A stretch of 64,000 bases of DNA, taken from positions 186,001 through 250,000 of the forward strand of contig JAIDHX010000036.1 of the NCBI GenBank assembly GCA_029053015.1, in the 5' to 3' direction. Shown piece after piece: positions 1 through 64,000 of this stretch. Position 1 is the first letter of the stretch, and the number at the start of each line of letters is the position of its first letter. The notes beneath the pieces were generated by a model. The model made no database searches. It was given only the letters and a program-made list of their open reading frames with translations, and was not told the origin of the DNA. Both the position numbers and the translations under genes were made by a program. This stretch comes from Lachnospiraceae bacterium. Its GTDB lineage: Bacteria > Bacillota > Clostridia > Lachnospirales > Lachnospiraceae.

Positions 1-939
1 CCGATAGAATATGGCGAAGATATTTACATTGCTACACCAGTACCTACATATCAGGATTTTATTGAAAAGTTAGGAGATATGGTGGTCAATCGCATTGAGA
101 TCCCTGCAGAGAAAGATTTAATGTGGGTAAGAGATGCTGCCATTACACGAAAAAATTTGTTGTCTCTTATAGAACCCTTAAAAACTAAAGATGTTGAATG
201 GGTAATGATTGCTGGGAGAATTTCGATTCATGAAGATACTAAATGGGAAACGAGGTGGAAAGATACTTATGATATTTGGTGTTGTACATCAGAAAAAGAA
301 ACGATAATGGATGATGGTGAAGCGAGGTATCTTACTATTGAGTTGGATGAGTATTCTGGAAATTTAGATAATTATGGGAAGTGTACTTTAAAACCATGGT
401 TATGCAAAGATGTAAAAAGTATAAATTATTTGTCAAGTATATTTGATGATACGGCGTTAGTACTGCCACCGGCTGAGTTAATATCATATTTTCAGTTAAG
501 TCCGGTTTATGCAGATATGTCATGGGTTGACAAAGAAGGGAAAAAGATTATACTGTGCAATAATAATAAAAATTCATATTATAAAGATCCTATAGGCGGA
601 ACAGTGTTTATTAGGAAAGAGTATCTTGATGAATATTTAAAGAGTCATGTTTTGAAATATTTTGCTTTTACAGAAAAATTTATTCCCGAAACAGGTTATG
701 CTGACGAAACATCTTTGCATTTTGAAATTCAAGAAGGAAAGATTATTAAGGAAATTCTTAATAATGGTGAGAGGGGATGGCGCTCAATAGAAACAAATCC
801 GTTATGCGCTAATTGTCCATATGGGTTGAATAAAAAAAATTCATATGATAATGCGGATATAAATGAATGGATCAAATTATTGATGGAAAATAGATATTTA
901 ACAGCAGAAGAGGATGAAGAAAATAGAACATTAGATTAA
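1..939 (+). CDS. Unknown protein, C-terminal part; CDS open at the window start (frame reads PIEYGEDIYIATPVPTYQDFIEKLGD before the listed M at 79)
   Basis: Frame 1 has no stop from base 1 to 939; same AT-rich composition and strand as the next two genes. Confidence 0.75.
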   Translation, partial: PIEYGEDIYIATPVPTYQDFIEKLGDMVVNRIEIPAEKDLMWVRDAAITRKNLLSLIEPLKTKDVEWVMIAGRISIHEDTKWETRWKDTYDIWCCTSEKETIMDDGEARYLTIELDEYSGNLDNYGKCTLKPWLCKDVKSINYLSSIFDDTALVLPPAELISYFQLSPVYADMSWVDKEGKKIILCNNNKNSYYKDPIGGTVFIRKEYLDEYLKSHVLKYFAFTEKFIPETGYADETSLHFEIQEGKIIKEILNNGERGWRSIETNPLCANCPYGLNKKNSYDNADINEWIKLLMENRYLTAEEDEENRTLD

Positions 940-976
940 AAAACAGCTTACATAAATCAATGAGAAGGGGTGAGGG

Positions 977-3900
977 ATGATGAATTATTCTGATAAAGTA
1001 CAAGCTGCCGTAAACAGTGCGCATGACACAGCAATTGCAAATAAGATACTTGATATGATGCAGGACTTGCTATTAAAAAATGATGAGAATACAGCTCGCC
1101 GATGGATTTGGGAACTGATTCAAAATGCTAAAGATGTGTCTGGTAACAAGGAAATGGTAAATATCGAAATTGATTTTAATGAGAATGAAAGATATTTATC
1201 CTTTAAACATGATGGAAAATGTTTTACGACAGAGAATATTGTTTATTTGATTTCACAGGTTTCTTCAAAAGAAAGAAATCAATCTCCGAATAATGGAATT
1301 ACAGGAAAATTTGGAACAGGATTTTTAACTACCCATTTACTATCACAAAAAGTAGTTGTAGATGCTTTTTTGCAGGATGAAAATGAGCTGTTAAAGAAAA
1401 TACATATATTATTAGATAGAAGCGGTGAAACTAAGGAAGAGGTTATTGCTGCAGTAAACGAGAGTTTTAGACAGCTTAAAGAAAGCAAAGAAATAGATAT
1501 TTCTGTTTTGGGGGAAACGGGAGGTTTCAATACTTGTTTTTTATATGAATTGGATAATAGAGGAATCGAGATTGCAAAAAACGGATTAAAAAGCTTTTAT
1601 GCTTCAATTCCTTATGTATTTGCCTTCGTAGAAAAAATTAATTCTGTAAAAGTAAATGATTCATTGTACATAGAACGTGGAGAAAAAGGAGTACTTGGGA
1701 TAGCGGAGGTACATACAATTTATGTAACTGAGAATGGAAGCAAGAATAAAATATATATATTAACATATCATGAAGAAAAAATAGATTTGGCAATACCTAT
1801 CATAGCAAAAAATAATGAGATTTTTATAGATGAGTATCCAAAGGACGTTCCTAAGTTATTTTGTACGTTTCCCCTTATTGGAACAGAGGATTTTTCATTT
1901 CCAGTTATTGTAAACAGTGCATATTTTAATCCGAATGACCCACGAAGTGGGATTTACTTAACTGATGTCGAGAACAAAGTTGTTGATGAGAACAAGGATT
2001 TGATAAGTCAGGCGCTAAACGCTTATAAAAATTTATTGAACTATGTAGCAGAACACCATTGGAAGCAAGCATATAATATTGTGTGTATACCGAGGCAACC
2101 TCAAAAGGATTGGTTGTCTAAGGATTGGTTTGCTGACATTATTGGAGAATGTAAGCAACATATAAAGTATGTGGAAATTGTTGATACAGAAAATGGTGAA
2201 AGAAAAGCATTATGTGATTTTTGGGATGATTCAAATATATTTATCATAGGTGACAACGAAAAAAAATTAAGAGAACAAGTATGGGAGCTGGTAGAGCCAA
2301 TGTATCCAGACCGAATAGTACCGTTTTTGGATATTCATAAATGGTATTCTTCCTTATGGTTGGAATGTAGAAATTTTAATATGCAAAGATTGATTCGGAC
2401 TATAGAAGGATTTGGATGTTTAGAAATATTAGAATTAAATTTAAACGATAGTATCAGTCCGGTTACATGGTTAAATAATTTATATGAAATATTAATAGAG
2501 TCACAAAATATAGACTATGAAGATGCTAAAATATATCCTAATCAATTAGGACAGTTTTGTGATATAGGTGAATTATATATAGATGATGATATTGAAGATG
2601 TATATAAGCAAATTTTATCGTTGCTAGGTAATGAGTGTAAAAAAATTTTGGTAGATAAAGAAATTCGACTGTCAGATAATATGTCTTGTGGGATTTATGA
2701 TTACGATAGGTTGTTTGATGACATTTTAAAAGCAATGGATGGTAATACATTTTCCGAACGGGAAGCAATGGCAAAAATAATTACTTTACATAATGAGGAG
2801 ACTAGGGTTGAGGAACAATTAGATTTGTTGAAATTGTTGGAAAAAGTATTTGCAGAAGAAATATTGAATGCGTGTGAGGTTCAAAAAATCAACGCTGAAG
2901 TTATGGAAAAAGCTAGAAAGTATTGGTGTACTCAGATGGCTAATTATGTAGGAGACTGTCAAAATATTGCTGTTTTGGCATATTACTTAAACTTGTCTGA
3001 GGAAGAGACTTTCTCATGGTTGAGGGAACTTATTGAATATTTTGGAAAATATAAGCATAAAAACTTGTTTGAAAGAAAAACAAAGCCTATTATACCAAAT
3101 CAAAATGGAGACTTTCTAACAATTGAAACGGTATTTTTGGATTCTGGAGAAATTGATGATATTTTTAAAGACATTTTGGCTGAAACAGGAAATGATTTGA
3201 GAAGTATTTTGTTACCAGTAGATATTTATTTAGAACTTCCGGAAAGTAGGGTTAAGGGACTCAGAGACGTTGTACAAGAGGTGACTGAATATGTAAAGCA
3301 GAACCAAGGTTTGATCAAAAATCAAGAGGGAACTGTTCGAGATAATTTTAATAAACTATTTTATTGGATTAACGACAATCCGGATAAGGCGCAATTATTT
3401 TTCAAAGAGATTGTTGATAATAAACATTGGTTAATTGGTAATGAAGAAATTGCACAGAATATGAAGAAAGCCGAAAAATATGATAGTTTATTAAAAAAAT
3501 ATAAGCTACGGGACGAAAGAGAGTTGGAAAATATTTTGAAAGTATATTCACAAAAGAATGACGAGACTCCTGATGAAAAAGTAGAGATTTCGGAAGAACT
3601 TATGATTCAATATGGGATTTCAAGTATAGAAGAATTTGTAAGTGCACAACAATTTAAAGTTTTTAAAGAAAATTTTGTACATGTTTCGGAAAGTGATAGG
3701 AGTAAATTTGATTATGTAAAAAATATTTTAGAAAGGGCAAAAGAAAATATTTTTAATTATTTAGGTACATTAACAGACTATGATGTCTCTGATCCGATTG
3801 AAGTAACAAATACTATATTTATTATAAAAAAGTATGGAAAAGAAATGGTTTTAATCACGCGCCCCTCAGATTATGGACAAGTAATTCTATATTATGGAGC

Positions 3901-4039
3901 AGAAAAAGATACTTTGGATTTTGAAAAAGATTATGAGTTATGGGTTGAGGATGGTATAGAGGAACCTCAACAAATAACTTTTGGAAAAATGTTAAAACTT
4001 ACAGGGATTAATAGGATACCATTACGAAAGGTTAGATAA
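977..4039 (+). CDS. Large GHKL (HSP90-like/sacsin N-terminal type) ATPase, 1020 aa
   Basis: RRWIWELIQNAKDV (Bergerat N-box), FKHDGKCFT (DDGxxF-like), GITGKFGTGFLTTHLLS (glycine-rich G2 lid); RBS aggggtgaggg upstream. Confidence 0.85.
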   Translation: MMNYSDKVQAAVNSAHDTAIANKILDMMQDLLLKNDENTARRWIWELIQNAKDVSGNKEMVNIEIDFNENERYLSFKHDGKCFTTENIVYLISQVSSKERNQSPNNGITGKFGTGFLTTHLLSQKVVVDAFLQDENELLKKIHILLDRSGETKEEVIAAVNESFRQLKESKEIDISVLGETGGFNTCFLYELDNRGIEIAKNGLKSFYASIPYVFAFVEKINSVKVNDSLYIERGEKGVLGIAEVHTIYVTENGSKNKIYILTYHEEKIDLAIPIIAKNNEIFIDEYPKDVPKLFCTFPLIGTEDFSFPVIVNSAYFNPNDPRSGIYLTDVENKVVDENKDLISQALNAYKNLLNYVAEHHWKQAYNIVCIPRQPQKDWLSKDWFADIIGECKQHIKYVEIVDTENGERKALCDFWDDSNIFIIGDNEKKLREQVWELVEPMYPDRIVPFLDIHKWYSSLWLECRNFNMQRLIRTIEGFGCLEILELNLNDSISPVTWLNNLYEILIESQNIDYEDAKIYPNQLGQFCDIGELYIDDDIEDVYKQILSLLGNECKKILVDKEIRLSDNMSCGIYDYDRLFDDILKAMDGNTFSEREAMAKIITLHNEETRVEEQLDLLKLLEKVFAEEILNACEVQKINAEVMEKARKYWCTQMANYVGDCQNIAVLAYYLNLSEEETFSWLRELIEYFGKYKHKNLFERKTKPIIPNQNGDFLTIETVFLDSGEIDDIFKDILAETGNDLRSILLPVDIYLELPESRVKGLRDVVQEVTEYVKQNQGLIKNQEGTVRDNFNKLFYWINDNPDKAQLFFKEIVDNKHWLIGNEEIAQNMKKAEKYDSLLKKYKLRDERELENILKVYSQKNDETPDEKVEISEELMIQYGISSIEEFVSAQQFKVFKENFVHVSESDRSKFDYVKNILERAKENIFNYLGTLTDYDVSDPIEVTNTIFIIKKYGKEMVLITRPSDYGQVILYYGAEKDTLDFEKDYELWVEDGIEEPQQITFGKMLKLTGINRIPLRKVR

Positions 4040-4041
4040 AA

Positions 4042-4935
4042 GTGACGTGTGAAGAGCTTAAAAACTTAATTGCTTCAGGAAATAACGAAGTGATTTGTAA
4101 ACAATTTTGTGTATTCCCAAATCAAATATCTAAATATATAGAATCTGTGGCGCATGGTAGTCAGAAATATGGATATGTTTTGATTGGAGTTGTAAAAGAA
4201 AAAAGTGATTATTGTTTATGCGGATTTGATAAAAGTATAAACATGGATAACATTGTTCAAAATGCATTGAAACAAGTTCGGGTAAAAACAGAGATTTCTT
4301 ATGAGGTTTGTAATGTTGAGGGAAGACATATTTGCATAATAAAGGTCAAAACCTGTGAAAGAATTTTGGAAGTTGGTAGTGCAGATTTATATAAGATGAA
4401 AGAGGTGTTAAGAGAAGTATTATCAGCATGTGTTAAGTTGCAGGCAAACTCTCTTTATTATGGAGCAACCGAAGATCAAAGAAATGATTATATTCGAGAT
4501 ATTTTGGATACAGCAGGTTATGATGTAAAAGACCAAACTCGAAGAGGATTATCTCCGAATGGGAAAGGTGCTGGGGAAGTCGATATTTTAATTAAGGAAA
4601 AGGATTTTCCGATAACAATTATTGAGGCGCTAAATCTTAATAGTCTCAATACAGCATATTTAGATAAGCATATTGATAAAATATATGACTATGATACAGC
4701 AGGTAACAAGTTTAATATTATTCTGTCGTATGTCACAGTTGCTGATTTTGTGACCTTTTGCGAAAAATATTTTCAACATATCAAAATATACGGTTATCCA
4801 TTTGAAATGACTTCAATTAATGAAAATGTTGTGGTTGATAATATTTCGTATTCTGATATAAAAATTATGAAAACTGTACATAACCGAAATCAGTGTGAAA
4901 CTATATTATATCATGTATGTGTGTTGATAAAATGA
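4042..4935 (+). CDS. Schlafen/AlbA_2-like N-terminal domain with C-terminal PD-(D/E)xK-like region, GTG start
   Basis: SQKYGYVLIGVVKEKSD resembles the AlbA_2 core; GEVDILIKEKDFPITIIEAL resembles a GxxD...ExL nuclease core; 2 nt after the ATPase stop. Confidence 0.6.
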   Translation: MTCEELKNLIASGNNEVICKQFCVFPNQISKYIESVAHGSQKYGYVLIGVVKEKSDYCLCGFDKSINMDNIVQNALKQVRVKTEISYEVCNVEGRHICIIKVKTCERILEVGSADLYKMKEVLREVLSACVKLQANSLYYGATEDQRNDYIRDILDTAGYDVKDQTRRGLSPNGKGAGEVDILIKEKDFPITIIEALNLNSLNTAYLDKHIDKIYDYDTAGNKFNIILSYVTVADFVTFCEKYFQHIKIYGYPFEMTSINENVVVDNISYSDIKIMKTVHNRNQCETILYHVCVLIK

Positions 4936-5004
4936 CGGATAGAATAATTTTGTAGTATTTCGATTGTGAAGAGGGAAAAGGGTGTGCCGTATACTTGACA
5001 ATAC

Positions 5005-5035
5005 AAGCTTCCCTCAAAAAAATGAGGGAAGTTTT
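5005..5035 (+). terminator. Intrinsic terminator-like hairpin after the left-end operon
   Basis: CTTCCCTC(5008-5015)-AAAAAAAT-GAGGGAAG(5024-5031) then TTTT. Confidence 0.6.
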
Positions 5036-5393
5036 GAACGGAGACTGTAGTTTTGGCTACATAAATTCTGAAAACACAGAGAAAACCAGTATTTTCAGAA
5101 AAATTGACGACAAAAACCTCGAAAACATGCCATTTGCAAGCAAGGTTCTCCTAACCTAATTCGTGAGGGTGGTAGAACAGTTGGTTTTGGCAGCGCTGCT
5201 ACTATAATCGAGAAAATAAAACTCTGGCGAATTTTACCCGAATATTCCTGAATTTATGGTGCTTTCCAAATTCCCAGAAAACTTTTTCTCATACCACAAT
5301 GTATAATATACCCTGCGTTTTGCATTGACAAACAAACCACAAAAGAAGCATAATTAGAAAAAACCAACCCAAAACCTAAGGAGCCCCACTACA

Positions 5394-6455
5394 TTGAAAA
5401 AACTAATAACAAAACTACTAAAAATAACAAAACCCACCCTTCTCATCCTCCTTTCCCTCATCCTCATTTTCCTACTAATCCGCTTTATAGGGAAAGTAAT
5501 CAATAACAGAACGCCCAAGGGTGGAATTAACGAATCCATGTATGTCGAAATAAACGGGACACAGCAGTGGATAAGTATTTATGGGGAAGATATAAATAAT
5601 CCTGTTTTGCTGTATCTGCATGGTGGGCCGGGGTCTTCGACGAGTGCTTATGATTATGCTTTTACGCGGGAGTGGGCGGATGTATATACGGTTGTCACAT
5701 GGGACCAGCGGAATTGTGGGAAGAGCTATGAAAAAAGCCAAAATGACACGGCGCTGACATATGAGCTTATGATGAGCGACGGACTGGAAATGACAAAGTT
5801 CCTGATTGACTATCTGGATAAAGAGAAGATTACCATCTTGGGACATTCGTGGGGGACTTATTACGGGTGCAATTTGGTTTTGGCCTATCCGGAATACTAC
5901 GATTGTTACATAGGAACGGGGCAGTTGGTTGATATGTACCAGAATGAAGTTGCTTTTAAGGAGATTGCCCGGGAATGGGTAGGTGATGATGAGGAGGGAT
6001 TAGAGCTCCTTGCAGCCATAACGCCGGGGAGTTATACGGAAGAATATTTTCGCGCCCGCAATCTTCTCATGCAAAAATATGGATATGATATGCTGCGGGA
6101 TGGAACGGATTACAATATGCTGGCAGCAGAAATTTTCAATCCTTACTATTCTTTGCCGGACTGGGTCAAATTGTTAAATTCCGACGCTGCCGTTTATATG
6201 GATTTTATGATGTCGGATGAATTCAATCGATTTTCTTTGCTGGGCAAAACGGAATATAAAGTGCCATATTACAATATTAACGGGGATTGTGATTATCAGA
6301 CGAATTATGTGCAGGCGCAGGAATATTTTGATGAAATCGACGCTCCGTATAAAAGGTTATACATGATGGAAGACACAACGCATGGGCTGTTAGAATCAAA
6401 GTCTGTAGCTTTTTCAGAGATACTGCATGAAATAGCAAGAGAGCAAGAGAAGTGA
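5394..6455 (+). CDS. Membrane-anchored alpha/beta hydrolase (proline iminopeptidase-like), TTG start
   Basis: LLYLHGGPGSS, WDQRNCGKS, LGHSWG motifs; N-terminal TM segment. Confidence 0.85.
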   Translation: MKKLITKLLKITKPTLLILLSLILIFLLIRFIGKVINNRTPKGGINESMYVEINGTQQWISIYGEDINNPVLLYLHGGPGSSTSAYDYAFTREWADVYTVVTWDQRNCGKSYEKSQNDTALTYELMMSDGLEMTKFLIDYLDKEKITILGHSWGTYYGCNLVLAYPEYYDCYIGTGQLVDMYQNEVAFKEIAREWVGDDEEGLELLAAITPGSYTEEYFRARNLLMQKYGYDMLRDGTDYNMLAAEIFNPYYSLPDWVKLLNSDAAVYMDFMMSDEFNRFSLLGKTEYKVPYYNINGDCDYQTNYVQAQEYFDEIDAPYKRLYMMEDTTHGLLESKSVAFSEILHEIAREQEK

Positions 6456-6490
6456 TTTTGAAGTTCCTTATAACTTGTGAAAGGTTGAAA

Positions 6491-6519
6491 TTGACAGCGG
6501 AGTGGTGCAATGATACAAT
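6491..6519 (+). promoter_or_regulatory. SigA-type promoter for carB
   Basis: TTGACA (6491-6496) - 17 nt - TACAAT (6514-6519). Confidence 0.7.
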
Positions 6520-6603
6520 ATGAAACAGAAGAAAATATACGGAATCAATCAGGGAATTTGCCCATGTGTGCAGATTCCCGGTTTTTGAGAATGGAGGATA
6601 TTT

Positions 6604-9600
6604 ATGCCGCGCAGAACAGATATTCATAAGGTGCTAATTATTGGTTCAGGCCCGATTATTATAGGACAGGCATGTGAATTTGATTATTCGGGGACTCAGG
6701 CATGTAAAGCGCTTAGGAAACTGGGATATGAAATCGTATTAGTCAATTCCAATCCTGCAACGATCATGACGGATCCTGAGACAGCAGATGTGACTTATAT
6801 AGAACCTCTTAATGTAGAACGGTTAGAACAGATTATTGAGAAAGAACGCCCAGATGCTTTGCTTCCGAATTTGGGAGGACAGTCCGGGCTTAATTTGTGC
6901 GCAGAGTTAAATAAGGCAGGTATTCTGGATAAGTATAATGTGAAAGTGATCGGCGTGCAGGTGGATGCCATTGAGAGGGGAGAAGACCGTATTGAATTTA
7001 AGAAGACAATGAACCAGCTCGGCATTGAGATGGCGCGCAGCGAAGTTGCCTATTCGGTGGATGAGGCCCTTGACATTGCGGAGAAACTGGGATATCCGGT
7101 GGTTCTGCGTCCTGCTTACACGATGGGCGGCGCAGGAGGCGGCCTGGTTTATAACAAAGAAGAATTGAAGGTAGTTTGTGCAAGAGGGCTTCAGGCAAGT
7201 CTGGTGGGACAGGTTTTGGTGGAAGAATCTGTTCTGGGCTGGGAAGAGCTGGAGCTTGAAGTAGTCCGTGATGCGGAAAATAACATTATTACGGTTTGCT
7301 TTATTGAAAACATTGACCCCTTGGGTGTTCATACAGGGGATTCTTTCTGCTCGGCGCCAATGCTTACCATTTCAGAAGACTGCCAGAAGAGACTGCAGGA
7401 ACAGGCATACAAGATTGTGGAAGCGGTTAAGGTAATCGGCGGAACCAATGTGCAGTTTGCCCATGATCCGGTGACAGACCGTATCATTGTCATCGAGATT
7501 AATCCGCGTACTTCACGCTCATCGGCGCTGGCTTCCAAGGCGACGGGATTTCCGATTGCACTGGTATCCTCTATGCTGGCGGCGGGGTTGACTCTGAAAG
7601 ATATTCCGTGCGGTAAGTATGGCACTTTGGATAAGTATGTGCCCGATGGAGACTACGTGGTAATTAAGTTTGCACGTTGGGCTTTTGAGAAGTTTAAAGG
7701 GGTGGAGGATAAGCTTGGAACGCAGATGCGTGCGGTTGGCGAGGTTATGAGTATCGGCAAAACCTACAAGGAAGCTTTTCAGAAAGCCATCCGCTCATTG
7801 GAAACAGGCCGCTATGGATTAGGGCATGTAAAGGATTTTGATTCTTTGTCCAAGGAAGAATTGTTAAGACGGTTGATAACGCCATCCAGCGAGCGTCATT
7901 TCCTTATGTATGAAGCGCTTCGTAAGGGAGCATCTGTTGATGAAATATATGAAATAACCAAGGTTAAGACGTACTTTATCGAGCAGATGAAAGAGCTTGT
8001 GGAAGAGGAAGAAGCCATTATGAAATATAAAGGCGGTCTTCCGACAGATGAAATGCTGATTACTGCCAAAAAGGACGGATTTTCAGATAAATACCTGAGC
8101 CAGCTTTTGGAAATTTCGGAGGATGTTGTCCGTAACCACCGCATAGAATTAGGTGTGGAGGAAGCTTGGGAAGGCGTTCATGTAAGCGGAACGGAGGATA
8201 GTGCGTACTACTATTCTACTTACAATGCGCCGGACAAGAATCCAATCAGTGAAGATAAACCGAAGATTATGATTCTCGGAGGAGGACCCAACCGAATCGG
8301 CCAGGGAATTGAGTTTGATTACTGCTGCGTCCATGCGGCCATAGCGTTAAGGCAGCTCGGATTTGAGACTATCATTGTCAATTGTAATCCGGAGACGGTT
8401 TCCACTGACTATGACACTTCCGACAAATTATATTTTGAACCGCTTACTCTGGAAGATGTATTGAGCATTTATAAAAAAGAAAAGCCGGTTGGGGTAATTG
8501 CACAGTTTGGCGGGCAGACGCCGCTGAATCTGGCATCAGAGTTGGAAAAGAACGGAGTCCGGATTCTGGGGACTTCTCCTGCAGTCATTGATTTGGCTGA
8601 AGATCGGGATCAATTCCGCGCTATGATGGATAAGCTTGGGATTCCAATGCCGGAGTCAGGTATGGCAACTACTGTAGAGGAAGCGCTTTCCATAGCGAAG
8701 GGAATCGGATATCCGGTCATGGTTCGTCCGTCCTATGTCCTTGGCGGCAGAGGCATGGAAGTGGTTTATGATGATGAAAGTATGACAGAGTATATGGCAG
8801 CGGCAGTAGGCGTGACGCCGGACCGTCCTATTTTGATTGACCGTTTCCTGAATCATGCGTTAGAGTGCGAGGCAGATGCCATCAGCGACGGAACACATGC
8901 TTTTGTACCTGCCGTTATGGAGCACATTGAGCTTGCAGGCATTCATTCGGGAGACTCTGCATGCATCATTCCGTCCGTACATATTCAGCCTGAAAATGTG
9001 GAGACGATCAAGGAATATACGAGAAAAATCGCAGAGGAAATGCATGTGAAGGGACTTATGAACATGCAGTATGCGATTGAAAACGGAAAGGTTTTTGTTT
9101 TGGAAGCGAATCCAAGAGCATCACGGACAGTGCCGTTGGTGTCGAAGGTATGTAATATTCGTATGGTTCCGCTTGCGACAGAAATCATTACTTCCGAAAT
9201 TACGGGGCATCCTTCACCAGTTCCGGATTTGAAGGAAAAAGTGATTCCTTATTATGGCGTGAAGGAGGCAGTGTTCCCCTTTAATATGTTCCCGGAGGTG
9301 GATCCCGTTCTCGGACCGGAAATGCGTTCTACGGGGGAGGTTCTCGGTCTGTCCCGCTCTTATGGTGAGGCATTTTTCAAGGCACAGGCGGCGGTTCAGT
9401 CAAAACTGCCGTTAGAAGGAACTGTGTTGATCTCAGTCAATAAGAAGGATAAGGATGAAGTAGTGGAGGTTGCAGAAAGTCTTGCCGGAGATGGTTTTGA
9501 AATCATAGCAACAGAAGGAACCTATAACCTGATTACCGCAGCAGGAATTCCGGCTAAGAAGGCGAAGAAGATTTATGAGGGAAGGCCTAATGTTGAGGAT

Positions 9601-9837
9601 ATGATTACCAATGGTGATTTTGATCTTATCATTAACTCTCCCATAGGGAAATTCAGCGTCCATGATGACAGCTATCTGCGAAAGGCGGCAATCAAGGCAA
9701 AAACACCTTATATTACTACAGTTGCGGCGGCCAGAGTCACTGCTGAAGGAATTCATTATCTGAAAACGCATGAAGGAAGCAAAGTGAAATCTCTGCAGGA
9801 ATTGCATAGTGAAATCCACGATAAGCCGTGCAATTAA
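6604..9837 (+). CDS. carB: Carbamoyl-phosphate synthase large subunit
   Basis: Full-length 1077 aa, duplicated ATP-grasp halves (IGSGPIIIGQACEFDYSGTQACKAL, GGGPNRIGQGIEFDYCCVHAA), C-terminal MGS-like domain. Confidence 0.97.
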   Translation: MPRRTDIHKVLIIGSGPIIIGQACEFDYSGTQACKALRKLGYEIVLVNSNPATIMTDPETADVTYIEPLNVERLEQIIEKERPDALLPNLGGQSGLNLCAELNKAGILDKYNVKVIGVQVDAIERGEDRIEFKKTMNQLGIEMARSEVAYSVDEALDIAEKLGYPVVLRPAYTMGGAGGGLVYNKEELKVVCARGLQASLVGQVLVEESVLGWEELELEVVRDAENNIITVCFIENIDPLGVHTGDSFCSAPMLTISEDCQKRLQEQAYKIVEAVKVIGGTNVQFAHDPVTDRIIVIEINPRTSRSSALASKATGFPIALVSSMLAAGLTLKDIPCGKYGTLDKYVPDGDYVVIKFARWAFEKFKGVEDKLGTQMRAVGEVMSIGKTYKEAFQKAIRSLETGRYGLGHVKDFDSLSKEELLRRLITPSSERHFLMYEALRKGASVDEIYEITKVKTYFIEQMKELVEEEEAIMKYKGGLPTDEMLITAKKDGFSDKYLSQLLEISEDVVRNHRIELGVEEAWEGVHVSGTEDSAYYYSTYNAPDKNPISEDKPKIMILGGGPNRIGQGIEFDYCCVHAAIALRQLGFETIIVNCNPETVSTDYDTSDKLYFEPLTLEDVLSIYKKEKPVGVIAQFGGQTPLNLASELEKNGVRILGTSPAVIDLAEDRDQFRAMMDKLGIPMPESGMATTVEEALSIAKGIGYPVMVRPSYVLGGRGMEVVYDDESMTEYMAAAVGVTPDRPILIDRFLNHALECEADAISDGTHAFVPAVMEHIELAGIHSGDSACIIPSVHIQPENVETIKEYTRKIAEEMHVKGLMNMQYAIENGKVFVLEANPRASRTVPLVSKVCNIRMVPLATEIITSEITGHPSPVPDLKEKVIPYYGVKEAVFPFNMFPEVDPVLGPEMRSTGEVLGLSRSYGEAFFKAQAAVQSKLPLEGTVLISVNKKDKDEVVEVAESLAGDGFEIIATEGTYNLITAAGIPAKKAKKIYEGRPNVEDMITNGDFDLIINSPIGKFSVHDDSYLRKAAIKAKTPYITTVAAARVTAEGIHYLKTHEGSKVKSLQELHSEIHDKPCN

Positions 9838-9876
9838 GGGGGAAAATGGGAGCTCATCTATTGGGAGATAGAGAAC

Positions 9877-12444
9877 ATGAAAAAAAGAACAACACAGTTT
9901 CTGAACGTTAGCTTTGTTCTGGTATCGTTTTTCTGTATATTCATATTTATCGTTCAGGCGGTCTTGGCAAATGTTATGGGAGAGGATGCCATCAGACAAC
10001 TGGGTGTTTTTTACATGTCAGGAATCAGCGAACAGGTAGCCGCTCATTTCGGAACAACCATTGAGCTTCGTTTGTCCCAGGTGGAATCGCTGGTAGATGC
10101 GGTTCCGCCCGGACGTGTTACAACGGAAAGCGCCATGCAGGTGGCGCTGAATTATAATGCGCGCTCTGTGGGCTTTGAATATCTGGCTCTTTATACGGAG
10201 GACGGAACCTTTCATATGCTTTACGGTTCCCAGGTGACGGCGGATGTTCCGGAGGATCTGCATCGTTCCGTTCAGGGAGGCCAATATAATGTCTGTGCAG
10301 GAAGGGATGCCGCAGGGACGCCGGTTGTTTTGATGGGCGTACCGGCCGTGTACCCCGTGGGTGACGGGAGTATGAGCATAGCATTGGTTGCGGGACTGCC
10401 CAGCAGTTATCTCAATGATACATTGGAAACCAGTATTCAAAACGACATTGTGGAATATTCGATCATCCGCACGGATGGCAGCTATGTTTTGAGTAACCAT
10501 GCCGTGGAAGAAGAAAATTATTTTGACAGGATTAACAATCTTTATGAAACCCGTAAGGGAAAAGAACCGGCTCAATATGCGGAAGAATTTCGTGATGCGT
10601 TGGAAGCCGGCAGGGATTATACCAGTGAAGTTATGATTGCCGGCGAATCATGGAATGTCTATTGCACCGTACTTCCGAATTCGGAGTGGCATCTTGTCTT
10701 GAAAATTTCCTATAATACGCTGAATGAGACGGTAAATGTGCTCCAGCGAAAATGGATCTATATTTTCATTGGCGGCGGCAGTCTGATCATCTGTGCGCTG
10801 CTTCTTGTCTTTTTCGGATATCACCGTTTGACAAAGTTGCATATGCATGAATTGGAGGAAGCCAGGAAAACAGCGGAACAGGCAATGCTTTTGGCTGAGC
10901 GCTCCAACAGGGTAAAAAGCGAATTCCTCTCGAACATGAGTCATGATATCCGTACACCGATGAATGGCATTATGGGAATGACATCGGTTGCCATCAGCAA
11001 TCTGGATGATCCGCCCAGAGTGCGTTCCTGCCTGAGAAAGATACATATATCCAGCAGACATCTGCTGGGATTGATTAATGATATGCTTGATATGTCCAAA
11101 ATCGAGACAGGAAAGCTTACCTTAAATATGGAGCCGCTTTGTCTGCGCGATATCATGCAGAATGTTGAAACGGTCATTCAGCCGATGGTGCAGGAGAAAA
11201 ATCAGCATTTCAATATTTATTTGCACGACATCTATCATGAAAATGTGTGCTCGGACAGAGTCCGTTTAAGCCAGATTCTTTTGAATATTCTCGGAAATGC
11301 AGTGAAGTTCACGCAGGAGGGCGGCGATATTGAGGCGGATTTGTATGAAGAGCCTTCCCCGAGAGGAAATGAATATATCCGCTCGCATTTGCATGTTAAG
11401 GATAACGGCATAGGTATCTCCAAAGAATTTCAGGATAAGATATTTGACGCGTTTGCCAGAGAAGATAATAACCGTGTGGATAAAGCGGACGGAGCCGGAA
11501 TGGGCCTGACGATTACCAAGTATATCGTGGACGCAATGGGCGGCGCCATTACGGTAGAAAGCGAGCAGGGAAAAGGAAGTCATTTTCAAATTACTCTGGA
11601 TATGGAAAAAACAGCGCAGGAGGAGAAGAAACTGCAGCTGCCGAAGCAGAATGTTCTGGTTATTGATGATGATCAGACAGCAGGAGAACTTGCTGTCTCT
11701 TCATTGGAATCCATCGGGCTGAAGGCGGAGACAGCGGCAGATATGCAGCAGGCTTTTCGGATGATAGAGGAGTGCCGCGGCAAAAATGAGAACTATCACA
11801 TGGTTCTCTTAGATTGGGATCTGCAGGGGCAGGATTGGAACGAGTCTGCAGAGGAATTGTTCGGTCGTTTTGGCCGGGAGCTGCCTGTTATCATTATCAC
11901 TGACGGTGAATGGGATGAGTTGGAGATAAAAACGGAAAAAGCCAATATCTGTGGTTTTATTTCAAAGCCCTTGTTCCGTTCCAGTCTTTATTATGTACTG
12001 CGTCGGGTGATAGAAGCGGAGGCGCCGCAGCAGGAGCGGGAAGAAGAGGCTGACATTGCATTACAAGGCAGACGCATTCTCGTGGCAGAGGACAACGAGT
12101 TAAACTGGGAGATTGCGCAGCTGATTCTTTCGGAATTCGGAATGGAAGTGGATTGGGCGGAAAACGGGCAGCTTTGTGTGGAACAATTTGAACAGTCTGC
12201 CCCGGGATGGTATGACGCTATCCTAATGGATCTTCGGATGCCTGTTATGACAGGCTTTGAAGCGACAGAAGCGATACGAAAGCTGGCGAGGGAAGACGCG
12301 CAGACCATTCCCATTATTGCAGTCAGCGCGGACGCCTTTGACGATGATATTCAAAAGTGTTTTGACAGCGGGATGAATGCCCATGCGGCGAAACCTTTAG
12401 ATCCGCAGAAAGTGTTATCTCTGCTGGGTCAGTATCTTCATTAA
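9877..12444 (+). CDS. Hybrid sensor histidine kinase with two receiver domains
   Basis: TM-extracellular-TM N-terminus, SNMSHDIRTPMNGIMGM H-box, HATPase_c, receiver-like VIDDDQ...LLDWDL and ILVAEDNELN...LMDLRMPVMTG. Confidence 0.93.
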   Translation: MKKRTTQFLNVSFVLVSFFCIFIFIVQAVLANVMGEDAIRQLGVFYMSGISEQVAAHFGTTIELRLSQVESLVDAVPPGRVTTESAMQVALNYNARSVGFEYLALYTEDGTFHMLYGSQVTADVPEDLHRSVQGGQYNVCAGRDAAGTPVVLMGVPAVYPVGDGSMSIALVAGLPSSYLNDTLETSIQNDIVEYSIIRTDGSYVLSNHAVEEENYFDRINNLYETRKGKEPAQYAEEFRDALEAGRDYTSEVMIAGESWNVYCTVLPNSEWHLVLKISYNTLNETVNVLQRKWIYIFIGGGSLIICALLLVFFGYHRLTKLHMHELEEARKTAEQAMLLAERSNRVKSEFLSNMSHDIRTPMNGIMGMTSVAISNLDDPPRVRSCLRKIHISSRHLLGLINDMLDMSKIETGKLTLNMEPLCLRDIMQNVETVIQPMVQEKNQHFNIYLHDIYHENVCSDRVRLSQILLNILGNAVKFTQEGGDIEADLYEEPSPRGNEYIRSHLHVKDNGIGISKEFQDKIFDAFAREDNNRVDKADGAGMGLTITKYIVDAMGGAITVESEQGKGSHFQITLDMEKTAQEEKKLQLPKQNVLVIDDDQTAGELAVSSLESIGLKAETAADMQQAFRMIEECRGKNENYHMVLLDWDLQGQDWNESAEELFGRFGRELPVIIITDGEWDELEIKTEKANICGFISKPLFRSSLYYVLRRVIEAEAPQQEREEEADIALQGRRILVAEDNELNWEIAQLILSEFGMEVDWAENGQLCVEQFEQSAPGWYDAILMDLRMPVMTGFEATEAIRKLAREDAQTIPIIAVSADAFDDDIQKCFDSGMNAHAAKPLDPQKVLSLLGQYLH

Positions 12445-12474
12445 GGTCAATAGGAATGGAAAGGTTAGTTTGTG

Positions 12475-13770
12475 ATGAAAAAAAGATGTGCTTTGATAAG
12501 CGTTCTGCTCTCGGCGGTTCTATTGTCTTCCTGCGGCGGAAAAACCGCGGATATGGAATCACAAGAAAATGACAGCAGTGTCGAAACAATAGAATTGACC
12601 TTGTGGACTTTTCCGATAGGAAACTGGGGAAATCCCACGGCAGTGGCCAGTATGCTGAACGATTTTCATAAGGAGTATCCCGGCATTCATGTTTCGGTGG
12701 AATACTTAAATTACGATAATGGAGATGCAAAGATCAATCAGGCGGCAGCGGACGGGACGCTTCCGGATCTGGTCATGGAGGGACCGGAACGCCTTGTGGC
12801 AAATTGGGGAGAAAAAGGCTGGATGGTTGATTTGTCCGAACTTTGGGAGTCCGCTCCGGCCGGTGAGATATATGGCAATATCAGAGAAGCCTGTCAGCAC
12901 GGAAACGGAGAGTACTATGTGTTTCCTATCTGTATGTCGGCACATTGTATGGCTATCAATTATGATATGTTTAGGGAGGCCGGCGCCCTTCAGTATATTG
13001 ATGAAGAGACGCACACGTGGACGACGGAGGATTTTATTAAAGCGGTACAGGCTTTGCAGGATTATGCAGAGGTGCAGGAACAGAATATAAGCGCTGGCAT
13101 CGTATACTGCAAGAATCAAAGCGGCGACCAGGGGACACGTGCTCTGGTGAATAATCTGTATGGCGGCACTTTCACGGATGCGGCACACACGTATTATACG
13201 GTGGACAGCGAAGAAAACATAAAAGCCTTGCAGCTTCTTTACGATTTGGAGGGTATCATCTTTGAACCTTCGTTTTCCTCAGGAGATGCCATCAATCTGT
13301 TCTGCAGAAAAGAAACTGCCATGTGCTTCTGTTGGAACGGCTCTTTGGAAGTACAGCAGACCATCAATCACCCGGAATTGGATTTTGAAGTTTTTCCGAT
13401 GGCTTTTCCGACAGATCAGGATGCGCCGAAACTGCAGGGCGGCATCTGGGGCTTTGGGGCTTTTGACACCGGCGATCAGGAACGGATCACGGCAGCAAAA
13501 ACCTTTATCCGCTACATAACAGAAAATGAGGCTTCCTACACCCGGGCGGTAAGGGCTTCTTCCTACTGGCCGGTGCGGGATATGGACAATTTATATGAAA
13601 ATGACAGGCTCATGACGGAGTACAGCATTTTTATGCCGTACATGGGCGACTATTATCAGAACACGCCCGAATGGTCTCAGGCGCGTACCGCATGGTGGCA
13701 GATGCTTGCGAAGGTCGGAGAGGGAGCCGATATTGCAGAAGCGGTAAAAGACTTTCCTTCGCCGAAGTGA
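12475..13770 (+). CDS. Extracellular solute-binding lipoprotein (family 1, sugar type)
   Basis: Lipobox LLSSCGG; ELTLWTFPIGNWGNPTAVASMLNDFHKEYPGIHV. Confidence 0.88.
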   Translation: MKKRCALISVLLSAVLLSSCGGKTADMESQENDSSVETIELTLWTFPIGNWGNPTAVASMLNDFHKEYPGIHVSVEYLNYDNGDAKINQAAADGTLPDLVMEGPERLVANWGEKGWMVDLSELWESAPAGEIYGNIREACQHGNGEYYVFPICMSAHCMAINYDMFREAGALQYIDEETHTWTTEDFIKAVQALQDYAEVQEQNISAGIVYCKNQSGDQGTRALVNNLYGGTFTDAAHTYYTVDSEENIKALQLLYDLEGIIFEPSFSSGDAINLFCRKETAMCFCWNGSLEVQQTINHPELDFEVFPMAFPTDQDAPKLQGGIWGFGAFDTGDQERITAAKTFIRYITENEASYTRAVRASSYWPVRDMDNLYENDRLMTEYSIFMPYMGDYYQNTPEWSQARTAWWQMLAKVGEGADIAEAVKDFPSPK

Positions 13771-13784
13771 TCAGAAGAAAAACA

Positions 13785-13816
13785 AGGCTTCCGAGGTTTT
13801 TCCCGGAAGCCTTTTT
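13785..13816. terminator. Terminator hairpin between convergent genes
   Basis: AGGCTTCCG(13785-13793)...CGGAAGCCT(13804-13812)TTTT. Confidence 0.8.
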
Positions 13817-13818
13817 GC

Positions 13819-14754
13819 TTATCTGTTACATCTTACCTGCAGTTCTTCCCAACGTCTGTCCACTTCTTTCTGAAACTCTGCAATCAGTTCTTCGTTTTCA
13901 GGCTTGAACAGGTGGCGGAAGCGGCGCTGGGAGCGAAGGAAGTCTTCGATAGGCAGCTTCGCCTTGGGCTCGTAGCTTAAAATCCATTTTCCGTCCACCA
14001 CTTCATACAGCGGCCAGTAGCAGGTGTCAACTGCCGCTTTGCAGATATCCATAAGGTCCGAAGGCTCATAGCCCCAGCCTCTCGGACAGGGGGCAAGGAC
14101 ATTCAGGAAAGCGGCGCCCGGCGTGTAGATTGCCTTTTCCGCCTTTGTATGCAAATCCTTAAAGTTATTGGTAAAAGTGGTCTGTCCCACATAGGGGATA
14201 TGGTGCTCCGCCATAATTGCCGCCAAATCTTTCCGAATTTGCACTTTGCCGTTGGACACTTTTCCGGCAGGCGTGGTGGTGGTATCCGCAAACTGCGGCG
14301 TTGCGGAAGAGCGCTGGGTTCCGGTGTTCATGTATGCGCCGTTGTCGTAGCAGACATATACCATGTCATGTCCGCGCTCCATGGCGCCTGACAGGGACTG
14401 GAAGCCGATGTCGTAGGTTCCGCCGTCGCCGCCGAAGGTAATGAATTTGTAGTCTTCTTTCACTTTACCCTTTTTCTTTAACACCCTGTACGCAGTCTCC
14501 ACGCCGGACAGGGTCGCGCCTGCATTTTCAAAGGCATTATGGATATAGCTGTCCTCATATGCAGTGTAGGGATACATAAAAGAAGAAACCTCTAAGCAGC
14601 CCGTTGCATTGCCCACGACTGCCTTGTCTCCTTCATGCAGTGCACGCAATACCCCGCGAACCGCCACGGTGCCGCCGCAGCCGGCGCACATCCTGTGTCC
14701 CGGAGCCAGCCGCTCCGGTTTATTCATGACTTCTTTAAAATTATATGCCTCCAT
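13819..14754 (-). CDS. porB: 2-oxoacid (probably pyruvate):ferredoxin oxidoreductase beta subunit, TPP-binding
   Basis: GHRMCAGCGGTVAVR, GNATGCLEV, GGDGGTYDIGFQSLSGAMER, NGAYMNTGTQRS. Confidence 0.88.
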   Translation of the reverse strand: MEAYNFKEVMNKPERLAPGHRMCAGCGGTVAVRGVLRALHEGDKAVVGNATGCLEVSSFMYPYTAYEDSYIHNAFENAGATLSGVETAYRVLKKKGKVKEDYKFITFGGDGGTYDIGFQSLSGAMERGHDMVYVCYDNGAYMNTGTQRSSATPQFADTTTTPAGKVSNGKVQIRKDLAAIMAEHHIPYVGQTTFTNNFKDLHTKAEKAIYTPGAAFLNVLAPCPRGWGYEPSDLMDICKAAVDTCYWPLYEVVDGKWILSYEPKAKLPIEDFLRSQRRFRHLFKPENEELIAEFQKEVDRRWEELQVRCNR

Positions 14755-14779
14755 ATTTAACCTCGTTTCTGTGCTGCTT

Positions 14780-15967
14780 TTATCTCTTACGCAGTCCTAT
14801 GTATTCGTACATATCCGTTATCTCATGCGTTTCTGCAATCTTTTCCAGATTGGCATAAACCTGACAGAAATCTTCTACCGTGATATCCCTGCCGCCGAGT
14901 CCGTAGAGATAGTTTACGGTTTCCGCTTTGCCTTTTGCCTGATAGAGCGCCGCTCTTACTTCTGCGCCCAGAGGGCCGCCCGTGGCAGAGAACATTTCTG
15001 ACCTATCCAAAATAGCAACTGCTTTAACATGTGCCAGAGCCGCCGCGATTTCTTCTTCGGGGAAGGGGCGGAATACCCTGATTTTCAACAGTCCGACTTT
15101 TTTTCCTGTGGTATTTCGGATTTGCTCAATGGCAGCCTTGCATGTGCCTGCCGCAGAACCGATAATGACCACTGCATAATCGGCATCTTCTAAACGATAT
15201 GATTCAAAGAAACCATACTGCCGTCCGGTCATAGCCTGAAAACGTTCTGCTACCTCTAGAATCACCTTGCGGGCATTTATCATGGCTTCCCGCTGACCGC
15301 GTTTGGTCTCCATATAATAGCAGGATACGGCATAGGGTCCCACCGCCAGCGTCTCATTCGGATTTAAAAGATAATGCTTGGGATCCCTTTCGCCCACAAA
15401 TTCTTTGACCAGATTATCCTCCACCAGCAGAATGTTTTCTACGCCGTGGCTGGTAATAAAGCCATCCTGACATATCATGACCGGAAGCATCACGTCTTTG
15501 TGCTCTGCAATCGGGAAGGCTTGCAAGAAATTGTCGTAGGCTTCCTGATTGGACTCTGCATAAATCTGTATCCATCCGCTGTCCCTTGCGCCCATACTGT
15601 CGGAATGGTCCGCGTTGATGTTGATAGGACCGGACAGGGCACGGTTTACCAGTGCCAGAACAATCGGCAGGCGGTTGGATGCCGCCACATACAGCTCTTC
15701 CCACATCAAAGCAAGGCCGCAGGAAGAGGTAGCTGTAAGCGCCCTTGCGCCCGCTGCGGAAGCCCCGACGGTGGCGCTCATGGAGCTGTGCTCGCTTTCC
15801 ACCGGAATAAATTCCGTGTCAATTTCCCCGTTCGCAATATAGTTTGCCACATACTGGGGAATTTCCGTGGAGGGCGTGATAGGAAATGCCGGCATGACGT
15901 CCGGATTAATCTGTTTGATGGCATAAGCTACCGCTTCATTGCCGGATAAACGTTCTCTGACAGCCAT
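14780..15967 (-). CDS. porA: 2-oxoacid:ferredoxin oxidoreductase alpha subunit
   Basis: AFPITPSTEIPQYVANY, PVESEHSSMSATVGASAAGARALTATSSCGLALMWEELY. Confidence 0.9.
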   Translation of the reverse strand: MAVRERLSGNEAVAYAIKQINPDVMPAFPITPSTEIPQYVANYIANGEIDTEFIPVESEHSSMSATVGASAAGARALTATSSCGLALMWEELYVAASNRLPIVLALVNRALSGPININADHSDSMGARDSGWIQIYAESNQEAYDNFLQAFPIAEHKDVMLPVMICQDGFITSHGVENILLVEDNLVKEFVGERDPKHYLLNPNETLAVGPYAVSCYYMETKRGQREAMINARKVILEVAERFQAMTGRQYGFFESYRLEDADYAVVIIGSAAGTCKAAIEQIRNTTGKKVGLLKIRVFRPFPEEEIAAALAHVKAVAILDRSEMFSATGGPLGAEVRAALYQAKGKAETVNYLYGLGGRDITVEDFCQVYANLEKIAETHEITDMYEYIGLRKR

Positions 15968-16264
15968 TTATTTTCCCTCCTTCATTGTAATTGCACCAAA
16001 GGGGCATACCTTGGCACAAATGCCGCAGCCCTTGCAATGGTCATAATCGAAATCCTTACGTTTTTGGTCGCTGACCGGAATGGAAGAATCCGGACAGACC
16101 GGCGTACACAGAAGACATTGTTTGCATTTTTCCTGATTCCACACCGGAGTGGAAGTACGCCATTCACCCGTGCAGAACTCTCTGGAAGTGGCAGCCTCGA
16201 AAATTTTGTTGCCCTCCGTGATGTCTTGCCATGGGCTGTTTTCATTTATTCTTTCACTTATCAT
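15968..16264 (-). CDS. porD: 2-oxoacid:ferredoxin oxidoreductase delta (2[4Fe-4S] ferredoxin) subunit
   Basis: CKQCLLCTPVCPDSS and CKGCGICAKVCPFGAI. Confidence 0.9.
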   Translation of the reverse strand: MISERINENSPWQDITEGNKIFEAATSREFCTGEWRTSTPVWNQEKCKQCLLCTPVCPDSSIPVSDQKRKDFDYDHCKGCGICAKVCPFGAITMKEGK

Positions 16265-16860
16265 GAATTTACCCCGCCTTTCTCTGCCTTTGCAATCTCC
16301 GCAAATGTAAGTTCCAAAGCTTTCATATTGCCGTCGATGACTTCCGGCTTCTTTGCAAATTTATGTTGGAAAGAGGCCTGCATCTCCTTTAAAAATTCCT
16401 CCTGTTTCATGACGCCGGACACTGCCACCACGGCTGCCAGCATAGGGGAATTCGGATAGTTTTTCCCAAGCGCCTGCATGGAAATGGCTTTTGCGTCCAA
16501 AGTATAAACCGCACCCTGATAGCCATGCAAAAAGGGAAGCAGTTCCTCTTTTTTCTTTTCCGTATTGATAATGACGGCGCCTTTCTCCTTCAATCCGTGG
16601 GTTACGTCGGTGGTCTCCAACAGTCCGTCATCCACCACCACCACATAATCGGGGTCATAAATATTGGAATGAACCGTCACCGGTTCTGTGCTGATACGGT
16701 TGTAGGCGGTAATCGGCGCGCCCATGCGCTCCGGACCGTATTCCGGAAAGCCCTGCACAAACTTTCCGACCTTGAATGCCACGTCCGCCAGCAGAAGCGC
16801 CGCGGTTTTGGCACCCTGACCGCCACGGCCATGCCATCTGATTTCCATTGTATTTTCCAT
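16261..16860 (-). CDS. porC: 2-oxoacid:ferredoxin oxidoreductase gamma subunit
   Basis: IRWHGRGGQGAKTAALLLADVAF; overlaps porD start. Confidence 0.9.
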   Translation of the reverse strand: MENTMEIRWHGRGGQGAKTAALLLADVAFKVGKFVQGFPEYGPERMGAPITAYNRISTEPVTVHSNIYDPDYVVVVDDGLLETTDVTHGLKEKGAVIINTEKKKEELLPFLHGYQGAVYTLDAKAISMQALGKNYPNSPMLAAVVAVSGVMKQEEFLKEMQASFQHKFAKKPEVIDGNMKALELTFAEIAKAEKGGVNS

Positions 16861-16959
16861 CTTTTCTCCTATCTGCGTGTCTTGGCACGCGAATATATTT
16901 TGCTTTCAAACGTATACTCCCGGCGCGTTTCAAAGAGGGTGACGGGAATCTTAGTGCAT

Positions 16960-17206
16960 AAAAAACGGCCTCTACCGCAAACGGTAGAAGCCTGCTCTTT
17001 CTTCTTATCCCATCTACGACATACCAACATATGCGTCCTCTTTTACGGAAGGAACCCGTCAGCATCTACTTGCATACCTGCTTTGGTGCTGCAACTCAGG
17101 AGGGATTTTCCATACATCCTACTCGTACCGCTTCTCAGCTTGCGCGGCTCTCTGTGCCTTTCAAAGATATGTACTCACTCCGTCATCGTCTTTTAAAAAG
17201 AATCTG
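16960..17206 (-). promoter_or_regulatory. T-box-like leader upstream of porCDAB
   Basis: On the minus strand: GACGATGACGGAG-TG-AGTA-CATA ... CAGAGAGCC ... GCTGAGAAG ... TATG-GAA-AATCC-CTCCTGAGTTGCAG ... GTTGGTATGTCG (T-box/antiterminator-like), then terminator GGCTTCTACCG-tttg-CGGTAGAGGCC-G-TTTTTT. Confidence 0.8.
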
Positions 17207-17211
17207 TCATC

Positions 17212-17240
17212 ATTTTAATAACGATTCGCAGACTTGTCAA
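17212..17240 (-). promoter_or_regulatory. SigA-type promoter for the T-box/por transcript
   Basis: TTGACA (17240-17235) - 17 nt - TAAAAT (17217-17212) on the minus strand. Confidence 0.8.
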
Positions 17241-17272
17241 CAATTTTCGATGATTTTTTGCAAACAGTCACC

Positions 17273-17301
17273 TTGACATTTCAATTCCCCGAGTTTATAA
17301 T
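17273..17301 (+). promoter_or_regulatory. Consensus SigA promoter for the thiamine operon
   Basis: TTGACA (17273-17278) - 17 nt - TATAAT (17296-17301). Confidence 0.85.
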
Positions 17302-17342
17302 CCTATCTATACAAAAGTGAGAACTGAATACGATATGATATG

Positions 17343-17428
17343 TGTTTGCGAGGGAACTGAACAAGTTGAAAAAGGTTAAGACCTGACCTCTGGACCTGTC
17401 GGCTAATACCGGCGTAGGGAAGCAATTT
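17343..17428 (+). promoter_or_regulatory. TPP riboswitch (THI element), atypical P3/J3-2 half
   Basis: ACCTGTCGGCTAATACCGGCGTAGGGAAGC matches the conserved P4/P5 half; P1 TTGC/GCAA; upstream of tenA-thiN-thiD-thiE. Confidence 0.85.
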
Positions 17429-17506
17429 CTTGCGCCGTTTTGCGTTTGAAGGAGCTTTCGATGATTCGGGGCTCTATTTTTGTGGAAAAAAACGGGAGGA
17501 ATATAC

Positions 17507-18157
17507 ATGTCGTTTATGGAAGAAATGGTAAAAGAGAATATTCCCATATGGGATGCCTGTGCGGAGACGCTTTTTGTAAAAGAAATGCAGACGGGAGCGC
17601 TGCCGCCGGAAAAAATGAAACAGTACATGATACAGGACAGCATCTATCTGAAACATTATGCCCGCGTCTATGGAAAGGCAATCTATCATTCTGCAAATTT
17701 AAAGGATATTCAGATGTATTATTCTGTGTTAAACTTTGTGACAGAGGAAGAGTCACATATCAGATTGGCCTACCTAAAACAGTTTGGATTGACGGACGCG
17801 GATATAGAGGCAGGGAAGCCGCTGCCGGAAAATCGGAATTACATTGATTTTTTGTTAAACATAGCGGAGCGGGGGGATATCCTGGAAATACTGATGTCGG
17901 TCCTGCCGTGTCTGTTAAGTTACAGCTATGTTTTTCGAAAAATAGCGGCAATGCCGAAAACGGCCGACTCAAGATATTTTGATTTTATACAGGATTATGC
18001 GGAGGAGCAATATTTTGAAGACTGCAAAAGCTGGTGTGCGTTCGCGGACGAAAAGTGCAGGGATTTATCAGCGGAAGAAAAAGAAAAACTAAGCGCTGTC
18101 TTTCAAAAGGCAAGTCTGCATGAGCTTGCTTTCTGGAAAATGGCATATGGAGAATAG
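17507..18157 (+). CDS. tenA: TenA/thiaminase II family protein
   Basis: QYMIQDSIYLKHYARVYGKAI, EESHI, TenA C-terminal YAEEQYFEDCKSW; ATG at 17507 after a gggagga RBS. Confidence 0.88.
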   Translation: MSFMEEMVKENIPIWDACAETLFVKEMQTGALPPEKMKQYMIQDSIYLKHYARVYGKAIYHSANLKDIQMYYSVLNFVTEEESHIRLAYLKQFGLTDADIEAGKPLPENRNYIDFLLNIAERGDILEILMSVLPCLLSYSYVFRKIAAMPKTADSRYFDFIQDYAEEQYFEDCKSWCAFADEKCRDLSAEEKEKLSAVFQKASLHELAFWKMAYGE

Positions 18158-18208
18158 TAATTTGGTTTGGTGCGCAGAGCGGCAGTTTATCAGGAGAGGA
18201 GTATTTGT

Positions 18209-18847
18209 ATGAAAACAGGGATTTGTTACGTGGTAGGAGCTGGTGAAAATTATGGTCTGGATTTTATTCCCAAGGAGGCGGATTGCGTCATTGCGGCGGA
18301 TGCAGGCTTTGCGTCTTTGGAGCAGAAGGGGATAGAGATGGATATGGTGATTGGCGATTTTGACACGCTTTCCTTTGTGCCCGGCCTCCCGAATGTCATC
18401 GTTTTAAACAGGGAAAAGGATACCACGGATATGTTGTCCGCCGTGCGCGAGGGCGTCAAGAAGGGATACGAAAGGTTTCATATTTACTGCGGAACCGGCG
18501 GGCGGATAGAGCACACCATTGCAAACATGCAGCTTTTAACGGAATTGTCACAAAGTGGAAAGCGCGGGTTTTTATTTGGAAAAGATTACATTATAACCGC
18601 TGTGACAAACGGGACGTTAGAGCTGCCGGCACATGCTTCAGGCTTTGTATCCGTGTTTTCTCATTCTGACAGGGCGGAAGGCGTATGCATAGAAGGTTTA
18701 AAGTACGAACTGCATGGAGCGGTCCTGACAAATTCGTTTCCGCTTGGCGTCAGCAATGAATTTATCGGCAAAAAAGGAAAGATTTCTGTTGCAAACGGAA
18801 CCTTGTGGATTGTGTTTCCGATGGAAGCAAAGGAGGCCGCCTTCTGA
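18209..18847 (+). CDS. thiN: Thiamine pyrophosphokinase
   Basis: VVGAGENYGLDF, DCVIAADAGFASLEQKGIEMDMVIGDFDTL, REKDTTDMLSAVREG. Confidence 0.9.
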   Translation: MKTGICYVVGAGENYGLDFIPKEADCVIAADAGFASLEQKGIEMDMVIGDFDTLSFVPGLPNVIVLNREKDTTDMLSAVREGVKKGYERFHIYCGTGGRIEHTIANMQLLTELSQSGKRGFLFGKDYIITAVTNGTLELPAHASGFVSVFSHSDRAEGVCIEGLKYELHGAVLTNSFPLGVSNEFIGKKGKISVANGTLWIVFPMEAKEAAF

Positions 18848-19665
18848 TGAAAACGGTTTTGAGCATTGCCGGTTCCGACTGCAGCGGCGGCGCAGGCATA
18901 CAGGCGGACTTAAAGACTTTTTCCGCGCACGGCGTTTTCGGGATGAGCGTCATTGTTTCTGTTGTTGCCGAAAATACAAGCAGGGTGATAGATATACAGG
19001 ATATAACGCCGGACATGATAGGGAAGCAGATAGAGGCAGTCTTTGAGGATATTGAAGTGGACGCCGTCAAAATCGGCATGTTGTCTTCTGTGGCATGTAT
19101 GGAAGCGGCTGTCGGAAAAATAAAACAGTACAGACCGAAAAATATAGTGGTTGACCCGGTCATGTATGCCAAAAACGGCAGTCCGCTTATGGACGGGGAG
19201 GCAGTCGGCACATTGATAAAAAGAGTGATTCCGCTTGCTGATGTTTTGACGCCGAATATTCCGGAGGCCGAAAAAATAACGGGCATGGAAATAGCAACAG
19301 TTGAAGATATGAGGGCGGCAGCGGTTAAAATACACGGCATGGGTGCGAAAGCGGTAGTGGTGAAGGGCGGTCATGCCGTTGGAAATGCACTGGACGTCCT
19401 TTTTGACGGGAACGAGTTCTTTTATTTTGAAACAGCCCGAATCAATACAAAGAATACACATGGCACAGGCTGCACTTTTTCATCGGCGATTGCGTCAGGT
19501 CTGGCAAAAGGCATGAGCGTGCAGGAGGCGGTAAAAGGGGCGAAAGCGTATGTGACAACGGCAATTGCACACTCCCTTTCCATTGGAAAGGGCAATGGTC
19601 CGACACACCATTTTTACGACTTATACAGGCACGGATTATGCGAACGGGCAGGAGGCGGCATATGA
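18847..19665 (+). CDS. thiD: Hydroxymethylpyrimidine (phosphate) kinase
   Basis: [56 protein letters not shown] overlap with thiN. Confidence 0.95.
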
Positions 19666-20282
19666 CTTATGATTACTCGCTCTATCTGGTCACGGACCGT
19701 ATGTGTATGAGCGCTGCAACCTTAAGGGAAGCGGTGGAGCAGGCAGTCCTGGGCGGATGTACCATGGTGCAGCTTCGCGAAAACCATATTTCTTCACGGG
19801 ATTTTTATGATACGGCAAAAGAAATAAAAGAGATAACGGATACCTATGATATCCCCTTGATTATCAATAACAGGATAGACATAGCGCTTGCGGTTGACGC
19901 GGCGGGCGTGCACATTGGGCAGAGCGACATACCGTCGTCAGTTGCAAGAAAGCTGATTGGGCGGGAGAAGCTGCTTGGTGTGTCGGCGTCGTCTTTGCGT
20001 GAGGCATTACAGGCGCAGAGCGATGGCGCCGATTATCTGGGGGTGGGCGCCATGTTTCCGACAAAGACGAAGTACGACGCAAAAATCGTGTCCATGGAGG
20101 AATGGCAGGCAATCCGGCAGGCAGTTACCATCCCCATCGTGGTAATCGGCGGAATCGGGAAAGAAAATGCGGCAGTGTTCTTGCAATCCGGCGCGGACGG
20201 CATAGCGGCTGCCTCGGCAATCTTGGCGCAGCCGGATATCCGGCGGGCAGCGGCAGAATTAAAGAGGGAAAGAATATTGTAG
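19662..20282 (+). CDS. thiE: Thiamine phosphate synthase
   Basis: [60 protein letters not shown]. Confidence 0.94.
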
Positions 20283-20371
20283 AAATGTTTGCGGCATTGT
20301 TACGGTTACAAATTCATGTCATAATACAAACAAGGTTAGCCTGATAAAAGTAAAGCGAGGAAAAAGGAACG

Positions 20372-21403
20372 ATGAAAAATAATGAATTTGTGACCAAATG
20401 GGTAATTGATACCGTAAAGGAAAAGTATGCGGATGACATTGCGCTGGTGATCTCCCATACCACACTGCGAATGGATGATAGTGAGCCGGCTGTCAGTTAT
20501 TTTGTGCCAATCACAAAGCGGGGAAATGAGCTTGCTCGCACTTTCATTTTAAACGGTGAAGGGTTTGATGTGTGGGGGATTCCCTGGGAGCGTCTCGAGC
20601 AGTTTGCCGAACTTGAGGAATACAATATAACGGTGCTTGCAGACAGCGAAATTCTGTATGCAAAGGATGATGAGTGGGCACAGCGTTTTGAAATGCTCAA
20701 AGCAAGACAGCGCAGCAATCTTGCAGATGCATCAAAGATGCGAGGCTGTGCGTTGAAAGCATATGCGCAGGCAAAAGAATTGTATATGGAAATGCTTTTT
20801 ACGAAGCGAAGTGATATTCGCATGTTGGCCGGATATGTGTTAGATTATCTGGCGCGCGCCATTGCTTTCAGCCAGCACATTTATTTTAAAAAGTCCCAGA
20901 TCGCACAGCTTGAGGAATTGCAGCAATTAGCTAAAGCGGGAAAAGTGCCGGAAGGATTTTGTGAACTGTATGTAAGCGTCATCAAAGAGAATGACGGGAT
21001 AAAGCAGAGAGAAACATGTCATAAGGCAATTCAGATTGTGAGTGAATATTTGGAAGAAGTTTATCCCAATAATACTTTGAAAGAACACAATTATCAGGAT
21101 TTGGCGGACTGGTATGCAGAATTGTCTTATACATGGCTCAGGCTTCGGCATTATGCGGCAGCCGATGATTTTGTTAAGGTCTATATGTGGGGCATATTCT
21201 TACAAAGCGAGCTTAACAGCGTATGCGAAGATTTCTGTCTGGAAAAGCCGGAGCTTATGGAATGTTATGATTACGGGAATCTTGATGCATTTATCAGCCG
21301 TGCCGATGAACTGGAAAAATGGATACGCAAAGAAATTGAGGCAGGCGGCGGCGTCATTTATGAATACGACAGCAAGGAAGACTTTTTGAATGAAAACTCA
21401 TAA
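20372..21403 (+). CDS. Hypothetical protein (343 aa), possibly nucleotidyltransferase-like
   Basis: Long ORF with agcgaggaaaaagga RBS; no firm motif. Confidence 0.65.
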   Translation: MKNNEFVTKWVIDTVKEKYADDIALVISHTTLRMDDSEPAVSYFVPITKRGNELARTFILNGEGFDVWGIPWERLEQFAELEEYNITVLADSEILYAKDDEWAQRFEMLKARQRSNLADASKMRGCALKAYAQAKELYMEMLFTKRSDIRMLAGYVLDYLARAIAFSQHIYFKKSQIAQLEELQQLAKAGKVPEGFCELYVSVIKENDGIKQRETCHKAIQIVSEYLEEVYPNNTLKEHNYQDLADWYAELSYTWLRLRHYAAADDFVKVYMWGIFLQSELNSVCEDFCLEKPELMECYDYGNLDAFISRADELEKWIRKEIEAGGGVIYEYDSKEDFLNENS

Positions 21404-21659
21404 AAATGCGCGGGATATCCTTCCGGACAGACTTTTGAGGGAGCTGCAGGAGTATATATCCGGCGAAACCCTGTATATTCCCAAAGCACAGGAAAAGAAA
21501 CCCTGGGGCGAAACGTCAGGGGCACGAAGTTATTACAAACAGCGCAATGCAGAGATACGCAAAAAGCATGCAGGCGGAAGTAAAATAGAGGACCTCTGTG
21601 AAGAATATCATCTATCTTGTGACTCAATACGCAAAATAATATATGCGGAAGAACTTTAA
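21390..21659 (+). CDS. CD3324-like small HTH protein (Mor-like)
   Basis: NARDILPDRLLRELQEYISGETLYIPKA ... HLSCDSIRKIIY. Confidence 0.7.
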   Translation: MKTHKNARDILPDRLLRELQEYISGETLYIPKAQEKKPWGETSGARSYYKQRNAEIRKKHAGGSKIEDLCEEYHLSCDSIRKIIYAEEL

Positions 21660-21702
21660 TTTTGCCTCCGCCTCCGTTGGCTTATATTCTATAAAATACC
21701 TT

Positions 21703-23211
21703 TCAGGCAGAAAGTAAAAGCAGCACTGCAAGAATAGCTGCAGGCACCGTTACGGTATCATATTCGCTGGGAGAGCAAACTTCCGTTATCGCTCCGACGA
21801 TTGCTCCGGCAAAAATCGGAAATAGTGATTTCCAGAATGGGAAATGGCAGTACAAAAGAAAGACCGCAAGACCGCATATCAGAGATACCAGAAACATGGC
21901 CGCAGTCCCTTCCCATGACTTTTTTCCGTCGGCGGGTTTCAGATGTACTTTGTGTTTTCCGAATGGAATGCCGACCAGGGCAGCAGCGGCATCCCCTGTT
22001 CCCCACATGAGAATGGCTGTGGCTGCATCATATGGTTTGCCAAAGATTCCCCATGCCACAGCCGTAACAACGGCAAACATAAAGAACAGCATCAAGAGAC
22101 TGTTTTTAATCTCTCCGGGTTTCTTTTGGACAAACAGGTTATGAAACCAACTTTCTTTTTCAAGAATAGCAAGCACCGGGTAAAGAAGCACAGCAATCAG
22201 GCAGGAGGTTAAAGACGCCGCCTGCCAGCTTTCGGCAACGATAATCATAAATGTGGTACAGCTGAACGCTACCAGGTGCAGTAGTTTCCTGAACACAAAT
22301 TGCGGAACTTTGGTAAAGAACCTGATTGCTAAAAGGATTGCTATGCAGGGAAGAATATACATGATAAACTTCTCAAGGCACCGCAGTATCATGGCGGCAA
22401 TCGTAATTTTCGATATGATTGACCAGTAATTTAACAGCAGCATAGCAGCACCGAGTACAGTAAGCACTGCTCCCGTCACCAGTCCAACCGTACGGTTTTT
22501 TACTCGGTTGGCAAACCGTGCGGAGACCAAAGAAGCTGCAGTCGCAACAACAATACATATCAGCAGGACATTCCAGCGCTCCAGAATAATTGCCGGGTGG
22601 ATAAGGATATGACTGACTGATGCAATAAGCGCCGTAAAAGTCATAATAAAAGTGCTTGTTCCGACCGCAGTTTTCAGTTCCATGCTTAAGAATGCAGTAA
22701 AAACGACCAGCATCATCATACCGCCGCCTGTTCCTACAAAACCCGTTCCGAATCCAATGGTCAAACCGAAAAAAAGGGATATGGCTACGCCTTTTAAGTC
22801 AAGCTTCTCGCCCTTACCCGCTGTATTTTCCCGTGACGTGTCCGGTTTTATCAGAAAACGGATACCGATGAAAAATGTCAGAAACAGCGTAAAACTGCCT
22901 AATACCACATTTCCTGCAAGCCACGCCACGTAACTGCCCACTGTGCTCATGGTGAGGATGCATGTCAGCATGATCCAGCCGCGTTTCAGGTCGATATTTT
23001 TATGCTTTCCGTATGTAATTGTTGTCACTGCCGAGCCAAGAATATCTGATGCAAGAGCAATGGCAGTAGCCTGATAGGCACCGTTTTCTCCGCCAAAGCT
23101 TGGACAAAGCACAATCAGTATCGGCACCATCACGGTTGCTGCTGACAGTCCCGCAAGACCTGTTCCGATTCCTGCCCCAAGTGCTGCAAGAATATACCAT
23201 ATGTATTCCAT
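21703..23211 (-). CDS. Fusion: TauE/SafE (TSUP) permease N-terminus + phytol/dolichol kinase-like C-terminus
   Basis: N-terminus GAGIGTGLAGLSAATVMVPIL; GFGTGFVGTGGGMMMLVVF; C-terminus VFRKLLHLVAF and MWGTGDAAAALVGIPFGKHKVHLKPADGKKSWEGTAAMF. Confidence 0.85.
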   Translation of the reverse strand: MEYIWYILAALGAGIGTGLAGLSAATVMVPILIVLCPSFGGENGAYQATAIALASDILGSAVTTITYGKHKNIDLKRGWIMLTCILTMSTVGSYVAWLAGNVVLGSFTLFLTFFIGIRFLIKPDTSRENTAGKGEKLDLKGVAISLFFGLTIGFGTGFVGTGGGMMMLVVFTAFLSMELKTAVGTSTFIMTFTALIASVSHILIHPAIILERWNVLLICIVVATAASLVSARFANRVKNRTVGLVTGAVLTVLGAAMLLLNYWSIISKITIAAMILRCLEKFIMYILPCIAILLAIRFFTKVPQFVFRKLLHLVAFSCTTFMIIVAESWQAASLTSCLIAVLLYPVLAILEKESWFHNLFVQKKPGEIKNSLLMLFFMFAVVTAVAWGIFGKPYDAATAILMWGTGDAAAALVGIPFGKHKVHLKPADGKKSWEGTAAMFLVSLICGLAVFLLYCHFPFWKSLFPIFAGAIVGAITEVCSPSEYDTVTVPAAILAVLLLLSA

Positions 23212-23242
23212 AGACTTTTCCTTTCCAACTTCTAATCACTTA

Positions 23243-23914
23243 TTATCCGATATAAACCGCTGCAGAAGCGCCATCCAATGACAAGGATTCTTTGCCATGC
23301 GCAGTTTCTTTAAAAAGAGTCCCATCTTCCAATGTATAGGTAATGGTATGGTATTTCGTTGTCCTAACGCCATAAGGGATATAGAGCCATTTTAATTTTG
23401 AGGCTTTCTCTATCCTCAATTCCTGCGGCGTGCTTGTGATGCCTTCAGGATTGTATACGAGCAGCCGTTCAGACTGATCAAATTGCATTTCCAGTATTTC
23501 ACCGTCATAATGGGTGCGCACAATCTTGTGGCAGTTATCGTAAGGTCTGCCGAACCAGTCGCCATAAAAGCACAGGCTGCCGCCTTTTGTTAAAATTTGC
23601 AAATCTTTGCAGGGGCGAACAATGTGCAAGCGCTTCTTTACGATTTCCTCTGCTTCTTTGATGGCGTCCAAATACGTTTTGACGAGCCGGATTTTCCGAT
23701 GGTTTATATTTAAGTGGTAATCTGTATTCTGCGACTCAATCACACCGGCAATTTCACTCCCTAAGTATATTCGGCATGGCGTAACAGGGCCGTAGCCGTA
23801 TTCACATTCGAGGTACATGCTTCTCTTGCAGCATGGGCATATGACAGTGAAATTAGCACATGCTTCGATTGAAAACGCTGTATCGCAGTAAATACATTCT
23901 AAATCTTTTGTCAT
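23243..23914 (-). CDS. Hypothetical zinc-ribbon protein
   Basis: CIYCDTAF...CPCCKRSM N-terminal CxxC pairs. Confidence 0.6.
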   Translation of the reverse strand: MTKDLECIYCDTAFSIEACANFTVICPCCKRSMYLECEYGYGPVTPCRIYLGSEIAGVIESQNTDYHLNINHRKIRLVKTYLDAIKEAEEIVKKRLHIVRPCKDLQILTKGGSLCFYGDWFGRPYDNCHKIVRTHYDGEILEMQFDQSERLLVYNPEGITSTPQELRIEKASKLKWLYIPYGVRTTKYHTITYTLEDGTLFKETAHGKESLSLDGASAAVYIG

Positions 23915-23945
23915 GGTTTTCTCCCATTTTAGCTGTGCGGGCGGA

Positions 23946-24728
23946 TTACAAGTTGTTTCTCAGCCACGCTACGGACTCTCGCAATGCCTCCACCGTTTTG
24001 GTTTCTATTACGCACCGGCACCCACATTCTCTTGCGATACCAAGTCTTTGCGCCAGGTCGATTTCACCGGTGCCCAAGGTCCGATGGTTTTTGCGGCCAA
24101 GCCCGTCATGGATATGAAAATGGTGCAGCCTGTCCTTGTGCTGCATAAGAAACGGTTCGTCCACATTATCACAGGTATGGGAATGTCCGATATCCCATGT
24201 CAGTGCAAACATACTGCTTTGCAGGAGATAGTCGATTGCCTCTTTTTCAAAGTCCTGATAGCCGTCCGTGTTCTCGATACATATTTTAATACCGGAGTTC
24301 CCTGCTGTTTTTTCACATAGTTCACGAAAACGGCGGATTGCCGCCATATATTCGCTGCGGTACTCTTCAAAAAGCCATACCCGTCTGTCAGGCAGGGTAA
24401 TATAGACGCCGGAGTGCATGTGCATATTTAAAAGCGGCGCGCCGATTTTTTGCGCCACGCGCAAAGTCCGTTCTACCGTTTCCAGATAAGCATCTGCCAC
24501 AAGGCGGTTGAAATCGCATACATTCAGATTTTCGTCCAGATGAATCGTGTAATAGAGGTAATGGCGTTCTGCCAAGTCTTTCAGATAGTCCGTTTCCTCC
24601 AACTGCGGCACCTGATACATGGGGAAATTCATGTTCAGTTCAATAAACTGCAGATCAAGCTCTTTGCACAGGGCAGCAGTTTCCTCCAGATTTTTGTTTT
24701 CAATCAATGTCGGCATACCGAAGTCCAT
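23946..24728 (-). CDS. Sugar phosphate isomerase/epimerase (TIM barrel, AP-endonuclease 2 family)
   Basis: FIELNMNFP, NMHMHSGV, ICIENTDGYQDF, LTWDIGHSHTC, HFHIHDGLG. Confidence 0.85.
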   Translation of the reverse strand: MDFGMPTLIENKNLEETAALCKELDLQFIELNMNFPMYQVPQLEETDYLKDLAERHYLYYTIHLDENLNVCDFNRLVADAYLETVERTLRVAQKIGAPLLNMHMHSGVYITLPDRRVWLFEEYRSEYMAAIRRFRELCEKTAGNSGIKICIENTDGYQDFEKEAIDYLLQSSMFALTWDIGHSHTCDNVDEPFLMQHKDRLHHFHIHDGLGRKNHRTLGTGEIDLAQRLGIARECGCRCVIETKTVEALRESVAWLRNNL

Positions 24729-24743
24729 AGGTACCTCCTTTTT

Positions 24744-25643
24744 CTATTGGATATCCTTCAAAACTTCTATTCTTCTTTTCTGCGCTTTTTCCGTTGTGGG
24801 GCAGTTCTTCATATCATATCCGTGCATGGTCTGTTTTGTTTCATATAATGTTACAGGAACTCCATGTTCCATCAGTTTCCTTGCAAAATCGACTCCTTCA
24901 TCATGTAAACAGTCGTATTCTGCGGTTTCCAGATAGGTAGGAGGCATATTGCGCAAGTCTGCTCTTTCGCTTGGTGAAATATAAGGATGCTCCCCTAAAT
25001 AATAGCTCCACATTCTTTTCGTTAGTCTGGAATTCCACATAGGGGTATCTGTATAGACTTTCATGGATTGCGTATTCATCCGTTTGTCTAACAGAGGGTA
25101 AATAAGCATTTGATAACAGGGCTTCACCAAATTTTTCTGTAGAGCTTTTAAAGTGACGTCAACAGCCAGACACCCGCCTGCGGAATCTCCGCCGACAATA
25201 ATCTTGTTTGTATCTATTTTTAAACGAGCAGCATTTTTCACAATCCATTGATAGGCACGAAAGCAGTCATGTAACGGAACAGGATATTTATATTTGGGGG
25301 AAAGCCTGTAATCAACATACACTACCTTACAATTACTTTCTGCAGCAAACCGCCGGCACAAATGATAATGGCAGGAAGACCCCTTAAAAGCAAAACCGCC
25401 TCCATGCATATACAAAAGCACTTTATCCGTCGTGGTCCTGACAGGGTAAAAAATGTACAAAGCGATGTGACTGCCATCGGCTGTCTTAAGCCGCTTTTTT
25501 GCTATTTTTACTTCTGCGTCACTTTTCAGTATTTTGGGAACAAGCCCCAATACGAAAGAGGATATTGGAAATAAAGCCCTGTGAAATGGCGGGGTAAATT
25601 TCGCAAATATGCCATATTCTGGACTGATGTTATATTTTTTCAT
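24744..25643 (-). CDS. Alpha/beta hydrolase, HSL-type esterase
   Basis: YMHGGGFAFKG and VGGDSAGGCLA motifs. Confidence 0.9.
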   Translation of the reverse strand: MKKYNISPEYGIFAKFTPPFHRALFPISSFVLGLVPKILKSDAEVKIAKKRLKTADGSHIALYIFYPVRTTTDKVLLYMHGGGFAFKGSSCHYHLCRRFAAESNCKVVYVDYRLSPKYKYPVPLHDCFRAYQWIVKNAARLKIDTNKIIVGGDSAGGCLAVDVTLKALQKNLVKPCYQMLIYPLLDKRMNTQSMKVYTDTPMWNSRLTKRMWSYYLGEHPYISPSERADLRNMPPTYLETAEYDCLHDEGVDFARKLMEHGVPVTLYETKQTMHGYDMKNCPTTEKAQKRRIEVLKDIQ

Positions 25644-25794
25644 TTTTTTACCTTCGCTAATCTTGCCAAAGCATTTTAGTGTATTATATCATGAAAGAGT
25701 AAATTTAGCTATTTCTGATGCTTGATTTTATTGCTTTTAAAGCGGTCAGCCTATATAATAAAATTATCTATAGTCGGGAGAAAGGAAATATGAT

Positions 25795-27381
25795 ATGTAT
25801 TGTTACAATTTAAAAATATCCATATTTAGTAAAGATACGCATCTGGAAGAAATTATTCGCAGCATCTGTCCGTTAGCGGGTTTTAAGCATGAAATTGAGA
25901 GTTCTGATATCGATGACATTTCCCGACTGCCGGAAAGTGATATTTTGGTGTGGGACTTGTCCGGCAGGCCGTCTGCGCTGCGGGAAAGCGGCAAGGTAAA
26001 TAAGGCGCTGATTTTCTGTGCCGATGCAGATTCGATAAAAAATTTTGATATGACAGAATTAGGGGCAGCAGATGACTTTTGGGAAAGACCGCTTCACTAT
26101 GACCGGATAGCCGTTCGTTTCCGTCATTTGCTGGAAAAGATAAAATTGGCAGAGGATTTGTATCTTTCCAATACTTGCTTAAGTGCAATAACGGATAACA
26201 TTCCGGATATGTTATGGATTAAGACCCTGGATGGAACGCACACTTTTGTCAACAATGAATTCTGCTCTATTGTAGGGAAAACCAAGAAAGATGTTACAGG
26301 GCGGGACCACTGCTATATCTGGGGTGTTTCTCCGGATGATCCGAATAGCGGAGCTGATATATGCAGACAGACAGAGGAGGCTGTAATTGCGAAAGGGCAT
26401 AGGATGCAGTTCACAGAGCAGGTAAAGGGACAAAAAGGGATGCGCCAGTTCATCACCTTCAAATCACCGCTTTATGACAGAAACCATAATGTTCTCGGAA
26501 CGGTAGGGTATGGACATGATATCACCGAACTGGAAAATATGTATACGGAAAATAAAATCCTTTTAAACAGTATGCCATATGCGGTTCTTATCCGGGATAA
26601 GGGCGGAAAAATTTCAGAAGTCAATCCAAAATTTGAGGAAACCTTTAACATTCGCAAGGAAGATGTGATTGGTACATTCTATAATGATTGGGCAGAGTGC
26701 ACATTTCGGTCGGAACGAATGTTAAACGAAGAAGGATTCAAAGAAGCTGTTACCAAGTCACCAAATAATGACAAGAAGGTAATGGAACTTCGACAAGACA
26801 ATATTTGTGATTTCTTAGGTAATGTGACCGGTCAGATATGCATTTTCCGGGATGTAACGATAGAACGGCAGTTGGAAGCACAAATCGTGCAAAATGCCAA
26901 TACGGATTTTTTGACCGGATTATACAATAGACGTTATCTTTACGAATATGTTCAGGAGCATTGTATAGGAAAGAAACTCAGTCTTTTGAGTGTGGATTTG
27001 GATCATTTTAAGGATGTCAATGATACTTATGGACATCACACAGGGGACGAGGCGCTGATGATTACCTCCCGTTTGCTGCAGGAGTGTTTTCCGAATGATT
27101 TGGTTGTGCGCATGGGCGGTGATGAATTTTTGATTCTCCGGATAGGAAGCTGTTCCATTCAGGAACTGGAACAGGATGCCCAAACGCTGCTGGATAAATT
27201 ATACAGTACCTATGCAGCTTCAGAAAACCTTCGCATGCTGTCAGCCAGTGTCGGTATCACACAAAGCCATGACAGTCAGGGGGATATCGATATGCTTCTC
27301 AGACAAAGCGATATCGCACTTTATCAGGCAAAGGAAAATGGACGTGGGCGTTATTGGGTCTATGATAAAGGGGAAGGTTGA
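25795..27381 (+). CDS. PAS-containing diguanylate cyclase
   Basis: Two PAS-like regions, C-terminal GGDEF domain with RMGGDEFLIL. Confidence 0.9.
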   Translation: MYCYNLKISIFSKDTHLEEIIRSICPLAGFKHEIESSDIDDISRLPESDILVWDLSGRPSALRESGKVNKALIFCADADSIKNFDMTELGAADDFWERPLHYDRIAVRFRHLLEKIKLAEDLYLSNTCLSAITDNIPDMLWIKTLDGTHTFVNNEFCSIVGKTKKDVTGRDHCYIWGVSPDDPNSGADICRQTEEAVIAKGHRMQFTEQVKGQKGMRQFITFKSPLYDRNHNVLGTVGYGHDITELENMYTENKILLNSMPYAVLIRDKGGKISEVNPKFEETFNIRKEDVIGTFYNDWAECTFRSERMLNEEGFKEAVTKSPNNDKKVMELRQDNICDFLGNVTGQICIFRDVTIERQLEAQIVQNANTDFLTGLYNRRYLYEYVQEHCIGKKLSLLSVDLDHFKDVNDTYGHHTGDEALMITSRLLQECFPNDLVVRMGGDEFLILRIGSCSIQELEQDAQTLLDKLYSTYAASENLRMLSASVGITQSHDSQGDIDMLLRQSDIALYQAKENGRGRYWVYDKGEG

Positions 27382-27387
27382 ATCAAA

Positions 27388-27867
27388 ATGGAAAATCGTT
27401 ACATTTTTCAAAGTCCTATCGGTATATTGAAAATTTGTGAGGAAGACGGCAGCCTGACGAGGCTCTGCCTGCAGCGGGAGGATACGGACAGTATGCTCCC
27501 GCTGCAGAATTTTGCGAAACATTCGGATTTACTGTACGAGGCATACACGCAGCTCAATGAATATTTTGCGGGAAAGCGGGTGAAATTTGACCTGCCGTTA
27601 AAGGGGAAAGGAACAATGTTTCAGCAGCGTGTATGGCAGGAGCTGCAGAAAATACCTTACGGCGAAACAAGGAGTTATGAGGATATTGCCGTCGGGATTG
27701 GAAACCCTAAGGCGGTTCGCGCAGTGGGGCAGGCGAACGGCAGAAATCCGATTATAATTATAGTGCCCTGCCACAGGGTGATTCATAAAAATGGAAGTAT
27801 TGACGGATTTGCCTACGGCACAGAGGTGAAAAGATTTCTTTTGGATTTGGAGAGCGGCAAGGGCTGA
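27388..27867 (+). CDS. ogt: Methylated-DNA-[protein]-cysteine S-methyltransferase
   Basis: FQQRVWQELQKIPYGETRSYEDIA, VPCHRVI active site. Confidence 0.92.
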   Translation: MENRYIFQSPIGILKICEEDGSLTRLCLQREDTDSMLPLQNFAKHSDLLYEAYTQLNEYFAGKRVKFDLPLKGKGTMFQQRVWQELQKIPYGETRSYEDIAVGIGNPKAVRAVGQANGRNPIIIIVPCHRVIHKNGSIDGFAYGTEVKRFLLDLESGKG

Positions 27868-27927
27868 TTGGCATGAAAAAAGAAACGGGAGTAAATTTTG
27901 TTTTGTGAGGTGGGAAGGGAGGAAGCT

Positions 27928-28845
27928 GTGGACAGCAAAAATATTTCTGAAATATTTCAGGATTTTACACACTGTATCCCTCAAAAAATAGAGCGTTGCG
28001 CAGTTGGAATCGGAAACCAGGTTTACATTGTTACATGTGATAATATAAAATATGTCTTCAGGTGCAGCACGGAAGAAAACGCATATACAGATACGATTTA
28101 CTGGCTCAACGAATTATCTGCACTGAACATTTCGGCTCCCAAAGTACTGTTGAATGGAAGGTGCGGGAATTATCATTATCTTATTTTAAATTTTATTGAA
28201 GGAAAAGATATAGGATTGGTATATTCCGGACTGACGAAGTCCGAAAAAAGAAAAATAGCAAGAGATGTAATCGATATGCAGAACAAAGTGGCGCAATTGA
28301 CGCTAAAGCATATTGACGGAAATTGGTCATGGATACGGTATATAGATGAAATGCTTGACAGGGCGAGGGTGAGAATCGGAAAAAACGGGTATTTTGACAT
28401 TGAAAAAGTGGAGCGGTTAAAATCAGAAAAAGATGTTTTGAAAGGCTATTTTCTAAATATCAGACCGATTGCATATTTGGACGATATCAGTACTAAAAAT
28501 CTACTCATTCATAATGGGCATGTATCGGGAGTCATTGATATTGACTGGATGGGAGTCGGAGATTCGCTTACCTTTATTGCACTTACCTATATAGCCCTGC
28601 TGAATATGAAGATGGAAACAGATTATGTGGATTATCTTTTGGAATATAAAAAGGTAAGTACCTTGGAAAAGAAAGCTTTTTTGTTTTATTCTCTGTTATT
28701 CTGCGTGGATTTTATGGGAGAGCGGGGAACGCAGTTTTTGGACAAAGTAATAGAAGTGAATGAGGAAATTGTAAACAGGCTGAATCAGATATATGATGCT
28801 TTATGGGGACAATGGTGTTTTGAAGTAGGAGATAAGGACGGATGA
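27928..28845 (+). CDS. Phosphotransferase (APH/choline kinase-like fold)
   Basis: LDDISTKNLLIHNGHVSGVIDIDWMGVGD catalytic/DFG-like segments; start codon uncertain (27898 TTG or 27928 GTG). Confidence 0.75.
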   Translation: MDSKNISEIFQDFTHCIPQKIERCAVGIGNQVYIVTCDNIKYVFRCSTEENAYTDTIYWLNELSALNISAPKVLLNGRCGNYHYLILNFIEGKDIGLVYSGLTKSEKRKIARDVIDMQNKVAQLTLKHIDGNWSWIRYIDEMLDRARVRIGKNGYFDIEKVERLKSEKDVLKGYFLNIRPIAYLDDISTKNLLIHNGHVSGVIDIDWMGVGDSLTFIALTYIALLNMKMETDYVDYLLEYKKVSTLEKKAFLFYSLLFCVDFMGERGTQFLDKVIEVNEEIVNRLNQIYDALWGQWCFEVGDKDG

Positions 28846-29204
28846 AATTAAAAAATATATTGATTGTTGTGAAAGACATTGAAAAGTCAAAGCAGTTTTA
28901 TCATGACTTGTTTGGTCTCGACATGGTACTGGACAATGAAGGCAATATGATTTTAACGGAAGGTCTTGTCCTTCAGGACGAAAAAATCTGGAAAGGTTTT
29001 CTTGAAAAAGATATTATTCCAAAGAGCAATTCCTGCGAACTGTATTTTGAAGAACGAGATATAGATGCGTTTGTTCAAAAACTTGAAAAGCTGTATCCTT
29101 CGGTTCAATATGTCAACAGGCTCATGACCCATAACTGGGGACAGAAGGTAGTTCGCTTTTATGATTTGGATGGCAATTTGATTGAGGTGGGAACACCGAT
29201 GTAA
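28842..29204 (+). CDS. VOC/glyoxalase-family protein
   Basis: KNILIVVKDIEKSKQFYHDLFGLDMVLD...VRFYDLDGNLIEVG. Confidence 0.9.
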   Translation: MKLKNILIVVKDIEKSKQFYHDLFGLDMVLDNEGNMILTEGLVLQDEKIWKGFLEKDIIPKSNSCELYFEERDIDAFVQKLEKLYPSVQYVNRLMTHNWGQKVVRFYDLDGNLIEVGTPM

Positions 29205-29220
29205 GGAGAAAAAGGAAAAG

Positions 29221-29652
29221 ATGAAAAACTTAAATCCGGAAGTAGAAAAGATTATCATAGAACGTTTTGGCAAAGACAGCGTGATTGCACTGGCAACCAT
29301 GGAAAACGGACTGCCGCATGTCCGCTATGTGAACGGATATTATGAAGACGGGGCTTTTTATGTCATTACCCATGCGCTTTCCGCCAAAATGCAGCAGATA
29401 GAGAAAAATCCGAATGTGGCGATAGCGGGCGAGTGGTTTACGGCACATGGAACGGGCAGCAGTCTTGGGTATTTCGGCAAGGCGGAAAATGCTGCAATGG
29501 CAGAAAAATTAAGAACCGTGTTTGCGGAATGGATTGACAACGGGCACACGGATTTTAGCGATATCAATACCTGTATTCTTTGCATTACGCTGACAGACGG
29601 GGTTCTGCTCTCACATGGAACGAGATATGATGTTGATTTCAGGTCTTCATAA
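29221..29652 (+). CDS. Pyridoxamine 5'-phosphate oxidase-family protein
   Basis: ATMENGLPHVRYVNGYYEDGAFYVITHALSAKMQQIEKNPNVAIAGEWF. Confidence 0.82.
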   Translation: MKNLNPEVEKIIIERFGKDSVIALATMENGLPHVRYVNGYYEDGAFYVITHALSAKMQQIEKNPNVAIAGEWFTAHGTGSSLGYFGKAENAAMAEKLRTVFAEWIDNGHTDFSDINTCILCITLTDGVLLSHGTRYDVDFRSS

Positions 29653-29706
29653 CGAGGAGGCGCTTTTTCGGAGCCACTTTTCGGAAGTATAGGAGGAGAA
29701 GGAGAA

Positions 29707-30153
29707 ATGAACATTGAACTTGTAAGATTAACCGGTGAATATAAGGAACAGCTATTTGAAATGCTGACAGAATGGAAGAACGATATTATCGTAAATCACA
29801 CAGATATGTCTCCATGGAAAATATGGGCAAATGATTTTCAGGATTTTGACAATTACCTGAAAAATCTTGATACAAAGGAAGGGACTGGAAACGGCTGGGT
29901 TCCTGATACAACTCTGTTTTGTCTCGATAAGGACAGAAATATTTTTGTAGGTGCCGTCAATATTCGCCACTATTTAAATGATGAACTTTTGGCGTTAGAC
30001 GAGTGTAAAAAACTTGGTATCGACAAGGTTTTGATGTGCTGTGACAAGGATAACATCGGTTCGGCGAAATCCATCTTTCGTAATGGCGGCGTATTGGAAA
30101 ATGAAGTGGAAGAAGATGGACATATCACGCAGCGTTATTGGATTCAGTTATAA
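29707..30153 (+). pseudogene. GNAT acetyltransferase, probably non-functional: in-frame loss of the acetyl-CoA-binding motif A
   Basis: NIRHYLNDELLALDECKKLGIDKVLM jumps from strand beta4 directly to the helix after the normal RxxGxG/A segment. Confidence 0.65.
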
Positions 30154-30173
30154 TGCAGCGAATGGAGGAAAAC

Positions 30174-30884
30174 ATGAGCGCACTGGTAGAAATACGGGAC
30201 GTATGTAAAATATACAACCCGGGTGAAAACGAAGTAAGAGCTTTGGATCATGTAAATGTCTCTGTCGAGGAGGGAGAGTTTGTCGCAATCATAGGGCAGT
30301 CGGGTTCGGGCAAATCGACTCTGATGAACATTTTAGGCTGTCTTGATGTGCCGACGAGCGGGACCTATATGCTGCATGGGCAGGATGTATCGGGATTTTC
30401 CGACAATGAGCTGTCGGATGTCCGTAACAGGGAAATCGGTTTTATTTTTCAGGGCTTTAACCTGATTCAAAATCTGACGGCGCTGGAAAATGTGGAGCTG
30501 CCGTTGATTTACAGGGGCGTGCCGAGAGGCAAAAGGCTTGCTTTGGCGAAGGAGGCGCTTGCCGGTGTCGGGCTGGCGGGGCGCATGGAGCATAAGCCCG
30601 CGGAAATGTCGGGCGGACAGCAGCAGAGAGTGGCAATCGCGCGGGCAATTGCACAGGCTCCGCCTGTAATACTGGCGGATGAGCCGACGGGTAATCTGGA
30701 TTCTGGTTCCACGAAGGAAATCATGGAAATCATGAAAACGCTTCACAAGGAGGGCAGAACCGTCATTCTGATTACCCACGACAACGAGATTGCGGCGCAG
30801 GCAGAGCGGATTATTAAAATAAAGGACGGGCATATTGAGTCGGATTCGGCAATAGATGGCGGAAAGCGAAGGGAGCAAGAATGA
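30174..30884 (+). CDS. ABC transporter ATP-binding protein (MacB/LolD-like)
   Basis: [42 protein letters not shown]. Confidence 0.95.
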
Positions 30885-32356
30885 AAAAAGAAAAAAGAGA
30901 ACTGACGCCTGCGGAAAAGAAGCGCAGGGGTAAAAAAATAAGGAAATGGGTTGTGCTTGCATTGCTGGCTGTGATAGTGGTTTTTGTCGTCTTTTTCCGT
31001 CAGGGCCAAGAAGGCGGACAGAATATGGTTTTCGCAGAGAAGCCTGTCAGGGGCGATATCGAGGAAGAGGTCAGTCTTAGCGGAACGGTGGAGAGTGAGG
31101 AGGTTAAGGTCTACTTTGCACCCGCAAGCGGACGGATTGCAGATGTTTTTGCAAGCGCAGGTGAGGAAGTGACAGCGGGCGATGTGCTGATAGGCTATGA
31201 TATGGAAAGCATGCAGGAGGCGCTGGAAGAGGCGAGGCTTCAGTATATGGCGGGCAACAGCAGCTACAACGGCGCGCTTTATAATGACAGGGACGCGCAG
31301 ACGAAGTTAAACGAGGCAGAAACCAACCTTGCCATTTTGGAGCAGCAGATAAAGGATGCGGAGAGTTATGTGAAGCAGCTCAATAAGCAGCTTGTCAACA
31401 TCCAGACGGGCAATGCCGATAAACTGGCGGTTGAAAATATGAATCTGCAGAAGCAGTTAATCCTGCTGCAAAAGGACCCGCTGGAAAATGAAGATGCCAT
31501 CGTGCAGGTGCAGATTGCGCTGCAGGCAAATCAGTATGCGACGCAGAGCCTCGGCAATTCCGACGCGGAGAAATCCTTGAAGGAGGGCATAGAAGCGGAA
31601 GAGGAACGTCTTGCGACACTGCGTGAGTACAAGGCGGAAATGGAGGCGCAGAAGCAGCAGGCGGAGGCGGCGCTGGTCAACCGGTATCAGAAGGAGAATC
31701 TTTCTGCGACGGAGGAGCTGAACCTGCTTGCCTATGAGAATATGCAGGCGGATTTTGCCGCAGCACAAAGCGGCATTACGGCTGATTTTAATGGTATTGT
31801 TATGGAGATAGGCGTCGTAGAGGGAGCCACAGTGCCGGAGGGCACGCAGCTTCTGACACTGGCGGACAGTGAAAAAATTAAGGTGGTAGTGTATATTACC
31901 CGTTATGATTTGGAAAAAATTGAAGTGGGGCAGCAGGCGGATGTCACGATAAACGGCAGTGTTTATGAAGGCAGCGTTGCAAAAATAGACCGCATGGCAA
32001 CCGTAAATGCATCAGGAAATGCGACTGTGCGGGCGGAAATCCATATTGAAAACCCCGACGACAAAATATATCTGGGACTTGAGGCAAAGGCAGTGATACA
32101 TACGAACAGTTCTTCGGATGCGCTGTTAATTCCGCTGGAGGCACTGAATGCGGACAGAAACGGCGATTTTGTGTACATAGAGGAAAATGGAATTGCAGTC
32201 AGAAGACCTGTTGTGACGGGGATTTCTTCCGATGAGTACATTGAGGTAAAAGAAGGACTGAGTGAAACGGACAATGTGATTACTGCTTCCTACAACGGTG
32301 CAGGCATAGAGGAAGGGATGCAGGTCTATGTACTGACGCAGGATACGGCAGAGTAA
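30881..32356 (+). CDS. Efflux periplasmic adaptor (HlyD/MacA-like)
   Basis: TM, lipoyl-like V-x-FAPASGRI, long coiled coil, HlyD C-terminal region. Confidence 0.9.
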   Translation: MKKEKRELTPAEKKRRGKKIRKWVVLALLAVIVVFVVFFRQGQEGGQNMVFAEKPVRGDIEEEVSLSGTVESEEVKVYFAPASGRIADVFASAGEEVTAGDVLIGYDMESMQEALEEARLQYMAGNSSYNGALYNDRDAQTKLNEAETNLAILEQQIKDAESYVKQLNKQLVNIQTGNADKLAVENMNLQKQLILLQKDPLENEDAIVQVQIALQANQYATQSLGNSDAEKSLKEGIEAEEERLATLREYKAEMEAQKQQAEAALVNRYQKENLSATEELNLLAYENMQADFAAAQSGITADFNGIVMEIGVVEGATVPEGTQLLTLADSEKIKVVVYITRYDLEKIEVGQQADVTINGSVYEGSVAKIDRMATVNASGNATVRAEIHIENPDDKIYLGLEAKAVIHTNSSSDALLIPLEALNADRNGDFVYIEENGIAVRRPVVTGISSDEYIEVKEGLSETDNVITASYNGAGIEEGMQVYVLTQDTAE

Positions 32357-32391
32357 AAAGAAGGCGTAAAAGAGCGCAGATGGGAGCTGTT

Positions 32392-33609
32392 ATGGCACAG
32401 ATTTGGGAATACATAAAAATTGCCCTGATGAACATAAAAAGCAACAAGGGGCGCTCCATACTCACGATGCTGGGCATTATCATCGGCATCGCTTCCGTTA
32501 TTATGATTATTTCCATCGGAACGGGGATTAAGTCAAATATCAACGAGGAATTGAACGCCATGGCGGGAGGACAGATTGCCGTATATTCCTATGGCGACAA
32601 CGAGGCAGGCGTGGTAGTGGAGTTTGACAATGAGGATTTGGAGGCTTTAGAGGAGAAGGTGCATAACATCAAAGCGGTTACGCCGCTCTGGGGCCTGAAC
32701 GGTACGGTGTCAGGAAGAAAAGGCAGCTTTAGCTGTGATGTTCGTTTTGGAAGCAGCGGATTGGAGTACACAAGCAGCGACCCGATTATAAGGGGCAGAT
32801 ATTTTTCCGACAATGATTATTATGCGGCGAACAGGGTGTGCGTGATAACGGAGGGCAGTGCAAGAAAGCTGTTTGGCACGACCAATGTAATCGGCATGAC
32901 GCTGGAAGTCAATCTGTATGGAGTAACACAGGAGATGACGATTGTCGGAATCAGGCAGGACTCCGCGGCAGTGATGGTAACGATGTTTGATGACGCCACG
33001 ATTAGTATAGAAGCGCCGCTTTCCGTGGTGGAAAACGCTTACGGTTTTTATGCGGATACCTTTGACAGCATTATGATAATCAGCGACGATGCAAAGAATG
33101 CATCACAGGTGGCAAGGGACGCTGTTGCGCTGTTGGAGAGGCGGCACAATGTGCGGGGGATGAATGCTATCCAATTGGAAAATTTTAATGATTTTATGAG
33201 CGAAATGAATGATATTTTAAGTTATGTGACAGCGTTTGTGGTATTGGTAGCCGCAATCTCCCTGCTGGTAGGCGGCATAGGGGTTATGAATATCATGTTG
33301 GTTTCCGTGACGGAGCGCACAAGGGAAATCGGTATCCGGAAAGCGCTGGGAGCAAGGACCGGCTCTATTCTTCTGCAGTTTTTGTCAGAATCTGCCATTA
33401 TTACCCTCTGCGGCGGACTGATAGGCATCACGATAGGTATTTTAGGCGCGTGCAGCGTCTGCTCCATGCTGGGCTTTGCGGCGAAGGTGCAGCTTTCCGT
33501 GATTTTGGGCGCTTCTGCCTTTTCTTCGGCGGTAGGAATCTTTTTTGGCATTTATCCTGCCAGAAAGGCGGCGCAGTTAAGTCCGATAGAAGCGCTGCGC
33601 CACGAGTAG
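32392..33609 (+). CDS. MacB-like ABC permease
   Basis: KSNKGRSILTMLGIIIGIASVIMI; FtsX C-terminus TREIGIRKALGA. Confidence 0.93.
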   Translation: MAQIWEYIKIALMNIKSNKGRSILTMLGIIIGIASVIMIISIGTGIKSNINEELNAMAGGQIAVYSYGDNEAGVVVEFDNEDLEALEEKVHNIKAVTPLWGLNGTVSGRKGSFSCDVRFGSSGLEYTSSDPIIRGRYFSDNDYYAANRVCVITEGSARKLFGTTNVIGMTLEVNLYGVTQEMTIVGIRQDSAAVMVTMFDDATISIEAPLSVVENAYGFYADTFDSIMIISDDAKNASQVARDAVALLERRHNVRGMNAIQLENFNDFMSEMNDILSYVTAFVVLVAAISLLVGGIGVMNIMLVSVTERTREIGIRKALGARTGSILLQFLSESAIITLCGGLIGITIGILGACSVCSMLGFAAKVQLSVILGASAFSSAVGIFFGIYPARKAAQLSPIEALRHE

Positions 33610-33741
33610 AAAATTTTATATTTATGAAACGCAACCAAACCATCATAAAATCCTACTTATGGGATGAAAGGTATTTCCGGAGTACTTTTAAAAAGCACGA
33701 ATTTGTGCCTGCTGACCGGCAGGGCACGGAAAGGAAGCAAT

Positions 33742-34302
33742 ATGATGGACGACAAGGAAATTATAGCAATGTACTGGAAGCGGGACGAAGCCGCAATACG
33801 GGAAACTGATGTAAAGTACGGAAAGTTGTGCAGCTATGTGGCAAAGCATATTCTTCTCAGTTTGGAGGACTGTGAGGAATGTGTCAATGACACGTATCTG
33901 GCGTGCTGGAATGAGATTCCGCCCAAGCAGCCGGATAAGTTTTCTGCATTTGTCAGTCGGATTACAAGGAATCTGGCTTTGAACCGGTTTGATTATCTGA
34001 CTGCGGAAAAGCGAAACCCGAAGGCGGTATGCTCGTTAGAGGAGCTGGAGGAGTGCGTCTCGGGCACAAACACGGTGGAGTCCGAACTGATGGAAAAAGA
34101 GATTGAAATGGCTGTCAGCGATTTTTTGTGGAAACAGGAGGAAGAAAAGAGAAATATTTTTATACGCCGTTACTGGTATTTTGATTCGATAGAGGAAATC
34201 AGCAGGCAGATAGGATTTCCGGCAGGCAAAATTAAGTCCGTCCTGTTTCGTATGCGCGGAAAACTGAGAGCACACTTGGAAAAGGAGGGTATTGCAGTAT
34301 GA
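33742..34302 (+). CDS. ECF-type RNA polymerase sigma factor
   Basis: CEECVNDTYLACWNEIPP region 2; IRRYWYFDSIEEISRQIGFPAGKIKSVLFRMRGKL region 4. Confidence 0.87.
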   Translation: MMDDKEIIAMYWKRDEAAIRETDVKYGKLCSYVAKHILLSLEDCEECVNDTYLACWNEIPPKQPDKFSAFVSRITRNLALNRFDYLTAEKRNPKAVCSLEELEECVSGTNTVESELMEKEIEMAVSDFLWKQEEEKRNIFIRRYWYFDSIEEISRQIGFPAGKIKSVLFRMRGKLRAHLEKEGIAV

Positions 34303-34922
34303 ATAGCAGAAAACTGGCAGATAGAATTGGAAATATTGACGAACGCCTTGTGCAGCAGGCACAGAATCTTCCGAACTACGGGATAAGGCGCAGGAACAGG
34401 GTGATAAAAAGAATTGCAACGTGTGCAGCCACGCTTGTACTGATGGTGTGCAGCTTTGCGGCAGGAATGGCTGTATCCGCAAAAGAACCCGCAGTGGAGC
34501 CGGGTCAAGATTCGGCTCAGGAGACTGTTTTTTTGGAGGAAATCGGTTTGACGCTTATCCTGCCTGACGAGTGGAAGGACAATTATGCGGTAGAAGTAGG
34601 TGAGATGGAGGGCGGGTATGTATATACCTTTTATGACAGCACGATTCACGGGCAGGGCGGCGAATGGTCGGACTTCGGAATTCTCTTTTGGATTGGAGCG
34701 TACGGCGACAGAGCGATGACGGCAGAGGAGCTGGAACAGGAGAATGTGTTCGACGGCGCGATTCCTTATCGGTATTTGTTCTCCAACAAGAACACCAATT
34801 ATATTTTGGTAGATGTCACGGATGTGCAATGGGATCCGTCCGACCCGGAGGTGGAGCAGCATTATTTTATGCTGATGGAGAGCATCCCTGAAATCCGCTT
34901 TATACTGGACAATGTATTATAA
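34299..34922 (+). CDS. Membrane protein, probable anti-sigma partner
   Basis: 4-nt overlap with sigma gene; single central TM and extracytoplasmic domain. Confidence 0.6.
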   Translation: MNSRKLADRIGNIDERLVQQAQNLPNYGIRRRNRVIKRIATCAATLVLMVCSFAAGMAVSAKEPAVEPGQDSAQETVFLEEIGLTLILPDEWKDNYAVEVGEMEGGYVYTFYDSTIHGQGGEWSDFGILFWIGAYGDRAMTAEELEQENVFDGAIPYRYLFSNKNTNYILVDVTDVQWDPSDPEVEQHYFMLMESIPEIRFILDNVL

Positions 34923-34990
34923 AATAAAACCAGAAAAAATGTAACAAATGAAACCTCCTTGGAACTAACCTGATAGAAAGGAGGATAGTC

Positions 34991-35476
34991 ATGGAGTCAC
35001 TTGATGAAATATATCAAAAGTATTCCCAGAAGGTGTATCTGTTTCTGCTTGGAAAAACGGGAAATGAAAATCTTGCGGAAGAACTGACGCAGGAGACCTT
35101 TTTTCAGGCAGTGCAGAGCATCCGGCATTTCAGAGGGCAGAGCAGCGTCCTGACGTGGCTTTGCGGAATTGCACAGAACTTGTGGCTGAAATATCTGCGG
35201 GACAACAAAAAGCAGGAAGCCATAGAGGCTGTGGAGGACGCTGTATATGTGCGCGCAGCGGAAAGCGAGCTGATGGTACAGTGGGACAATGTGGAAATCC
35301 TGCGAAGGATACATGGCCTTGCAGAACCGATGCGTGAAGTGATGTATCTTAGGCTTGTCGGAAATCTGTCGTTTGCCCAGGTGGGCGAGATACTGGGAAA
35401 AAGTGAAAATTGGGCTCGTGTCAATTTCTATCGGGGAAAAAAGAAAATCATGGAGGAGATGAAGCGGGATGAATGA
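34991..35476 (+). CDS. ECF-type sigma factor (second)
   Basis: AEELTQETFFQAVQSIRHFRGQSSVLTWLCGIAQNLW; REVMYLRLVGNLSFAQVGEILGKSENWARVNFYRGKKKI. Confidence 0.93.
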   Translation: MESLDEIYQKYSQKVYLFLLGKTGNENLAEELTQETFFQAVQSIRHFRGQSSVLTWLCGIAQNLWLKYLRDNKKQEAIEAVEDAVYVRAAESELMVQWDNVEILRRIHGLAEPMREVMYLRLVGNLSFAQVGEILGKSENWARVNFYRGKKKIMEEMKRDE

Positions 35477-35930
35477 AGAAAAAGTGTGCAGTATGGTGAA
35501 GGATTTACTGCCTTTATATGTGGATGGACTTACATCAAAGAAAACGAACGATGCGATAGAGAGCCATATGGAGGCGTGCCAGTCCTGCCAGAATGAGTGC
35601 CGCATCTTAAAGGCGGATGCGGGAACGGAAAGCCTGGCAAGGGCAGTTCCGAAAGAGGTAGATTACCTGAAAAAAGTGAGGAAATATCAGAATGCCAATC
35701 TGATTATGGGCGCAGTTATCAGCTTTTTCTTCGGCATGTGTCTGCCGCCTGCCATGTTGGTATTGTCCTTTATCAACAGAGGGATACAGGATTATCAACT
35801 GGCAAGACTTAAGGTGGCGTGGCATATTGGGCTGTTGAAAATGTTTATCTGGGGCGCGGCCGCCTGTGTGCTGTATCTGCTGTGTATGTTTGTTATCAGA
35901 ATGGTGATTAGAAGAAAAAGGCGCAGATAG
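35469..35930 (+). CDS. Zinc-finger (zf-HC2) anti-sigma protein
   Basis: LPLYVDGLTSKKTNDAIESHMEACQSCQNEC followed by two TMs. Confidence 0.85.
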   Translation: MNEEKVCSMVKDLLPLYVDGLTSKKTNDAIESHMEACQSCQNECRILKADAGTESLARAVPKEVDYLKKVRKYQNANLIMGAVISFFFGMCLPPAMLVLSFINRGIQDYQLARLKVAWHIGLLKMFIWGAAACVLYLLCMFVIRMVIRRKRRR

Positions 35931-35969
35931 GGTTTTGTCTGCCGAATGCGCCAAAAAGGAGGGCTTTCC

Positions 35970-36689
35970 ATGCTGCGGGTAGCGGTCTGCGATGATGATG
36001 AAAAAGCCTTGGGCGAAACCATGGCTATGCTTGAAGATTATAATAAAATCCGGCTGCAGGCGGACGGCTACCGAAGCGGGAAGGCCCTTTTGGCGGCGGG
36101 GAAAAAGTATGATATCCTGCTGCTCGACATCGATATGGCGGACATGGACGGCATTGAGACGGCGAAGCGGATCAGAGAGACGGACAGGGATGTAAAGTTG
36201 ATTTATATCACCAATTACAGCGATTACACGATTTTTGCCTTTGCCGTGCACGCCTTTGCCTATCTGCTCAAGCCGCTGAAAAAGGAGGAGTTGTACGCGC
36301 AGCTTGACGAGGCGTGCGCCTATGGCTTCTCCCGGCAGGAGCCGGAACTGGAGTTTCAGGCGAAGGAGGGCATTGTCCATGTCAAACCGACCCAAATCCT
36401 ATGCTTTGAGTACTGTGAGCGGCAGGTGCTTTTACATACGGAAAAGCGTATCTGGCATTTGAAGAGAAAAATTACGGAAGTGGCGGAGGAGATGGAGCCA
36501 TATGGTTTTGCCATGCCTCATAAGAGCTTTGTGGTGAATTTGTATGCGGTTGAGAGAATCCATGGCTATGAGCTTACGCTGACGGACGGGCGCAGGATTC
36601 CCCTGTCGCAAAAGAAAGCCGTGCAGTTTCGGGGAGCGTTGAATCAGTATCTTGCGGAGGAAAGGGGGATGCACAGTTGGAAATCTTAG
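35970..36689 (+). CDS. LytTR-family response regulator
   Basis: VAVCDDDEKAL, LLLDIDMADMDGIE, C-terminal LytTR domain. Confidence 0.93.
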   Translation: MLRVAVCDDDEKALGETMAMLEDYNKIRLQADGYRSGKALLAAGKKYDILLLDIDMADMDGIETAKRIRETDRDVKLIYITNYSDYTIFAFAVHAFAYLLKPLKKEELYAQLDEACAYGFSRQEPELEFQAKEGIVHVKPTQILCFEYCERQVLLHTEKRIWHLKRKITEVAEEMEPYGFAMPHKSFVVNLYAVERIHGYELTLTDGRRIPLSQKKAVQFRGALNQYLAEERGMHSWKS

Positions 36690-37963
36690 TCTACCTGGTA
36701 CTTCCCTGCGTGGGCAGTATTTTTCTTATCAGTTCCATGTTTTACGGCGCTTACCGGATTGCGGGACAGCCGAAGTTGTCAGGAGGGCGTCTGGGTCTTA
36801 TGGCAGCTTATACGGCAGTCGCTGTAGCGTGTTCTCTGCTGGGAAGCACTTGGGTAAATCTTGCCTTTGGCATTTTGTTTCCTTTTGCGGCAATGTGGAT
36901 TCTGAAAGCTTCCAAATCCTGCCTTGTGCCGTATTTTATTTTGGTCGTGGCGGTTTTTCTGACGGACGTTGTCGTGGTTACGGGCTATGAAATGTTGATA
37001 GTCCGTGGGATTTTATTTCTCAATTCTACAGAGCTTTTGTACATTCTGTTGATGGTACTGGACAGAATGATGGAGTTTATGGTAATCTGCCTGATTGCTG
37101 TGGTGGCAGGGAAGAGGACGGGAAGGCATATTACGGTGCGGCAGGTGGTATTGTCCATTCTGCTGCCATTGTTCTCTATATTTAATATGTATTGCATGGT
37201 GTATTTGATGCAGATTTATATGGTGGAGGGCTCTGTGATTCTTCTGCTGATAAATCTGTTGCTGCTCATTGGTCTGAACATTTATTTCTGCGTGCTGGTC
37301 GATGTGATGAGCGAGAATCACAAGCTGGAGAGTGAGAAGAATTTCTACCGCAGGCAGTCGGAAATACAGTACCGTTACTATGCGCGGGAGGAGGAAAAGT
37401 ACGAGGAGTCCCGAAAGCTGATTCACGATATCCGCAACCACATTCTTGCCATGGAGGAATTGTACGACAGTGAAAAGGCGGAAGCGGCGGCGCACTATGC
37501 CGGTGATATCCATCAAATGCTGAATGACCTTGGGCAGAAATATTACACCTCGGAAAAACTTTTAAATATTATCCTCAACGACAAAGTGCGGCAGATGCAG
37601 CGCGCAGGAATCAGGGAGGATATCAAGGTGGGCGAGTTGTCCCTGGATTTTATGCGGGATATGGACGTCACCGCGTTGTTTGCCAATCTGCTGGATAATG
37701 CAATTGCCGCGGCGGCAGAAAGCCGGGAAGGCTTTGTGAAACTGCGGATAAACAATGTGCGGCAGTTTGTGTCCATTACAGTGGAAAACAGCAGTGATAG
37801 AGAGCCGGTAAGGACAAAAAACGGATTCCGCTCGGGAAAGGAAGGCCATGAAGGCGTAGGGATAAGGAGCATTAGGCGGACAGTGGATCAATACGGGGGC
37901 GACGTGCAGTTTGACTGGCAGGAGGGCGTGTTTACCGCAAAAGTGCTGCTGGCAGCAGAATAA
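36677..37963 (+). CDS. AgrC/GHKL-type sensor histidine kinase
   Basis: Multi-TM N-terminus, ESRKLIHDIRNHILAME, LFANLLDNAIAAA. Confidence 0.9.
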   Translation: MEILVYLVLPCVGSIFLISSMFYGAYRIAGQPKLSGGRLGLMAAYTAVAVACSLLGSTWVNLAFGILFPFAAMWILKASKSCLVPYFILVVAVFLTDVVVVTGYEMLIVRGILFLNSTELLYILLMVLDRMMEFMVICLIAVVAGKRTGRHITVRQVVLSILLPLFSIFNMYCMVYLMQIYMVEGSVILLLINLLLLIGLNIYFCVLVDVMSENHKLESEKNFYRRQSEIQYRYYAREEEKYEESRKLIHDIRNHILAMEELYDSEKAEAAAHYAGDIHQMLNDLGQKYYTSEKLLNIILNDKVRQMQRAGIREDIKVGELSLDFMRDMDVTALFANLLDNAIAAAAESREGFVKLRINNVRQFVSITVENSSDREPVRTKNGFRSGKEGHEGVGIRSIRRTVDQYGGDVQFDWQEGVFTAKVLLAAE

Positions 37964-37998
37964 TGTGCGAAGAAGTTTATAACAGACTGTATCTTAGG

Positions 37999-38036
37999 AG
38001 CAATATGCCTTACCTTAGGTAAAGCATATTGCTTTT
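37999..38036 (+). terminator. Intrinsic terminator
   Basis: AGCAATATGCcTTACC-ttaGGTAAaGCATATTGCTTTTT. Confidence 0.85.
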
Positions 38037-38125
38037 TCTATGGAGGAAACCTAAAATGAGGGTAAGTAAAAAATAGGTGAGTTTTGTAAACGCCTAAATC
38101 ATACCGTGCAGAAGGAGGCGGGAAT

Positions 38126-38836
38126 ATGCTGGCAGCGGGACTGCTGTTTGGAAGTTTTATATGCTTTGTGCTGCCCATCGGGGGCGCAGTCATGCTGATG
38201 CGCAGAAAGAAAGGCGCAGGAAAAGCGTTTCTTTTCGGGATGCTGGCGTTCATCGTAAGCCAGCCATTACTCCGCCTGCCGCTTTTGCAGATTGTGCTGC
38301 CGCAGTACGCATGGTTTGCCGTTTTGCAGCTAAACCCGTGGCGTTACGGCTTGTTTCTGGGGCTGACGGCAGGATTGTTTGAAGAAACTGCAAGGTGGAT
38401 AGCTATCCGCTTTTTCTTCAAAGAAAAAACAAATATAGAGCACGGTCTGGCTTTCGGACTGGGACACGGCGGTGTGGAAGCCATGCTGTTTGTGGGTCTT
38501 CAGTTTGTATATATGCTGTTTTTGATGATTATGGGCAAAGGAGCACTGCTCCCCGTCGGCGCAGGAACGGTTTTTGTCAGCAGCCTGGAACGACTGTCCG
38601 CCATCCTGTTTCACATAGGAGCGTCCCTTCTGGTGATGTATGGCGTCAGAAGAAAAAAAGCAAGATATCTTGTTGCTGCCATTTTACTTCACACACTGCT
38701 CGATGCTCCAATCGTCATTCTGCAGGCAGTGTTTGGAGTGGGCGTAGCGGGAATTGAGGCATATGCTGCGCTATTAGCAGTCATTACGCTGGTTGCAGGA
38801 ATTTGGTGCTATCAAACGCCTAAAAAGTATGAATAG
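38126..38836 (+). CDS. YhfC-like intramembrane metalloprotease-family protein
   Basis: GLFEETARWIA, LGHGGVEA, LLHTLLDAP. Confidence 0.8.
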   Translation: MLAAGLLFGSFICFVLPIGGAVMLMRRKKGAGKAFLFGMLAFIVSQPLLRLPLLQIVLPQYAWFAVLQLNPWRYGLFLGLTAGLFEETARWIAIRFFFKEKTNIEHGLAFGLGHGGVEAMLFVGLQFVYMLFLMIMGKGALLPVGAGTVFVSSLERLSAILFHIGASLLVMYGVRRKKARYLVAAILLHTLLDAPIVILQAVFGVGVAGIEAYAALLAVITLVAGIWCYQTPKKYE

Positions 38837-39042
38837 GTGATTGCGAAACGCAGTGGCTATGCTGTTGTCATTGTGCATATTGTACATTCCAACGCAGACT
38901 CGCTCTCGCTCCAAGCTTACCGTAGCGGTACGTAAGCTGCCAAAGGACGGCAGCTAAGTACCGACGGTAAGCAAAGGTCTGCTTATGGAATGTACAATAT
39001 GCACAATTCGCAACCGGCAAGTATGAGTTTTGCAATTACCTA
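38834..39042. repeat. MITE-like element copy A, TIR-bounded with TA ends
   Basis: TAGGTGATTGCGAAAC (38834-38849) ... GTTTTGCAATTACCTA (39027-39042). Confidence 0.7.
38870..39007 (+). repeat. Structured hairpin core A: 22-bp perfect outer arms with nested inner stems
   Basis: ATTGTGCATATTGTACATTCCA (38870-38891) / TGGAATGTACAATATGCACAAT (38986-39007); inner GCAGAC/GTCTGC, GCTTACCG/CGGTAAGC, CGGTAC/GTACCG, AGCTGCC/GGCAGCT. Confidence 0.95.
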
Positions 39043-39053
39043 AAGAATATATA

Positions 39054-39372
39054 TAGCTGATTGCGAAATACTTTCTGCAAGTGCGGAAGTGTTTAAAGTA
39101 GGCAAAAAACGTCTCCAAAGCAGTGGCAAGTCCCCTTATTTTGTCTATATGGAATATTTCCTGTGGCTTGCAAGGAAGTCTCGTCTTTGCCTGTTTCGAA
39201 TTGTGTATATGGTATATTCCATAAGCAGACCCTTGCCAGTCGTCGGTACTTAGCTGCCGTCCTTTGGCAGCTTATGTACCGCTACGGCTGGCTCGGAGCG
39301 AGAGCGTGTCTGCGTTGGAATATACCATATACACAATGACACTTGCCGCATAACGAATTTCGCAATCACTTA
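39054..39372. repeat. MITE-like element copy B, TIR-bounded with TA ends
   Basis: TAGCTGATTGCGAAAT (39054-39069) ... ATTTCGCAATCACTTA (39357-39372). Confidence 0.7.
39200..39337 (-). repeat. Structured hairpin core B, inverted copy of core A with compensatory changes
   Basis: ATTGTGTATATGGTATATTCCA (39200-39221) / TGGAATATACCATATACACAAT (39316-39337); interior is near-identical in reverse complement to core A. Confidence 0.95.
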
Positions 39373-39404
39373 AAAACATAAAGATTGAAAGGAACGAGGA
39401 TACG

Positions 39405-39833
39405 ATGAAAGAAAACGTAAAAAGAATTGTAAACAGAAGTTTCGCAGCAATACTGGCGGCAGCGCTGCTTCTTACGCTTGCAGCCTGCAGCGGCACAAAA
39501 CTCCCCGATGGTTTTGACGAAAAAACCGTAAAAGAGGCTGCCACAAAATTTCTCGACTATCTGACTGCCGGGGAGTATGACAGCGGCATGGATATGATGA
39601 GTGAAGTCATGACGGCAGCCTTGTCGAAGGAGGATTTGACTGCCATTATGGAAGATTTAGACAGACAGGCGGGAGCCTTCAAGGAGTATAAAAGCATTGC
39701 AGTGGTGGGGCAGACCTCTCAGGGCGTCGAATACGCGACAGCGGTTGTCGTGGCTTCCTATGAAAAGCGGAATGTGACATACACAGTGGTGTTCAATATG
39801 GATATGGAAATTGACGGCTTCTATTTGAGATAG
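39405..39833 (+). CDS. Small lipoprotein, DUF3887-like
   Basis: Lipobox LTLAACSG; FDEKTVKEAATKFLDYLTAGEYDSGMDMMS. Confidence 0.75.
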   Translation: MKENVKRIVNRSFAAILAAALLLTLAACSGTKLPDGFDEKTVKEAATKFLDYLTAGEYDSGMDMMSEVMTAALSKEDLTAIMEDLDRQAGAFKEYKSIAVVGQTSQGVEYATAVVVASYEKRNVTYTVVFNMDMEIDGFYLR

Positions 39834-39851
39834 GCAGAAAGGGAGGGTATC

Positions 39852-40178
39852 ATGTTATATGCGTTTTTGATATGGATTGCGATGTCAGCCTGCTTTGTTA
39901 TTATGGGCATTTATAACTTTTTCTCTAAAAAGAAGTCGGCGTTCAGCTTCTGGGCAAATGCGAAAGTGTTTGAAGTAACTGATGTAAAGGCGTATAACCG
40001 CGCACTGGGAAAACTATGGTGCGTATTTGGCGTTGTGTTTGCCTTTTTGGGACTGCCACTCTTATATGAGCAGAATTCTCCATACATTCTGCTTACCATA
40101 CTGGGAGCTATGCTGGAGGCAATTGCAGCAATGGTGGTCTATGTGACTGTGATAGAAAAAAAGTACCGCAGAAAATAG
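39852..40178 (+). CDS. Small membrane protein, DUF3784-like
   Basis: Three predicted TMs; FSFWANAKVFEVTDVKAYNRALGKLW. Confidence 0.7.
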   Translation: MLYAFLIWIAMSACFVIMGIYNFFSKKKSAFSFWANAKVFEVTDVKAYNRALGKLWCVFGVVFAFLGLPLLYEQNSPYILLTILGAMLEAIAAMVVYVTVIEKKYRRK

Positions 40179-40198
40179 TCCGGAACATACGAAGGTGC

Positions 40199-40227
40199 TT
40201 GTCGGTTTTCCACGACAGTAGTATAAT
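40199..40227 (+). promoter_or_regulatory. SigA-like promoter for the GH26 gene
   Basis: TTGTCG - 17 nt - TATAAT. Confidence 0.6.
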
Positions 40228-40313
40228 GCGCTTATCTGACAAGTGCAGGGGGAGAAAAGGATCAGACTTCTCCTGGCTTATATGCGTGTGGAAACACATA
40301 GACAGGAGCGGAC

Positions 40314-41282
40314 ATGAGCGATAAAATAGCAGCACCCTGCAATGAGAAGGCGCAGGATTGTGTAAAAAGAGTCATGCAGTACCTTTCTGATATCACCTAT
40401 CATCAGATTATCACAGGACAGCACACACAGACGATGGAGCAGGAAGAGCTTCATTATATTGAAACAATAACAGGAAAGCAGCCCGCGCTTTTGGGATTCG
40501 AGCTGCTTTCTTATTCGCCTAATATCAACTATATGGATACCGATGCCGAATGTATGAAGGAAGTGACGGAGAACTACGGAACCTTAAAAAGGGCATGGGA
40601 ATGGGCGGAGGCAAAGGGGCTTATTACCTTTACCTGGCACTGGTTTTCGCCTTTAGGAGGCCGTGCCAAGTCTTTTTTTGCGGAAAATACGGATTTTGAT
40701 GCTTCCAAGGCGGTTATCAGCGGAACGCCTGAAAACAGGGCGTTTCTCTCTGATTTGGATGTGATGGCAGGCCTGCTCCGCCCTTTTGCGGATAAAGGTG
40801 TTCCCATTTTGTGGAGACCTTTTCATGAAGGAGACGGCAACTGGTTCTGGTGGGGTGTAAAAGGTGCAGATACCGTAAAGAAGCTCTACCGTCTGATGTA
40901 TGAGCGCTACACCACGGTGCATGGACTTCACAATCTTATCTGGGTGTGGAATGCGCCCAAAGCAGAATATTATCCGGGCGACGATGTTGTGGATATTATT
41001 TCAAGGGATATGTATCCGGAAGCACACACGCACACAAGCCAGAGTGAAAGCTATTATGATTTGATAAAGATTACCGATATGCCAAAGCTGGTGATTATAG
41101 GCGAGACGGGAACGCTTCCCTCCGCAAAGGCCATCGCTGAGGAAGGGGTTGGCTGGGCGAGTTATATGACGTGGTCCCATGAGTTCTGTACAAGCGAGAA
41201 ATACAATACTAATTCAGTGCTGTGCGAGCTATATGCCAGTCCTCATGCAGTGACAAAGGAAACTCTTCCCATCTTATATTAA
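40314..41282 (+). CDS. Glycoside hydrolase family 26-like (beta-mannanase) without evident signal peptide
   Basis: GQHTQ, PILWRPFHEGDGNWFWWG, IIGETG. Confidence 0.88.
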   Translation: MSDKIAAPCNEKAQDCVKRVMQYLSDITYHQIITGQHTQTMEQEELHYIETITGKQPALLGFELLSYSPNINYMDTDAECMKEVTENYGTLKRAWEWAEAKGLITFTWHWFSPLGGRAKSFFAENTDFDASKAVISGTPENRAFLSDLDVMAGLLRPFADKGVPILWRPFHEGDGNWFWWGVKGADTVKKLYRLMYERYTTVHGLHNLIWVWNAPKAEYYPGDDVVDIISRDMYPEAHTHTSQSESYYDLIKITDMPKLVIIGETGTLPSAKAIAEEGVGWASYMTWSHEFCTSEKYNTNSVLCELYASPHAVTKETLPILY

Positions 41283-41402
41283 GATACAATCCAATGATAA
41301 GTGTTGTCAGAACTGCCGATTGTATGATATACTGAAACATATATTTTGTATATGTCACGTGTTTCTTATAAAAAACGCTGGCAGGGAAGGTTGAGGAAGC
41401 GT

Positions 41403-43358
41403 ATGGCAAAAGAAAAATCGTCGTTGGTTTTTACGAACGACAAATGTATTGGATGTAATAAATGTATCAGCGTGTGCAGCTGCACGGGGGCATGTGTATC
41501 CCATGAGGTAGACGGGGCAAACAGGATTGATGTGGATGGGAATAGATGTGTTGCCTGCGGAGCCTGCTTTGATGTATGCGAGCATGGTGCCAGAGAGTAT
41601 AGTGACGATACGGAGCGTTTTTTTGAGGATTTGAAGCGCGGCGAGAAAATCTCGATTCTGATTGCGCCCGCCTTTAAAGCAAATTATCCGCAGGACTATG
41701 AGCGGGTGCTCGGCGGGTTGAAACAGTTGGGTGTAAACCGTATGATAAGCGTATCCTTTGGCGCCGATATCACCACATGGGGATACTTGAATTATGTACA
41801 GAAATATAATTTCCTGGGCGGCATCTCACAGCCTTGTCCGGCGGTGGTCGGCTATATCGAGCGCAACTTGCCGGAGCTTCTGCCGAAGCTGTTTCCTGTA
41901 CAGAGTCCCATGATGTGTGCGGCTATCTATGCGAGAAAGGAAATGGGCGTTACAGACAAGCTTGCGTTTATCAGTCCCTGTATCGCGAAAAAGATGGAAA
42001 TTGACGACCCCAACAACAAAGGGGTGGTTACGTACAATGTGACTTTCAACCACTTGATGAAGTATGTAAAGGAAAATCAGGTTTACGGAGCACTCCAGTC
42101 CGATGAAATTGAATATGGATTAGGTTCCATCTATCCCATGCCGGGCGGTCTCAAGGAGAATGTTTACTGGTTCTTGGGAGAGAGTGTGTTTATCCGCCAG
42201 ATAGAAGGCGAAAAGCACATGTATCATTATCTGGAGCACAATAAAAATAAGATTGCGGCAAATAAAACCAAGTATCTCTTTATCGATGCGTTGAACTGTT
42301 CTTCCGGCTGTATTTACGGAACGGGCTGTGATCCTGAGAAATCCGGCAATGACGACGTGTTGGAAGCGCTTCTGGAAATCAGGGAGTCTTCCAAAAAAGC
42401 AGGTTCAAAAAGCGCATGGGCGAAGAAACTTTCACCTGAAAAGCGCCTGAAAAAGCTGAACAGCCAGTTTAAAAACCTGAAGTTGGAGGATTATCTGCGC
42501 AGCTATACGGACCGTTCTGCTGAGTGTGCTTACAAGCATCCGACGGAAGCAGAGCGTGATGCCATCTTTAAGGAGATGAACAAAAATACGACGGCAGAGC
42601 GTCATATCAACTGCTCCTGCTGTGGCTATGACTCTTGTGAGCAGATGGCGGACGCTATTTTCAATGGCTTCAATCAAAAGACAAATTGTATTTATTACAT
42701 AAAGAAAGAAGTGGAAGAGCAGAAGGCGACGGCGGAGGAACTGGCTGACCAGTTGACGGCAGACAAGCAGCTCATTCAGGAACAGAAGGAATTGATACTC
42801 CAGACGCTTAAGGAAATCAACTCGGAATTTGATACTTTATATCGGTCGGTTGACGATATGGCAAAGGGAAATGAAAACAATGCGTCGGACAGCGCTGAGA
42901 TTTCGGCGGATATCAAGGATGTGACAGCATTCTGTGAATCCCTGTCGCGTTCTATGGACGAAATCAGCGATTTCCTGCGGGAACTTTCACAAAATAATGA
43001 TGAGGTTGTCAGCATTGCTTCGCAGACGAATCTGCTTGCGCTCAACGCTAATATTGAAGCGGCGCGCGCAGGTGAGGCGGGCAGAGGATTTGCCGTTGTA
43101 GCGGATGAAATCAACAAACTTGCCAGCGAATCAAGGGAAACTGCGACCCGCAGCAATTCCAGCCAGGACAAAATCATGAACTCAGTCAGCAGTATTATTG
43201 CGGATACGCGAAAGCTTTTGGATACCGTTGACGGTGTCAACGGAAGGACCCAGACGCTTGCGGCTGCGGCACAGGAGATTTCCGCTTCTGTCAGCATGGT
43301 TCTGGGTACGGCAAATAAAATCAGGGAGAAGTTGAAGGTGCTTGGAACGCAATACTAA
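41403..43358 (+). CDS. Fusion: ferredoxin + [FeFe]-hydrogenase-like H-domain + 4Fe-4S domain + methyl-accepting signalling domain
   Basis: [13 protein letters not shown] / [77 protein letters not shown]. Confidence 0.92.
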
Positions 43359-43414
43359 AAAGAGAAAAGCGCCTGCGGCTTCCGGTGGTAAAACGCTTTA
43401 TAATGGAGGATACC

Positions 43415-44149
43415 ATGCATTATAATTGTCTGCTTGTGGACGATGAAACGGAACTGGCCGCAATGACATGTGAATATTTTAATATGTTTGACACCTCCTG
43501 CGCATTTGTGACGAATGTGCAGGAGTGTCTTGCTTTTTTAGAGCAGAATACGGTGGATGTTCTGCTGCTGGATATCAATTTATCTGAAGAAAGCGGTTTT
43601 ACCCTCTGCAAACGCCTGCGGGAGCAGACCGATATGCCGATACTGTTTATCAGCGCAAGGCAGAGTGATGACGATGTGCTGATTGCACTCAACATAGGCG
43701 GCGACGATTACATTAAGAAGCCGTATTCACTGAGCGTACTGCTTGCCAAGGTGAAAGTGATCTTAAATCGGATGCAGCGCGGCAGGGAAGCGGAGCAGGC
43801 TGCGGCTGCGCAAAGAGATGCAGAGACAGCGCATGTGCGGAGCGGCGCAGACGAGGGCGGCGCGGGGCTGTATCTGTCCGAAGAGACGCTTTCTGCTGTG
43901 TTGCGCGGCAAAAGGGTGCAGCTTAAGGCGAAGGAGTTTGCACTGCTCAAATGCCTTTATGACAACCGGAACAAAATCGTGACGAAAGAAAACCTGTTTC
44001 TGGTAGTATGGGGTGCCGAGTGCTATGGCGACGGCACACTCAATGTGCATATCCGTAAGCTTCGGGAAAAGCTGGAGGAAAATCCGAGTGAGCCTAAATT
44101 GATTCAGACGGTGTGGGGCGTCGGGTACATGCTTTCTGTCACTGACTGA
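43415..44149 (+). CDS. OmpR/PhoB-family response regulator
   Basis: LLVDDETELAAM, DVLLLDINLSEESG, C-terminal winged helix GDGTLNVHIRKLREKL. Confidence 0.94.
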   Translation: MHYNCLLVDDETELAAMTCEYFNMFDTSCAFVTNVQECLAFLEQNTVDVLLLDINLSEESGFTLCKRLREQTDMPILFISARQSDDDVLIALNIGGDDYIKKPYSLSVLLAKVKVILNRMQRGREAEQAAAAQRDAETAHVRSGADEGGAGLYLSEETLSAVLRGKRVQLKAKEFALLKCLYDNRNKIVTKENLFLVVWGAECYGDGTLNVHIRKLREKLEENPSEPKLIQTVWGVGYMLSVTD

Positions 44150-44207
44150 CGGCAAAAAGAGGTTCAGCGATTGGTTATCAGTTTGAAAATGGACGAGGGA
44201 TATTAAG

Positions 44208-45443
44208 TTGAAAATCAAATATCTTATCTTAGGTCATGCTGCCATGACAGTATGTTTTCTGTTTCTGCTTTTGTCAGTCTTTTCCAAATTCCGATATGCG
44301 GCATTGGATACTTTATATTATAACGAAAAGCTGCAAATGCTGACCGAGTGTGTAGGAGAACAGGGGAGAAGCAGTGCGGAGGAAGCATTTGGCTGCAGGC
44401 TTCTCTACTTTACCGATATGGATTACAAGGAACAGATGAATATGCTGCTTCAGTCGGGGGCAGTTATACTGGACTATTATGAGAACGGGGAAATCGTGGG
44501 AAAAGCGGCATGGAACGATAGGGCTGCTTCATGGGAGCAGGAGCAAAAGGCGCTTCTTTCAACGAGCATACTTTTTCTTTTTCTGTTTTTTGCTGCGGGC
44601 TGTCTGTTGATTTTTGTGGTATGGTACCGGTATGTCCGTCCTTTTATACGCCTTAAGGCATTTGCGGCACAGATTGCAAAGGGCAATCTGGACTTTCCGC
44701 TGCCGATGGAGAAGCACAATGTTTTTGGCGCGTTTACGGAGAGCTTTGACATTATGCGGGAGGAGTTAAAGCGCGCCAGAGAGAGTGAGTACCGTGCCAA
44801 TAAGAGCAAGAAGGAACTGACGGCGGGGTTGTCCCACGATATGAAGACGCCGCTCGCCACGATAAAGGCAGCGTGCGAGGTGATACAGGTCAAGGAAAAG
44901 AATCCGGACACCTTAGAAAAGGTAGCAGTTATTGCCGCAAAGGCAGAGATGATGGAAAAACTGACGGACAATATGCTGAAAGCCACGCTTGAGGAGCTTG
45001 AGGTGCTGCGGGTGGAACCGTCCGAGGAAAGCTCGCCCGTCATTGTGGATATGATTGCCGAACTGCGCTATTATGGGGAGATAAGGCTGTGCAATGAAAT
45101 GCCGGAGTGCCTTGTCCTTATTGATAAGATGAGACTCTCCCAGGTGATAGATAATATTGTCAGCAATGCGTTTAAATATGCAGAAGGCGCTGTGACAGTT
45201 TCTTTTAAAGAGGCTGACGGCGGACTGTATATCCTGATTCGAGACAGAGGAAAAGGCGTTCCGGAGGAAGAACTTGCCCTGCTGTGCGAAAAATTTTACC
45301 GTGGCAGCAACGCACAGGGACAGGAGGGCGCAGGACTTGGTCTGTATCTCGCCAAAATGTTTATGGAGCGCATGGGCGGCGGTATGGAGTGCGGCAATGA
45401 CGAGGGATTTTTTGTGAGGCTGTATGTGAAAAAGGCGGGGTGA
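44208..45443 (+). CDS. Sensor histidine kinase
   Basis: TM, HAMP-like region, TAGLSHDMKTPLATIKA, HATPase GAGLGLYLAKMFME. Confidence 0.94.
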   Translation: MKIKYLILGHAAMTVCFLFLLLSVFSKFRYAALDTLYYNEKLQMLTECVGEQGRSSAEEAFGCRLLYFTDMDYKEQMNMLLQSGAVILDYYENGEIVGKAAWNDRAASWEQEQKALLSTSILFLFLFFAAGCLLIFVVWYRYVRPFIRLKAFAAQIAKGNLDFPLPMEKHNVFGAFTESFDIMREELKRARESEYRANKSKKELTAGLSHDMKTPLATIKAACEVIQVKEKNPDTLEKVAVIAAKAEMMEKLTDNMLKATLEELEVLRVEPSEESSPVIVDMIAELRYYGEIRLCNEMPECLVLIDKMRLSQVIDNIVSNAFKYAEGAVTVSFKEADGGLYILIRDRGKGVPEEELALLCEKFYRGSNAQGQEGAGLGLYLAKMFMERMGGGMECGNDEGFFVRLYVKKAG

Positions 45444-45463
45444 TGGAAGAGTAAAATGCCTTA

Positions 45464-45492
45464 TTGACTTCATGATGTACCACTGTTATAAT
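45464..45492 (+). promoter_or_regulatory. SigA promoter driving a candidate antisense antitoxin RNA
   Basis: TTGACT (45464-45469) - 17 nt - TATAAT (45487-45492). Confidence 0.75.
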
Positions 45493-45498
45493 ATGCTT

Positions 45499-45597
45499 AA
45501 CAAGAGAGCCGAAAGCTGGTGTACACCTAGCCGCCGGCAGAGTATATTGCTAAAGGATAAGCGCCTTACTTTGTCAGAGCAGGGGCGCTTATTTTTT
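45499..45597 (+). ncRNA. Candidate antitoxin RNA, convergent with and overlapping the toxin 3' end
   Basis: Promoter at 45464-45492; ends at terminator AAGCGCC(45559-45565)...GGCGCTT(45584-45590)ATTTTTT. Confidence 0.65.
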
Positions 45598-45678
45598 GCG
45601 TTTTGTAATAGTTACAACAAGAGTTATAACAGCGCAAAGCATAATTACAAAAGTGAATAGATCGCTATATGTAACCAT
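45589..45678 (-). CDS. Putative holin-like/type I toxin peptide, 29 aa: MVTYSDLFTFVIMLCAVITLVVTITKRKK
   Basis: Manual minus-strand translation; RBS-like AAGGGAG then CTGGTGCCA before ATG; single TM with basic tail, typical of the Hol_Tox/TxpA-type family. Confidence 0.85.
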   Translation of the reverse strand: MVTYSDLFTFVIMLCAVITLVVTITKRKK

Positions 45679-45919
45679 TGGCACCAGCTCCCTTCCGTTA
45701 ATGTCCGGCAACTGGCATATCGCCCCTTTCGGCTCCCTAATTAGACACACTATTTATTTGGTTTGGTTGGATTGTATCAATCAATGTTATAGATATATGC
45801 TGCATAAAAGCAACACAAGATAATACAGAATAAATAAAGAACACATATATGTTATCACAGGTCTGCAAAAAAGGAAAGTGGTTTTTCTGAACATTTTATC
45901 AAAATATTAATTTGTACAT

Positions 45920-45984
45920 TTAAGAATCAGTTAAGAAATAGACAGGAATCAGGTTAAGACTTTTCACACCTTGCATTTTATAAT
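45920..45984 (+). promoter_or_regulatory. Response-regulator operator with direct repeats plus -10 for the ABC genes
   Basis: TTAAGA at 45920, 45931, 45954; AATCAG(G)TTAAGA at 45925-45936 and 45947-45959; TATAAT at 45979-45984. Confidence 0.6.
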
Positions 45985-46005
45985 GAGGATGTCTGGAGGG
46001 ATATA

Positions 46006-46764
46006 ATGATGGAAACAATACTTACGGTCAAAGACCTATGCAAAACATTTTCAAATGGAAGTGTGCAGCAGCACGTGCTGAAAAACCTGAATCTGACGGT
46101 GGAAAAGGGGGAGTTTGCGGTTATTATGGGAAACTCCGGCTCCGGCAAGAGCACACTTTTGTATGCATTGTCGGGAATGGACCGGCCTACGCTGGGAAGC
46201 ATTTCCTATCAGGGAGAAGAAATTTCAAAGTACGCAAATGACAAACTTGCAATTTTCAGAAGGAAGCATTGTGGCTTTGTATTTCAGCAGAATTATTTAA
46301 ACGATACCATGAGCATTATGGATAATGTGCTGGTGAGCGGATTTTTGTCAGGACGCGGCAGGAAGGAGGTTGCAGAAAAGGCGAAGGAGCTGCTTTTGGA
46401 AGTGGGGCTTTCGGAAGATGCTTTTTCCAAGTTTCCGACGCAGCTTTCCGGCGGCGAGCAGCAGCGGGCGGCAATGGTGCGCGGCATCATCAACTCGCCG
46501 GAGATACTTTTTGCCGATGAGCCGACCGGCGCACTGAATTCGCAGAACACGAAGCGTATTCTGGATATTTTAACAAAAATTCATGAAAACGGGCAGACAA
46601 TTGTGATGGTGACGCACGATATGAAGGCGGCAAGGCGCGGAAGCAGGGTGTTGTATTTAAAGGATGGTGTGATTACGGGAGAACTGCGGCTTGGCGATTA
46701 CAAAAGCGGCGATAAGGAAAGGCATGACAGGCTGAAAAAGTTTCTTGAGGAGATGGGGTGGTAA
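46006..46764 (+). CDS. ABC transporter ATP-binding protein (BceA-like)
   Basis: [42 protein letters not shown]. Confidence 0.94.
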   Translation: MMETILTVKDLCKTFSNGSVQQHVLKNLNLTVEKGEFAVIMGNSGSGKSTLLYALSGMDRPTLGSISYQGEEISKYANDKLAIFRRKHCGFVFQQNYLNDTMSIMDNVLVSGFLSGRGRKEVAEKAKELLLEVGLSEDAFSKFPTQLSGGEQQRAAMVRGIINSPEILFADEPTGALNSQNTKRILDILTKIHENGQTIVMVTHDMKAARRGSRVLYLKDGVITGELRLGDYKSGDKERHDRLKKFLEEMGW

Positions 46765-49121
46765 GTATGGGTTCCTTGTGGTTTATTGCGAAAAATAATA
46801 TGAAAAAAAGGAAGGGCGATGCCATTGTACTGCTTTTTCTGATGGCACTTGCGGCGCTGCTTCTGTACGTGAGCATATCGGTGCTGACGGGAACGGAAAA
46901 GGTAATCCATGAGGCATATGAAGCCATGCATACGCCCGACTGGTTTTATATGACAAATATAGACTGTGAAGAACGCCTGACTGCGCTGGTTGCGGAGTTG
47001 GAAGAGGTGGAGGAGTTTGAAACGGGGGACAGCCTCTACGTGATGGGCGGAAAATACAGGAAGGATTTGGAAACGGAAGCGGATGAATATGCTTTTCTTT
47101 TGGGCACTATGGAGGAGGAAAGAACAATTGGGAAAATACCGGTTGTAGAAAATCCTTCCTACGACGACATTTTGCTGCCCTATTATTTAAAATACAGCGA
47201 GGGTTATGAAGTCGGAGATTTTATCTATTTGCAGTTATACGAAAAGGAATACCGATTTTGTGTGGCCGGTTTTGTGAACGACCCGTTATTTGCAAATCCG
47301 CTCAATATCAGTGTCTATAGCTGCTATATCACGGATGCGTGCATGAAGGATATATTGAAGGAAGAGCCTGCGCTTGCCGGATGCAGGCAGCGCCAATATA
47401 GGGCGCGGCTTGTGGAAAACAGTGATTTATGGGAATTTGAGAAAGAGGTATCCATGATTCTGACAAAGGAAATTCCGGAGCTTGCAGATGGTATGAATCT
47501 GGGGATGAACTGGACTGCCATGAGTCACGGCGTATCCATTATGTCCAATATCGGCATGGGTATTATTCTGCTGTTTTCCATACTTCTGCTGGTGGTGGCG
47601 GTGATTATTATAAGGTTTTCCGTGCAAAACTTTGTGGAGTTAAATCTGAAAAATATCGGAATACTGAAAGCGTCGGGCTACACATCCCGGCAGCTAAGGG
47701 CGGCATTGCTTTTGGAAATGGCAGCGCTTGCCTTTTTCGGAAGTATTCTCGGACTTTTGGCAGGTTTTTTTTGCGGCCGTTTTATCGGCAGTCTGGAGGG
47801 TATGATGCTGGGGCTTAACTGGAAGTTTACTTTTGCGCCGAAGGCAGCAGGTATCTCGCTGCTGGCGGTGTCGGGCGCTGTCAGTTTAACCGCGCTTTTA
47901 TCAGGCAGGGTATACAGAAAAGTCACGGTGCTTGACGCGCTGCGCGGCGGCGTTCACACGCACAATTTTAAGAAAAATTATTTCCCGCTCCATGCCTGCA
48001 GACTGCCGCAAAGCATTGCCCTTGCAGGAAAGAATATATTGGGGGAAAAACGAAAAAATTTGTCCGTGCTCTGTATTGTCGCGCTACAGACGCTTGTGGC
48101 GATAATCGGCTTTGGTCTGTATCAGAATTTTGCGGTGAGTCCGGAAAAGCTTATGAAGATGAGCGGTACGGAGGTGGGGGATGTCTATGTGACAGGGGAA
48201 AATTTGGACGAGGCGGGCAGCCGGATAGAGGGCTGGGAGGAAGCAGGAAAGGTGATTTATTACAATAATTGCCCCGTCCAGCTCTATAGCGGTGATGCGC
48301 AAATCGGTCTGACCTGTGATATTTACAGAACACCGCAGGATATCAATAATGAGTGGCTGGTCGAGGGGCGGCTTCCTGTGTATGACAATGAAATTGTGCT
48401 GACAGCGATAGTGGCTGAGCAGCTTTCTGTCGGCGTGGGCGATGTGATTTATGTGGAGGGAGGCGGTGAGCGCAAGGACTACATAATTTCGGGAGTGGAC
48501 CAGAAATTCAACAATGCCGGAATCAAGGCAATGATGACGTGGGAAGGCGCAGAGCGCCTGAATGGAGAAACGGCGGCAGTGGTTCTGAATCTGTATCTGA
48601 AGGAGGGTGTGTCTTTTTCTGATATACAGGAAAAATTGTCAGAAGAATTTCCGGATTTGGATGTTTCCGAAGGAGCAAAGATGATAGAAGTTTCCATGGC
48701 TACGATTCGGTCTGCCATGCAGCTTATCTGTCTTATCTTTGTGGCAATCACGGTTGTGGTGGTCATTATGGTAGAGCTTCTTTTGGTGAAATCCAAAATT
48801 ACAAAGGAGCGGAAGAACTATGGTATCAATAAGGCGCTTGGGTATACGACTGCGCAGCTTATCGGGCATACGCTGCTTGTCAATATGCCGGTAATATTTG
48901 CAGGGTCTGTTTTGGGAATTGTGCTGGGAAGAGGAATGATAAACCCGCTCACGTCTGCATTTCTCTCCGGATTTGGCATCAAAGAATGTGAGATGACCAT
49001 TGCTCCGGTATGGTTTTTGATTACGGTTGCCGGAATTGTGGCAGTCGCAGCAATTTCCTGTTTTATCAGTGCAGTAAGGATACGTCGGATAGAGCCGGTG
49101 AAGATGCTTTCGGAGGATTAA
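46758..49121 (+). CDS. FtsX-like ABC permease (BceB-like)
   Basis: 787 aa, duplicated FtsX regions (LKNIGILKASGYTSRQL, RKNYGINKALGYTTAQL). Confidence 0.92.
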   Translation: MVSMGSLWFIAKNNMKKRKGDAIVLLFLMALAALLLYVSISVLTGTEKVIHEAYEAMHTPDWFYMTNIDCEERLTALVAELEEVEEFETGDSLYVMGGKYRKDLETEADEYAFLLGTMEEERTIGKIPVVENPSYDDILLPYYLKYSEGYEVGDFIYLQLYEKEYRFCVAGFVNDPLFANPLNISVYSCYITDACMKDILKEEPALAGCRQRQYRARLVENSDLWEFEKEVSMILTKEIPELADGMNLGMNWTAMSHGVSIMSNIGMGIILLFSILLLVVAVIIIRFSVQNFVELNLKNIGILKASGYTSRQLRAALLLEMAALAFFGSILGLLAGFFCGRFIGSLEGMMLGLNWKFTFAPKAAGISLLAVSGAVSLTALLSGRVYRKVTVLDALRGGVHTHNFKKNYFPLHACRLPQSIALAGKNILGEKRKNLSVLCIVALQTLVAIIGFGLYQNFAVSPEKLMKMSGTEVGDVYVTGENLDEAGSRIEGWEEAGKVIYYNNCPVQLYSGDAQIGLTCDIYRTPQDINNEWLVEGRLPVYDNEIVLTAIVAEQLSVGVGDVIYVEGGGERKDYIISGVDQKFNNAGIKAMMTWEGAERLNGETAAVVLNLYLKEGVSFSDIQEKLSEEFPDLDVSEGAKMIEVSMATIRSAMQLICLIFVAITVVVVIMVELLLVKSKITKERKNYGINKALGYTTAQLIGHTLLVNMPVIFAGSVLGIVLGRGMINPLTSAFLSGFGIKECEMTIAPVWFLITVAGIVAVAAISCFISAVRIRRIEPVKMLSED

Positions 49122-49213
49122 ATATCTGATATAAATCCCTGACTTTTGTTGCGCTTCGGAAAAAAATCGGGTATGATAATAAAAAAGGCAGTACAAAAGA
49201 GGGATAACATATC

Positions 49214-51172
49214 ATGTGGGGAAAAATAGCGTTATGGGCAGCGGTTTTCTGGATGGGAGCCATTGCGGGAAATATGGATTCTGTCACCAGACAGGGTGAA
49301 GCCATGCGGGAAGCATGGGAGATGCAGGAAAGTGTTTTGACAGAGAGCTGCCGTACTTGGTTAGTGCGCAGCTCTTTTTCCAGTGTGCCGTATTTTCGGG
49401 ATGATACCGGAAAGCTTCTGCAGGAGGAGGACGGATATCTTTACAGCTATTGGGGCGGCGTGCTGGCACGGTATGATGTGGATACGCTGGAACGGGAAGT
49501 GCTGTATGAGGCGGCTTCCGAGCAGAACGGCAGGCTGTTTTGCATGGACGGGGCGTATATTTATTTTTTGGAAATACCGGATATCAGTCCCTATGGAAAA
49601 AAGAGCATTCTGTACCGCGTAAAAAAGGACGGGACAGGGCTTACGGTGCTGGATGAAAATGTGCCGGACGCGGGTATGTATGGTGGAGGGGCAGGCTGTT
49701 ATCAGGAATATACGGCGATGGACATAGAGAAAGATGTCCTATACCTGATGCATGACGAAATCGTAGTCTGCTACCGGATAAAGCCGGAGGGCGGCGTGGA
49801 GCAGATAGATATGGCGGACACTTTGTATGGCATGGTGCCGGAAGGGTTCCGTACGCCTAATACAAGCGGTAACTATTTTTCTTACTGGAACCTGCCATCA
49901 ATTCCTTACTGCGCGGGAAATTTCGGATATTTCTTTGCCTGCAGCGAGGAATATGGGTGGTTAATCCGTGTGGATGCAAAAAGCGGAATCGTGGAAAACG
50001 TGACGGCCGGTCTGCCGGAAAGCCTGCGTTATTACGACCATGTGCAGCTTACCCATAATTCATTGTTTTACAGTATTGACCAAAAGATCTGGATGAGGCG
50101 CGGGCTGGAAAGTGAAAGTGAATGGGAAAAATGGTATGAGTCCGATCAGGAACTTCGTTTTTGCAGCTACGACGAAAGCGGCGTGTATTTTGAAGCGTGG
50201 ACGGAAGGAGAAACAGAGGAGCAATCAGGTGTGTGGTCGCTTTACCGGATAAATTGGGAAGGAGAGCGTACCTGCCTCTTTTCCATGGAGGGCGAAAAAT
50301 ATTTTTCAGAATATCCCATGGGATTTCCGCTGAAGCGCTTTTTGGTGCTTGGAGATTACTTGTACTATTTCGATGTGGCGGAACAGGGCGAGGGCATATA
50401 CAGACTGCTGCTTGCAGAGGCGGAACGGGGAGCGGACGTCCGGCCGCAACTGGTATGCATATACAAGGAGAATAAAACGAATGAAATCGGCTATATAGAG
50501 AGCGTAAAAACGGGACCGAAGGACGATGTGATTGCCCTGCCGACGCAGTTTGACAAGCTGTACTTGTATGAGAGGACAGATGCAGACAAAAAAATCAATG
50601 CATTTTTAAAAAAGCTGTATCGGGAGCAAGAGGCGGCTCTTGCGGAAGAAAATAAGGCATTTTGCGAGGATTTTGAGGCGGAATGGGAAGATTTACAGGG
50701 AATATGGGAAGGCTGGTTTGCAAAAGACAACCCGGATATGGAAGAGCAGGAGCAGAAGAGGGCGATTGCGGAGGAAAGCACTGTAGAGATAAGCGTATCC
50801 ATATCTTATGTGAGTGAAACGTATCTTGTGGTGGATATATCAGAATATTCTTACTGGTTTCCGGGCGCGCACGGCATGTATTGGGATGAATATTATGTGT
50901 TTGACAGAAGGACGGGAGAGCGCATTACCCTTTTGGACTTCGTTGATAATACGGAGGAAGAAGTTGAAGAGCTCGTTTCTGCCTATCTGGAGCTGTGCGG
51001 TCTGCCCTCGGATGCCGAGGGAGTTGCACAGGAGAAGGAGCGTTTTTTCCTGACGGCGGAGGGGATTGGCATACATTACGACGTCTACGAGCTTTCCAGT
51101 TATGCGAGCGGCGCGCAGGATATTATCATTCCTTATGCAGAATTTCGAATCAGAGAGGGAATGACACCATAA
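49214..51172 (+). CDS. Secreted/anchored protein, propeller-like N-terminus plus DUF3298/RsiV-like C-terminus
   Basis: N-terminal hydrophobic segment; EYSYWFPGAHGMYWDEYYVFDRRTGERITLLDF. Confidence 0.78.
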   Translation: MWGKIALWAAVFWMGAIAGNMDSVTRQGEAMREAWEMQESVLTESCRTWLVRSSFSSVPYFRDDTGKLLQEEDGYLYSYWGGVLARYDVDTLEREVLYEAASEQNGRLFCMDGAYIYFLEIPDISPYGKKSILYRVKKDGTGLTVLDENVPDAGMYGGGAGCYQEYTAMDIEKDVLYLMHDEIVVCYRIKPEGGVEQIDMADTLYGMVPEGFRTPNTSGNYFSYWNLPSIPYCAGNFGYFFACSEEYGWLIRVDAKSGIVENVTAGLPESLRYYDHVQLTHNSLFYSIDQKIWMRRGLESESEWEKWYESDQELRFCSYDESGVYFEAWTEGETEEQSGVWSLYRINWEGERTCLFSMEGEKYFSEYPMGFPLKRFLVLGDYLYYFDVAEQGEGIYRLLLAEAERGADVRPQLVCIYKENKTNEIGYIESVKTGPKDDVIALPTQFDKLYLYERTDADKKINAFLKKLYREQEAALAEENKAFCEDFEAEWEDLQGIWEGWFAKDNPDMEEQEQKRAIAEESTVEISVSISYVSETYLVVDISEYSYWFPGAHGMYWDEYYVFDRRTGERITLLDFVDNTEEEVEELVSAYLELCGLPSDAEGVAQEKERFFLTAEGIGIHYDVYELSSYASGAQDIIIPYAEFRIREGMTP

Positions 51173-51187
51173 AGAGGGAGTATACAG

Positions 51188-53143
51188 ATGAAAAAGACAA
51201 TGATTTGGATAACTGCCTGTCTGTTGGCAGCAGCAGTCACAGCCTGCACAAAACCTTCCGGAGAAAATAAGGGAGATGCTTCCTTGACAGAAAACAGCGG
51301 TATAGGAACGCTGCCCGATGCAGAAGGTGTCGGTGCAGAGGGAACGGATTTGGAAGAAGAGGAGCCGGTCTTTGGCGGCGTGCCGTATTTCCAGGACGAT
51401 ACGGGAAGGCTTGTGCAGTCTGAGGACGGATATTTTTACGGCTACTGGGGCGGGACGCTGGCGCGGTATGATGTGGACACGCTGGAAAGGACGGTGCTGT
51501 ATGAGGCGGGTTCTGAACAGCGGGGCGGACTGTTCTGTATCTATGGGGATTATGTCTATTTTTTAGAGGTGCCTGAAATCAGTCCTTTTGGGAAAAAGAT
51601 ACTGCTGTACAGGGTAAAGAAGGACGGAACGGACCTTACGCTGTTAGATGAGAATGTGCCCGATGCCGGAGAACTTTACGACGGATATGAATACGAAAGT
51701 TATCTGGGCATGGATATTTATGAGGACATTCTGTATCTGATGAGCGGAAAAACCGTAACCTGTTACCGGCTGGATGATGCAGGCGGCGTGGAGCTGACTG
51801 ATATTACCGACACGCTCTATGGGACAATCACGTCCATACCGCAGGGCTATTATGCATCGAGGTCGGACTACTATCCCGACAGGTATACCGTTCCCTACTG
51901 TGCAAGAAATTTCGGGTTTATCATTGCCTGCAGCGAGGAGGGCGGTTTGGGCCGCGTTGCGGTGGACAGCGGGGAATGGGAAGAAATTGCATTGCCTGAG
52001 GGCTGTACGGCAGGGGTAAATTCGTTGTATCTGACAAATGAAGCCATGTACTTAAACAAGGATGATACACTGTGGCTGCGCCGCAGCATGGAAAAGGGAA
52101 GCGATTGGGAGCTGTGGTATGAGGCGCAGCAGAAGCTTTATTTCTGTGGTTATGACGAAGAGGGGCTTTATTTTGTAGAACCGTCCTATGAAGAAGGGAC
52201 GCAGGTGCGGAATGGGGCGGCGCTCTGCCATATAACGTGGGACGGCAGGCGGGAGGAAGTGCTTGCTTCTGTTTTGGGTAACAAAGAGGCGGCAGGACAG
52301 CGGCCGCGGGGATTTTATGCTTATCACGATTTCTGGGTATCCGGAGATTATTTCTACTATTTTGCAGCGGCAGACGGGGGCGATGGCATCTACAGGACGC
52401 AGTTTACACAGGCGGCGTCAGAGGAACCGCAGCTTGTCGCCATTTACCGGAAGGACAAAATGGCCGGAACTGCTTATATAGAGCGTACAGAGGTAAAAGC
52501 GGAGGGTGATATTCTTGCCCTGCCGGCGCAGTTTGATAAACTGTATCTGTATGAAGAGACGGAGGCAGACAAAAAAATCAATGCTTTTTTAGCGGATTTA
52601 TATGAGGAGTACGAAACATATTTAGAGGGAGAAAATGAGGAGTTCTGCGCGGAAATCAGAGAGGATTGGGAATGGCTGGGGAAGTGGGTGCCGGAAGAAC
52701 TGGCAGATGCGGAGGAACTTGTGCAGATGCAGGACATTGCGGAGTGCAGCTATGATAATATCAGAGTGTCCATTTCCTATATCGATGAAAAATATCTTGT
52801 GCTCGGTCTGATGGAAGACTCTTACTGGTTTCCGGGTGCGCACGGCATGTACTGGTACAAATGTTATGTGTTTGACAGGGAGACCGGAGAGCGGCTGGCA
52901 ATTACCGATTTGGTGGACAATACGGAGGAAGAAATCATGGCAATCGCGGCGGAGTATGCGGAGATGATTGGAAGACCGTATCACGAGGGACAGGAGCAGA
53001 CTGCGCTGGAGCCGGATCGTTTCTTTTTGACGGGAGATGGGATTGGCTTAAGCTATGATGTCTATGAACTGGCTTCCTATGCGGAGGGCGCGACGGATAT
53101 CGTCATTCCCTTTGAGGAATTTCGGATGAAGGAAGGGTTCTAA
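51188..53143 (+). CDS. Paralogue of the preceding gene, lipoprotein
   Basis: Lipobox AAAVTACTK; collinear with 49214-51172 over full length (VPYFQDDTGRL.QSEDGYFYGYWGGTLARYDVDTLER). Confidence 0.82.
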   Translation: MKKTMIWITACLLAAAVTACTKPSGENKGDASLTENSGIGTLPDAEGVGAEGTDLEEEEPVFGGVPYFQDDTGRLVQSEDGYFYGYWGGTLARYDVDTLERTVLYEAGSEQRGGLFCIYGDYVYFLEVPEISPFGKKILLYRVKKDGTDLTLLDENVPDAGELYDGYEYESYLGMDIYEDILYLMSGKTVTCYRLDDAGGVELTDITDTLYGTITSIPQGYYASRSDYYPDRYTVPYCARNFGFIIACSEEGGLGRVAVDSGEWEEIALPEGCTAGVNSLYLTNEAMYLNKDDTLWLRRSMEKGSDWELWYEAQQKLYFCGYDEEGLYFVEPSYEEGTQVRNGAALCHITWDGRREEVLASVLGNKEAAGQRPRGFYAYHDFWVSGDYFYYFAAADGGDGIYRTQFTQAASEEPQLVAIYRKDKMAGTAYIERTEVKAEGDILALPAQFDKLYLYEETEADKKINAFLADLYEEYETYLEGENEEFCAEIREDWEWLGKWVPEELADAEELVQMQDIAECSYDNIRVSISYIDEKYLVLGLMEDSYWFPGAHGMYWYKCYVFDRETGERLAITDLVDNTEEEIMAIAAEYAEMIGRPYHEGQEQTALEPDRFFLTGDGIGLSYDVYELASYAEGATDIVIPFEEFRMKEGF

Positions 53144-53182
53144 AGAGACGCTTTCATTGACGGATGGAAGGGGTTGACGGTT

Positions 53183-54430
53183 ATGGAACTGACAAAAGGG
53201 CTGCAGGATCTGCTTCGTGCAGACTGCGAAAAAATAGGCGAAGGGAAGATTTGCGATGTTTACCGGAAATGCTTTCGAAGCACATGGGAGACCACGCTTT
53301 CCATGGAGGAGGACGGAAGCGCGTTTGTGATTACCGGAGATATCGGGGCGATGTGGCTTCGGGACAGCTCCATGCAGGTGCTGCCGTATTTCAGGGCGCT
53401 TTCTGACGAGGCGGTGGAGCGGGCGCTCCGTGGGCTGATTGGGAAGCAGGCAAAGCTGATTCTGACGGACGCCTATGCCAATGCGTTTAACAAAAACGGC
53501 GATTACAGCTGTTACAGCCGAGACAAAACAGAGATGGGAGCCTTTATCTGGGAGCGGAAATACGAGGTAGATTCGCTCGCCTTTCCCATTATGCTGCTTG
53601 TAAAATATATTACGGCGACGGGACGGCAGGATATTTTGACAAAGGAAGTGCTGGCGGCACTTGACAGGGTATTGGAGGTCTGGGAGACGGAGCAGCGCCA
53701 TGAAGCCTCGCCCTATACTTTTGAGCGCGACAGTGATTTGGAGACAGAAACGTTACAGAATCAGGGAAGAGGGACGCCCACAGCCTATACGGGCATGACC
53801 TGGTCGGGGTTTCGGCCCAGCGACGACGCCTGCCGCTATCACTATCTTGTTCCCTCTAATATGCTGGCGGTCAGCGCGTTAAGGCGGCTGTGCACTTTGC
53901 CGGTGGGGAAAGAAACCATCTGCAGGGCAAAGAAGCTGGCGGAGGAGATGGAAAAGGGCATTTATCAATATGGTATTTTTGACCATCCGCAATTTGGAGA
54001 AATATTTGCCTATGAGACGGACGGGCTTGGACATTACAACCTGATGGACGACGCCAATGTGCCGAGTCTGCTGGCGGCGCCGTGGTTTGGTTTTTGCAAA
54101 AGGGACGACGCCCTGTATCAGAATACGAGGCGGTTTATCTTAAGCAGCAGTAACCCCTATTATTATAAGGGGAGCGCGGCGGAAGGCGTGGGCAGTCCGC
54201 ATACGCCCGCAGGTTACGTCTGGCATATTGCCATTGCCATAAGGGGACTGACGGCAGAAAGCCGCGAGGAACAAAAAAACATGCTCGATATGCTGATTCA
54301 TACAACGGCGGGAACGGACTATATGCATGAGGGCGTGGATGCCAATGCGCCCGAGCGCTATACGCGCCCTTGGTTTGCGTGGGCAAATTCCATGTTCTGT
54401 CTGCTGGCGGAGGCGTATTTTCATTTATAA
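53183..54430 (+). CDS. Glycoside hydrolase family 125-like (exo-alpha-1,6-mannosidase)
   Basis: FVITGDIGAMWLRDSSMQVLPY; YEVDSLAFPIML; WSGFRPSDDACRYHYLVPSNMLA. Confidence 0.92.
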   Translation: MELTKGLQDLLRADCEKIGEGKICDVYRKCFRSTWETTLSMEEDGSAFVITGDIGAMWLRDSSMQVLPYFRALSDEAVERALRGLIGKQAKLILTDAYANAFNKNGDYSCYSRDKTEMGAFIWERKYEVDSLAFPIMLLVKYITATGRQDILTKEVLAALDRVLEVWETEQRHEASPYTFERDSDLETETLQNQGRGTPTAYTGMTWSGFRPSDDACRYHYLVPSNMLAVSALRRLCTLPVGKETICRAKKLAEEMEKGIYQYGIFDHPQFGEIFAYETDGLGHYNLMDDANVPSLLAAPWFGFCKRDDALYQNTRRFILSSSNPYYYKGSAAEGVGSPHTPAGYVWHIAIAIRGLTAESREEQKNMLDMLIHTTAGTDYMHEGVDANAPERYTRPWFAWANSMFCLLAEAYFHL

Positions 54431-54449
54431 AAACAGAAGAATGAATGGC

Positions 54450-54505
54450 TTGACAAAACTGTCTAATGCTGTTAGACTATAACTGTCTAATAGGAGTAGA
54501 CAGTT
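54450..54505 (+). promoter_or_regulatory. Promoter with two BlaI-type palindromic operators
   Basis: TTGACA 54450; GTCTAA-tgctg-TTAGAC (54461-54477); AACTGTCTA-ataggag-TAGACAGTT (54481-54505). Confidence 0.75.
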
Positions 54506-54533
54506 TTTTGCTTGGGAAAATAAGGAGGTTGCT

Positions 54534-54893
54534 ATGGAGCAGTATAAGCTGGGGGAAATGGAGAGCAGGTTTGCGGAACTGATTTGGGAAAACGCCCCGA
54601 TTGCATCGGGAGAGCTGGCAAAGTTGTGTGAGAAGGCTTTTGACTGGAAGCGGACGACGGCGTACACCATGTTAAAGAGACTGTGTGAGAGAGGCTTGTT
54701 TGCCAATGAAAACGGTACAGTTACCGTGCGGATGGAAAAAGAGGAATTTGAGGCGGTGCAGGGAGAGCGGTTTATCAAAGAAACCTTTGCAGGCTCGCTT
54801 CCCCGTTTTCTGGCGGCATTTTCCCGAAGAAACAAACTGAGTGAAAAGGAAATTGCAGAACTGAAAAAACTGATTGAAGAATACGAGGCATAA
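54534..54893 (+). CDS. BlaI/MecI/CopY-family repressor
   Basis: ELIWENAPIASGELAKLCEKAFDWKRTTAYTMLKRLCERGLFANENGTVTV. Confidence 0.92.
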   Translation: MEQYKLGEMESRFAELIWENAPIASGELAKLCEKAFDWKRTTAYTMLKRLCERGLFANENGTVTVRMEKEEFEAVQGERFIKETFAGSLPRFLAAFSRRNKLSEKEIAELKKLIEEYEA

Positions 54894-54909
54894 AGGGAGG
54901 GAAGCGAGA

Positions 54910-57441
54910 ATGAGTACACAGATGCTGGAAAAGTGTTTTGTTGGAATTTTAAATATGAGTCTGACGGCGTGTATTATCATACCGGTTGTGATAGCGCTCA
55001 GATTTTTGCTGCGAAAGGCGCCGAAGCTTTTTTCCTATATCCTTTGGTCGGTGGTGCTTTTCAGACTGATTTGCCCGGTTTCCTTTTCGGCGGCATTTTC
55101 TCTGCTTGGAGCATTGGATGCGCCGAAGACGGAGAGAGGACAGATTTCCTATATTTCCGTCAGCACGGCGGAAATGCCTGCCGCTATCGTAAACCAGCCG
55201 ATTCCTGTGACAGATACTATGCCGGACGGGGCGGTTTTAGTAAAAACGCCTGCCGCCGATCCGATGAAAATGATGGTCGCAGTTGGTACGTGGATTTGGA
55301 TTGCGGGCGTATCGGCGTTATTTTTATATAGTGTGGCAACGCTGGTAAAGCTGAAGAGAAAGTTGAAAACCGCAAGATATGAGCGGGACAATATTTATAT
55401 TGCAGAAAATCTGGCAACGCCGTTTGTCTGCGGCTTTTTTGCACCGAAGATCTATCTGCCTGCTGCTTTGGAGGGAGAGGAGAAGGCGTATATTCTGATG
55501 CATGAGCAGATACACATAAGGCGGGGCGATCATATCGTCAAGATTCTGGGATATCTGGCGCTTTGTGTGCACTGGTTCAATCCTCTTGTGTGGGCGGCAT
55601 TCTTCTTGAGCGGCAGGGATATGGAAATGTCCTGCGATGAGGCGGTCATCCGCAAGATGGGCAGCGGTGTGAAGAAGGAATATTCTGCTTCCCTGCTGAA
55701 TCTTGCCACGGGCAGGCGGATTGTCGGCGGCGTGCCGCTGGCGTTCGGCGAAGGGGATACGGGCGGCAGAATCAAAAATGTGCTCGGATATAAAAAACCG
55801 GCGACGGTGCTGATAGGTACAGCAGCGGTAGTGCTTGTGGCGGCAGCGGCAGTATTGCTTGCCAATCCCCGTAAAATCTCCGCTTCCGAAGGTGCAGAGC
55901 CGGCAAGTGACGGGGAACTGATGGAGGTGTTGTATGGCGTTGTCGGAGAATATGACGGCAGATATGTGGTAACCGTTCCGGTGGTCGGCGTGGTAGAGCT
56001 GAACGCGGATAAGATTGAGACCTATTTTGAGCCCGGTGAGGACGGGCAGGATTTGCGTGCCGGGGATTTGGTAGAAATTAAATTTGCTGCGGGTGCGGAT
56101 GTGCAGGTGCTGGAGACCTATCCGGCGCAATTCACCCAGCCTGTGGAGCATGTTTATATTATGCAGCGTGGGTTGGCACTCTCCTATGTGGGAGAGGACC
56201 GTTACCGTATTTCCTTTCCCATCGGGGGGCCGCAGGTGAGAGGCGGAGAGGACGTGGAGGCAGGAGATATGCTGCAAATCTACAGGACGGACGAGTACGG
56301 GGAAAATGAAGTGCCATGGCGCATGGTGCCGGTTCTGGAGGTGAATAAAGAGAAGAATCAGGCTTCGATAGAGCTTTCCACAGAGGATACACGGGTATTT
56401 CTTACAGAGCTTAACCGAACCATTTCCCGTGTTTATATCAAAACGCAGGATAGTGCGGTGAGGATAGACGGAGAGGGGAACGCAGAAACAGGCGGCAGTC
56501 CCGAGGAGGAGCAGACGCCCGGGGTGAACGCAGAGGGCTTTTACGAGGCGGTGATTCTTGGATTGGCAGAGGGGGAGCCGCATGCGGTTACCACATATGC
56601 ACTGTATGAGGGTTATGAAAGCCGGATTTTTAATGTGGAAGAAGGAGATGAACCGCTTGTCTTTTCCGACGACTGTGTTTATCTAGTGAATACGGCTATG
56701 GAAAGCGTACACTACGAGGAGGTGTCCTACGAGGAGTTTGTGGACACTATGGTAAAGTGGGAAGATGGTTTTCAATGGGATCTTGTGCAGCTCACCTTGC
56801 GGGATAATCTGATTGTGGAAGCTGTGCAGAATAATGCCTACAAGAAATACGGATTCTCTTATTTGCCCAAGATTCCTGATCACGGCTATCAGGATATGCT
56901 GGAGATTGCGGGCGAAGATATGCTGGAACAGTATTATACGCTGGCGGGCACGGAAACATTTGATGTGGCGGATAGCGATGGTGACGAGCAGATAGAAATC
57001 TATACCGGCAATATCGGGGACGGTAACAGCGGGCTGGTGCTGTTTCGGAATGCGGAGGGCAGTCTGCTCTATTCTGAATTTGCGCATCAGGCGCGCGCAG
57101 CCTGGAACAATGTTTATCTGGGAGAGATAGACGGCACGGGCTTTATTATGAATCTGTGGATAGAGGACAGGGATGATTACGGCGGATACTCCTACTGTGT
57201 ATACAGGCTTTCCGCAGAGGGAGAAATCTTGCAGATAGCGGGTTCTTCTTTTGACTGGGGGCTTAGGATGGAATATCAGGACGAATTATTTCAGGAATGG
57301 CTGGAGCCTCTTACGTACTATCTTGAGCACAGTCACCTGATTCTGAGCAGTCAGGAGGGAGAGCTGCGGACGGAGCAGGTGTCGGAAGCGGATGTGTATA
57401 ATTATGAAACTTTGAATCTGAAAGGCAGACAAATAGGTTGA
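54910..57441 (+). CDS. M56 (BlaR1-like) membrane metalloprotease with non-penicillin-binding sensor domain
   Basis: AYILMHEQIHIRRGDHI (HExxH), FNPLVWAAFFLSGRDMEMSCDEAVI. Confidence 0.92.
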   Translation: MSTQMLEKCFVGILNMSLTACIIIPVVIALRFLLRKAPKLFSYILWSVVLFRLICPVSFSAAFSLLGALDAPKTERGQISYISVSTAEMPAAIVNQPIPVTDTMPDGAVLVKTPAADPMKMMVAVGTWIWIAGVSALFLYSVATLVKLKRKLKTARYERDNIYIAENLATPFVCGFFAPKIYLPAALEGEEKAYILMHEQIHIRRGDHIVKILGYLALCVHWFNPLVWAAFFLSGRDMEMSCDEAVIRKMGSGVKKEYSASLLNLATGRRIVGGVPLAFGEGDTGGRIKNVLGYKKPATVLIGTAAVVLVAAAAVLLANPRKISASEGAEPASDGELMEVLYGVVGEYDGRYVVTVPVVGVVELNADKIETYFEPGEDGQDLRAGDLVEIKFAAGADVQVLETYPAQFTQPVEHVYIMQRGLALSYVGEDRYRISFPIGGPQVRGGEDVEAGDMLQIYRTDEYGENEVPWRMVPVLEVNKEKNQASIELSTEDTRVFLTELNRTISRVYIKTQDSAVRIDGEGNAETGGSPEEEQTPGVNAEGFYEAVILGLAEGEPHAVTTYALYEGYESRIFNVEEGDEPLVFSDDCVYLVNTAMESVHYEEVSYEEFVDTMVKWEDGFQWDLVQLTLRDNLIVEAVQNNAYKKYGFSYLPKIPDHGYQDMLEIAGEDMLEQYYTLAGTETFDVADSDGDEQIEIYTGNIGDGNSGLVLFRNAEGSLLYSEFAHQARAAWNNVYLGEIDGTGFIMNLWIEDRDDYGGYSYCVYRLSAEGEILQIAGSSFDWGLRMEYQDELFQEWLEPLTYYLEHSHLILSSQEGELRTEQVSEADVYNYETLNLKGRQIG

Positions 57442-59477
57442 AAGAAAAACTTTTTATTGAAATTTTAAATATGAGTTTGACGGCGTGCATCATTATACCG
57501 GTTGTGATAGCGCTCAGATTTTTGCTGCGAAAGGCGCCGAAGTTTTTTTCCTACATCCTTTGGGCGGTGGTGCTTTTCAGGCTGATTTGTCCGTTTTCTT
57601 TCTCAGCGGCATTTTCCCTGCTTGGGGCGCTGGACGCACCGAAGACGGAGAGCGGACAGATTACTTATATATCTGTTGATATTGCTTCCATACCTGCTGA
57701 TACAAAAGACGTGCAGATGCCGGTGGCAAGTCCCGTGCCGGGCGGAGTCGCTTTGGAGAAGGCGCCTGCGGCAGAGCCGATGGTATCCGCGGTTACAATC
57801 GGGTCATGGATTTGGATGGTGGGCGTATTAGCTCTGCTTATCTATAGTGTGGTAACGCTGGTAAAGCTCAAGAGAAAGTTGAAGGGTGCCGGACATGAGC
57901 GGGACAATATTTATATTGCAGAAAATCTGACAACGCCTTTTGTCTGCGGTTTTCTGGCACCGAAGATTTACCTGCCCTCCGCGCTGGAAGGGGAGGAAAA
58001 GGCGTATATTCTGCTGCATGAGCAGATACACATAAGGCGGGGCGACCATATTGTCAAGCTTCTGGGGTATCTGGCGCTTTGCCTGCACTGGTTCAATCCC
58101 CTTGTGTGGGCGGCATTTTTCTTAAGCGGCAGGGATATGGAAATGTCCTGCGATGAGGCGGTCATCCGTAAGATGGGCATCGGCGTGAAAAAGGAATATT
58201 CTGCTTCCCTGCTGAATCTTGCCACGGGCAGGCGGATTATCGGCGGCGTGCCGCTGGCGTTCGGCGAAGGCGATACGGGCGGCAGAATCAAAAATGTGCT
58301 TGGCTACAAGAAACCTGCGGCGGCACTGATTTGTGCGGCAGTCATCGTGATTGCGGCTGCGGCGGCAGTACTGCTTGCCAATCCCCGGAAAATTTCCGCT
58401 TCCGAAGGCGCAGGGATGACAGGAGGAGTGGAGCAGACTGTGAAGGAGGCACTGCATGGCGCTGCCGGAGAATATGACGGCACCGGACCGGAAAATGAGG
58501 CGGACAATGCAGGACAGGAAGGCGGAGAAGCAGCCGACGGCCGTCAGGAAGAGCCTGAGACCGGTACGCTGGAAATCAGGATGTTGTCAGAAAAAGAACC
58601 GAAAACAATTACCGCATATGCTCTGCAAAAAGATGATGGAGAGTGGATTGTCTATCATGGATATGAAGACGGAATAGGGCCTCTTGTGTTTGCAGAGGAC
58701 TGCATTTATAAAGTGAATACGTCTATGGAAACCATAGACTACAAGGAGGTTTCTTACAAGGAATTTATGGATTTCCTTGAAATAGAGGATTTTCGTTTCT
58801 CTATCCGGATTACGTTTGTGGACAATGTGATTGTGGAAGCTGCGAAGATAAGCATATACGAGGAGTACGGCATTTCTTATGCGGCAAAGATTTCTTATGG
58901 TAGTGCTTATCAGTATTTGCAGGAAGTTGCGGGCGAAGATATGCTGGAGCAGTATTATACACTGGTGAGTACGGAAACCTTTGATGTGTCAGATAGTGAC
59001 GGCGACGAGCAGATAGAAGTTTATACCGGCGATATCGGGGAGGGTAACAGCGGACTGGTGTTGTTTAGGAATGCGGATGGCAGTCTGCTCTATTCTGAAC
59101 TTGTGTATGATAACCACCTGAACAGTAGGGACAATGTTTATCTGGGAGAGATAGACGGTACGGGCTTTATTATGGACATGCACATATCTGACGATGCTCT
59201 TTTTGGGGTGGACTATAGCTACCATGTGTACAGGCTTTCCGCAGAGGGAGAAATCCTGCAAATAGCGGGTTCCGGCTTTGCCTGGGGGCCATATTGGGAA
59301 TATCAGGACGAATTATTTAAAGAATGGGTAGAGCCCCTGACATATTATCTGGAGCACAGCCATTTGATTCTGAGCCATCAGGTGGGAGAGTTACGGACGG
59401 AGCAGGTGTCGGAGGCTGACAAGTACAATTATGAGACCTTGAACCTAAAAGACAGAAATTCGGAGAGAATGCCATGA
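57438..59477 (+). CDS. Second M56 (BlaR1-like) protein, tandem paralogue, TTG start
   Basis: AYILLHEQIHIRRGDHI; near-identical N-terminal half to 54910-57441. Confidence 0.9.
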   Translation: MKEKLFIEILNMSLTACIIIPVVIALRFLLRKAPKFFSYILWAVVLFRLICPFSFSAAFSLLGALDAPKTESGQITYISVDIASIPADTKDVQMPVASPVPGGVALEKAPAAEPMVSAVTIGSWIWMVGVLALLIYSVVTLVKLKRKLKGAGHERDNIYIAENLTTPFVCGFLAPKIYLPSALEGEEKAYILLHEQIHIRRGDHIVKLLGYLALCLHWFNPLVWAAFFLSGRDMEMSCDEAVIRKMGIGVKKEYSASLLNLATGRRIIGGVPLAFGEGDTGGRIKNVLGYKKPAAALICAAVIVIAAAAAVLLANPRKISASEGAGMTGGVEQTVKEALHGAAGEYDGTGPENEADNAGQEGGEAADGRQEEPETGTLEIRMLSEKEPKTITAYALQKDDGEWIVYHGYEDGIGPLVFAEDCIYKVNTSMETIDYKEVSYKEFMDFLEIEDFRFSIRITFVDNVIVEAAKISIYEEYGISYAAKISYGSAYQYLQEVAGEDMLEQYYTLVSTETFDVSDSDGDEQIEVYTGDIGEGNSGLVLFRNADGSLLYSELVYDNHLNSRDNVYLGEIDGTGFIMDMHISDDALFGVDYSYHVYRLSAEGEILQIAGSGFAWGPYWEYQDELFKEWVEPLTYYLEHSHLILSHQVGELRTEQVSEADKYNYETLNLKDRNSERMP

Positions 59478-61636
59478 AAAAATGCTATTTTCTGTTGCTG
59501 ATGTTGTGGTGTGTTCTGTTTTTGGCAGGCTGCGGACATAAGGAGAGTGGCGTGCAGGGCGCGCCGACAGATACAGAACCCGCCGATACAGGAGCGGCGG
59601 CCTCTGCTTCAGGACAGGCAGAGTATTATGATATTTATGCAGAGCCGCAGACCATTTTTGCATGGGAGGAGAGTGTGGAGGAGTCGCCTTTATCCGATTC
59701 GGGCATGCGTTTTTGCGGCATGCAGTTTTATCGGGGCGAACCGGTACAACTCTGGGAAAAGTGTTGCTATGATGCAGGAAAGTATGTGTATTCTGATGTT
59801 TATCTGTACAGAACTGACGGAAGCAGCGAATTGTTATGGCAGACTTCTTTGCACTTTATTTATAAGGTATATTTGGACGAGGAAGGGAATGGTTACTGCT
59901 GGGGAGATACTTATAAGGATGGGGGAGGGGCACTGTCGGAAGTAGAACGTTCCACTCTTGTCAAGTATCTTGCGAATGGGGAAATTCTCTTTACAAGGGA
60001 ATGGGAGGACGGCAGTTCTGTGGCGGATATCTGCAGCCTGCCGGACGGCAGAGCATACCTGATTTTGGAGGATGCACGGGCGCGACACCTGTTGGAACTT
60101 GACCCTGCTACCGGACTTACGGAAGAAGTAAAACAGGTCAGACTGCTGAGCAGTGGAGGACAGGTGTTGGGAGCAGGAAGCAGTACGCTGCTTCTGTATA
60201 ATGAGGGTGGTCTTTTCAGTAATAATGAAATTACAGAATTAAACATGATGGATGGAACGGAAAACAGCATCTTTTCTTTTGAGGGAACCTCTTATAATGG
60301 TTATGGCATGGCGCAGTGGGATTTCAGGATGATGGAGGACGGAAGCGCAGAGATTCTTTATGCAGATTTTTGGGGTGAGACAGCCATATGGGACAGGCTG
60401 CAGATAAAAGAGGTGGAAAAAATCCCGATCGTCATCAGGGGCGGTCTTGCGACCGAGGGCTGGATTGCCGGACAGGCAGCTCTGTTTAATGCGCAGAATG
60501 ATACCTACCATGTGATAGTGGAAAGCAGCAAGCTGAGCGACATGGCTGATTATGCAAGATTAACCAGTGTGCAGATTGCCACGGGAGAAGGCCCCGATAT
60601 TGTGTGCGGGGATTTGCTGGAGGATTATCTTGTCGGCATTTTGGAAAAGGGTGCCTTGGAGGATTTAAGTCCTTATATAGCAGAGAGCGGTATCAGGGAG
60701 GAGGATTATTTTCCTTTTACCTTCAATTTCTGGCGGGAGGACGGCAGAACATACGGAATCTGTCCCAGATTTCCCGGCGGGGAAGGGGTGGAAATTGATG
60801 AAGAGGTTCTGGGCGGACGCGTAGAGCCCGATATCCACACGTTGGTGGATGCTCTGCTTTCCCGGCAGGAAGAGGCGGTATATCTGCCAAACTATGGTTC
60901 GCAGAGGCTGCTGGAGGTCTTTTTAGGAGGGACGGAAACCCTGTGGGGGGCAGTGGACTGGGAGCAGGGAACCTGTGATTTTAGCGGAGAACTGTTTCGG
61001 AATATACTGGAGATTGCAAAGCGGTATGACGGCAGAAGAGGAGGGCTCCCCAGTCTGGCGCAGGATCTGGACCACAGTGTTTCGGACATTTTCTTTTTTC
61101 ATGGTCCGGCGGAGCAGGAAGAAAGCGGAATGGTATTGGTGGGCGTTCTCTTTGACGATGGCTGTCATCTGGCACTTTCCTCTTTCTCAGCGCTGGCAAT
61201 CAACGCAAATTCTGCCCACAAGGAAGGCGCATGGGAATTTATCTGTTTTCTTTTGGGAGAGGATGCACAGAATACTTATGCTGTGAATGGCAATATTCCT
61301 GCTTTGCAAAGCGCTTTTGATTTGATGATTGACGGACAGAAAGAAAAGGTTGCAGGTGATAATCAAATCATCATAGCCATTACAGAGGCCGGGGCAAACG
61401 GCGTCACGGGTGCACAGTGGGCGGAGGTCTATGACGAAGAGGATATTACGGAGGAGAAAATAGAGGCATATAAAAAAATGCTGGAGGGAGCGTGTCCATA
61501 CCCTATCCGCACCTTACCCATCCTCGATATTATTCAAGAGGAAGCGGCATACTATTTTAACGGCAGCAAAAGCCTGGATGAGGTATGCGGAATTATAGAG
61601 AACAGGGTGCAGTTATATTTAAACGAGAGTCGTTGA
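59474..61636 (+). CDS. Solute-binding-like lipoprotein (family 1) with N-terminal propeller-like region
   Basis: Lipobox LFLAGCGH; GEGPDIVCGDLLEDYLVGILEKGALEDLSPYIAES; ALAINANSAHKEGAWEFICFLL. Confidence 0.82.
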   Translation: MKKCYFLLLMLWCVLFLAGCGHKESGVQGAPTDTEPADTGAAASASGQAEYYDIYAEPQTIFAWEESVEESPLSDSGMRFCGMQFYRGEPVQLWEKCCYDAGKYVYSDVYLYRTDGSSELLWQTSLHFIYKVYLDEEGNGYCWGDTYKDGGGALSEVERSTLVKYLANGEILFTREWEDGSSVADICSLPDGRAYLILEDARARHLLELDPATGLTEEVKQVRLLSSGGQVLGAGSSTLLLYNEGGLFSNNEITELNMMDGTENSIFSFEGTSYNGYGMAQWDFRMMEDGSAEILYADFWGETAIWDRLQIKEVEKIPIVIRGGLATEGWIAGQAALFNAQNDTYHVIVESSKLSDMADYARLTSVQIATGEGPDIVCGDLLEDYLVGILEKGALEDLSPYIAESGIREEDYFPFTFNFWREDGRTYGICPRFPGGEGVEIDEEVLGGRVEPDIHTLVDALLSRQEEAVYLPNYGSQRLLEVFLGGTETLWGAVDWEQGTCDFSGELFRNILEIAKRYDGRRGGLPSLAQDLDHSVSDIFFFHGPAEQEESGMVLVGVLFDDGCHLALSSFSALAINANSAHKEGAWEFICFLLGEDAQNTYAVNGNIPALQSAFDLMIDGQKEKVAGDNQIIIAITEAGANGVTGAQWAEVYDEEDITEEKIEAYKKMLEGACPYPIRTLPILDIIQEEAAYYFNGSKSLDEVCGIIENRVQLYLNESR

Positions 61637-61644
61637 ATTTGAAA

Positions 61645-61673
61645 TTGCCAGTCAACTGAATTTATTATATAAT
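61645..61673 (+). promoter_or_regulatory. SigA-like promoter for the GH3 gene
   Basis: TTGCCA - 17 nt - TATAAT. Confidence 0.65.
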
Positions 61674-61739
61674 ATATGCATATTAGGTTCGGAATGAGTG
61701 AAAACGAAGTGTAATCATTGCAGGACAGGAGGCTGGTAT

Positions 61740-64000
61740 ATGAATGTAAAAGAAATTGTGCGGAAAATGACACTCGAAGAAAAAGCAGGGCTCTGCTCCG
61801 GCGCGGACTTCTGGCGTACCAAGGCGGTGGAACGGCTAGAGGTGCCGCAGATGATGGTGAGCGACGGACCGCACGGGCTGCGCAAGCAGGAGGAGACTGC
61901 AGATCATCTGGGACTGGACGAGAGCGTCAAGGCGGTATGCTTTCCGGCAGGCTGCGCCACTGCCGCTTCGTTTGACAGAAAGCTGCTGCGGACTTTGGGG
62001 GAGACGCTTGGAAAGGAATGTCAGGCGGAAGGAATCGGCGTGTTGTTAGGACCTGCGGTCAACATCAAACGTTCCCCGCTTTGCGGCAGAAATTTTGAAT
62101 ATTTTTCCGAGGACCCTTATCTTGCAGGACAGATGGCGTCGAGTTACGTCAAAGGCGTGCAGAGCAAAGGCGTCGGAACCAGCATCAAGCATTTTCTTGC
62201 AAACAATCAGGAGCACAGGCGTATGAGCTCCAGCAGCGAGGCGGACGAAAGAACGCTGCGTGAGATCTATATGCCGGCGTTTGAAGAAGCGGTAAAGAAG
62301 GCAAAGCCGTGGACCGTGATGTGCTCCTACAATCGGATAAACGGTGTGTATGCGGCGCAGAATAAAAAGTATCTGACGGATGTGCTGCGCGGCGAATGGG
62401 GCTTTGACGGTTTTGTGGTCAGCGACTGGGGCGCGGTAAACGACAGGGCTGCGGATCTGGATGCAGGCCTTGATTTGGAGATGCCGTCCTCTTTTGGCAT
62501 TAACGATAAAAAAATTGTGGAAGCAGTGGAAAAAGGCGAGCTTTCTGAGGAAGTGCTTGACAAAGCAGTGGAGCGCATTTTATCCATCGTGGATAGAAGC
62601 GTGGAAAACCGGAAGGAAGGCACAACTTACGACAAGGAAGAGGACCACAGGCTGGCGCGCAGGATTGCGGCGGAGAGCATGGTGCTCTTGAAAAATGACG
62701 GTGTCCTGCCTCTGCGAAAGGGCGCGAGGATTGCCTTTATCGGCGAGTTTGCGGAAAAGCCCAGGTTCCAGGGGGGAGGCAGCTCCCACATTAATACCTT
62801 TAAAACGGAATCGGCATGGGAGATGGCGGACAGGTCCCATGTGATTTATGCGCAGGGTTACAGCATAAAGCAGAATAAATTGGATGATACGCTGCTCTCT
62901 GAGGCGATTCGGGCGGCTGCGCTTGCCGAAACCGCAGTGGTTTTTGCAGGGCTTCCGGATGCCTTTGAGTCAGAAGGGTTTGACCGTACCCATATGCGTC
63001 TGCCGGAATATCAGAACGAGCTGATAGAAGCAATATGCAAAGCCAATCCCAACACGGTGGTGGTGCTGCACAATGGTTCCCCCGTTGAGATGCCGTGGAT
63101 ACATAAGGTAAAAGGCGTTTTAGAGACCTATCTGGGCGGTCAGGCCGTGGGCGGTGCCGTGGTTGATGTGCTTTACGGAGACGTCAATCCCAGCGGAAGG
63201 CTGCCGGAGACGCTGCCTTTAAAGCTGGAGGACAATCCTTCTTACATTTTCTACATCGGAGAGGGCGACAAGGTGGAATATCGGGAGGGCGTCTTTGTAG
63301 GCTACCGGTATTATGACAAAAAGAAAATGGAAGTGCTTTTCCCCTTTGGACATGGTCTTTCCTACACGAGCTTCCAGTTTTCCAATCTGAAACTTTCCAA
63401 GAAGCGGATGGATGATACGGAAGAACTGCAGGTGACTGTTGAGGTGAAAAATACGGGGCGCTGTGCAGGCAAAGAAGTCGTGCAGCTCTATGTGGCGGCG
63501 CCGGAAGACGGGGATGTTATCCGTCCTGTCAGGGAGCTTAAGGGTTTTGAGAAGGTGGAGCTTGCGCCCGGGGAAAGAAAAACCGTTTCCTTCAGGCTGG
63601 GCAAGCGTGCTTTTGCTTACTATGATGCGGAAATATCGGATTTCAGGGTTCCGACCGGGGAATACCGGATAGAGATTGGAAAGTCGTCACGGGATATCTG
63701 TCTTTCGGAGGAGGTAACGGTAAGGGATACCTCAGGCAAATGGCAGCCCATCACCATGGATACTACCATTGGCGATATCATGAAGCTCTCAGGTGCAAAG
63801 GAAATTGTGGAGGAAATGATAGAGCGGATGGGAATCGCGGATTCCGGAAACGATGGCAATCTGGGCGAAGGAACGGCGGACATGGCGGAGGCCATGCTGC
63901 GTTATATGCCGCTGCGTTCGGCGCTTTCCTTCTCCGGCGGAGAGGTAACGTTAGAACAGGTGGAAGAGATTCTGGATAGGTTAAATAAGCTGCAGAACTG
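61740..64000 (+). CDS. Glycoside hydrolase family 3, truncated by the window end; absent from the ORF track
   Basis: Manual reading: MNVKEIVRKMTLEEKAGLCSGADFWRTKAVERLEVPQMMVSDGPHGLRKQ; later VSDWGAV, C-terminal fibronectin-like domain; no in-frame stop seen to 64000. Confidence 0.93.
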   Translation, partial: MNVKEIVRKMTLEEKAGLCSGADFWRTKAVERLEVPQMMVSDGPHGLRKQEETADHLGLDESVKAVCFPAGCATAASFDRKLLRTLGETLGKECQAEGIGVLLGPAVNIKRSPLCGRNFEYFSEDPYLAGQMASSYVKGVQSKGVGTSIKHFLANNQEHRRMSSSSEADERTLREIYMPAFEEAVKKAKPWTVMCSYNRINGVYAAQNKKYLTDVLRGEWGFDGFVVSDWGAVNDRAADLDAGLDLEMPSSFGINDKKIVEAVEKGELSEEVLDKAVERILSIVDRSVENRKEGTTYDKEEDHRLARRIAAESMVLLKNDGVLPLRKGARIAFIGEFAEKPRFQGGGSSHINTFKTESAWEMADRSHVIYAQGYSIKQNKLDDTLLSEAIRAAALAETAVVFAGLPDAFESEGFDRTHMRLPEYQNELIEAICKANPNTVVVLHNGSPVEMPWIHKVKGVLETYLGGQAVGGAVVDVLYGDVNPSGRLPETLPLKLEDNPSYIFYIGEGDKVEYREGVFVGYRYYDKKKMEVLFPFGHGLSYTSFQFSNLKLSKKRMDDTEELQVTVEVKNTGRCAGKEVVQLYVAAPEDGDVIRPVRELKGFEKVELAPGERKTVSFRLGKRAFAYYDAEISDFRVPTGEYRIEIGKSSRDICLSEEVTVRDTSGKWQPITMDTTIGDIMKLSGAKEIVEEMIERMGIADSGNDGNLGEGTADMAEAMLRYMPLRSALSFSGGEVTLEQVEEILDRLNKLQN

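Follow-up and report, generated by a model that had tools for sequence, protein, structure and literature searches.

The window, that is, the whole stretch of 64,000 nucleotides of Lachnospiraceae DNA that was analysed, contains a gene for a YhfC-family protein (38126-38836) and, further downstream, a gene for a DUF3887 protein with its start codon at 39405, and two inverted hairpins, here called elements A and B, occupy the intergenic gap between them. Element A begins at the TAG stop codon of the YhfC-family gene and element B ends 32 bases before the start codon of the DUF3887 gene. In addition, a third hairpin unit (unit1) lies between A and B. A scan of the region found no promoter-like or terminator-like site. 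Further downstream (41346-43358, + strand), the window encodes a predicted protein combining ferredoxin domains, an iron-only hydrogenase large-subunit domain and a chemotaxis-type MCP signalling domain, which is situated next to a two-component system and looks like a redox- or hydrogen-sensing hydrogenase. The features of the hairpin locus are the following:

38834-38836 (+), TAG stop codon of the upstream YhfC-family gene, which is also the first three bases of element A
38834-39042 (-), element A, full hairpin unit from terminal TAGGTGATTGCGAAAC to GTTTTGCAATTACCTA (given for the + strand), with the conserved predicted fold on the - strand; its ends are shared with the other class I copies of this genome
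38870-38891 (no strand assigned), variable arm of A, one side (22 bp, perfect)
38883-38994 (-), covariance-model core of A (124.2 bits)
38902-38909 (-), GNRA mini-hairpin of A (GC-GAGA-GC on the - strand)
38935-38955 (-), apical hairpin of A, AGCTGCC-GTCCTTT-GGCAGCT on the - strand, with the 7-nt GUNYUUU-type loop
38977-38982 (-), junction stem P2, 5' strand GCAGAC of A, whose partner strand is 38894-38899
38986-39007 (no strand assigned), variable arm of A, other side
39043-39053 (no strand assigned), AT-rich spacer between A and the central unit, only weakly similar to the left flank of A, so that a target duplication is not shown
39054-39180 (no strand assigned, boundaries approximate), central palindromic unit (unit1) without the conserved core, which recurs beside many copies in this genome and in the relative G017
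39180-39372 (+), element B, second hairpin unit, with the predicted fold on the + strand; right end TTTCGCAATCACTTA, left terminal repeat degenerate
39200-39221 (no strand assigned), variable arm of B, 5' side (22 bp, perfect)
39213-39324 (+), covariance-model core of B (125.7 bits)
39298-39305 (+), GNRA mini-hairpin of B (GC-GAGA-GC)
39316-39337 (no strand assigned), variable arm of B, 3' side

Two inverted hairpins with matched substitutions

The sequence-only reading of this locus had described two inverted copies of a nested hairpin whose arms differ by compensatory substitutions, and this observation is correct to the base. The arms 38870-38891/38986-39007 and 39200-39221/39316-39337 are perfect 22-bp inverted repeats, and the stretches 38866-39027 and 39180-39341 are 86% reverse-complementary. 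The arms of the two elements differ at three positions (C to T, T to G, and C to T), each of which is matched on the other arm, and the inner stem GCTTACCG/CGGTAAGC becomes GCCAGCCG/CGACTGGC. What had been taken for a C-A mismatch in B is a G.U wobble when B is read on the + strand, the strand on which the conserved fold lies. The predicted structures are far beyond chance, about 13 standard deviations below dinucleotide shuffles, with -115.4 kcal/mol against a shuffled mean of -58.4 (z -13.3) for A and -84.3 against -38.7 (z -12.7) for the core of B. Both cores match a covariance model built from 32 diverse sequences at 124-126 bits (E about 1e-35), with no other match in the window, although both were in the training set of the model and such scores are therefore expected. 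The same arrangement of A, unit1 and B is present at the orthologous place in G017, at about 93% identity over the locus.

A repeat family of Lachnospiraceae and its predicted fold

The two hairpins are members of a large repeat family. A DNA search with element A alone found 40 good matches in this genome. The sequence-only reading had proposed a covariance-model search of the host and its relatives as a test of its view, and such a search with the 32-sequence model found at least 143 copies in this genome with E below 1e-8; as only 150 of 673 candidates were scored, the true number may be higher. These counts come from searches and from retrieved stretches of the genome. Copies are found in 132 of 298 genomes of the same bacterial family, identified as Lachnospiraceae, covering 126 of 280 genera (about 45%), many with at least ten copies, and copy numbers vary from none to at least 143 within the family. 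Among 393 genomes of the class, a second model built from the family-wide set found only one, weak, match outside the family, at a contig edge. Two weaker candidates from the first model share the GTATTTT loop and a GNRA-like hairpin and may be remote homologues. Weak possible homologues outside the family, at loci L096 and L104 (family f90) and L095 (family f39), keep the GTATTTT loop or the GGTACTTAG core and a GNRA-like hairpin, but contamination is not excluded. An exact-pattern scan returned mostly Lachnospiraceae records. Several records in that scan are labelled Gastranaerophilales, Bacteroides or plain "bacterium"; they come from one sample series, and those titled Gastranaerophilales or Bacteroides (L145, L159, L168, L192, and others) are likely mislabelled or contaminated bins.

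The sequence-only reading had not recognized the element as a known RNA or repeat family, and that it is not a known RNA family holds for Rfam 15. No hit reached the gathering threshold, and at E<=1 only sub-threshold plant miRNA models appeared, the best being a plant miRNA hairpin at 29.5 against 76 bits. No pattern match was found in 2.9 million viral contigs, only two short weak pieces were found in phage records, and no plasmid match was found. The papers searched describe no relative. As far as Rfam 15 and these papers show, this is a real, large and previously uncatalogued family.

Every copy has a conserved apical domain, which is predicted to form a three-way junction with a GNRA loop, a strongly conserved internal helix and usually a GUNYUUU-type end loop. 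In the sense orientation (the - strand for A, the + strand for B), the core consists of the arm, a short internal loop, GCAGAC, a variable stem P3, CGUC-GGUAC-UUAG, the apical hairpin with a 7-nt loop usually of the form GUNYUUU, CUUA(N)-GUACC-GCUACG, the other side of P3, a two-base-pair GC-GNRA-GC hairpin, GUCUGC and the other arm. Many single positions are invariant across genera while the stems are rewritten. Of 186 copies in which the small loop could be parsed, 182 are GNRA with six different sequences (GAGA 75, GAAA 66, GCAA 17, GGAA 11, GGGA 7, and GCGA 6) and none has a pyrimidine at the third position, whereas its stem is GC/GC in 168 and GU/AC in 17. In both G017 (L134) and another genome of the family, G006 (taken to be Lachnospiraceae bacterium GAM79; L333-L345), the UUAG side of the apical internal loop can be replaced by an extra hairpin at about the same place (e.g., CAAAGTCATGCTTGCATGACTTG), turning the tip into a further junction.

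Paired change in the stems and signs of mobility

In one set of copies 94.3% of cells are paired and the covariation score is 0.567 against 0.158 when shuffled, whereas in an independent family-wide set the values are 90.8% and 0.529 against 0.138. These alignments were fitted to the model, which leans toward pairing, but sliding the partner by 1 to 3 columns drops pairing to 27-43%; as the sequences share ancestry, the shuffles overstate significance. G.U pairs are scarce, at about 2.5% of cells, and many columns switch directly between Watson-Crick types. In the in-register part of the arms of 198 distinct copies, G.U outnumbers A.C by 90:26 in the nine pairs next to the core and by 57:30 in the next nine, but the ratio is 15:16 further out, so that the sense strand is favored near the core and the distal arm shows no strand preference. 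A cruder test, which included out-of-register, unpaired tails, gave G.U 246 to A.C 288 and no strand difference.

At 20 orthologous sites shared with G017, 19 arm columns changed on both sides and all 19 remain paired, against 2.4 expected if the sides changed independently. The double changes sit in blocks at 7 of the 20 sites, and the apical hairpin type was swapped at 7 of 20. Mosaic copies with mismatched P3 strands also occur. This looks like replacement of tracts between copies, with template switching, for which multi-base compensatory change has been published (PMC8794818), as a second likely route. However, G017 is a metagenome assembly with Ns and repeats are where assemblies fail, so the swaps may partly be assembly errors and their rate is an upper bound.

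Copies are about 200-640 bp long and nearly all intergenic, with 1 of 77 inside an ORF. Most analyzed copies lie between co-directional genes, as inferred from ORFs, and there they show no orientation preference relative to transcription, with 24 sense to 27 antisense here and 28 to 28 across the family. Close neighbors are -/+ in 29 of 32 cases, so that their 5' ends face each other. Terminal inverted repeats bound the elements, with AGGTRATTGCGAAAC in this genome, TAAATGGAAAGTTAGT in G006 and GGGTGTCAAAAGCCC in a further genome, G487. In G006 a 490-bp element with the ends TAAATGGAAAGTTAGT/ACTAACTTTCCATTTA has many copies at unrelated places, most of them 94-99% identical to the reference, several at what appears to be the exact end of an upstream reading frame where the repeat supplies the TAA. 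Other multi-hairpin mosaic elements of G006 (L352-L355) have the same TAAATGGAAAGTTAG ends but lack the conserved core and carry a different conserved hairpin (GGTGGGAGCTTGCTCACAC type). G487 has 274-bp copies with GGGTGTCAAAAGCCC ends, and the genome G440 has head-to-tail tandem arrays of the hairpin unit (L370-L373) with periods of about 187, 164, and 137 bp, in L370 inside one pair of terminal repeats. The same core therefore sits in mosaics with different terminal repeats.

No transposase was found inside or beside any copy inspected, including the G006 and G487 loci. Between inverted pairs 0.6-5 kb apart only ordinary genes such as cca, panC, purM, purN, and one for a DUF2334-like deacetylase were seen, named by eye from their sequences and not by a family search. 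In the one family-level transposase search, for IS630-type DDE_3 (PF13358), no member was found in this genome or in G017, and the single one in G006 does not have the ends of the element. Also, the end sequence of the element has no exact match in this genome away from the non-coding elements. With regard to a target duplication, the ends are flanked by TA in most G006 copies, but TA may belong to the repeat; a duplication of about 13 bp suspected by eye at several copies was not consistent and was dropped; and no clean empty site was found, since the one apparent empty site, in G017, keeps an element end and looks more like a deletion scar. In G032 (L042), one copy with the ends CAATGTCATTAAGTTTAG appears inserted inside the GNRA hairpin region of another copy, with a possible 10-bp duplication ACATAGAGCG.

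A non-autonomous mobile hairpin as the favored reading

With reasonable confidence, A and B are best read as two copies of a non-autonomous, MITE/BOX-like mobile hairpin that has multiplied in Lachnospiraceae chromosomes, which makes it an unusually clear case of a mobile element keeping its fold. The analysis itself demonstrates the high copy number, the intergenic placement, the terminal inverted repeats, the lack of a transposase gene in any of the copies inspected, the recent near-identical amplification in some genomes, the conserved apical fold with one polarity and the arms that change together. In contrast, it is inferred that an enzyme supplied in trans moves the element and recognizes the folded sense strand, mainly because the alternative, a cis-acting host RNA, predicts an orientation bias that is absent; such recognition would explain why the three-way junction, GNRA loop and bulges persist although most of the stem is free to change. 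It is likewise inferred that the paired substitutions arise in tracts, by exchange (gene conversion) between the many copies and by template switching within the palindrome, while selection removes copies whose sense strand no longer folds. The diverse terminal repeats make one mobilizing enzyme for all unlikely, and the lack of a mobilizing transposase in the search for DDE_3 and of a demonstrated target duplication speaks against this reading. The sequence-only reading had proposed selection or a replication mechanism that preserves the fold, and this interpretation is partly supported. It is right in outline and both parts have evidence, selection from the conserved junction, the GNRA rule and the preference for G.U over A.C near the core, and a mechanism from whole-tract replacement of both arms at orthologous sites. 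What it missed is that these are two of at least 143 copies of a family-wide, apparently mobile element, so that the comparison of A with B is between old paralogous copies and not within one evolving locus. Nothing points to a discrete host RNA gene.

Several known systems are comparable, although the element is not shown to have every defining feature of BOX, REP or attC. BOX elements of Streptococcus pneumoniae (with RUP and SPRITE; PMC3049150) are likewise high-copy intergenic mosaic repeats of a Gram-positive host, form a stem-loop if transcribed and are modular with a repeatable central module, which can be compared with the tandem arrays in G440. This resemblance is of architecture only, no sequence relation being found by Rfam, and the present family has a branched GNRA-containing apical domain, arms that differ between copies yet stay paired, and a spread over a whole bacterial family. 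Bacterial MITEs (reviewed in PMC10969869) are also short, non-coding, multi-copy and intergenic with terminal inverted repeats, but here neither a target duplication nor a partner IS with the same ends was found within the searches described above, and a conserved folded core is shared by elements with unrelated terminal repeats. REP/BIME sequences with TnpA-REP (PMC8266576) share the palindromic character, the high copy number and the inverted pairs of fixed polarity, whereas the present elements are much longer, possess terminal inverted repeats and, by inspection of the aligned copies, show no GTAG/GGAG motif at the hairpin base. Integron attC sites (PMC6393395) are similar in being a folded single strand with polarity set by unpaired bases and a sequence free to vary; the copies here lie among ordinary chromosomal genes, where no cassettes, integrase or attC core sites were seen, although without a dedicated search.

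A more specific version of the favored reading, which is possible but tentative, is that the sense DNA strand folds during replication and is cut and moved by a hairpin-recognizing enzyme, as for REP sequences with TnpA-REP or integron attC sites. The polarized fold with bulges on a turnover-prone palindrome, the inverted pairs with fixed polarity, the lack of coupling to transcription and the scarcity of G.U pairs point to DNA, whereas the strict purine at the third loop position is the RNA GNRA rule and points to RNA, and terminal inverted repeats on both sides are more typical of DDE transposition. A host-beneficial structured RNA in transcripts (an mRNA stabilizer, attenuator or riboswitch-like domain), selected copy by copy, seems unlikely. 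The RNA-like motifs (GNRA, 7-nt loop, and junction), the sense-strand G.U bias near the core and the location in tight intergenic gaps, such as that between a stop codon and a start about 32 nt downstream here, would favor it, but it is already weakened by the equal frequency of sense and antisense copies within co-directional genes, and there is no promoter or terminator signal here, copies lie by unrelated genes and copy numbers vary widely within the family. Equally doubtful as a full account is that the covariation is purely mutational, with template switching and gene conversion (PMC8794818) keeping any old palindrome perfect and no fold being selected. Most double changes have no G.U intermediate, the distal arm shows no strand bias and double changes come in blocks; this view remains likely for the distal arms, but it is disfavored for the core, as it does not explain the near-invariance of the apical domain while stems turn over, the GNRA rule on one strand, or G.U favored 3.5:1 next to the core. 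A bidirectional terminator or gene-end element placed by selection at 3' ends of genes is very unlikely, since, although several copies start exactly at the upstream stop codon, there is no run of T after the stem and no terminator-like site here, most analyzed copies lie between co-directional genes and many lie just upstream of starts. A bolder and improbable hypothesis, which the data do not exclude, is that the apical domain is an RNA acting in trans in the mobility of the element itself (a ribozyme, or an RNA partner of an unidentified enzyme), in which case the element would be a bacterial MITE whose transmissible unit is a structured RNA module able to ride on different terminal repeats across a whole bacterial family.

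Non-autonomous mobile hairpin repeats as such are already known; what is new here is an uncatalogued family with an unusually elaborate and conserved folded core and a clear natural record of paired change. The hundreds of copies and the orthologous sites form an unusually rich natural data set to separate the two causes of compensatory change in hairpins, selection on the fold and templated repair, which is an open question for RNA evolution. A family-wide repeat with 140 or more copies in one Lachnospiraceae genome and no Rfam entry is a large gap in the annotation of these bacteria, and if the conserved domain proves to be the recognition signal of a mobility enzyme, it would reveal a new way of recognizing mobile DNA.

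What the first reader, a model, noticed from the sequence alone, without database searches (positions are those of the whole stretch)
45464..45720. Unannotated type I toxin-antitoxin locus: 29-aa holin-like toxin with convergent antisense RNA
The minus strand encodes MVTYSDLFTFVIMLCAVITLVVTITKRKK (45678-45589), a one-TM peptide with a basic tail typical of small holin-like toxins, preceded by an SD-like AAGGGAG. On the plus strand a TTGACT-17-TATAAT promoter would drive an RNA into the toxin 3' end, stopping at a hairpin followed by TTTTTT. Convergent 3'-overlap layout resembles txpA/ratA. The ORF track listed spurious antisense ORFs here instead.
Basis: partly seen in the sequence, partly recalled or inferred. 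Interest (0 to 1): 0.75.

Follow-up and report, generated by a model that had tools for sequence, protein, structure and literature searches.

The report
Gut-bacterial toxin–antisense RNA gene cassette
The window holds a tiny gene pair, a 29-residue membrane peptide that looks like a bacterial self-toxin and an opposing small RNA that should silence it; it belongs to a widespread, apparently undescribed family in gut Lachnospiraceae whose two RNAs start with matched sequences that evolve together.

Summary
The 29-aa ORF (45678-45589, minus), its SD, the plus-strand TTGACT-17-TATAAT promoter and the hairpin followed by T6 are all there. The TA reading is supported by comparison, although nothing was expressed here. 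A pattern made only from the antitoxin promoter and 5' end finds >117 genomic and 22 viral stretches; 119 of 135 full-length contexts carry a convergent Hol_Tox-like ORF. The ORF is under purifying selection (pN/pS 0.27). The predicted RNA has 19 of 23 pairs with compensatory changes, and its model hits 49 of 150 Lachnospiraceae genomes, up to 8 copies each. The antitoxin promoter is near-consensus; the toxin side has no recognisable -35. The RNAs converge on one terminator, so they should pair through terminator loops, as in txpA/RatA and bsrG/SR4 but over only ~45 nt. Unexpected: within each cassette the 5' leaders of toxin mRNA and antitoxin RNA match (inverted in DNA) and change together (57 same-branch, same-base changes; ~8.5 same-branch coincidences expected). 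A weaker cognate-specific version appears in Hol_Tox loci across Bacillota (25.7 vs 16.5, sd 0.86). I found no description of this in the open papers searched. Its cause is unresolved: template-switch homogenisation, 5'-3' RNA pairing, or leader-leader strand exchange.

The parts
45464..45492 (+). antitoxin promoter TTGACT-17-TATAAT
   Evidence: 11/12 consensus; in the family the -35 matches at least 5/6 in 101 of 122 copies, spacer 17 (89) or 16 (30)
45487..45513 (+). left arm of the inverted leader repeat (-10 box to about +15 of the antitoxin RNA), matched to the right arm
45499..45597 (+). predicted antitoxin RNA, about 99 nt, start and end inferred
   Evidence: covariance model R1 hit 45499-45599, 90.5 bits (the window copy was in the training set); 19 of 23 pairs with changes on both sides in the family
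45508..45538 (+). antitoxin 5' hairpin (GCCG...CGGC outer, GCTGG/CTAGC inner)
   Evidence: fold; helix 2 100% paired with compensatory changes
45553..45597 (.). central terminator hairpin shared by both RNAs; T6 in the antitoxin direction, weak T tract in the toxin direction in this copy; includes the toxin stop codon
45589..45678 (-). 29-aa toxin-like ORF, MVTYSDLFTFVIMLCAVITLVVTITKRKK, one transmembrane segment and basic tail
45683..45716 (-). toxin leader hairpin (GCCAGUU with AGCUGGU) that overlaps the edge of the SD AAGGGAG (45694-45688)
   Evidence: fold; compensatory pairs in the family
45729..45754 (-). right arm of the inverted leader repeat, with -10-like AATAGT (45754-45749) and predicted toxin start near 45742
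   Evidence: the orthologue has TATAGT at the same place

Best explanation
A chromosomal type I toxin-antitoxin cassette. The minus strand makes a short mRNA (about 45742 to 45553) for a 29-aa single-pass membrane peptide that would damage or arrest the cell's own membrane if made in excess. A near-consensus promoter on the plus strand makes a shorter (~99 nt), more strongly transcribed RNA that converges on the same terminator hairpin. The two terminator loops are perfectly complementary, start a kissing contact and extend into a duplex of about 45 nt over the end of the toxin frame. That should mark the toxin mRNA for cleavage, presumably by RNase III. A conserved hairpin in the toxin leader limits ribosome access, giving a second layer of control. 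Shown here: anatomy, conservation, covariation, purifying selection and promoter asymmetry. Inferred: transcription, duplex formation, RNase III and toxicity. The two RNAs also share a matched 5' leader that evolves in concert; its cause is open.
For: The pattern from the antitoxin 5' end alone finds a convergent Hol_Tox-like ORF in 119 of 135 full-length contexts. Of 29 covariance-model loci from other genera, some also matching the pattern, 22 carry such an ORF. pN/pS is 0.27 in the toxin frame and at least 0.43 in the other five. RNA structure: 96.1% of cells paired, 151 double changes against 41.0 (sd 7.7) in shuffles. The toxin-side -35 is no better than shuffles, the antitoxin -35 near-consensus. 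The antitoxin T tract is strong in 106 of 110 and an A-run gives a toxin-direction T tract in 97 of 110. No substitution in 275 bp against the orthologue, 14 in the next 267 bp. Hol_Tox 33.6 bits in a peptide from another cassette. Weak BsrG (24.1 bits, E 0.0011) and PepG1 similarity. Two cassettes have lost the toxin ORF but keep the antitoxin (L112, L125).
Against: No expression or toxicity data. The window peptide is below the Hol_Tox cut-off. In this copy the toxin-direction T tract is interrupted and the toxin -10 is AATAGT with no recognised promoter in 45700-46005, so expression could be low or the copy partly decayed. The toxin-loss cases are biased because the search started from the antitoxin.
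Confidence: 0.87

Rival explanations
1. A non-toxic small membrane protein gene with a convergent regulatory antisense RNA; the system tunes a membrane process (for example of the neighbouring sensor kinase or FtsX-type transporter) and is not an addiction or self-poisoning module.
For: The copy sits between a histidine kinase gene and an ABC/FtsX transporter operon, and the site is shared by three related genomes. No toxicity data exist.
Against: Other cassettes lie in dissimilar flanks, occur in tandem and on viral contigs; the peptide is related to Hol_Tox.
Confidence: 0.1
2. Cause of matched ends, reading A: the matching of the two 5' leaders is a mutational by-product. DNA polymerase template switching (or gene conversion) between the inverted repeats homogenises them; it has no role in regulation.
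For: Matched changes include positions 6 and 8, upstream of the predicted transcription starts. Template switching is known to homogenise inverted-repeat arms (PMC8604942).
Against: Arms are about 200 bp apart, longer than the short spacers described. Systematic left-right differences at positions 13-16 persist inside the homogenised tract. Matching also covers the 3' block of the leader.
Confidence: 0.4
3. Cause of matched ends, reading B: RNA function. Because the leaders are inverted repeats, a read-through toxin mRNA can close on itself, 5' end with 3' end (as in hok and AapA1 mRNAs, from general knowledge), or the antitoxin can exchange strands with the toxin leader, so both arms must change together.
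For: The minus strand folded to 45500 gives a long 5'-3' helix, z -4.0 with 0 of 200 shuffles as good. Phylum-wide Hol_Tox loci show cognate-specific inverted leader similarity while the direct-strand control is null. Cognate leader duplexes are modestly favoured there (p 0.007).
Against: Most family members have a T tract that should end the toxin mRNA at the central hairpin. Leader-leader duplexes are barely cognate-specific in the window's family (p 0.035 and 0.91). Matching upstream of the start sites is not explained.
Confidence: 0.35
4. Cause of matched ends, reading C: the cassette is a miniature mobile element and the matched arms are its terminal inverted repeats.
For: Many dispersed copies in unrelated places, tandem copies, multiple copies per genome.
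Against: Conserved functional sequence (the antitoxin -35) lies outside the arms; no empty site was found.
Confidence: 0.1

Closest known systems
txpA/RatA (Bacillus subtilis skin element)
   Same: Convergent toxin mRNA and antisense RNA paired at their 3' ends (PMC3531473); small hydrophobic toxin with charged C-terminus (PMC6563280).
   Different: RatA/txpA overlap is about 120 nt; here about 45 nt with a shared bidirectional terminator. The antitoxin RNA has its own 5' hairpin and matches no Rfam family.
bsrG/SR4 (Rfam RF01412)
   Same: Terminator-loop contact and an SD-sequestering hairpin in the toxin leader (PMC6562991); weak covariance-model similarity of the toxin mRNA.
   Different: 24.1 bits against a gathering score of 55; shorter overlap.
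Hol_Tox peptide family (PF16935)
   Same: Length, start motif, one transmembrane segment, basic tail; 20 of 31 family peptides match at E up to 1, one at 33.6 bits.
   Different: The window peptide itself scores 16.7 bits, below the cut-off of 23.3.
Fst/RNAII (par) systems
   Same: Convergent RNAs, shared terminator, repeats near both 5' ends (from general knowledge).
   Different: In Fst the repeats are direct, so the two RNAs are complementary there; here they are inverted, so the RNAs carry the same sequence.
CD2517.1-RCd8 and related Clostridioides difficile type I modules
   Same: Convergent overlapping pairs in a clostridial host (PMC6563280).
   Different: Toxins of 34-59 aa without similarity to B. 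subtilis toxins; long complementary region.

Membership tests
type I toxin-antitoxin system | small hydrophobic membrane peptide with charged end | tested here: met
   29 aa, Kyte-Doolittle 2.67 over 19 residues, TKRKK tail
type I toxin-antitoxin system | antisense RNA overlapping the toxin gene, from its own promoter | tested here: met
   by sequence only: promoter, covarying RNA and terminator; no transcript data
type I toxin-antitoxin system | toxicity relieved by the RNA | not testable with these tools
   needs expression
Hol_Tox (PF16935) | score over the curated cut-off for the window peptide | tested here: not met
   16.7 vs 23.3 bits; a peptide from another cassette of the family reaches 33.6
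BsrG RNA (RF01412) | score over the gathering threshold | tested here: not met
   24.1 vs 55 bits
PepG1 (NF041589) | score over the equivalog cut-off | tested here: not met
   16 vs 70 bits
txpA/RatA | 3'-end overlap of convergent RNAs | tested here: met
   by sequence: shared terminator 45553-45597; overlap shorter than the ~120 nt reported
txpA/RatA | RNase III-dependent decay of the toxin mRNA | not testable with these tools
   inferred only
Fst/RNAII | direct repeats giving complementary 5' regions | tested here: not met
   repeats are inverted; in phylum-wide Hol_Tox loci the direct-strand comparison is null

The most novel reading that the evidence does not exclude
Hol_Tox-type type I loci across Bacillota are built with cassette-specific matched 5' leaders on toxin mRNA and antitoxin RNA, kept identical by function: an undescribed second recognition or self-closing element that sets cognate specificity and toxin mRNA activation, of which the Lachnospiraceae cassette is the clearest example.
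Probability: 0.35. Interest if true: 0.75.

Novelty: new variant of a known kind. Interest (0 to 1): 0.58.

Why it matters
It adds an antisense RNA family that Rfam does not recognise, with its toxin, in a major gut family (a third of sampled genomes). The concerted leaders give a testable question about how type I pairs keep cognate specificity when several near-identical copies share one genome. It also shows that such peptides are easy to miss: they fall below curated cut-offs although their genomic context is unmistakable.

Tried and rejected
Known RNA families: nothing at gathering score in the window or over the cassettes of eight related loci. Phage and plasmid records: no DNA or protein match. 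Trans pairing of the antitoxin 5' half with the toxin leader as the source of specificity: cognate advantage marginal (p 0.035) or absent (p 0.91) in the family. Toxin promoter upstream of the repeat: strong candidates in 13 of 110 (2.9 expected), no fixed position. Empty-site search around the window copy: only three orthologous sites, all occupied. The 53-aa in-frame extension and the plus-strand ORFs over the toxin are not conserved frames. No paper describing the shared leaders was found in open-access text; subscription literature was not searchable.

Full report
Observation. The 29-aa ORF is at 45678-45589 on the minus strand, with AAGGGAG ahead of it. The plus strand has TTGACT-17-TATAAT and a hairpin with T6 that ends inside the toxin's last codons. 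Under simple criteria it is the only ORF of its kind in the window; 20 Markov-shuffled windows gave none. The window peptide scores 16.7 bits against Hol_Tox (cut-off 23.3) and 16 bits against PepG1. The toxin mRNA has weak BsrG similarity (24.1 bits, E 0.0011).

Family. A nucleotide search in 61 related genomes found the same cassette in ten, in several places per genome and often in tandem. The window's genome has five: this one, two on contig C6, two on C35. In 138 genomes of the genus the pattern (1 mismatch allowed) occurred in 27, while the reversed control pattern occurred in none. It hit 16 of 299 genomes across the family, the window's own genome included, and none of 299 others across the phylum. 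Of 135 full-length contexts plus the window, 119 carry a convergent ORF of the same type at a fixed place. Most of the other 16 have toxins with an altered end, were entered from the toxin side, or are deleted or interrupted. A covariance model built from 49 of these RNAs then hit 49 of 150 family genomes, up to 8 copies each. Among 31 loci taken from model hits, 29 are from other genera and 22 of those carry the convergent peptide; two are weak extra hits in the window's genome, one with an unrelated ORF. This is not a wholly independent test, because some of these loci also match the pattern.

Selection. In the toxin frame pN/pS is 0.27; the other five frames give 0.43 or more, and third codon positions vary most. 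Against its orthologue the window cassette has no substitution in 275 bp, while the adjoining 267 intergenic bases have 14.

RNA. The antitoxin model has four helices. 96.1% of cells are paired, 19 of 23 pairs have changes on both sides, and sliding the partners by 1-3 columns drops pairing to 40-49%. The toxin leader has a conserved hairpin beside the SD with compensatory changes, formed in the window copy too. Antitoxin promoters are near-consensus; toxin-side -35 regions equal shuffles. Antitoxin T tracts are strong in 106 of 110; the toxin direction has a weaker A-rich counterpart in 97 of 110. The window's own toxin-direction T tract (ATCCTTTAG) and -10 (AATAGT) are poor, so this copy may be weakly expressed.

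Mechanism. The parts fit a type I system in which the antisense RNA meets the toxin mRNA through the shared terminator. txpA/RatA (PMC3531473) and bsrG/SR4 (PMC6562991) work through 3'-end pairing, RNase III and, in bsrG, SD masking. Those steps are inferred here by analogy.

Matched leaders. The toxin side carries the same -10-to-+15 sequence as the antitoxin side, inverted, 46-54 nt from the start codon in nearly all of the 111 of 117 copies that have it. Within a cassette the variable positions agree far above shuffles: position 26, 95 of 110 vs 37.4 (sd 4.7); position 19, 109 vs 60.4 (sd 4.5); positions 6, 8, 21 and 24 likewise; position 27 does not. On a tree built from the cassette interior, 59 changes at six positions fall on the same branch on both sides, 57 to the same base, against about 8.5 expected. 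Recombination between cassettes could inflate that count. The 3' block of the leader is also matched within cassettes. Model-derived loci repeat the result at positions 19 and 21. Tandem copies 300 bp apart keep different, internally similar ends, which argues against a shared trans-acting DNA-binding protein as the cause.

Generality. In 28 non-redundant Hol_Tox loci, nearly all from genomes elsewhere in Bacillota and sought by protein family only, toxin leaders resemble their own antisense leaders (mean score 25.7) more than those of other loci (16.5, sd 0.86; 0 of 10,000 permutations reach it). The direct-strand control is null (14.2 vs 14.4). In many of these loci the antitoxin closes an inner hairpin that the toxin leader lacks, and the toxin instead forms an SD hairpin next to the shared 3' arm. 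Leader-leader duplexes are modestly cognate-specific there (p 0.007) but hardly so in the window's family.

Verdict. A type I toxin-antitoxin cassette by anatomy and evolution, a new variant of a known kind, with function untested. The concerted leaders are the surprising part and their cause is open between template-switch homogenisation (PMC8604942), 5'-3' RNA closure or strand exchange, and mobile-element ends.

Noticed in passing
L012/L025, L030/L032 (one genome), L060, L047: Four cassettes are interrupted by insertion-sequence-like DNA at or near the loop of the central terminator, one of them the orthologue of the window copy. The elements were not identified.
   Followed up: partly
L112, L125: Cassettes with the toxin ORF deleted but the antitoxin promoter and RNA kept.
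   Followed up: partly
L001 (G000:C30:286916-287008): A second, unrelated Hol_Tox locus in the same genome (49.7 bits) with a convergent antisense leader of its own type; its two leaders look alike by eye, though the local alignment was not significant.
   Followed up: partly
L023 1848-2059: Rfam SpF66_sRNA hit (48.2 bits) right beside a cassette, containing a different small membrane ORF, MDILSSFFLSVLASVVAYYICKWLDGEE; perhaps another small toxin locus.
   Followed up: no
L111 1792-1860: Rfam skipping-rope RNA hit (42.2 bits) close to cassettes.
   Followed up: no
toxin side of many cassettes, e.g. L094, L142: TTGACAA stands directly against TATAAT (spacer 1) in many copies; not a normal promoter spacing and unexplained.
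   Followed up: no
window 41346-43358: An iron-only hydrogenase-like domain fused to a chemotaxis-receptor signalling domain, possibly a sensory hydrogenase.
   Followed up: no
window 43385-49121: Response regulator, histidine kinase, ABC ATPase and FtsX-type permease flank the cassette, like antibiotic-peptide sensing and export operons.
   Followed up: partly
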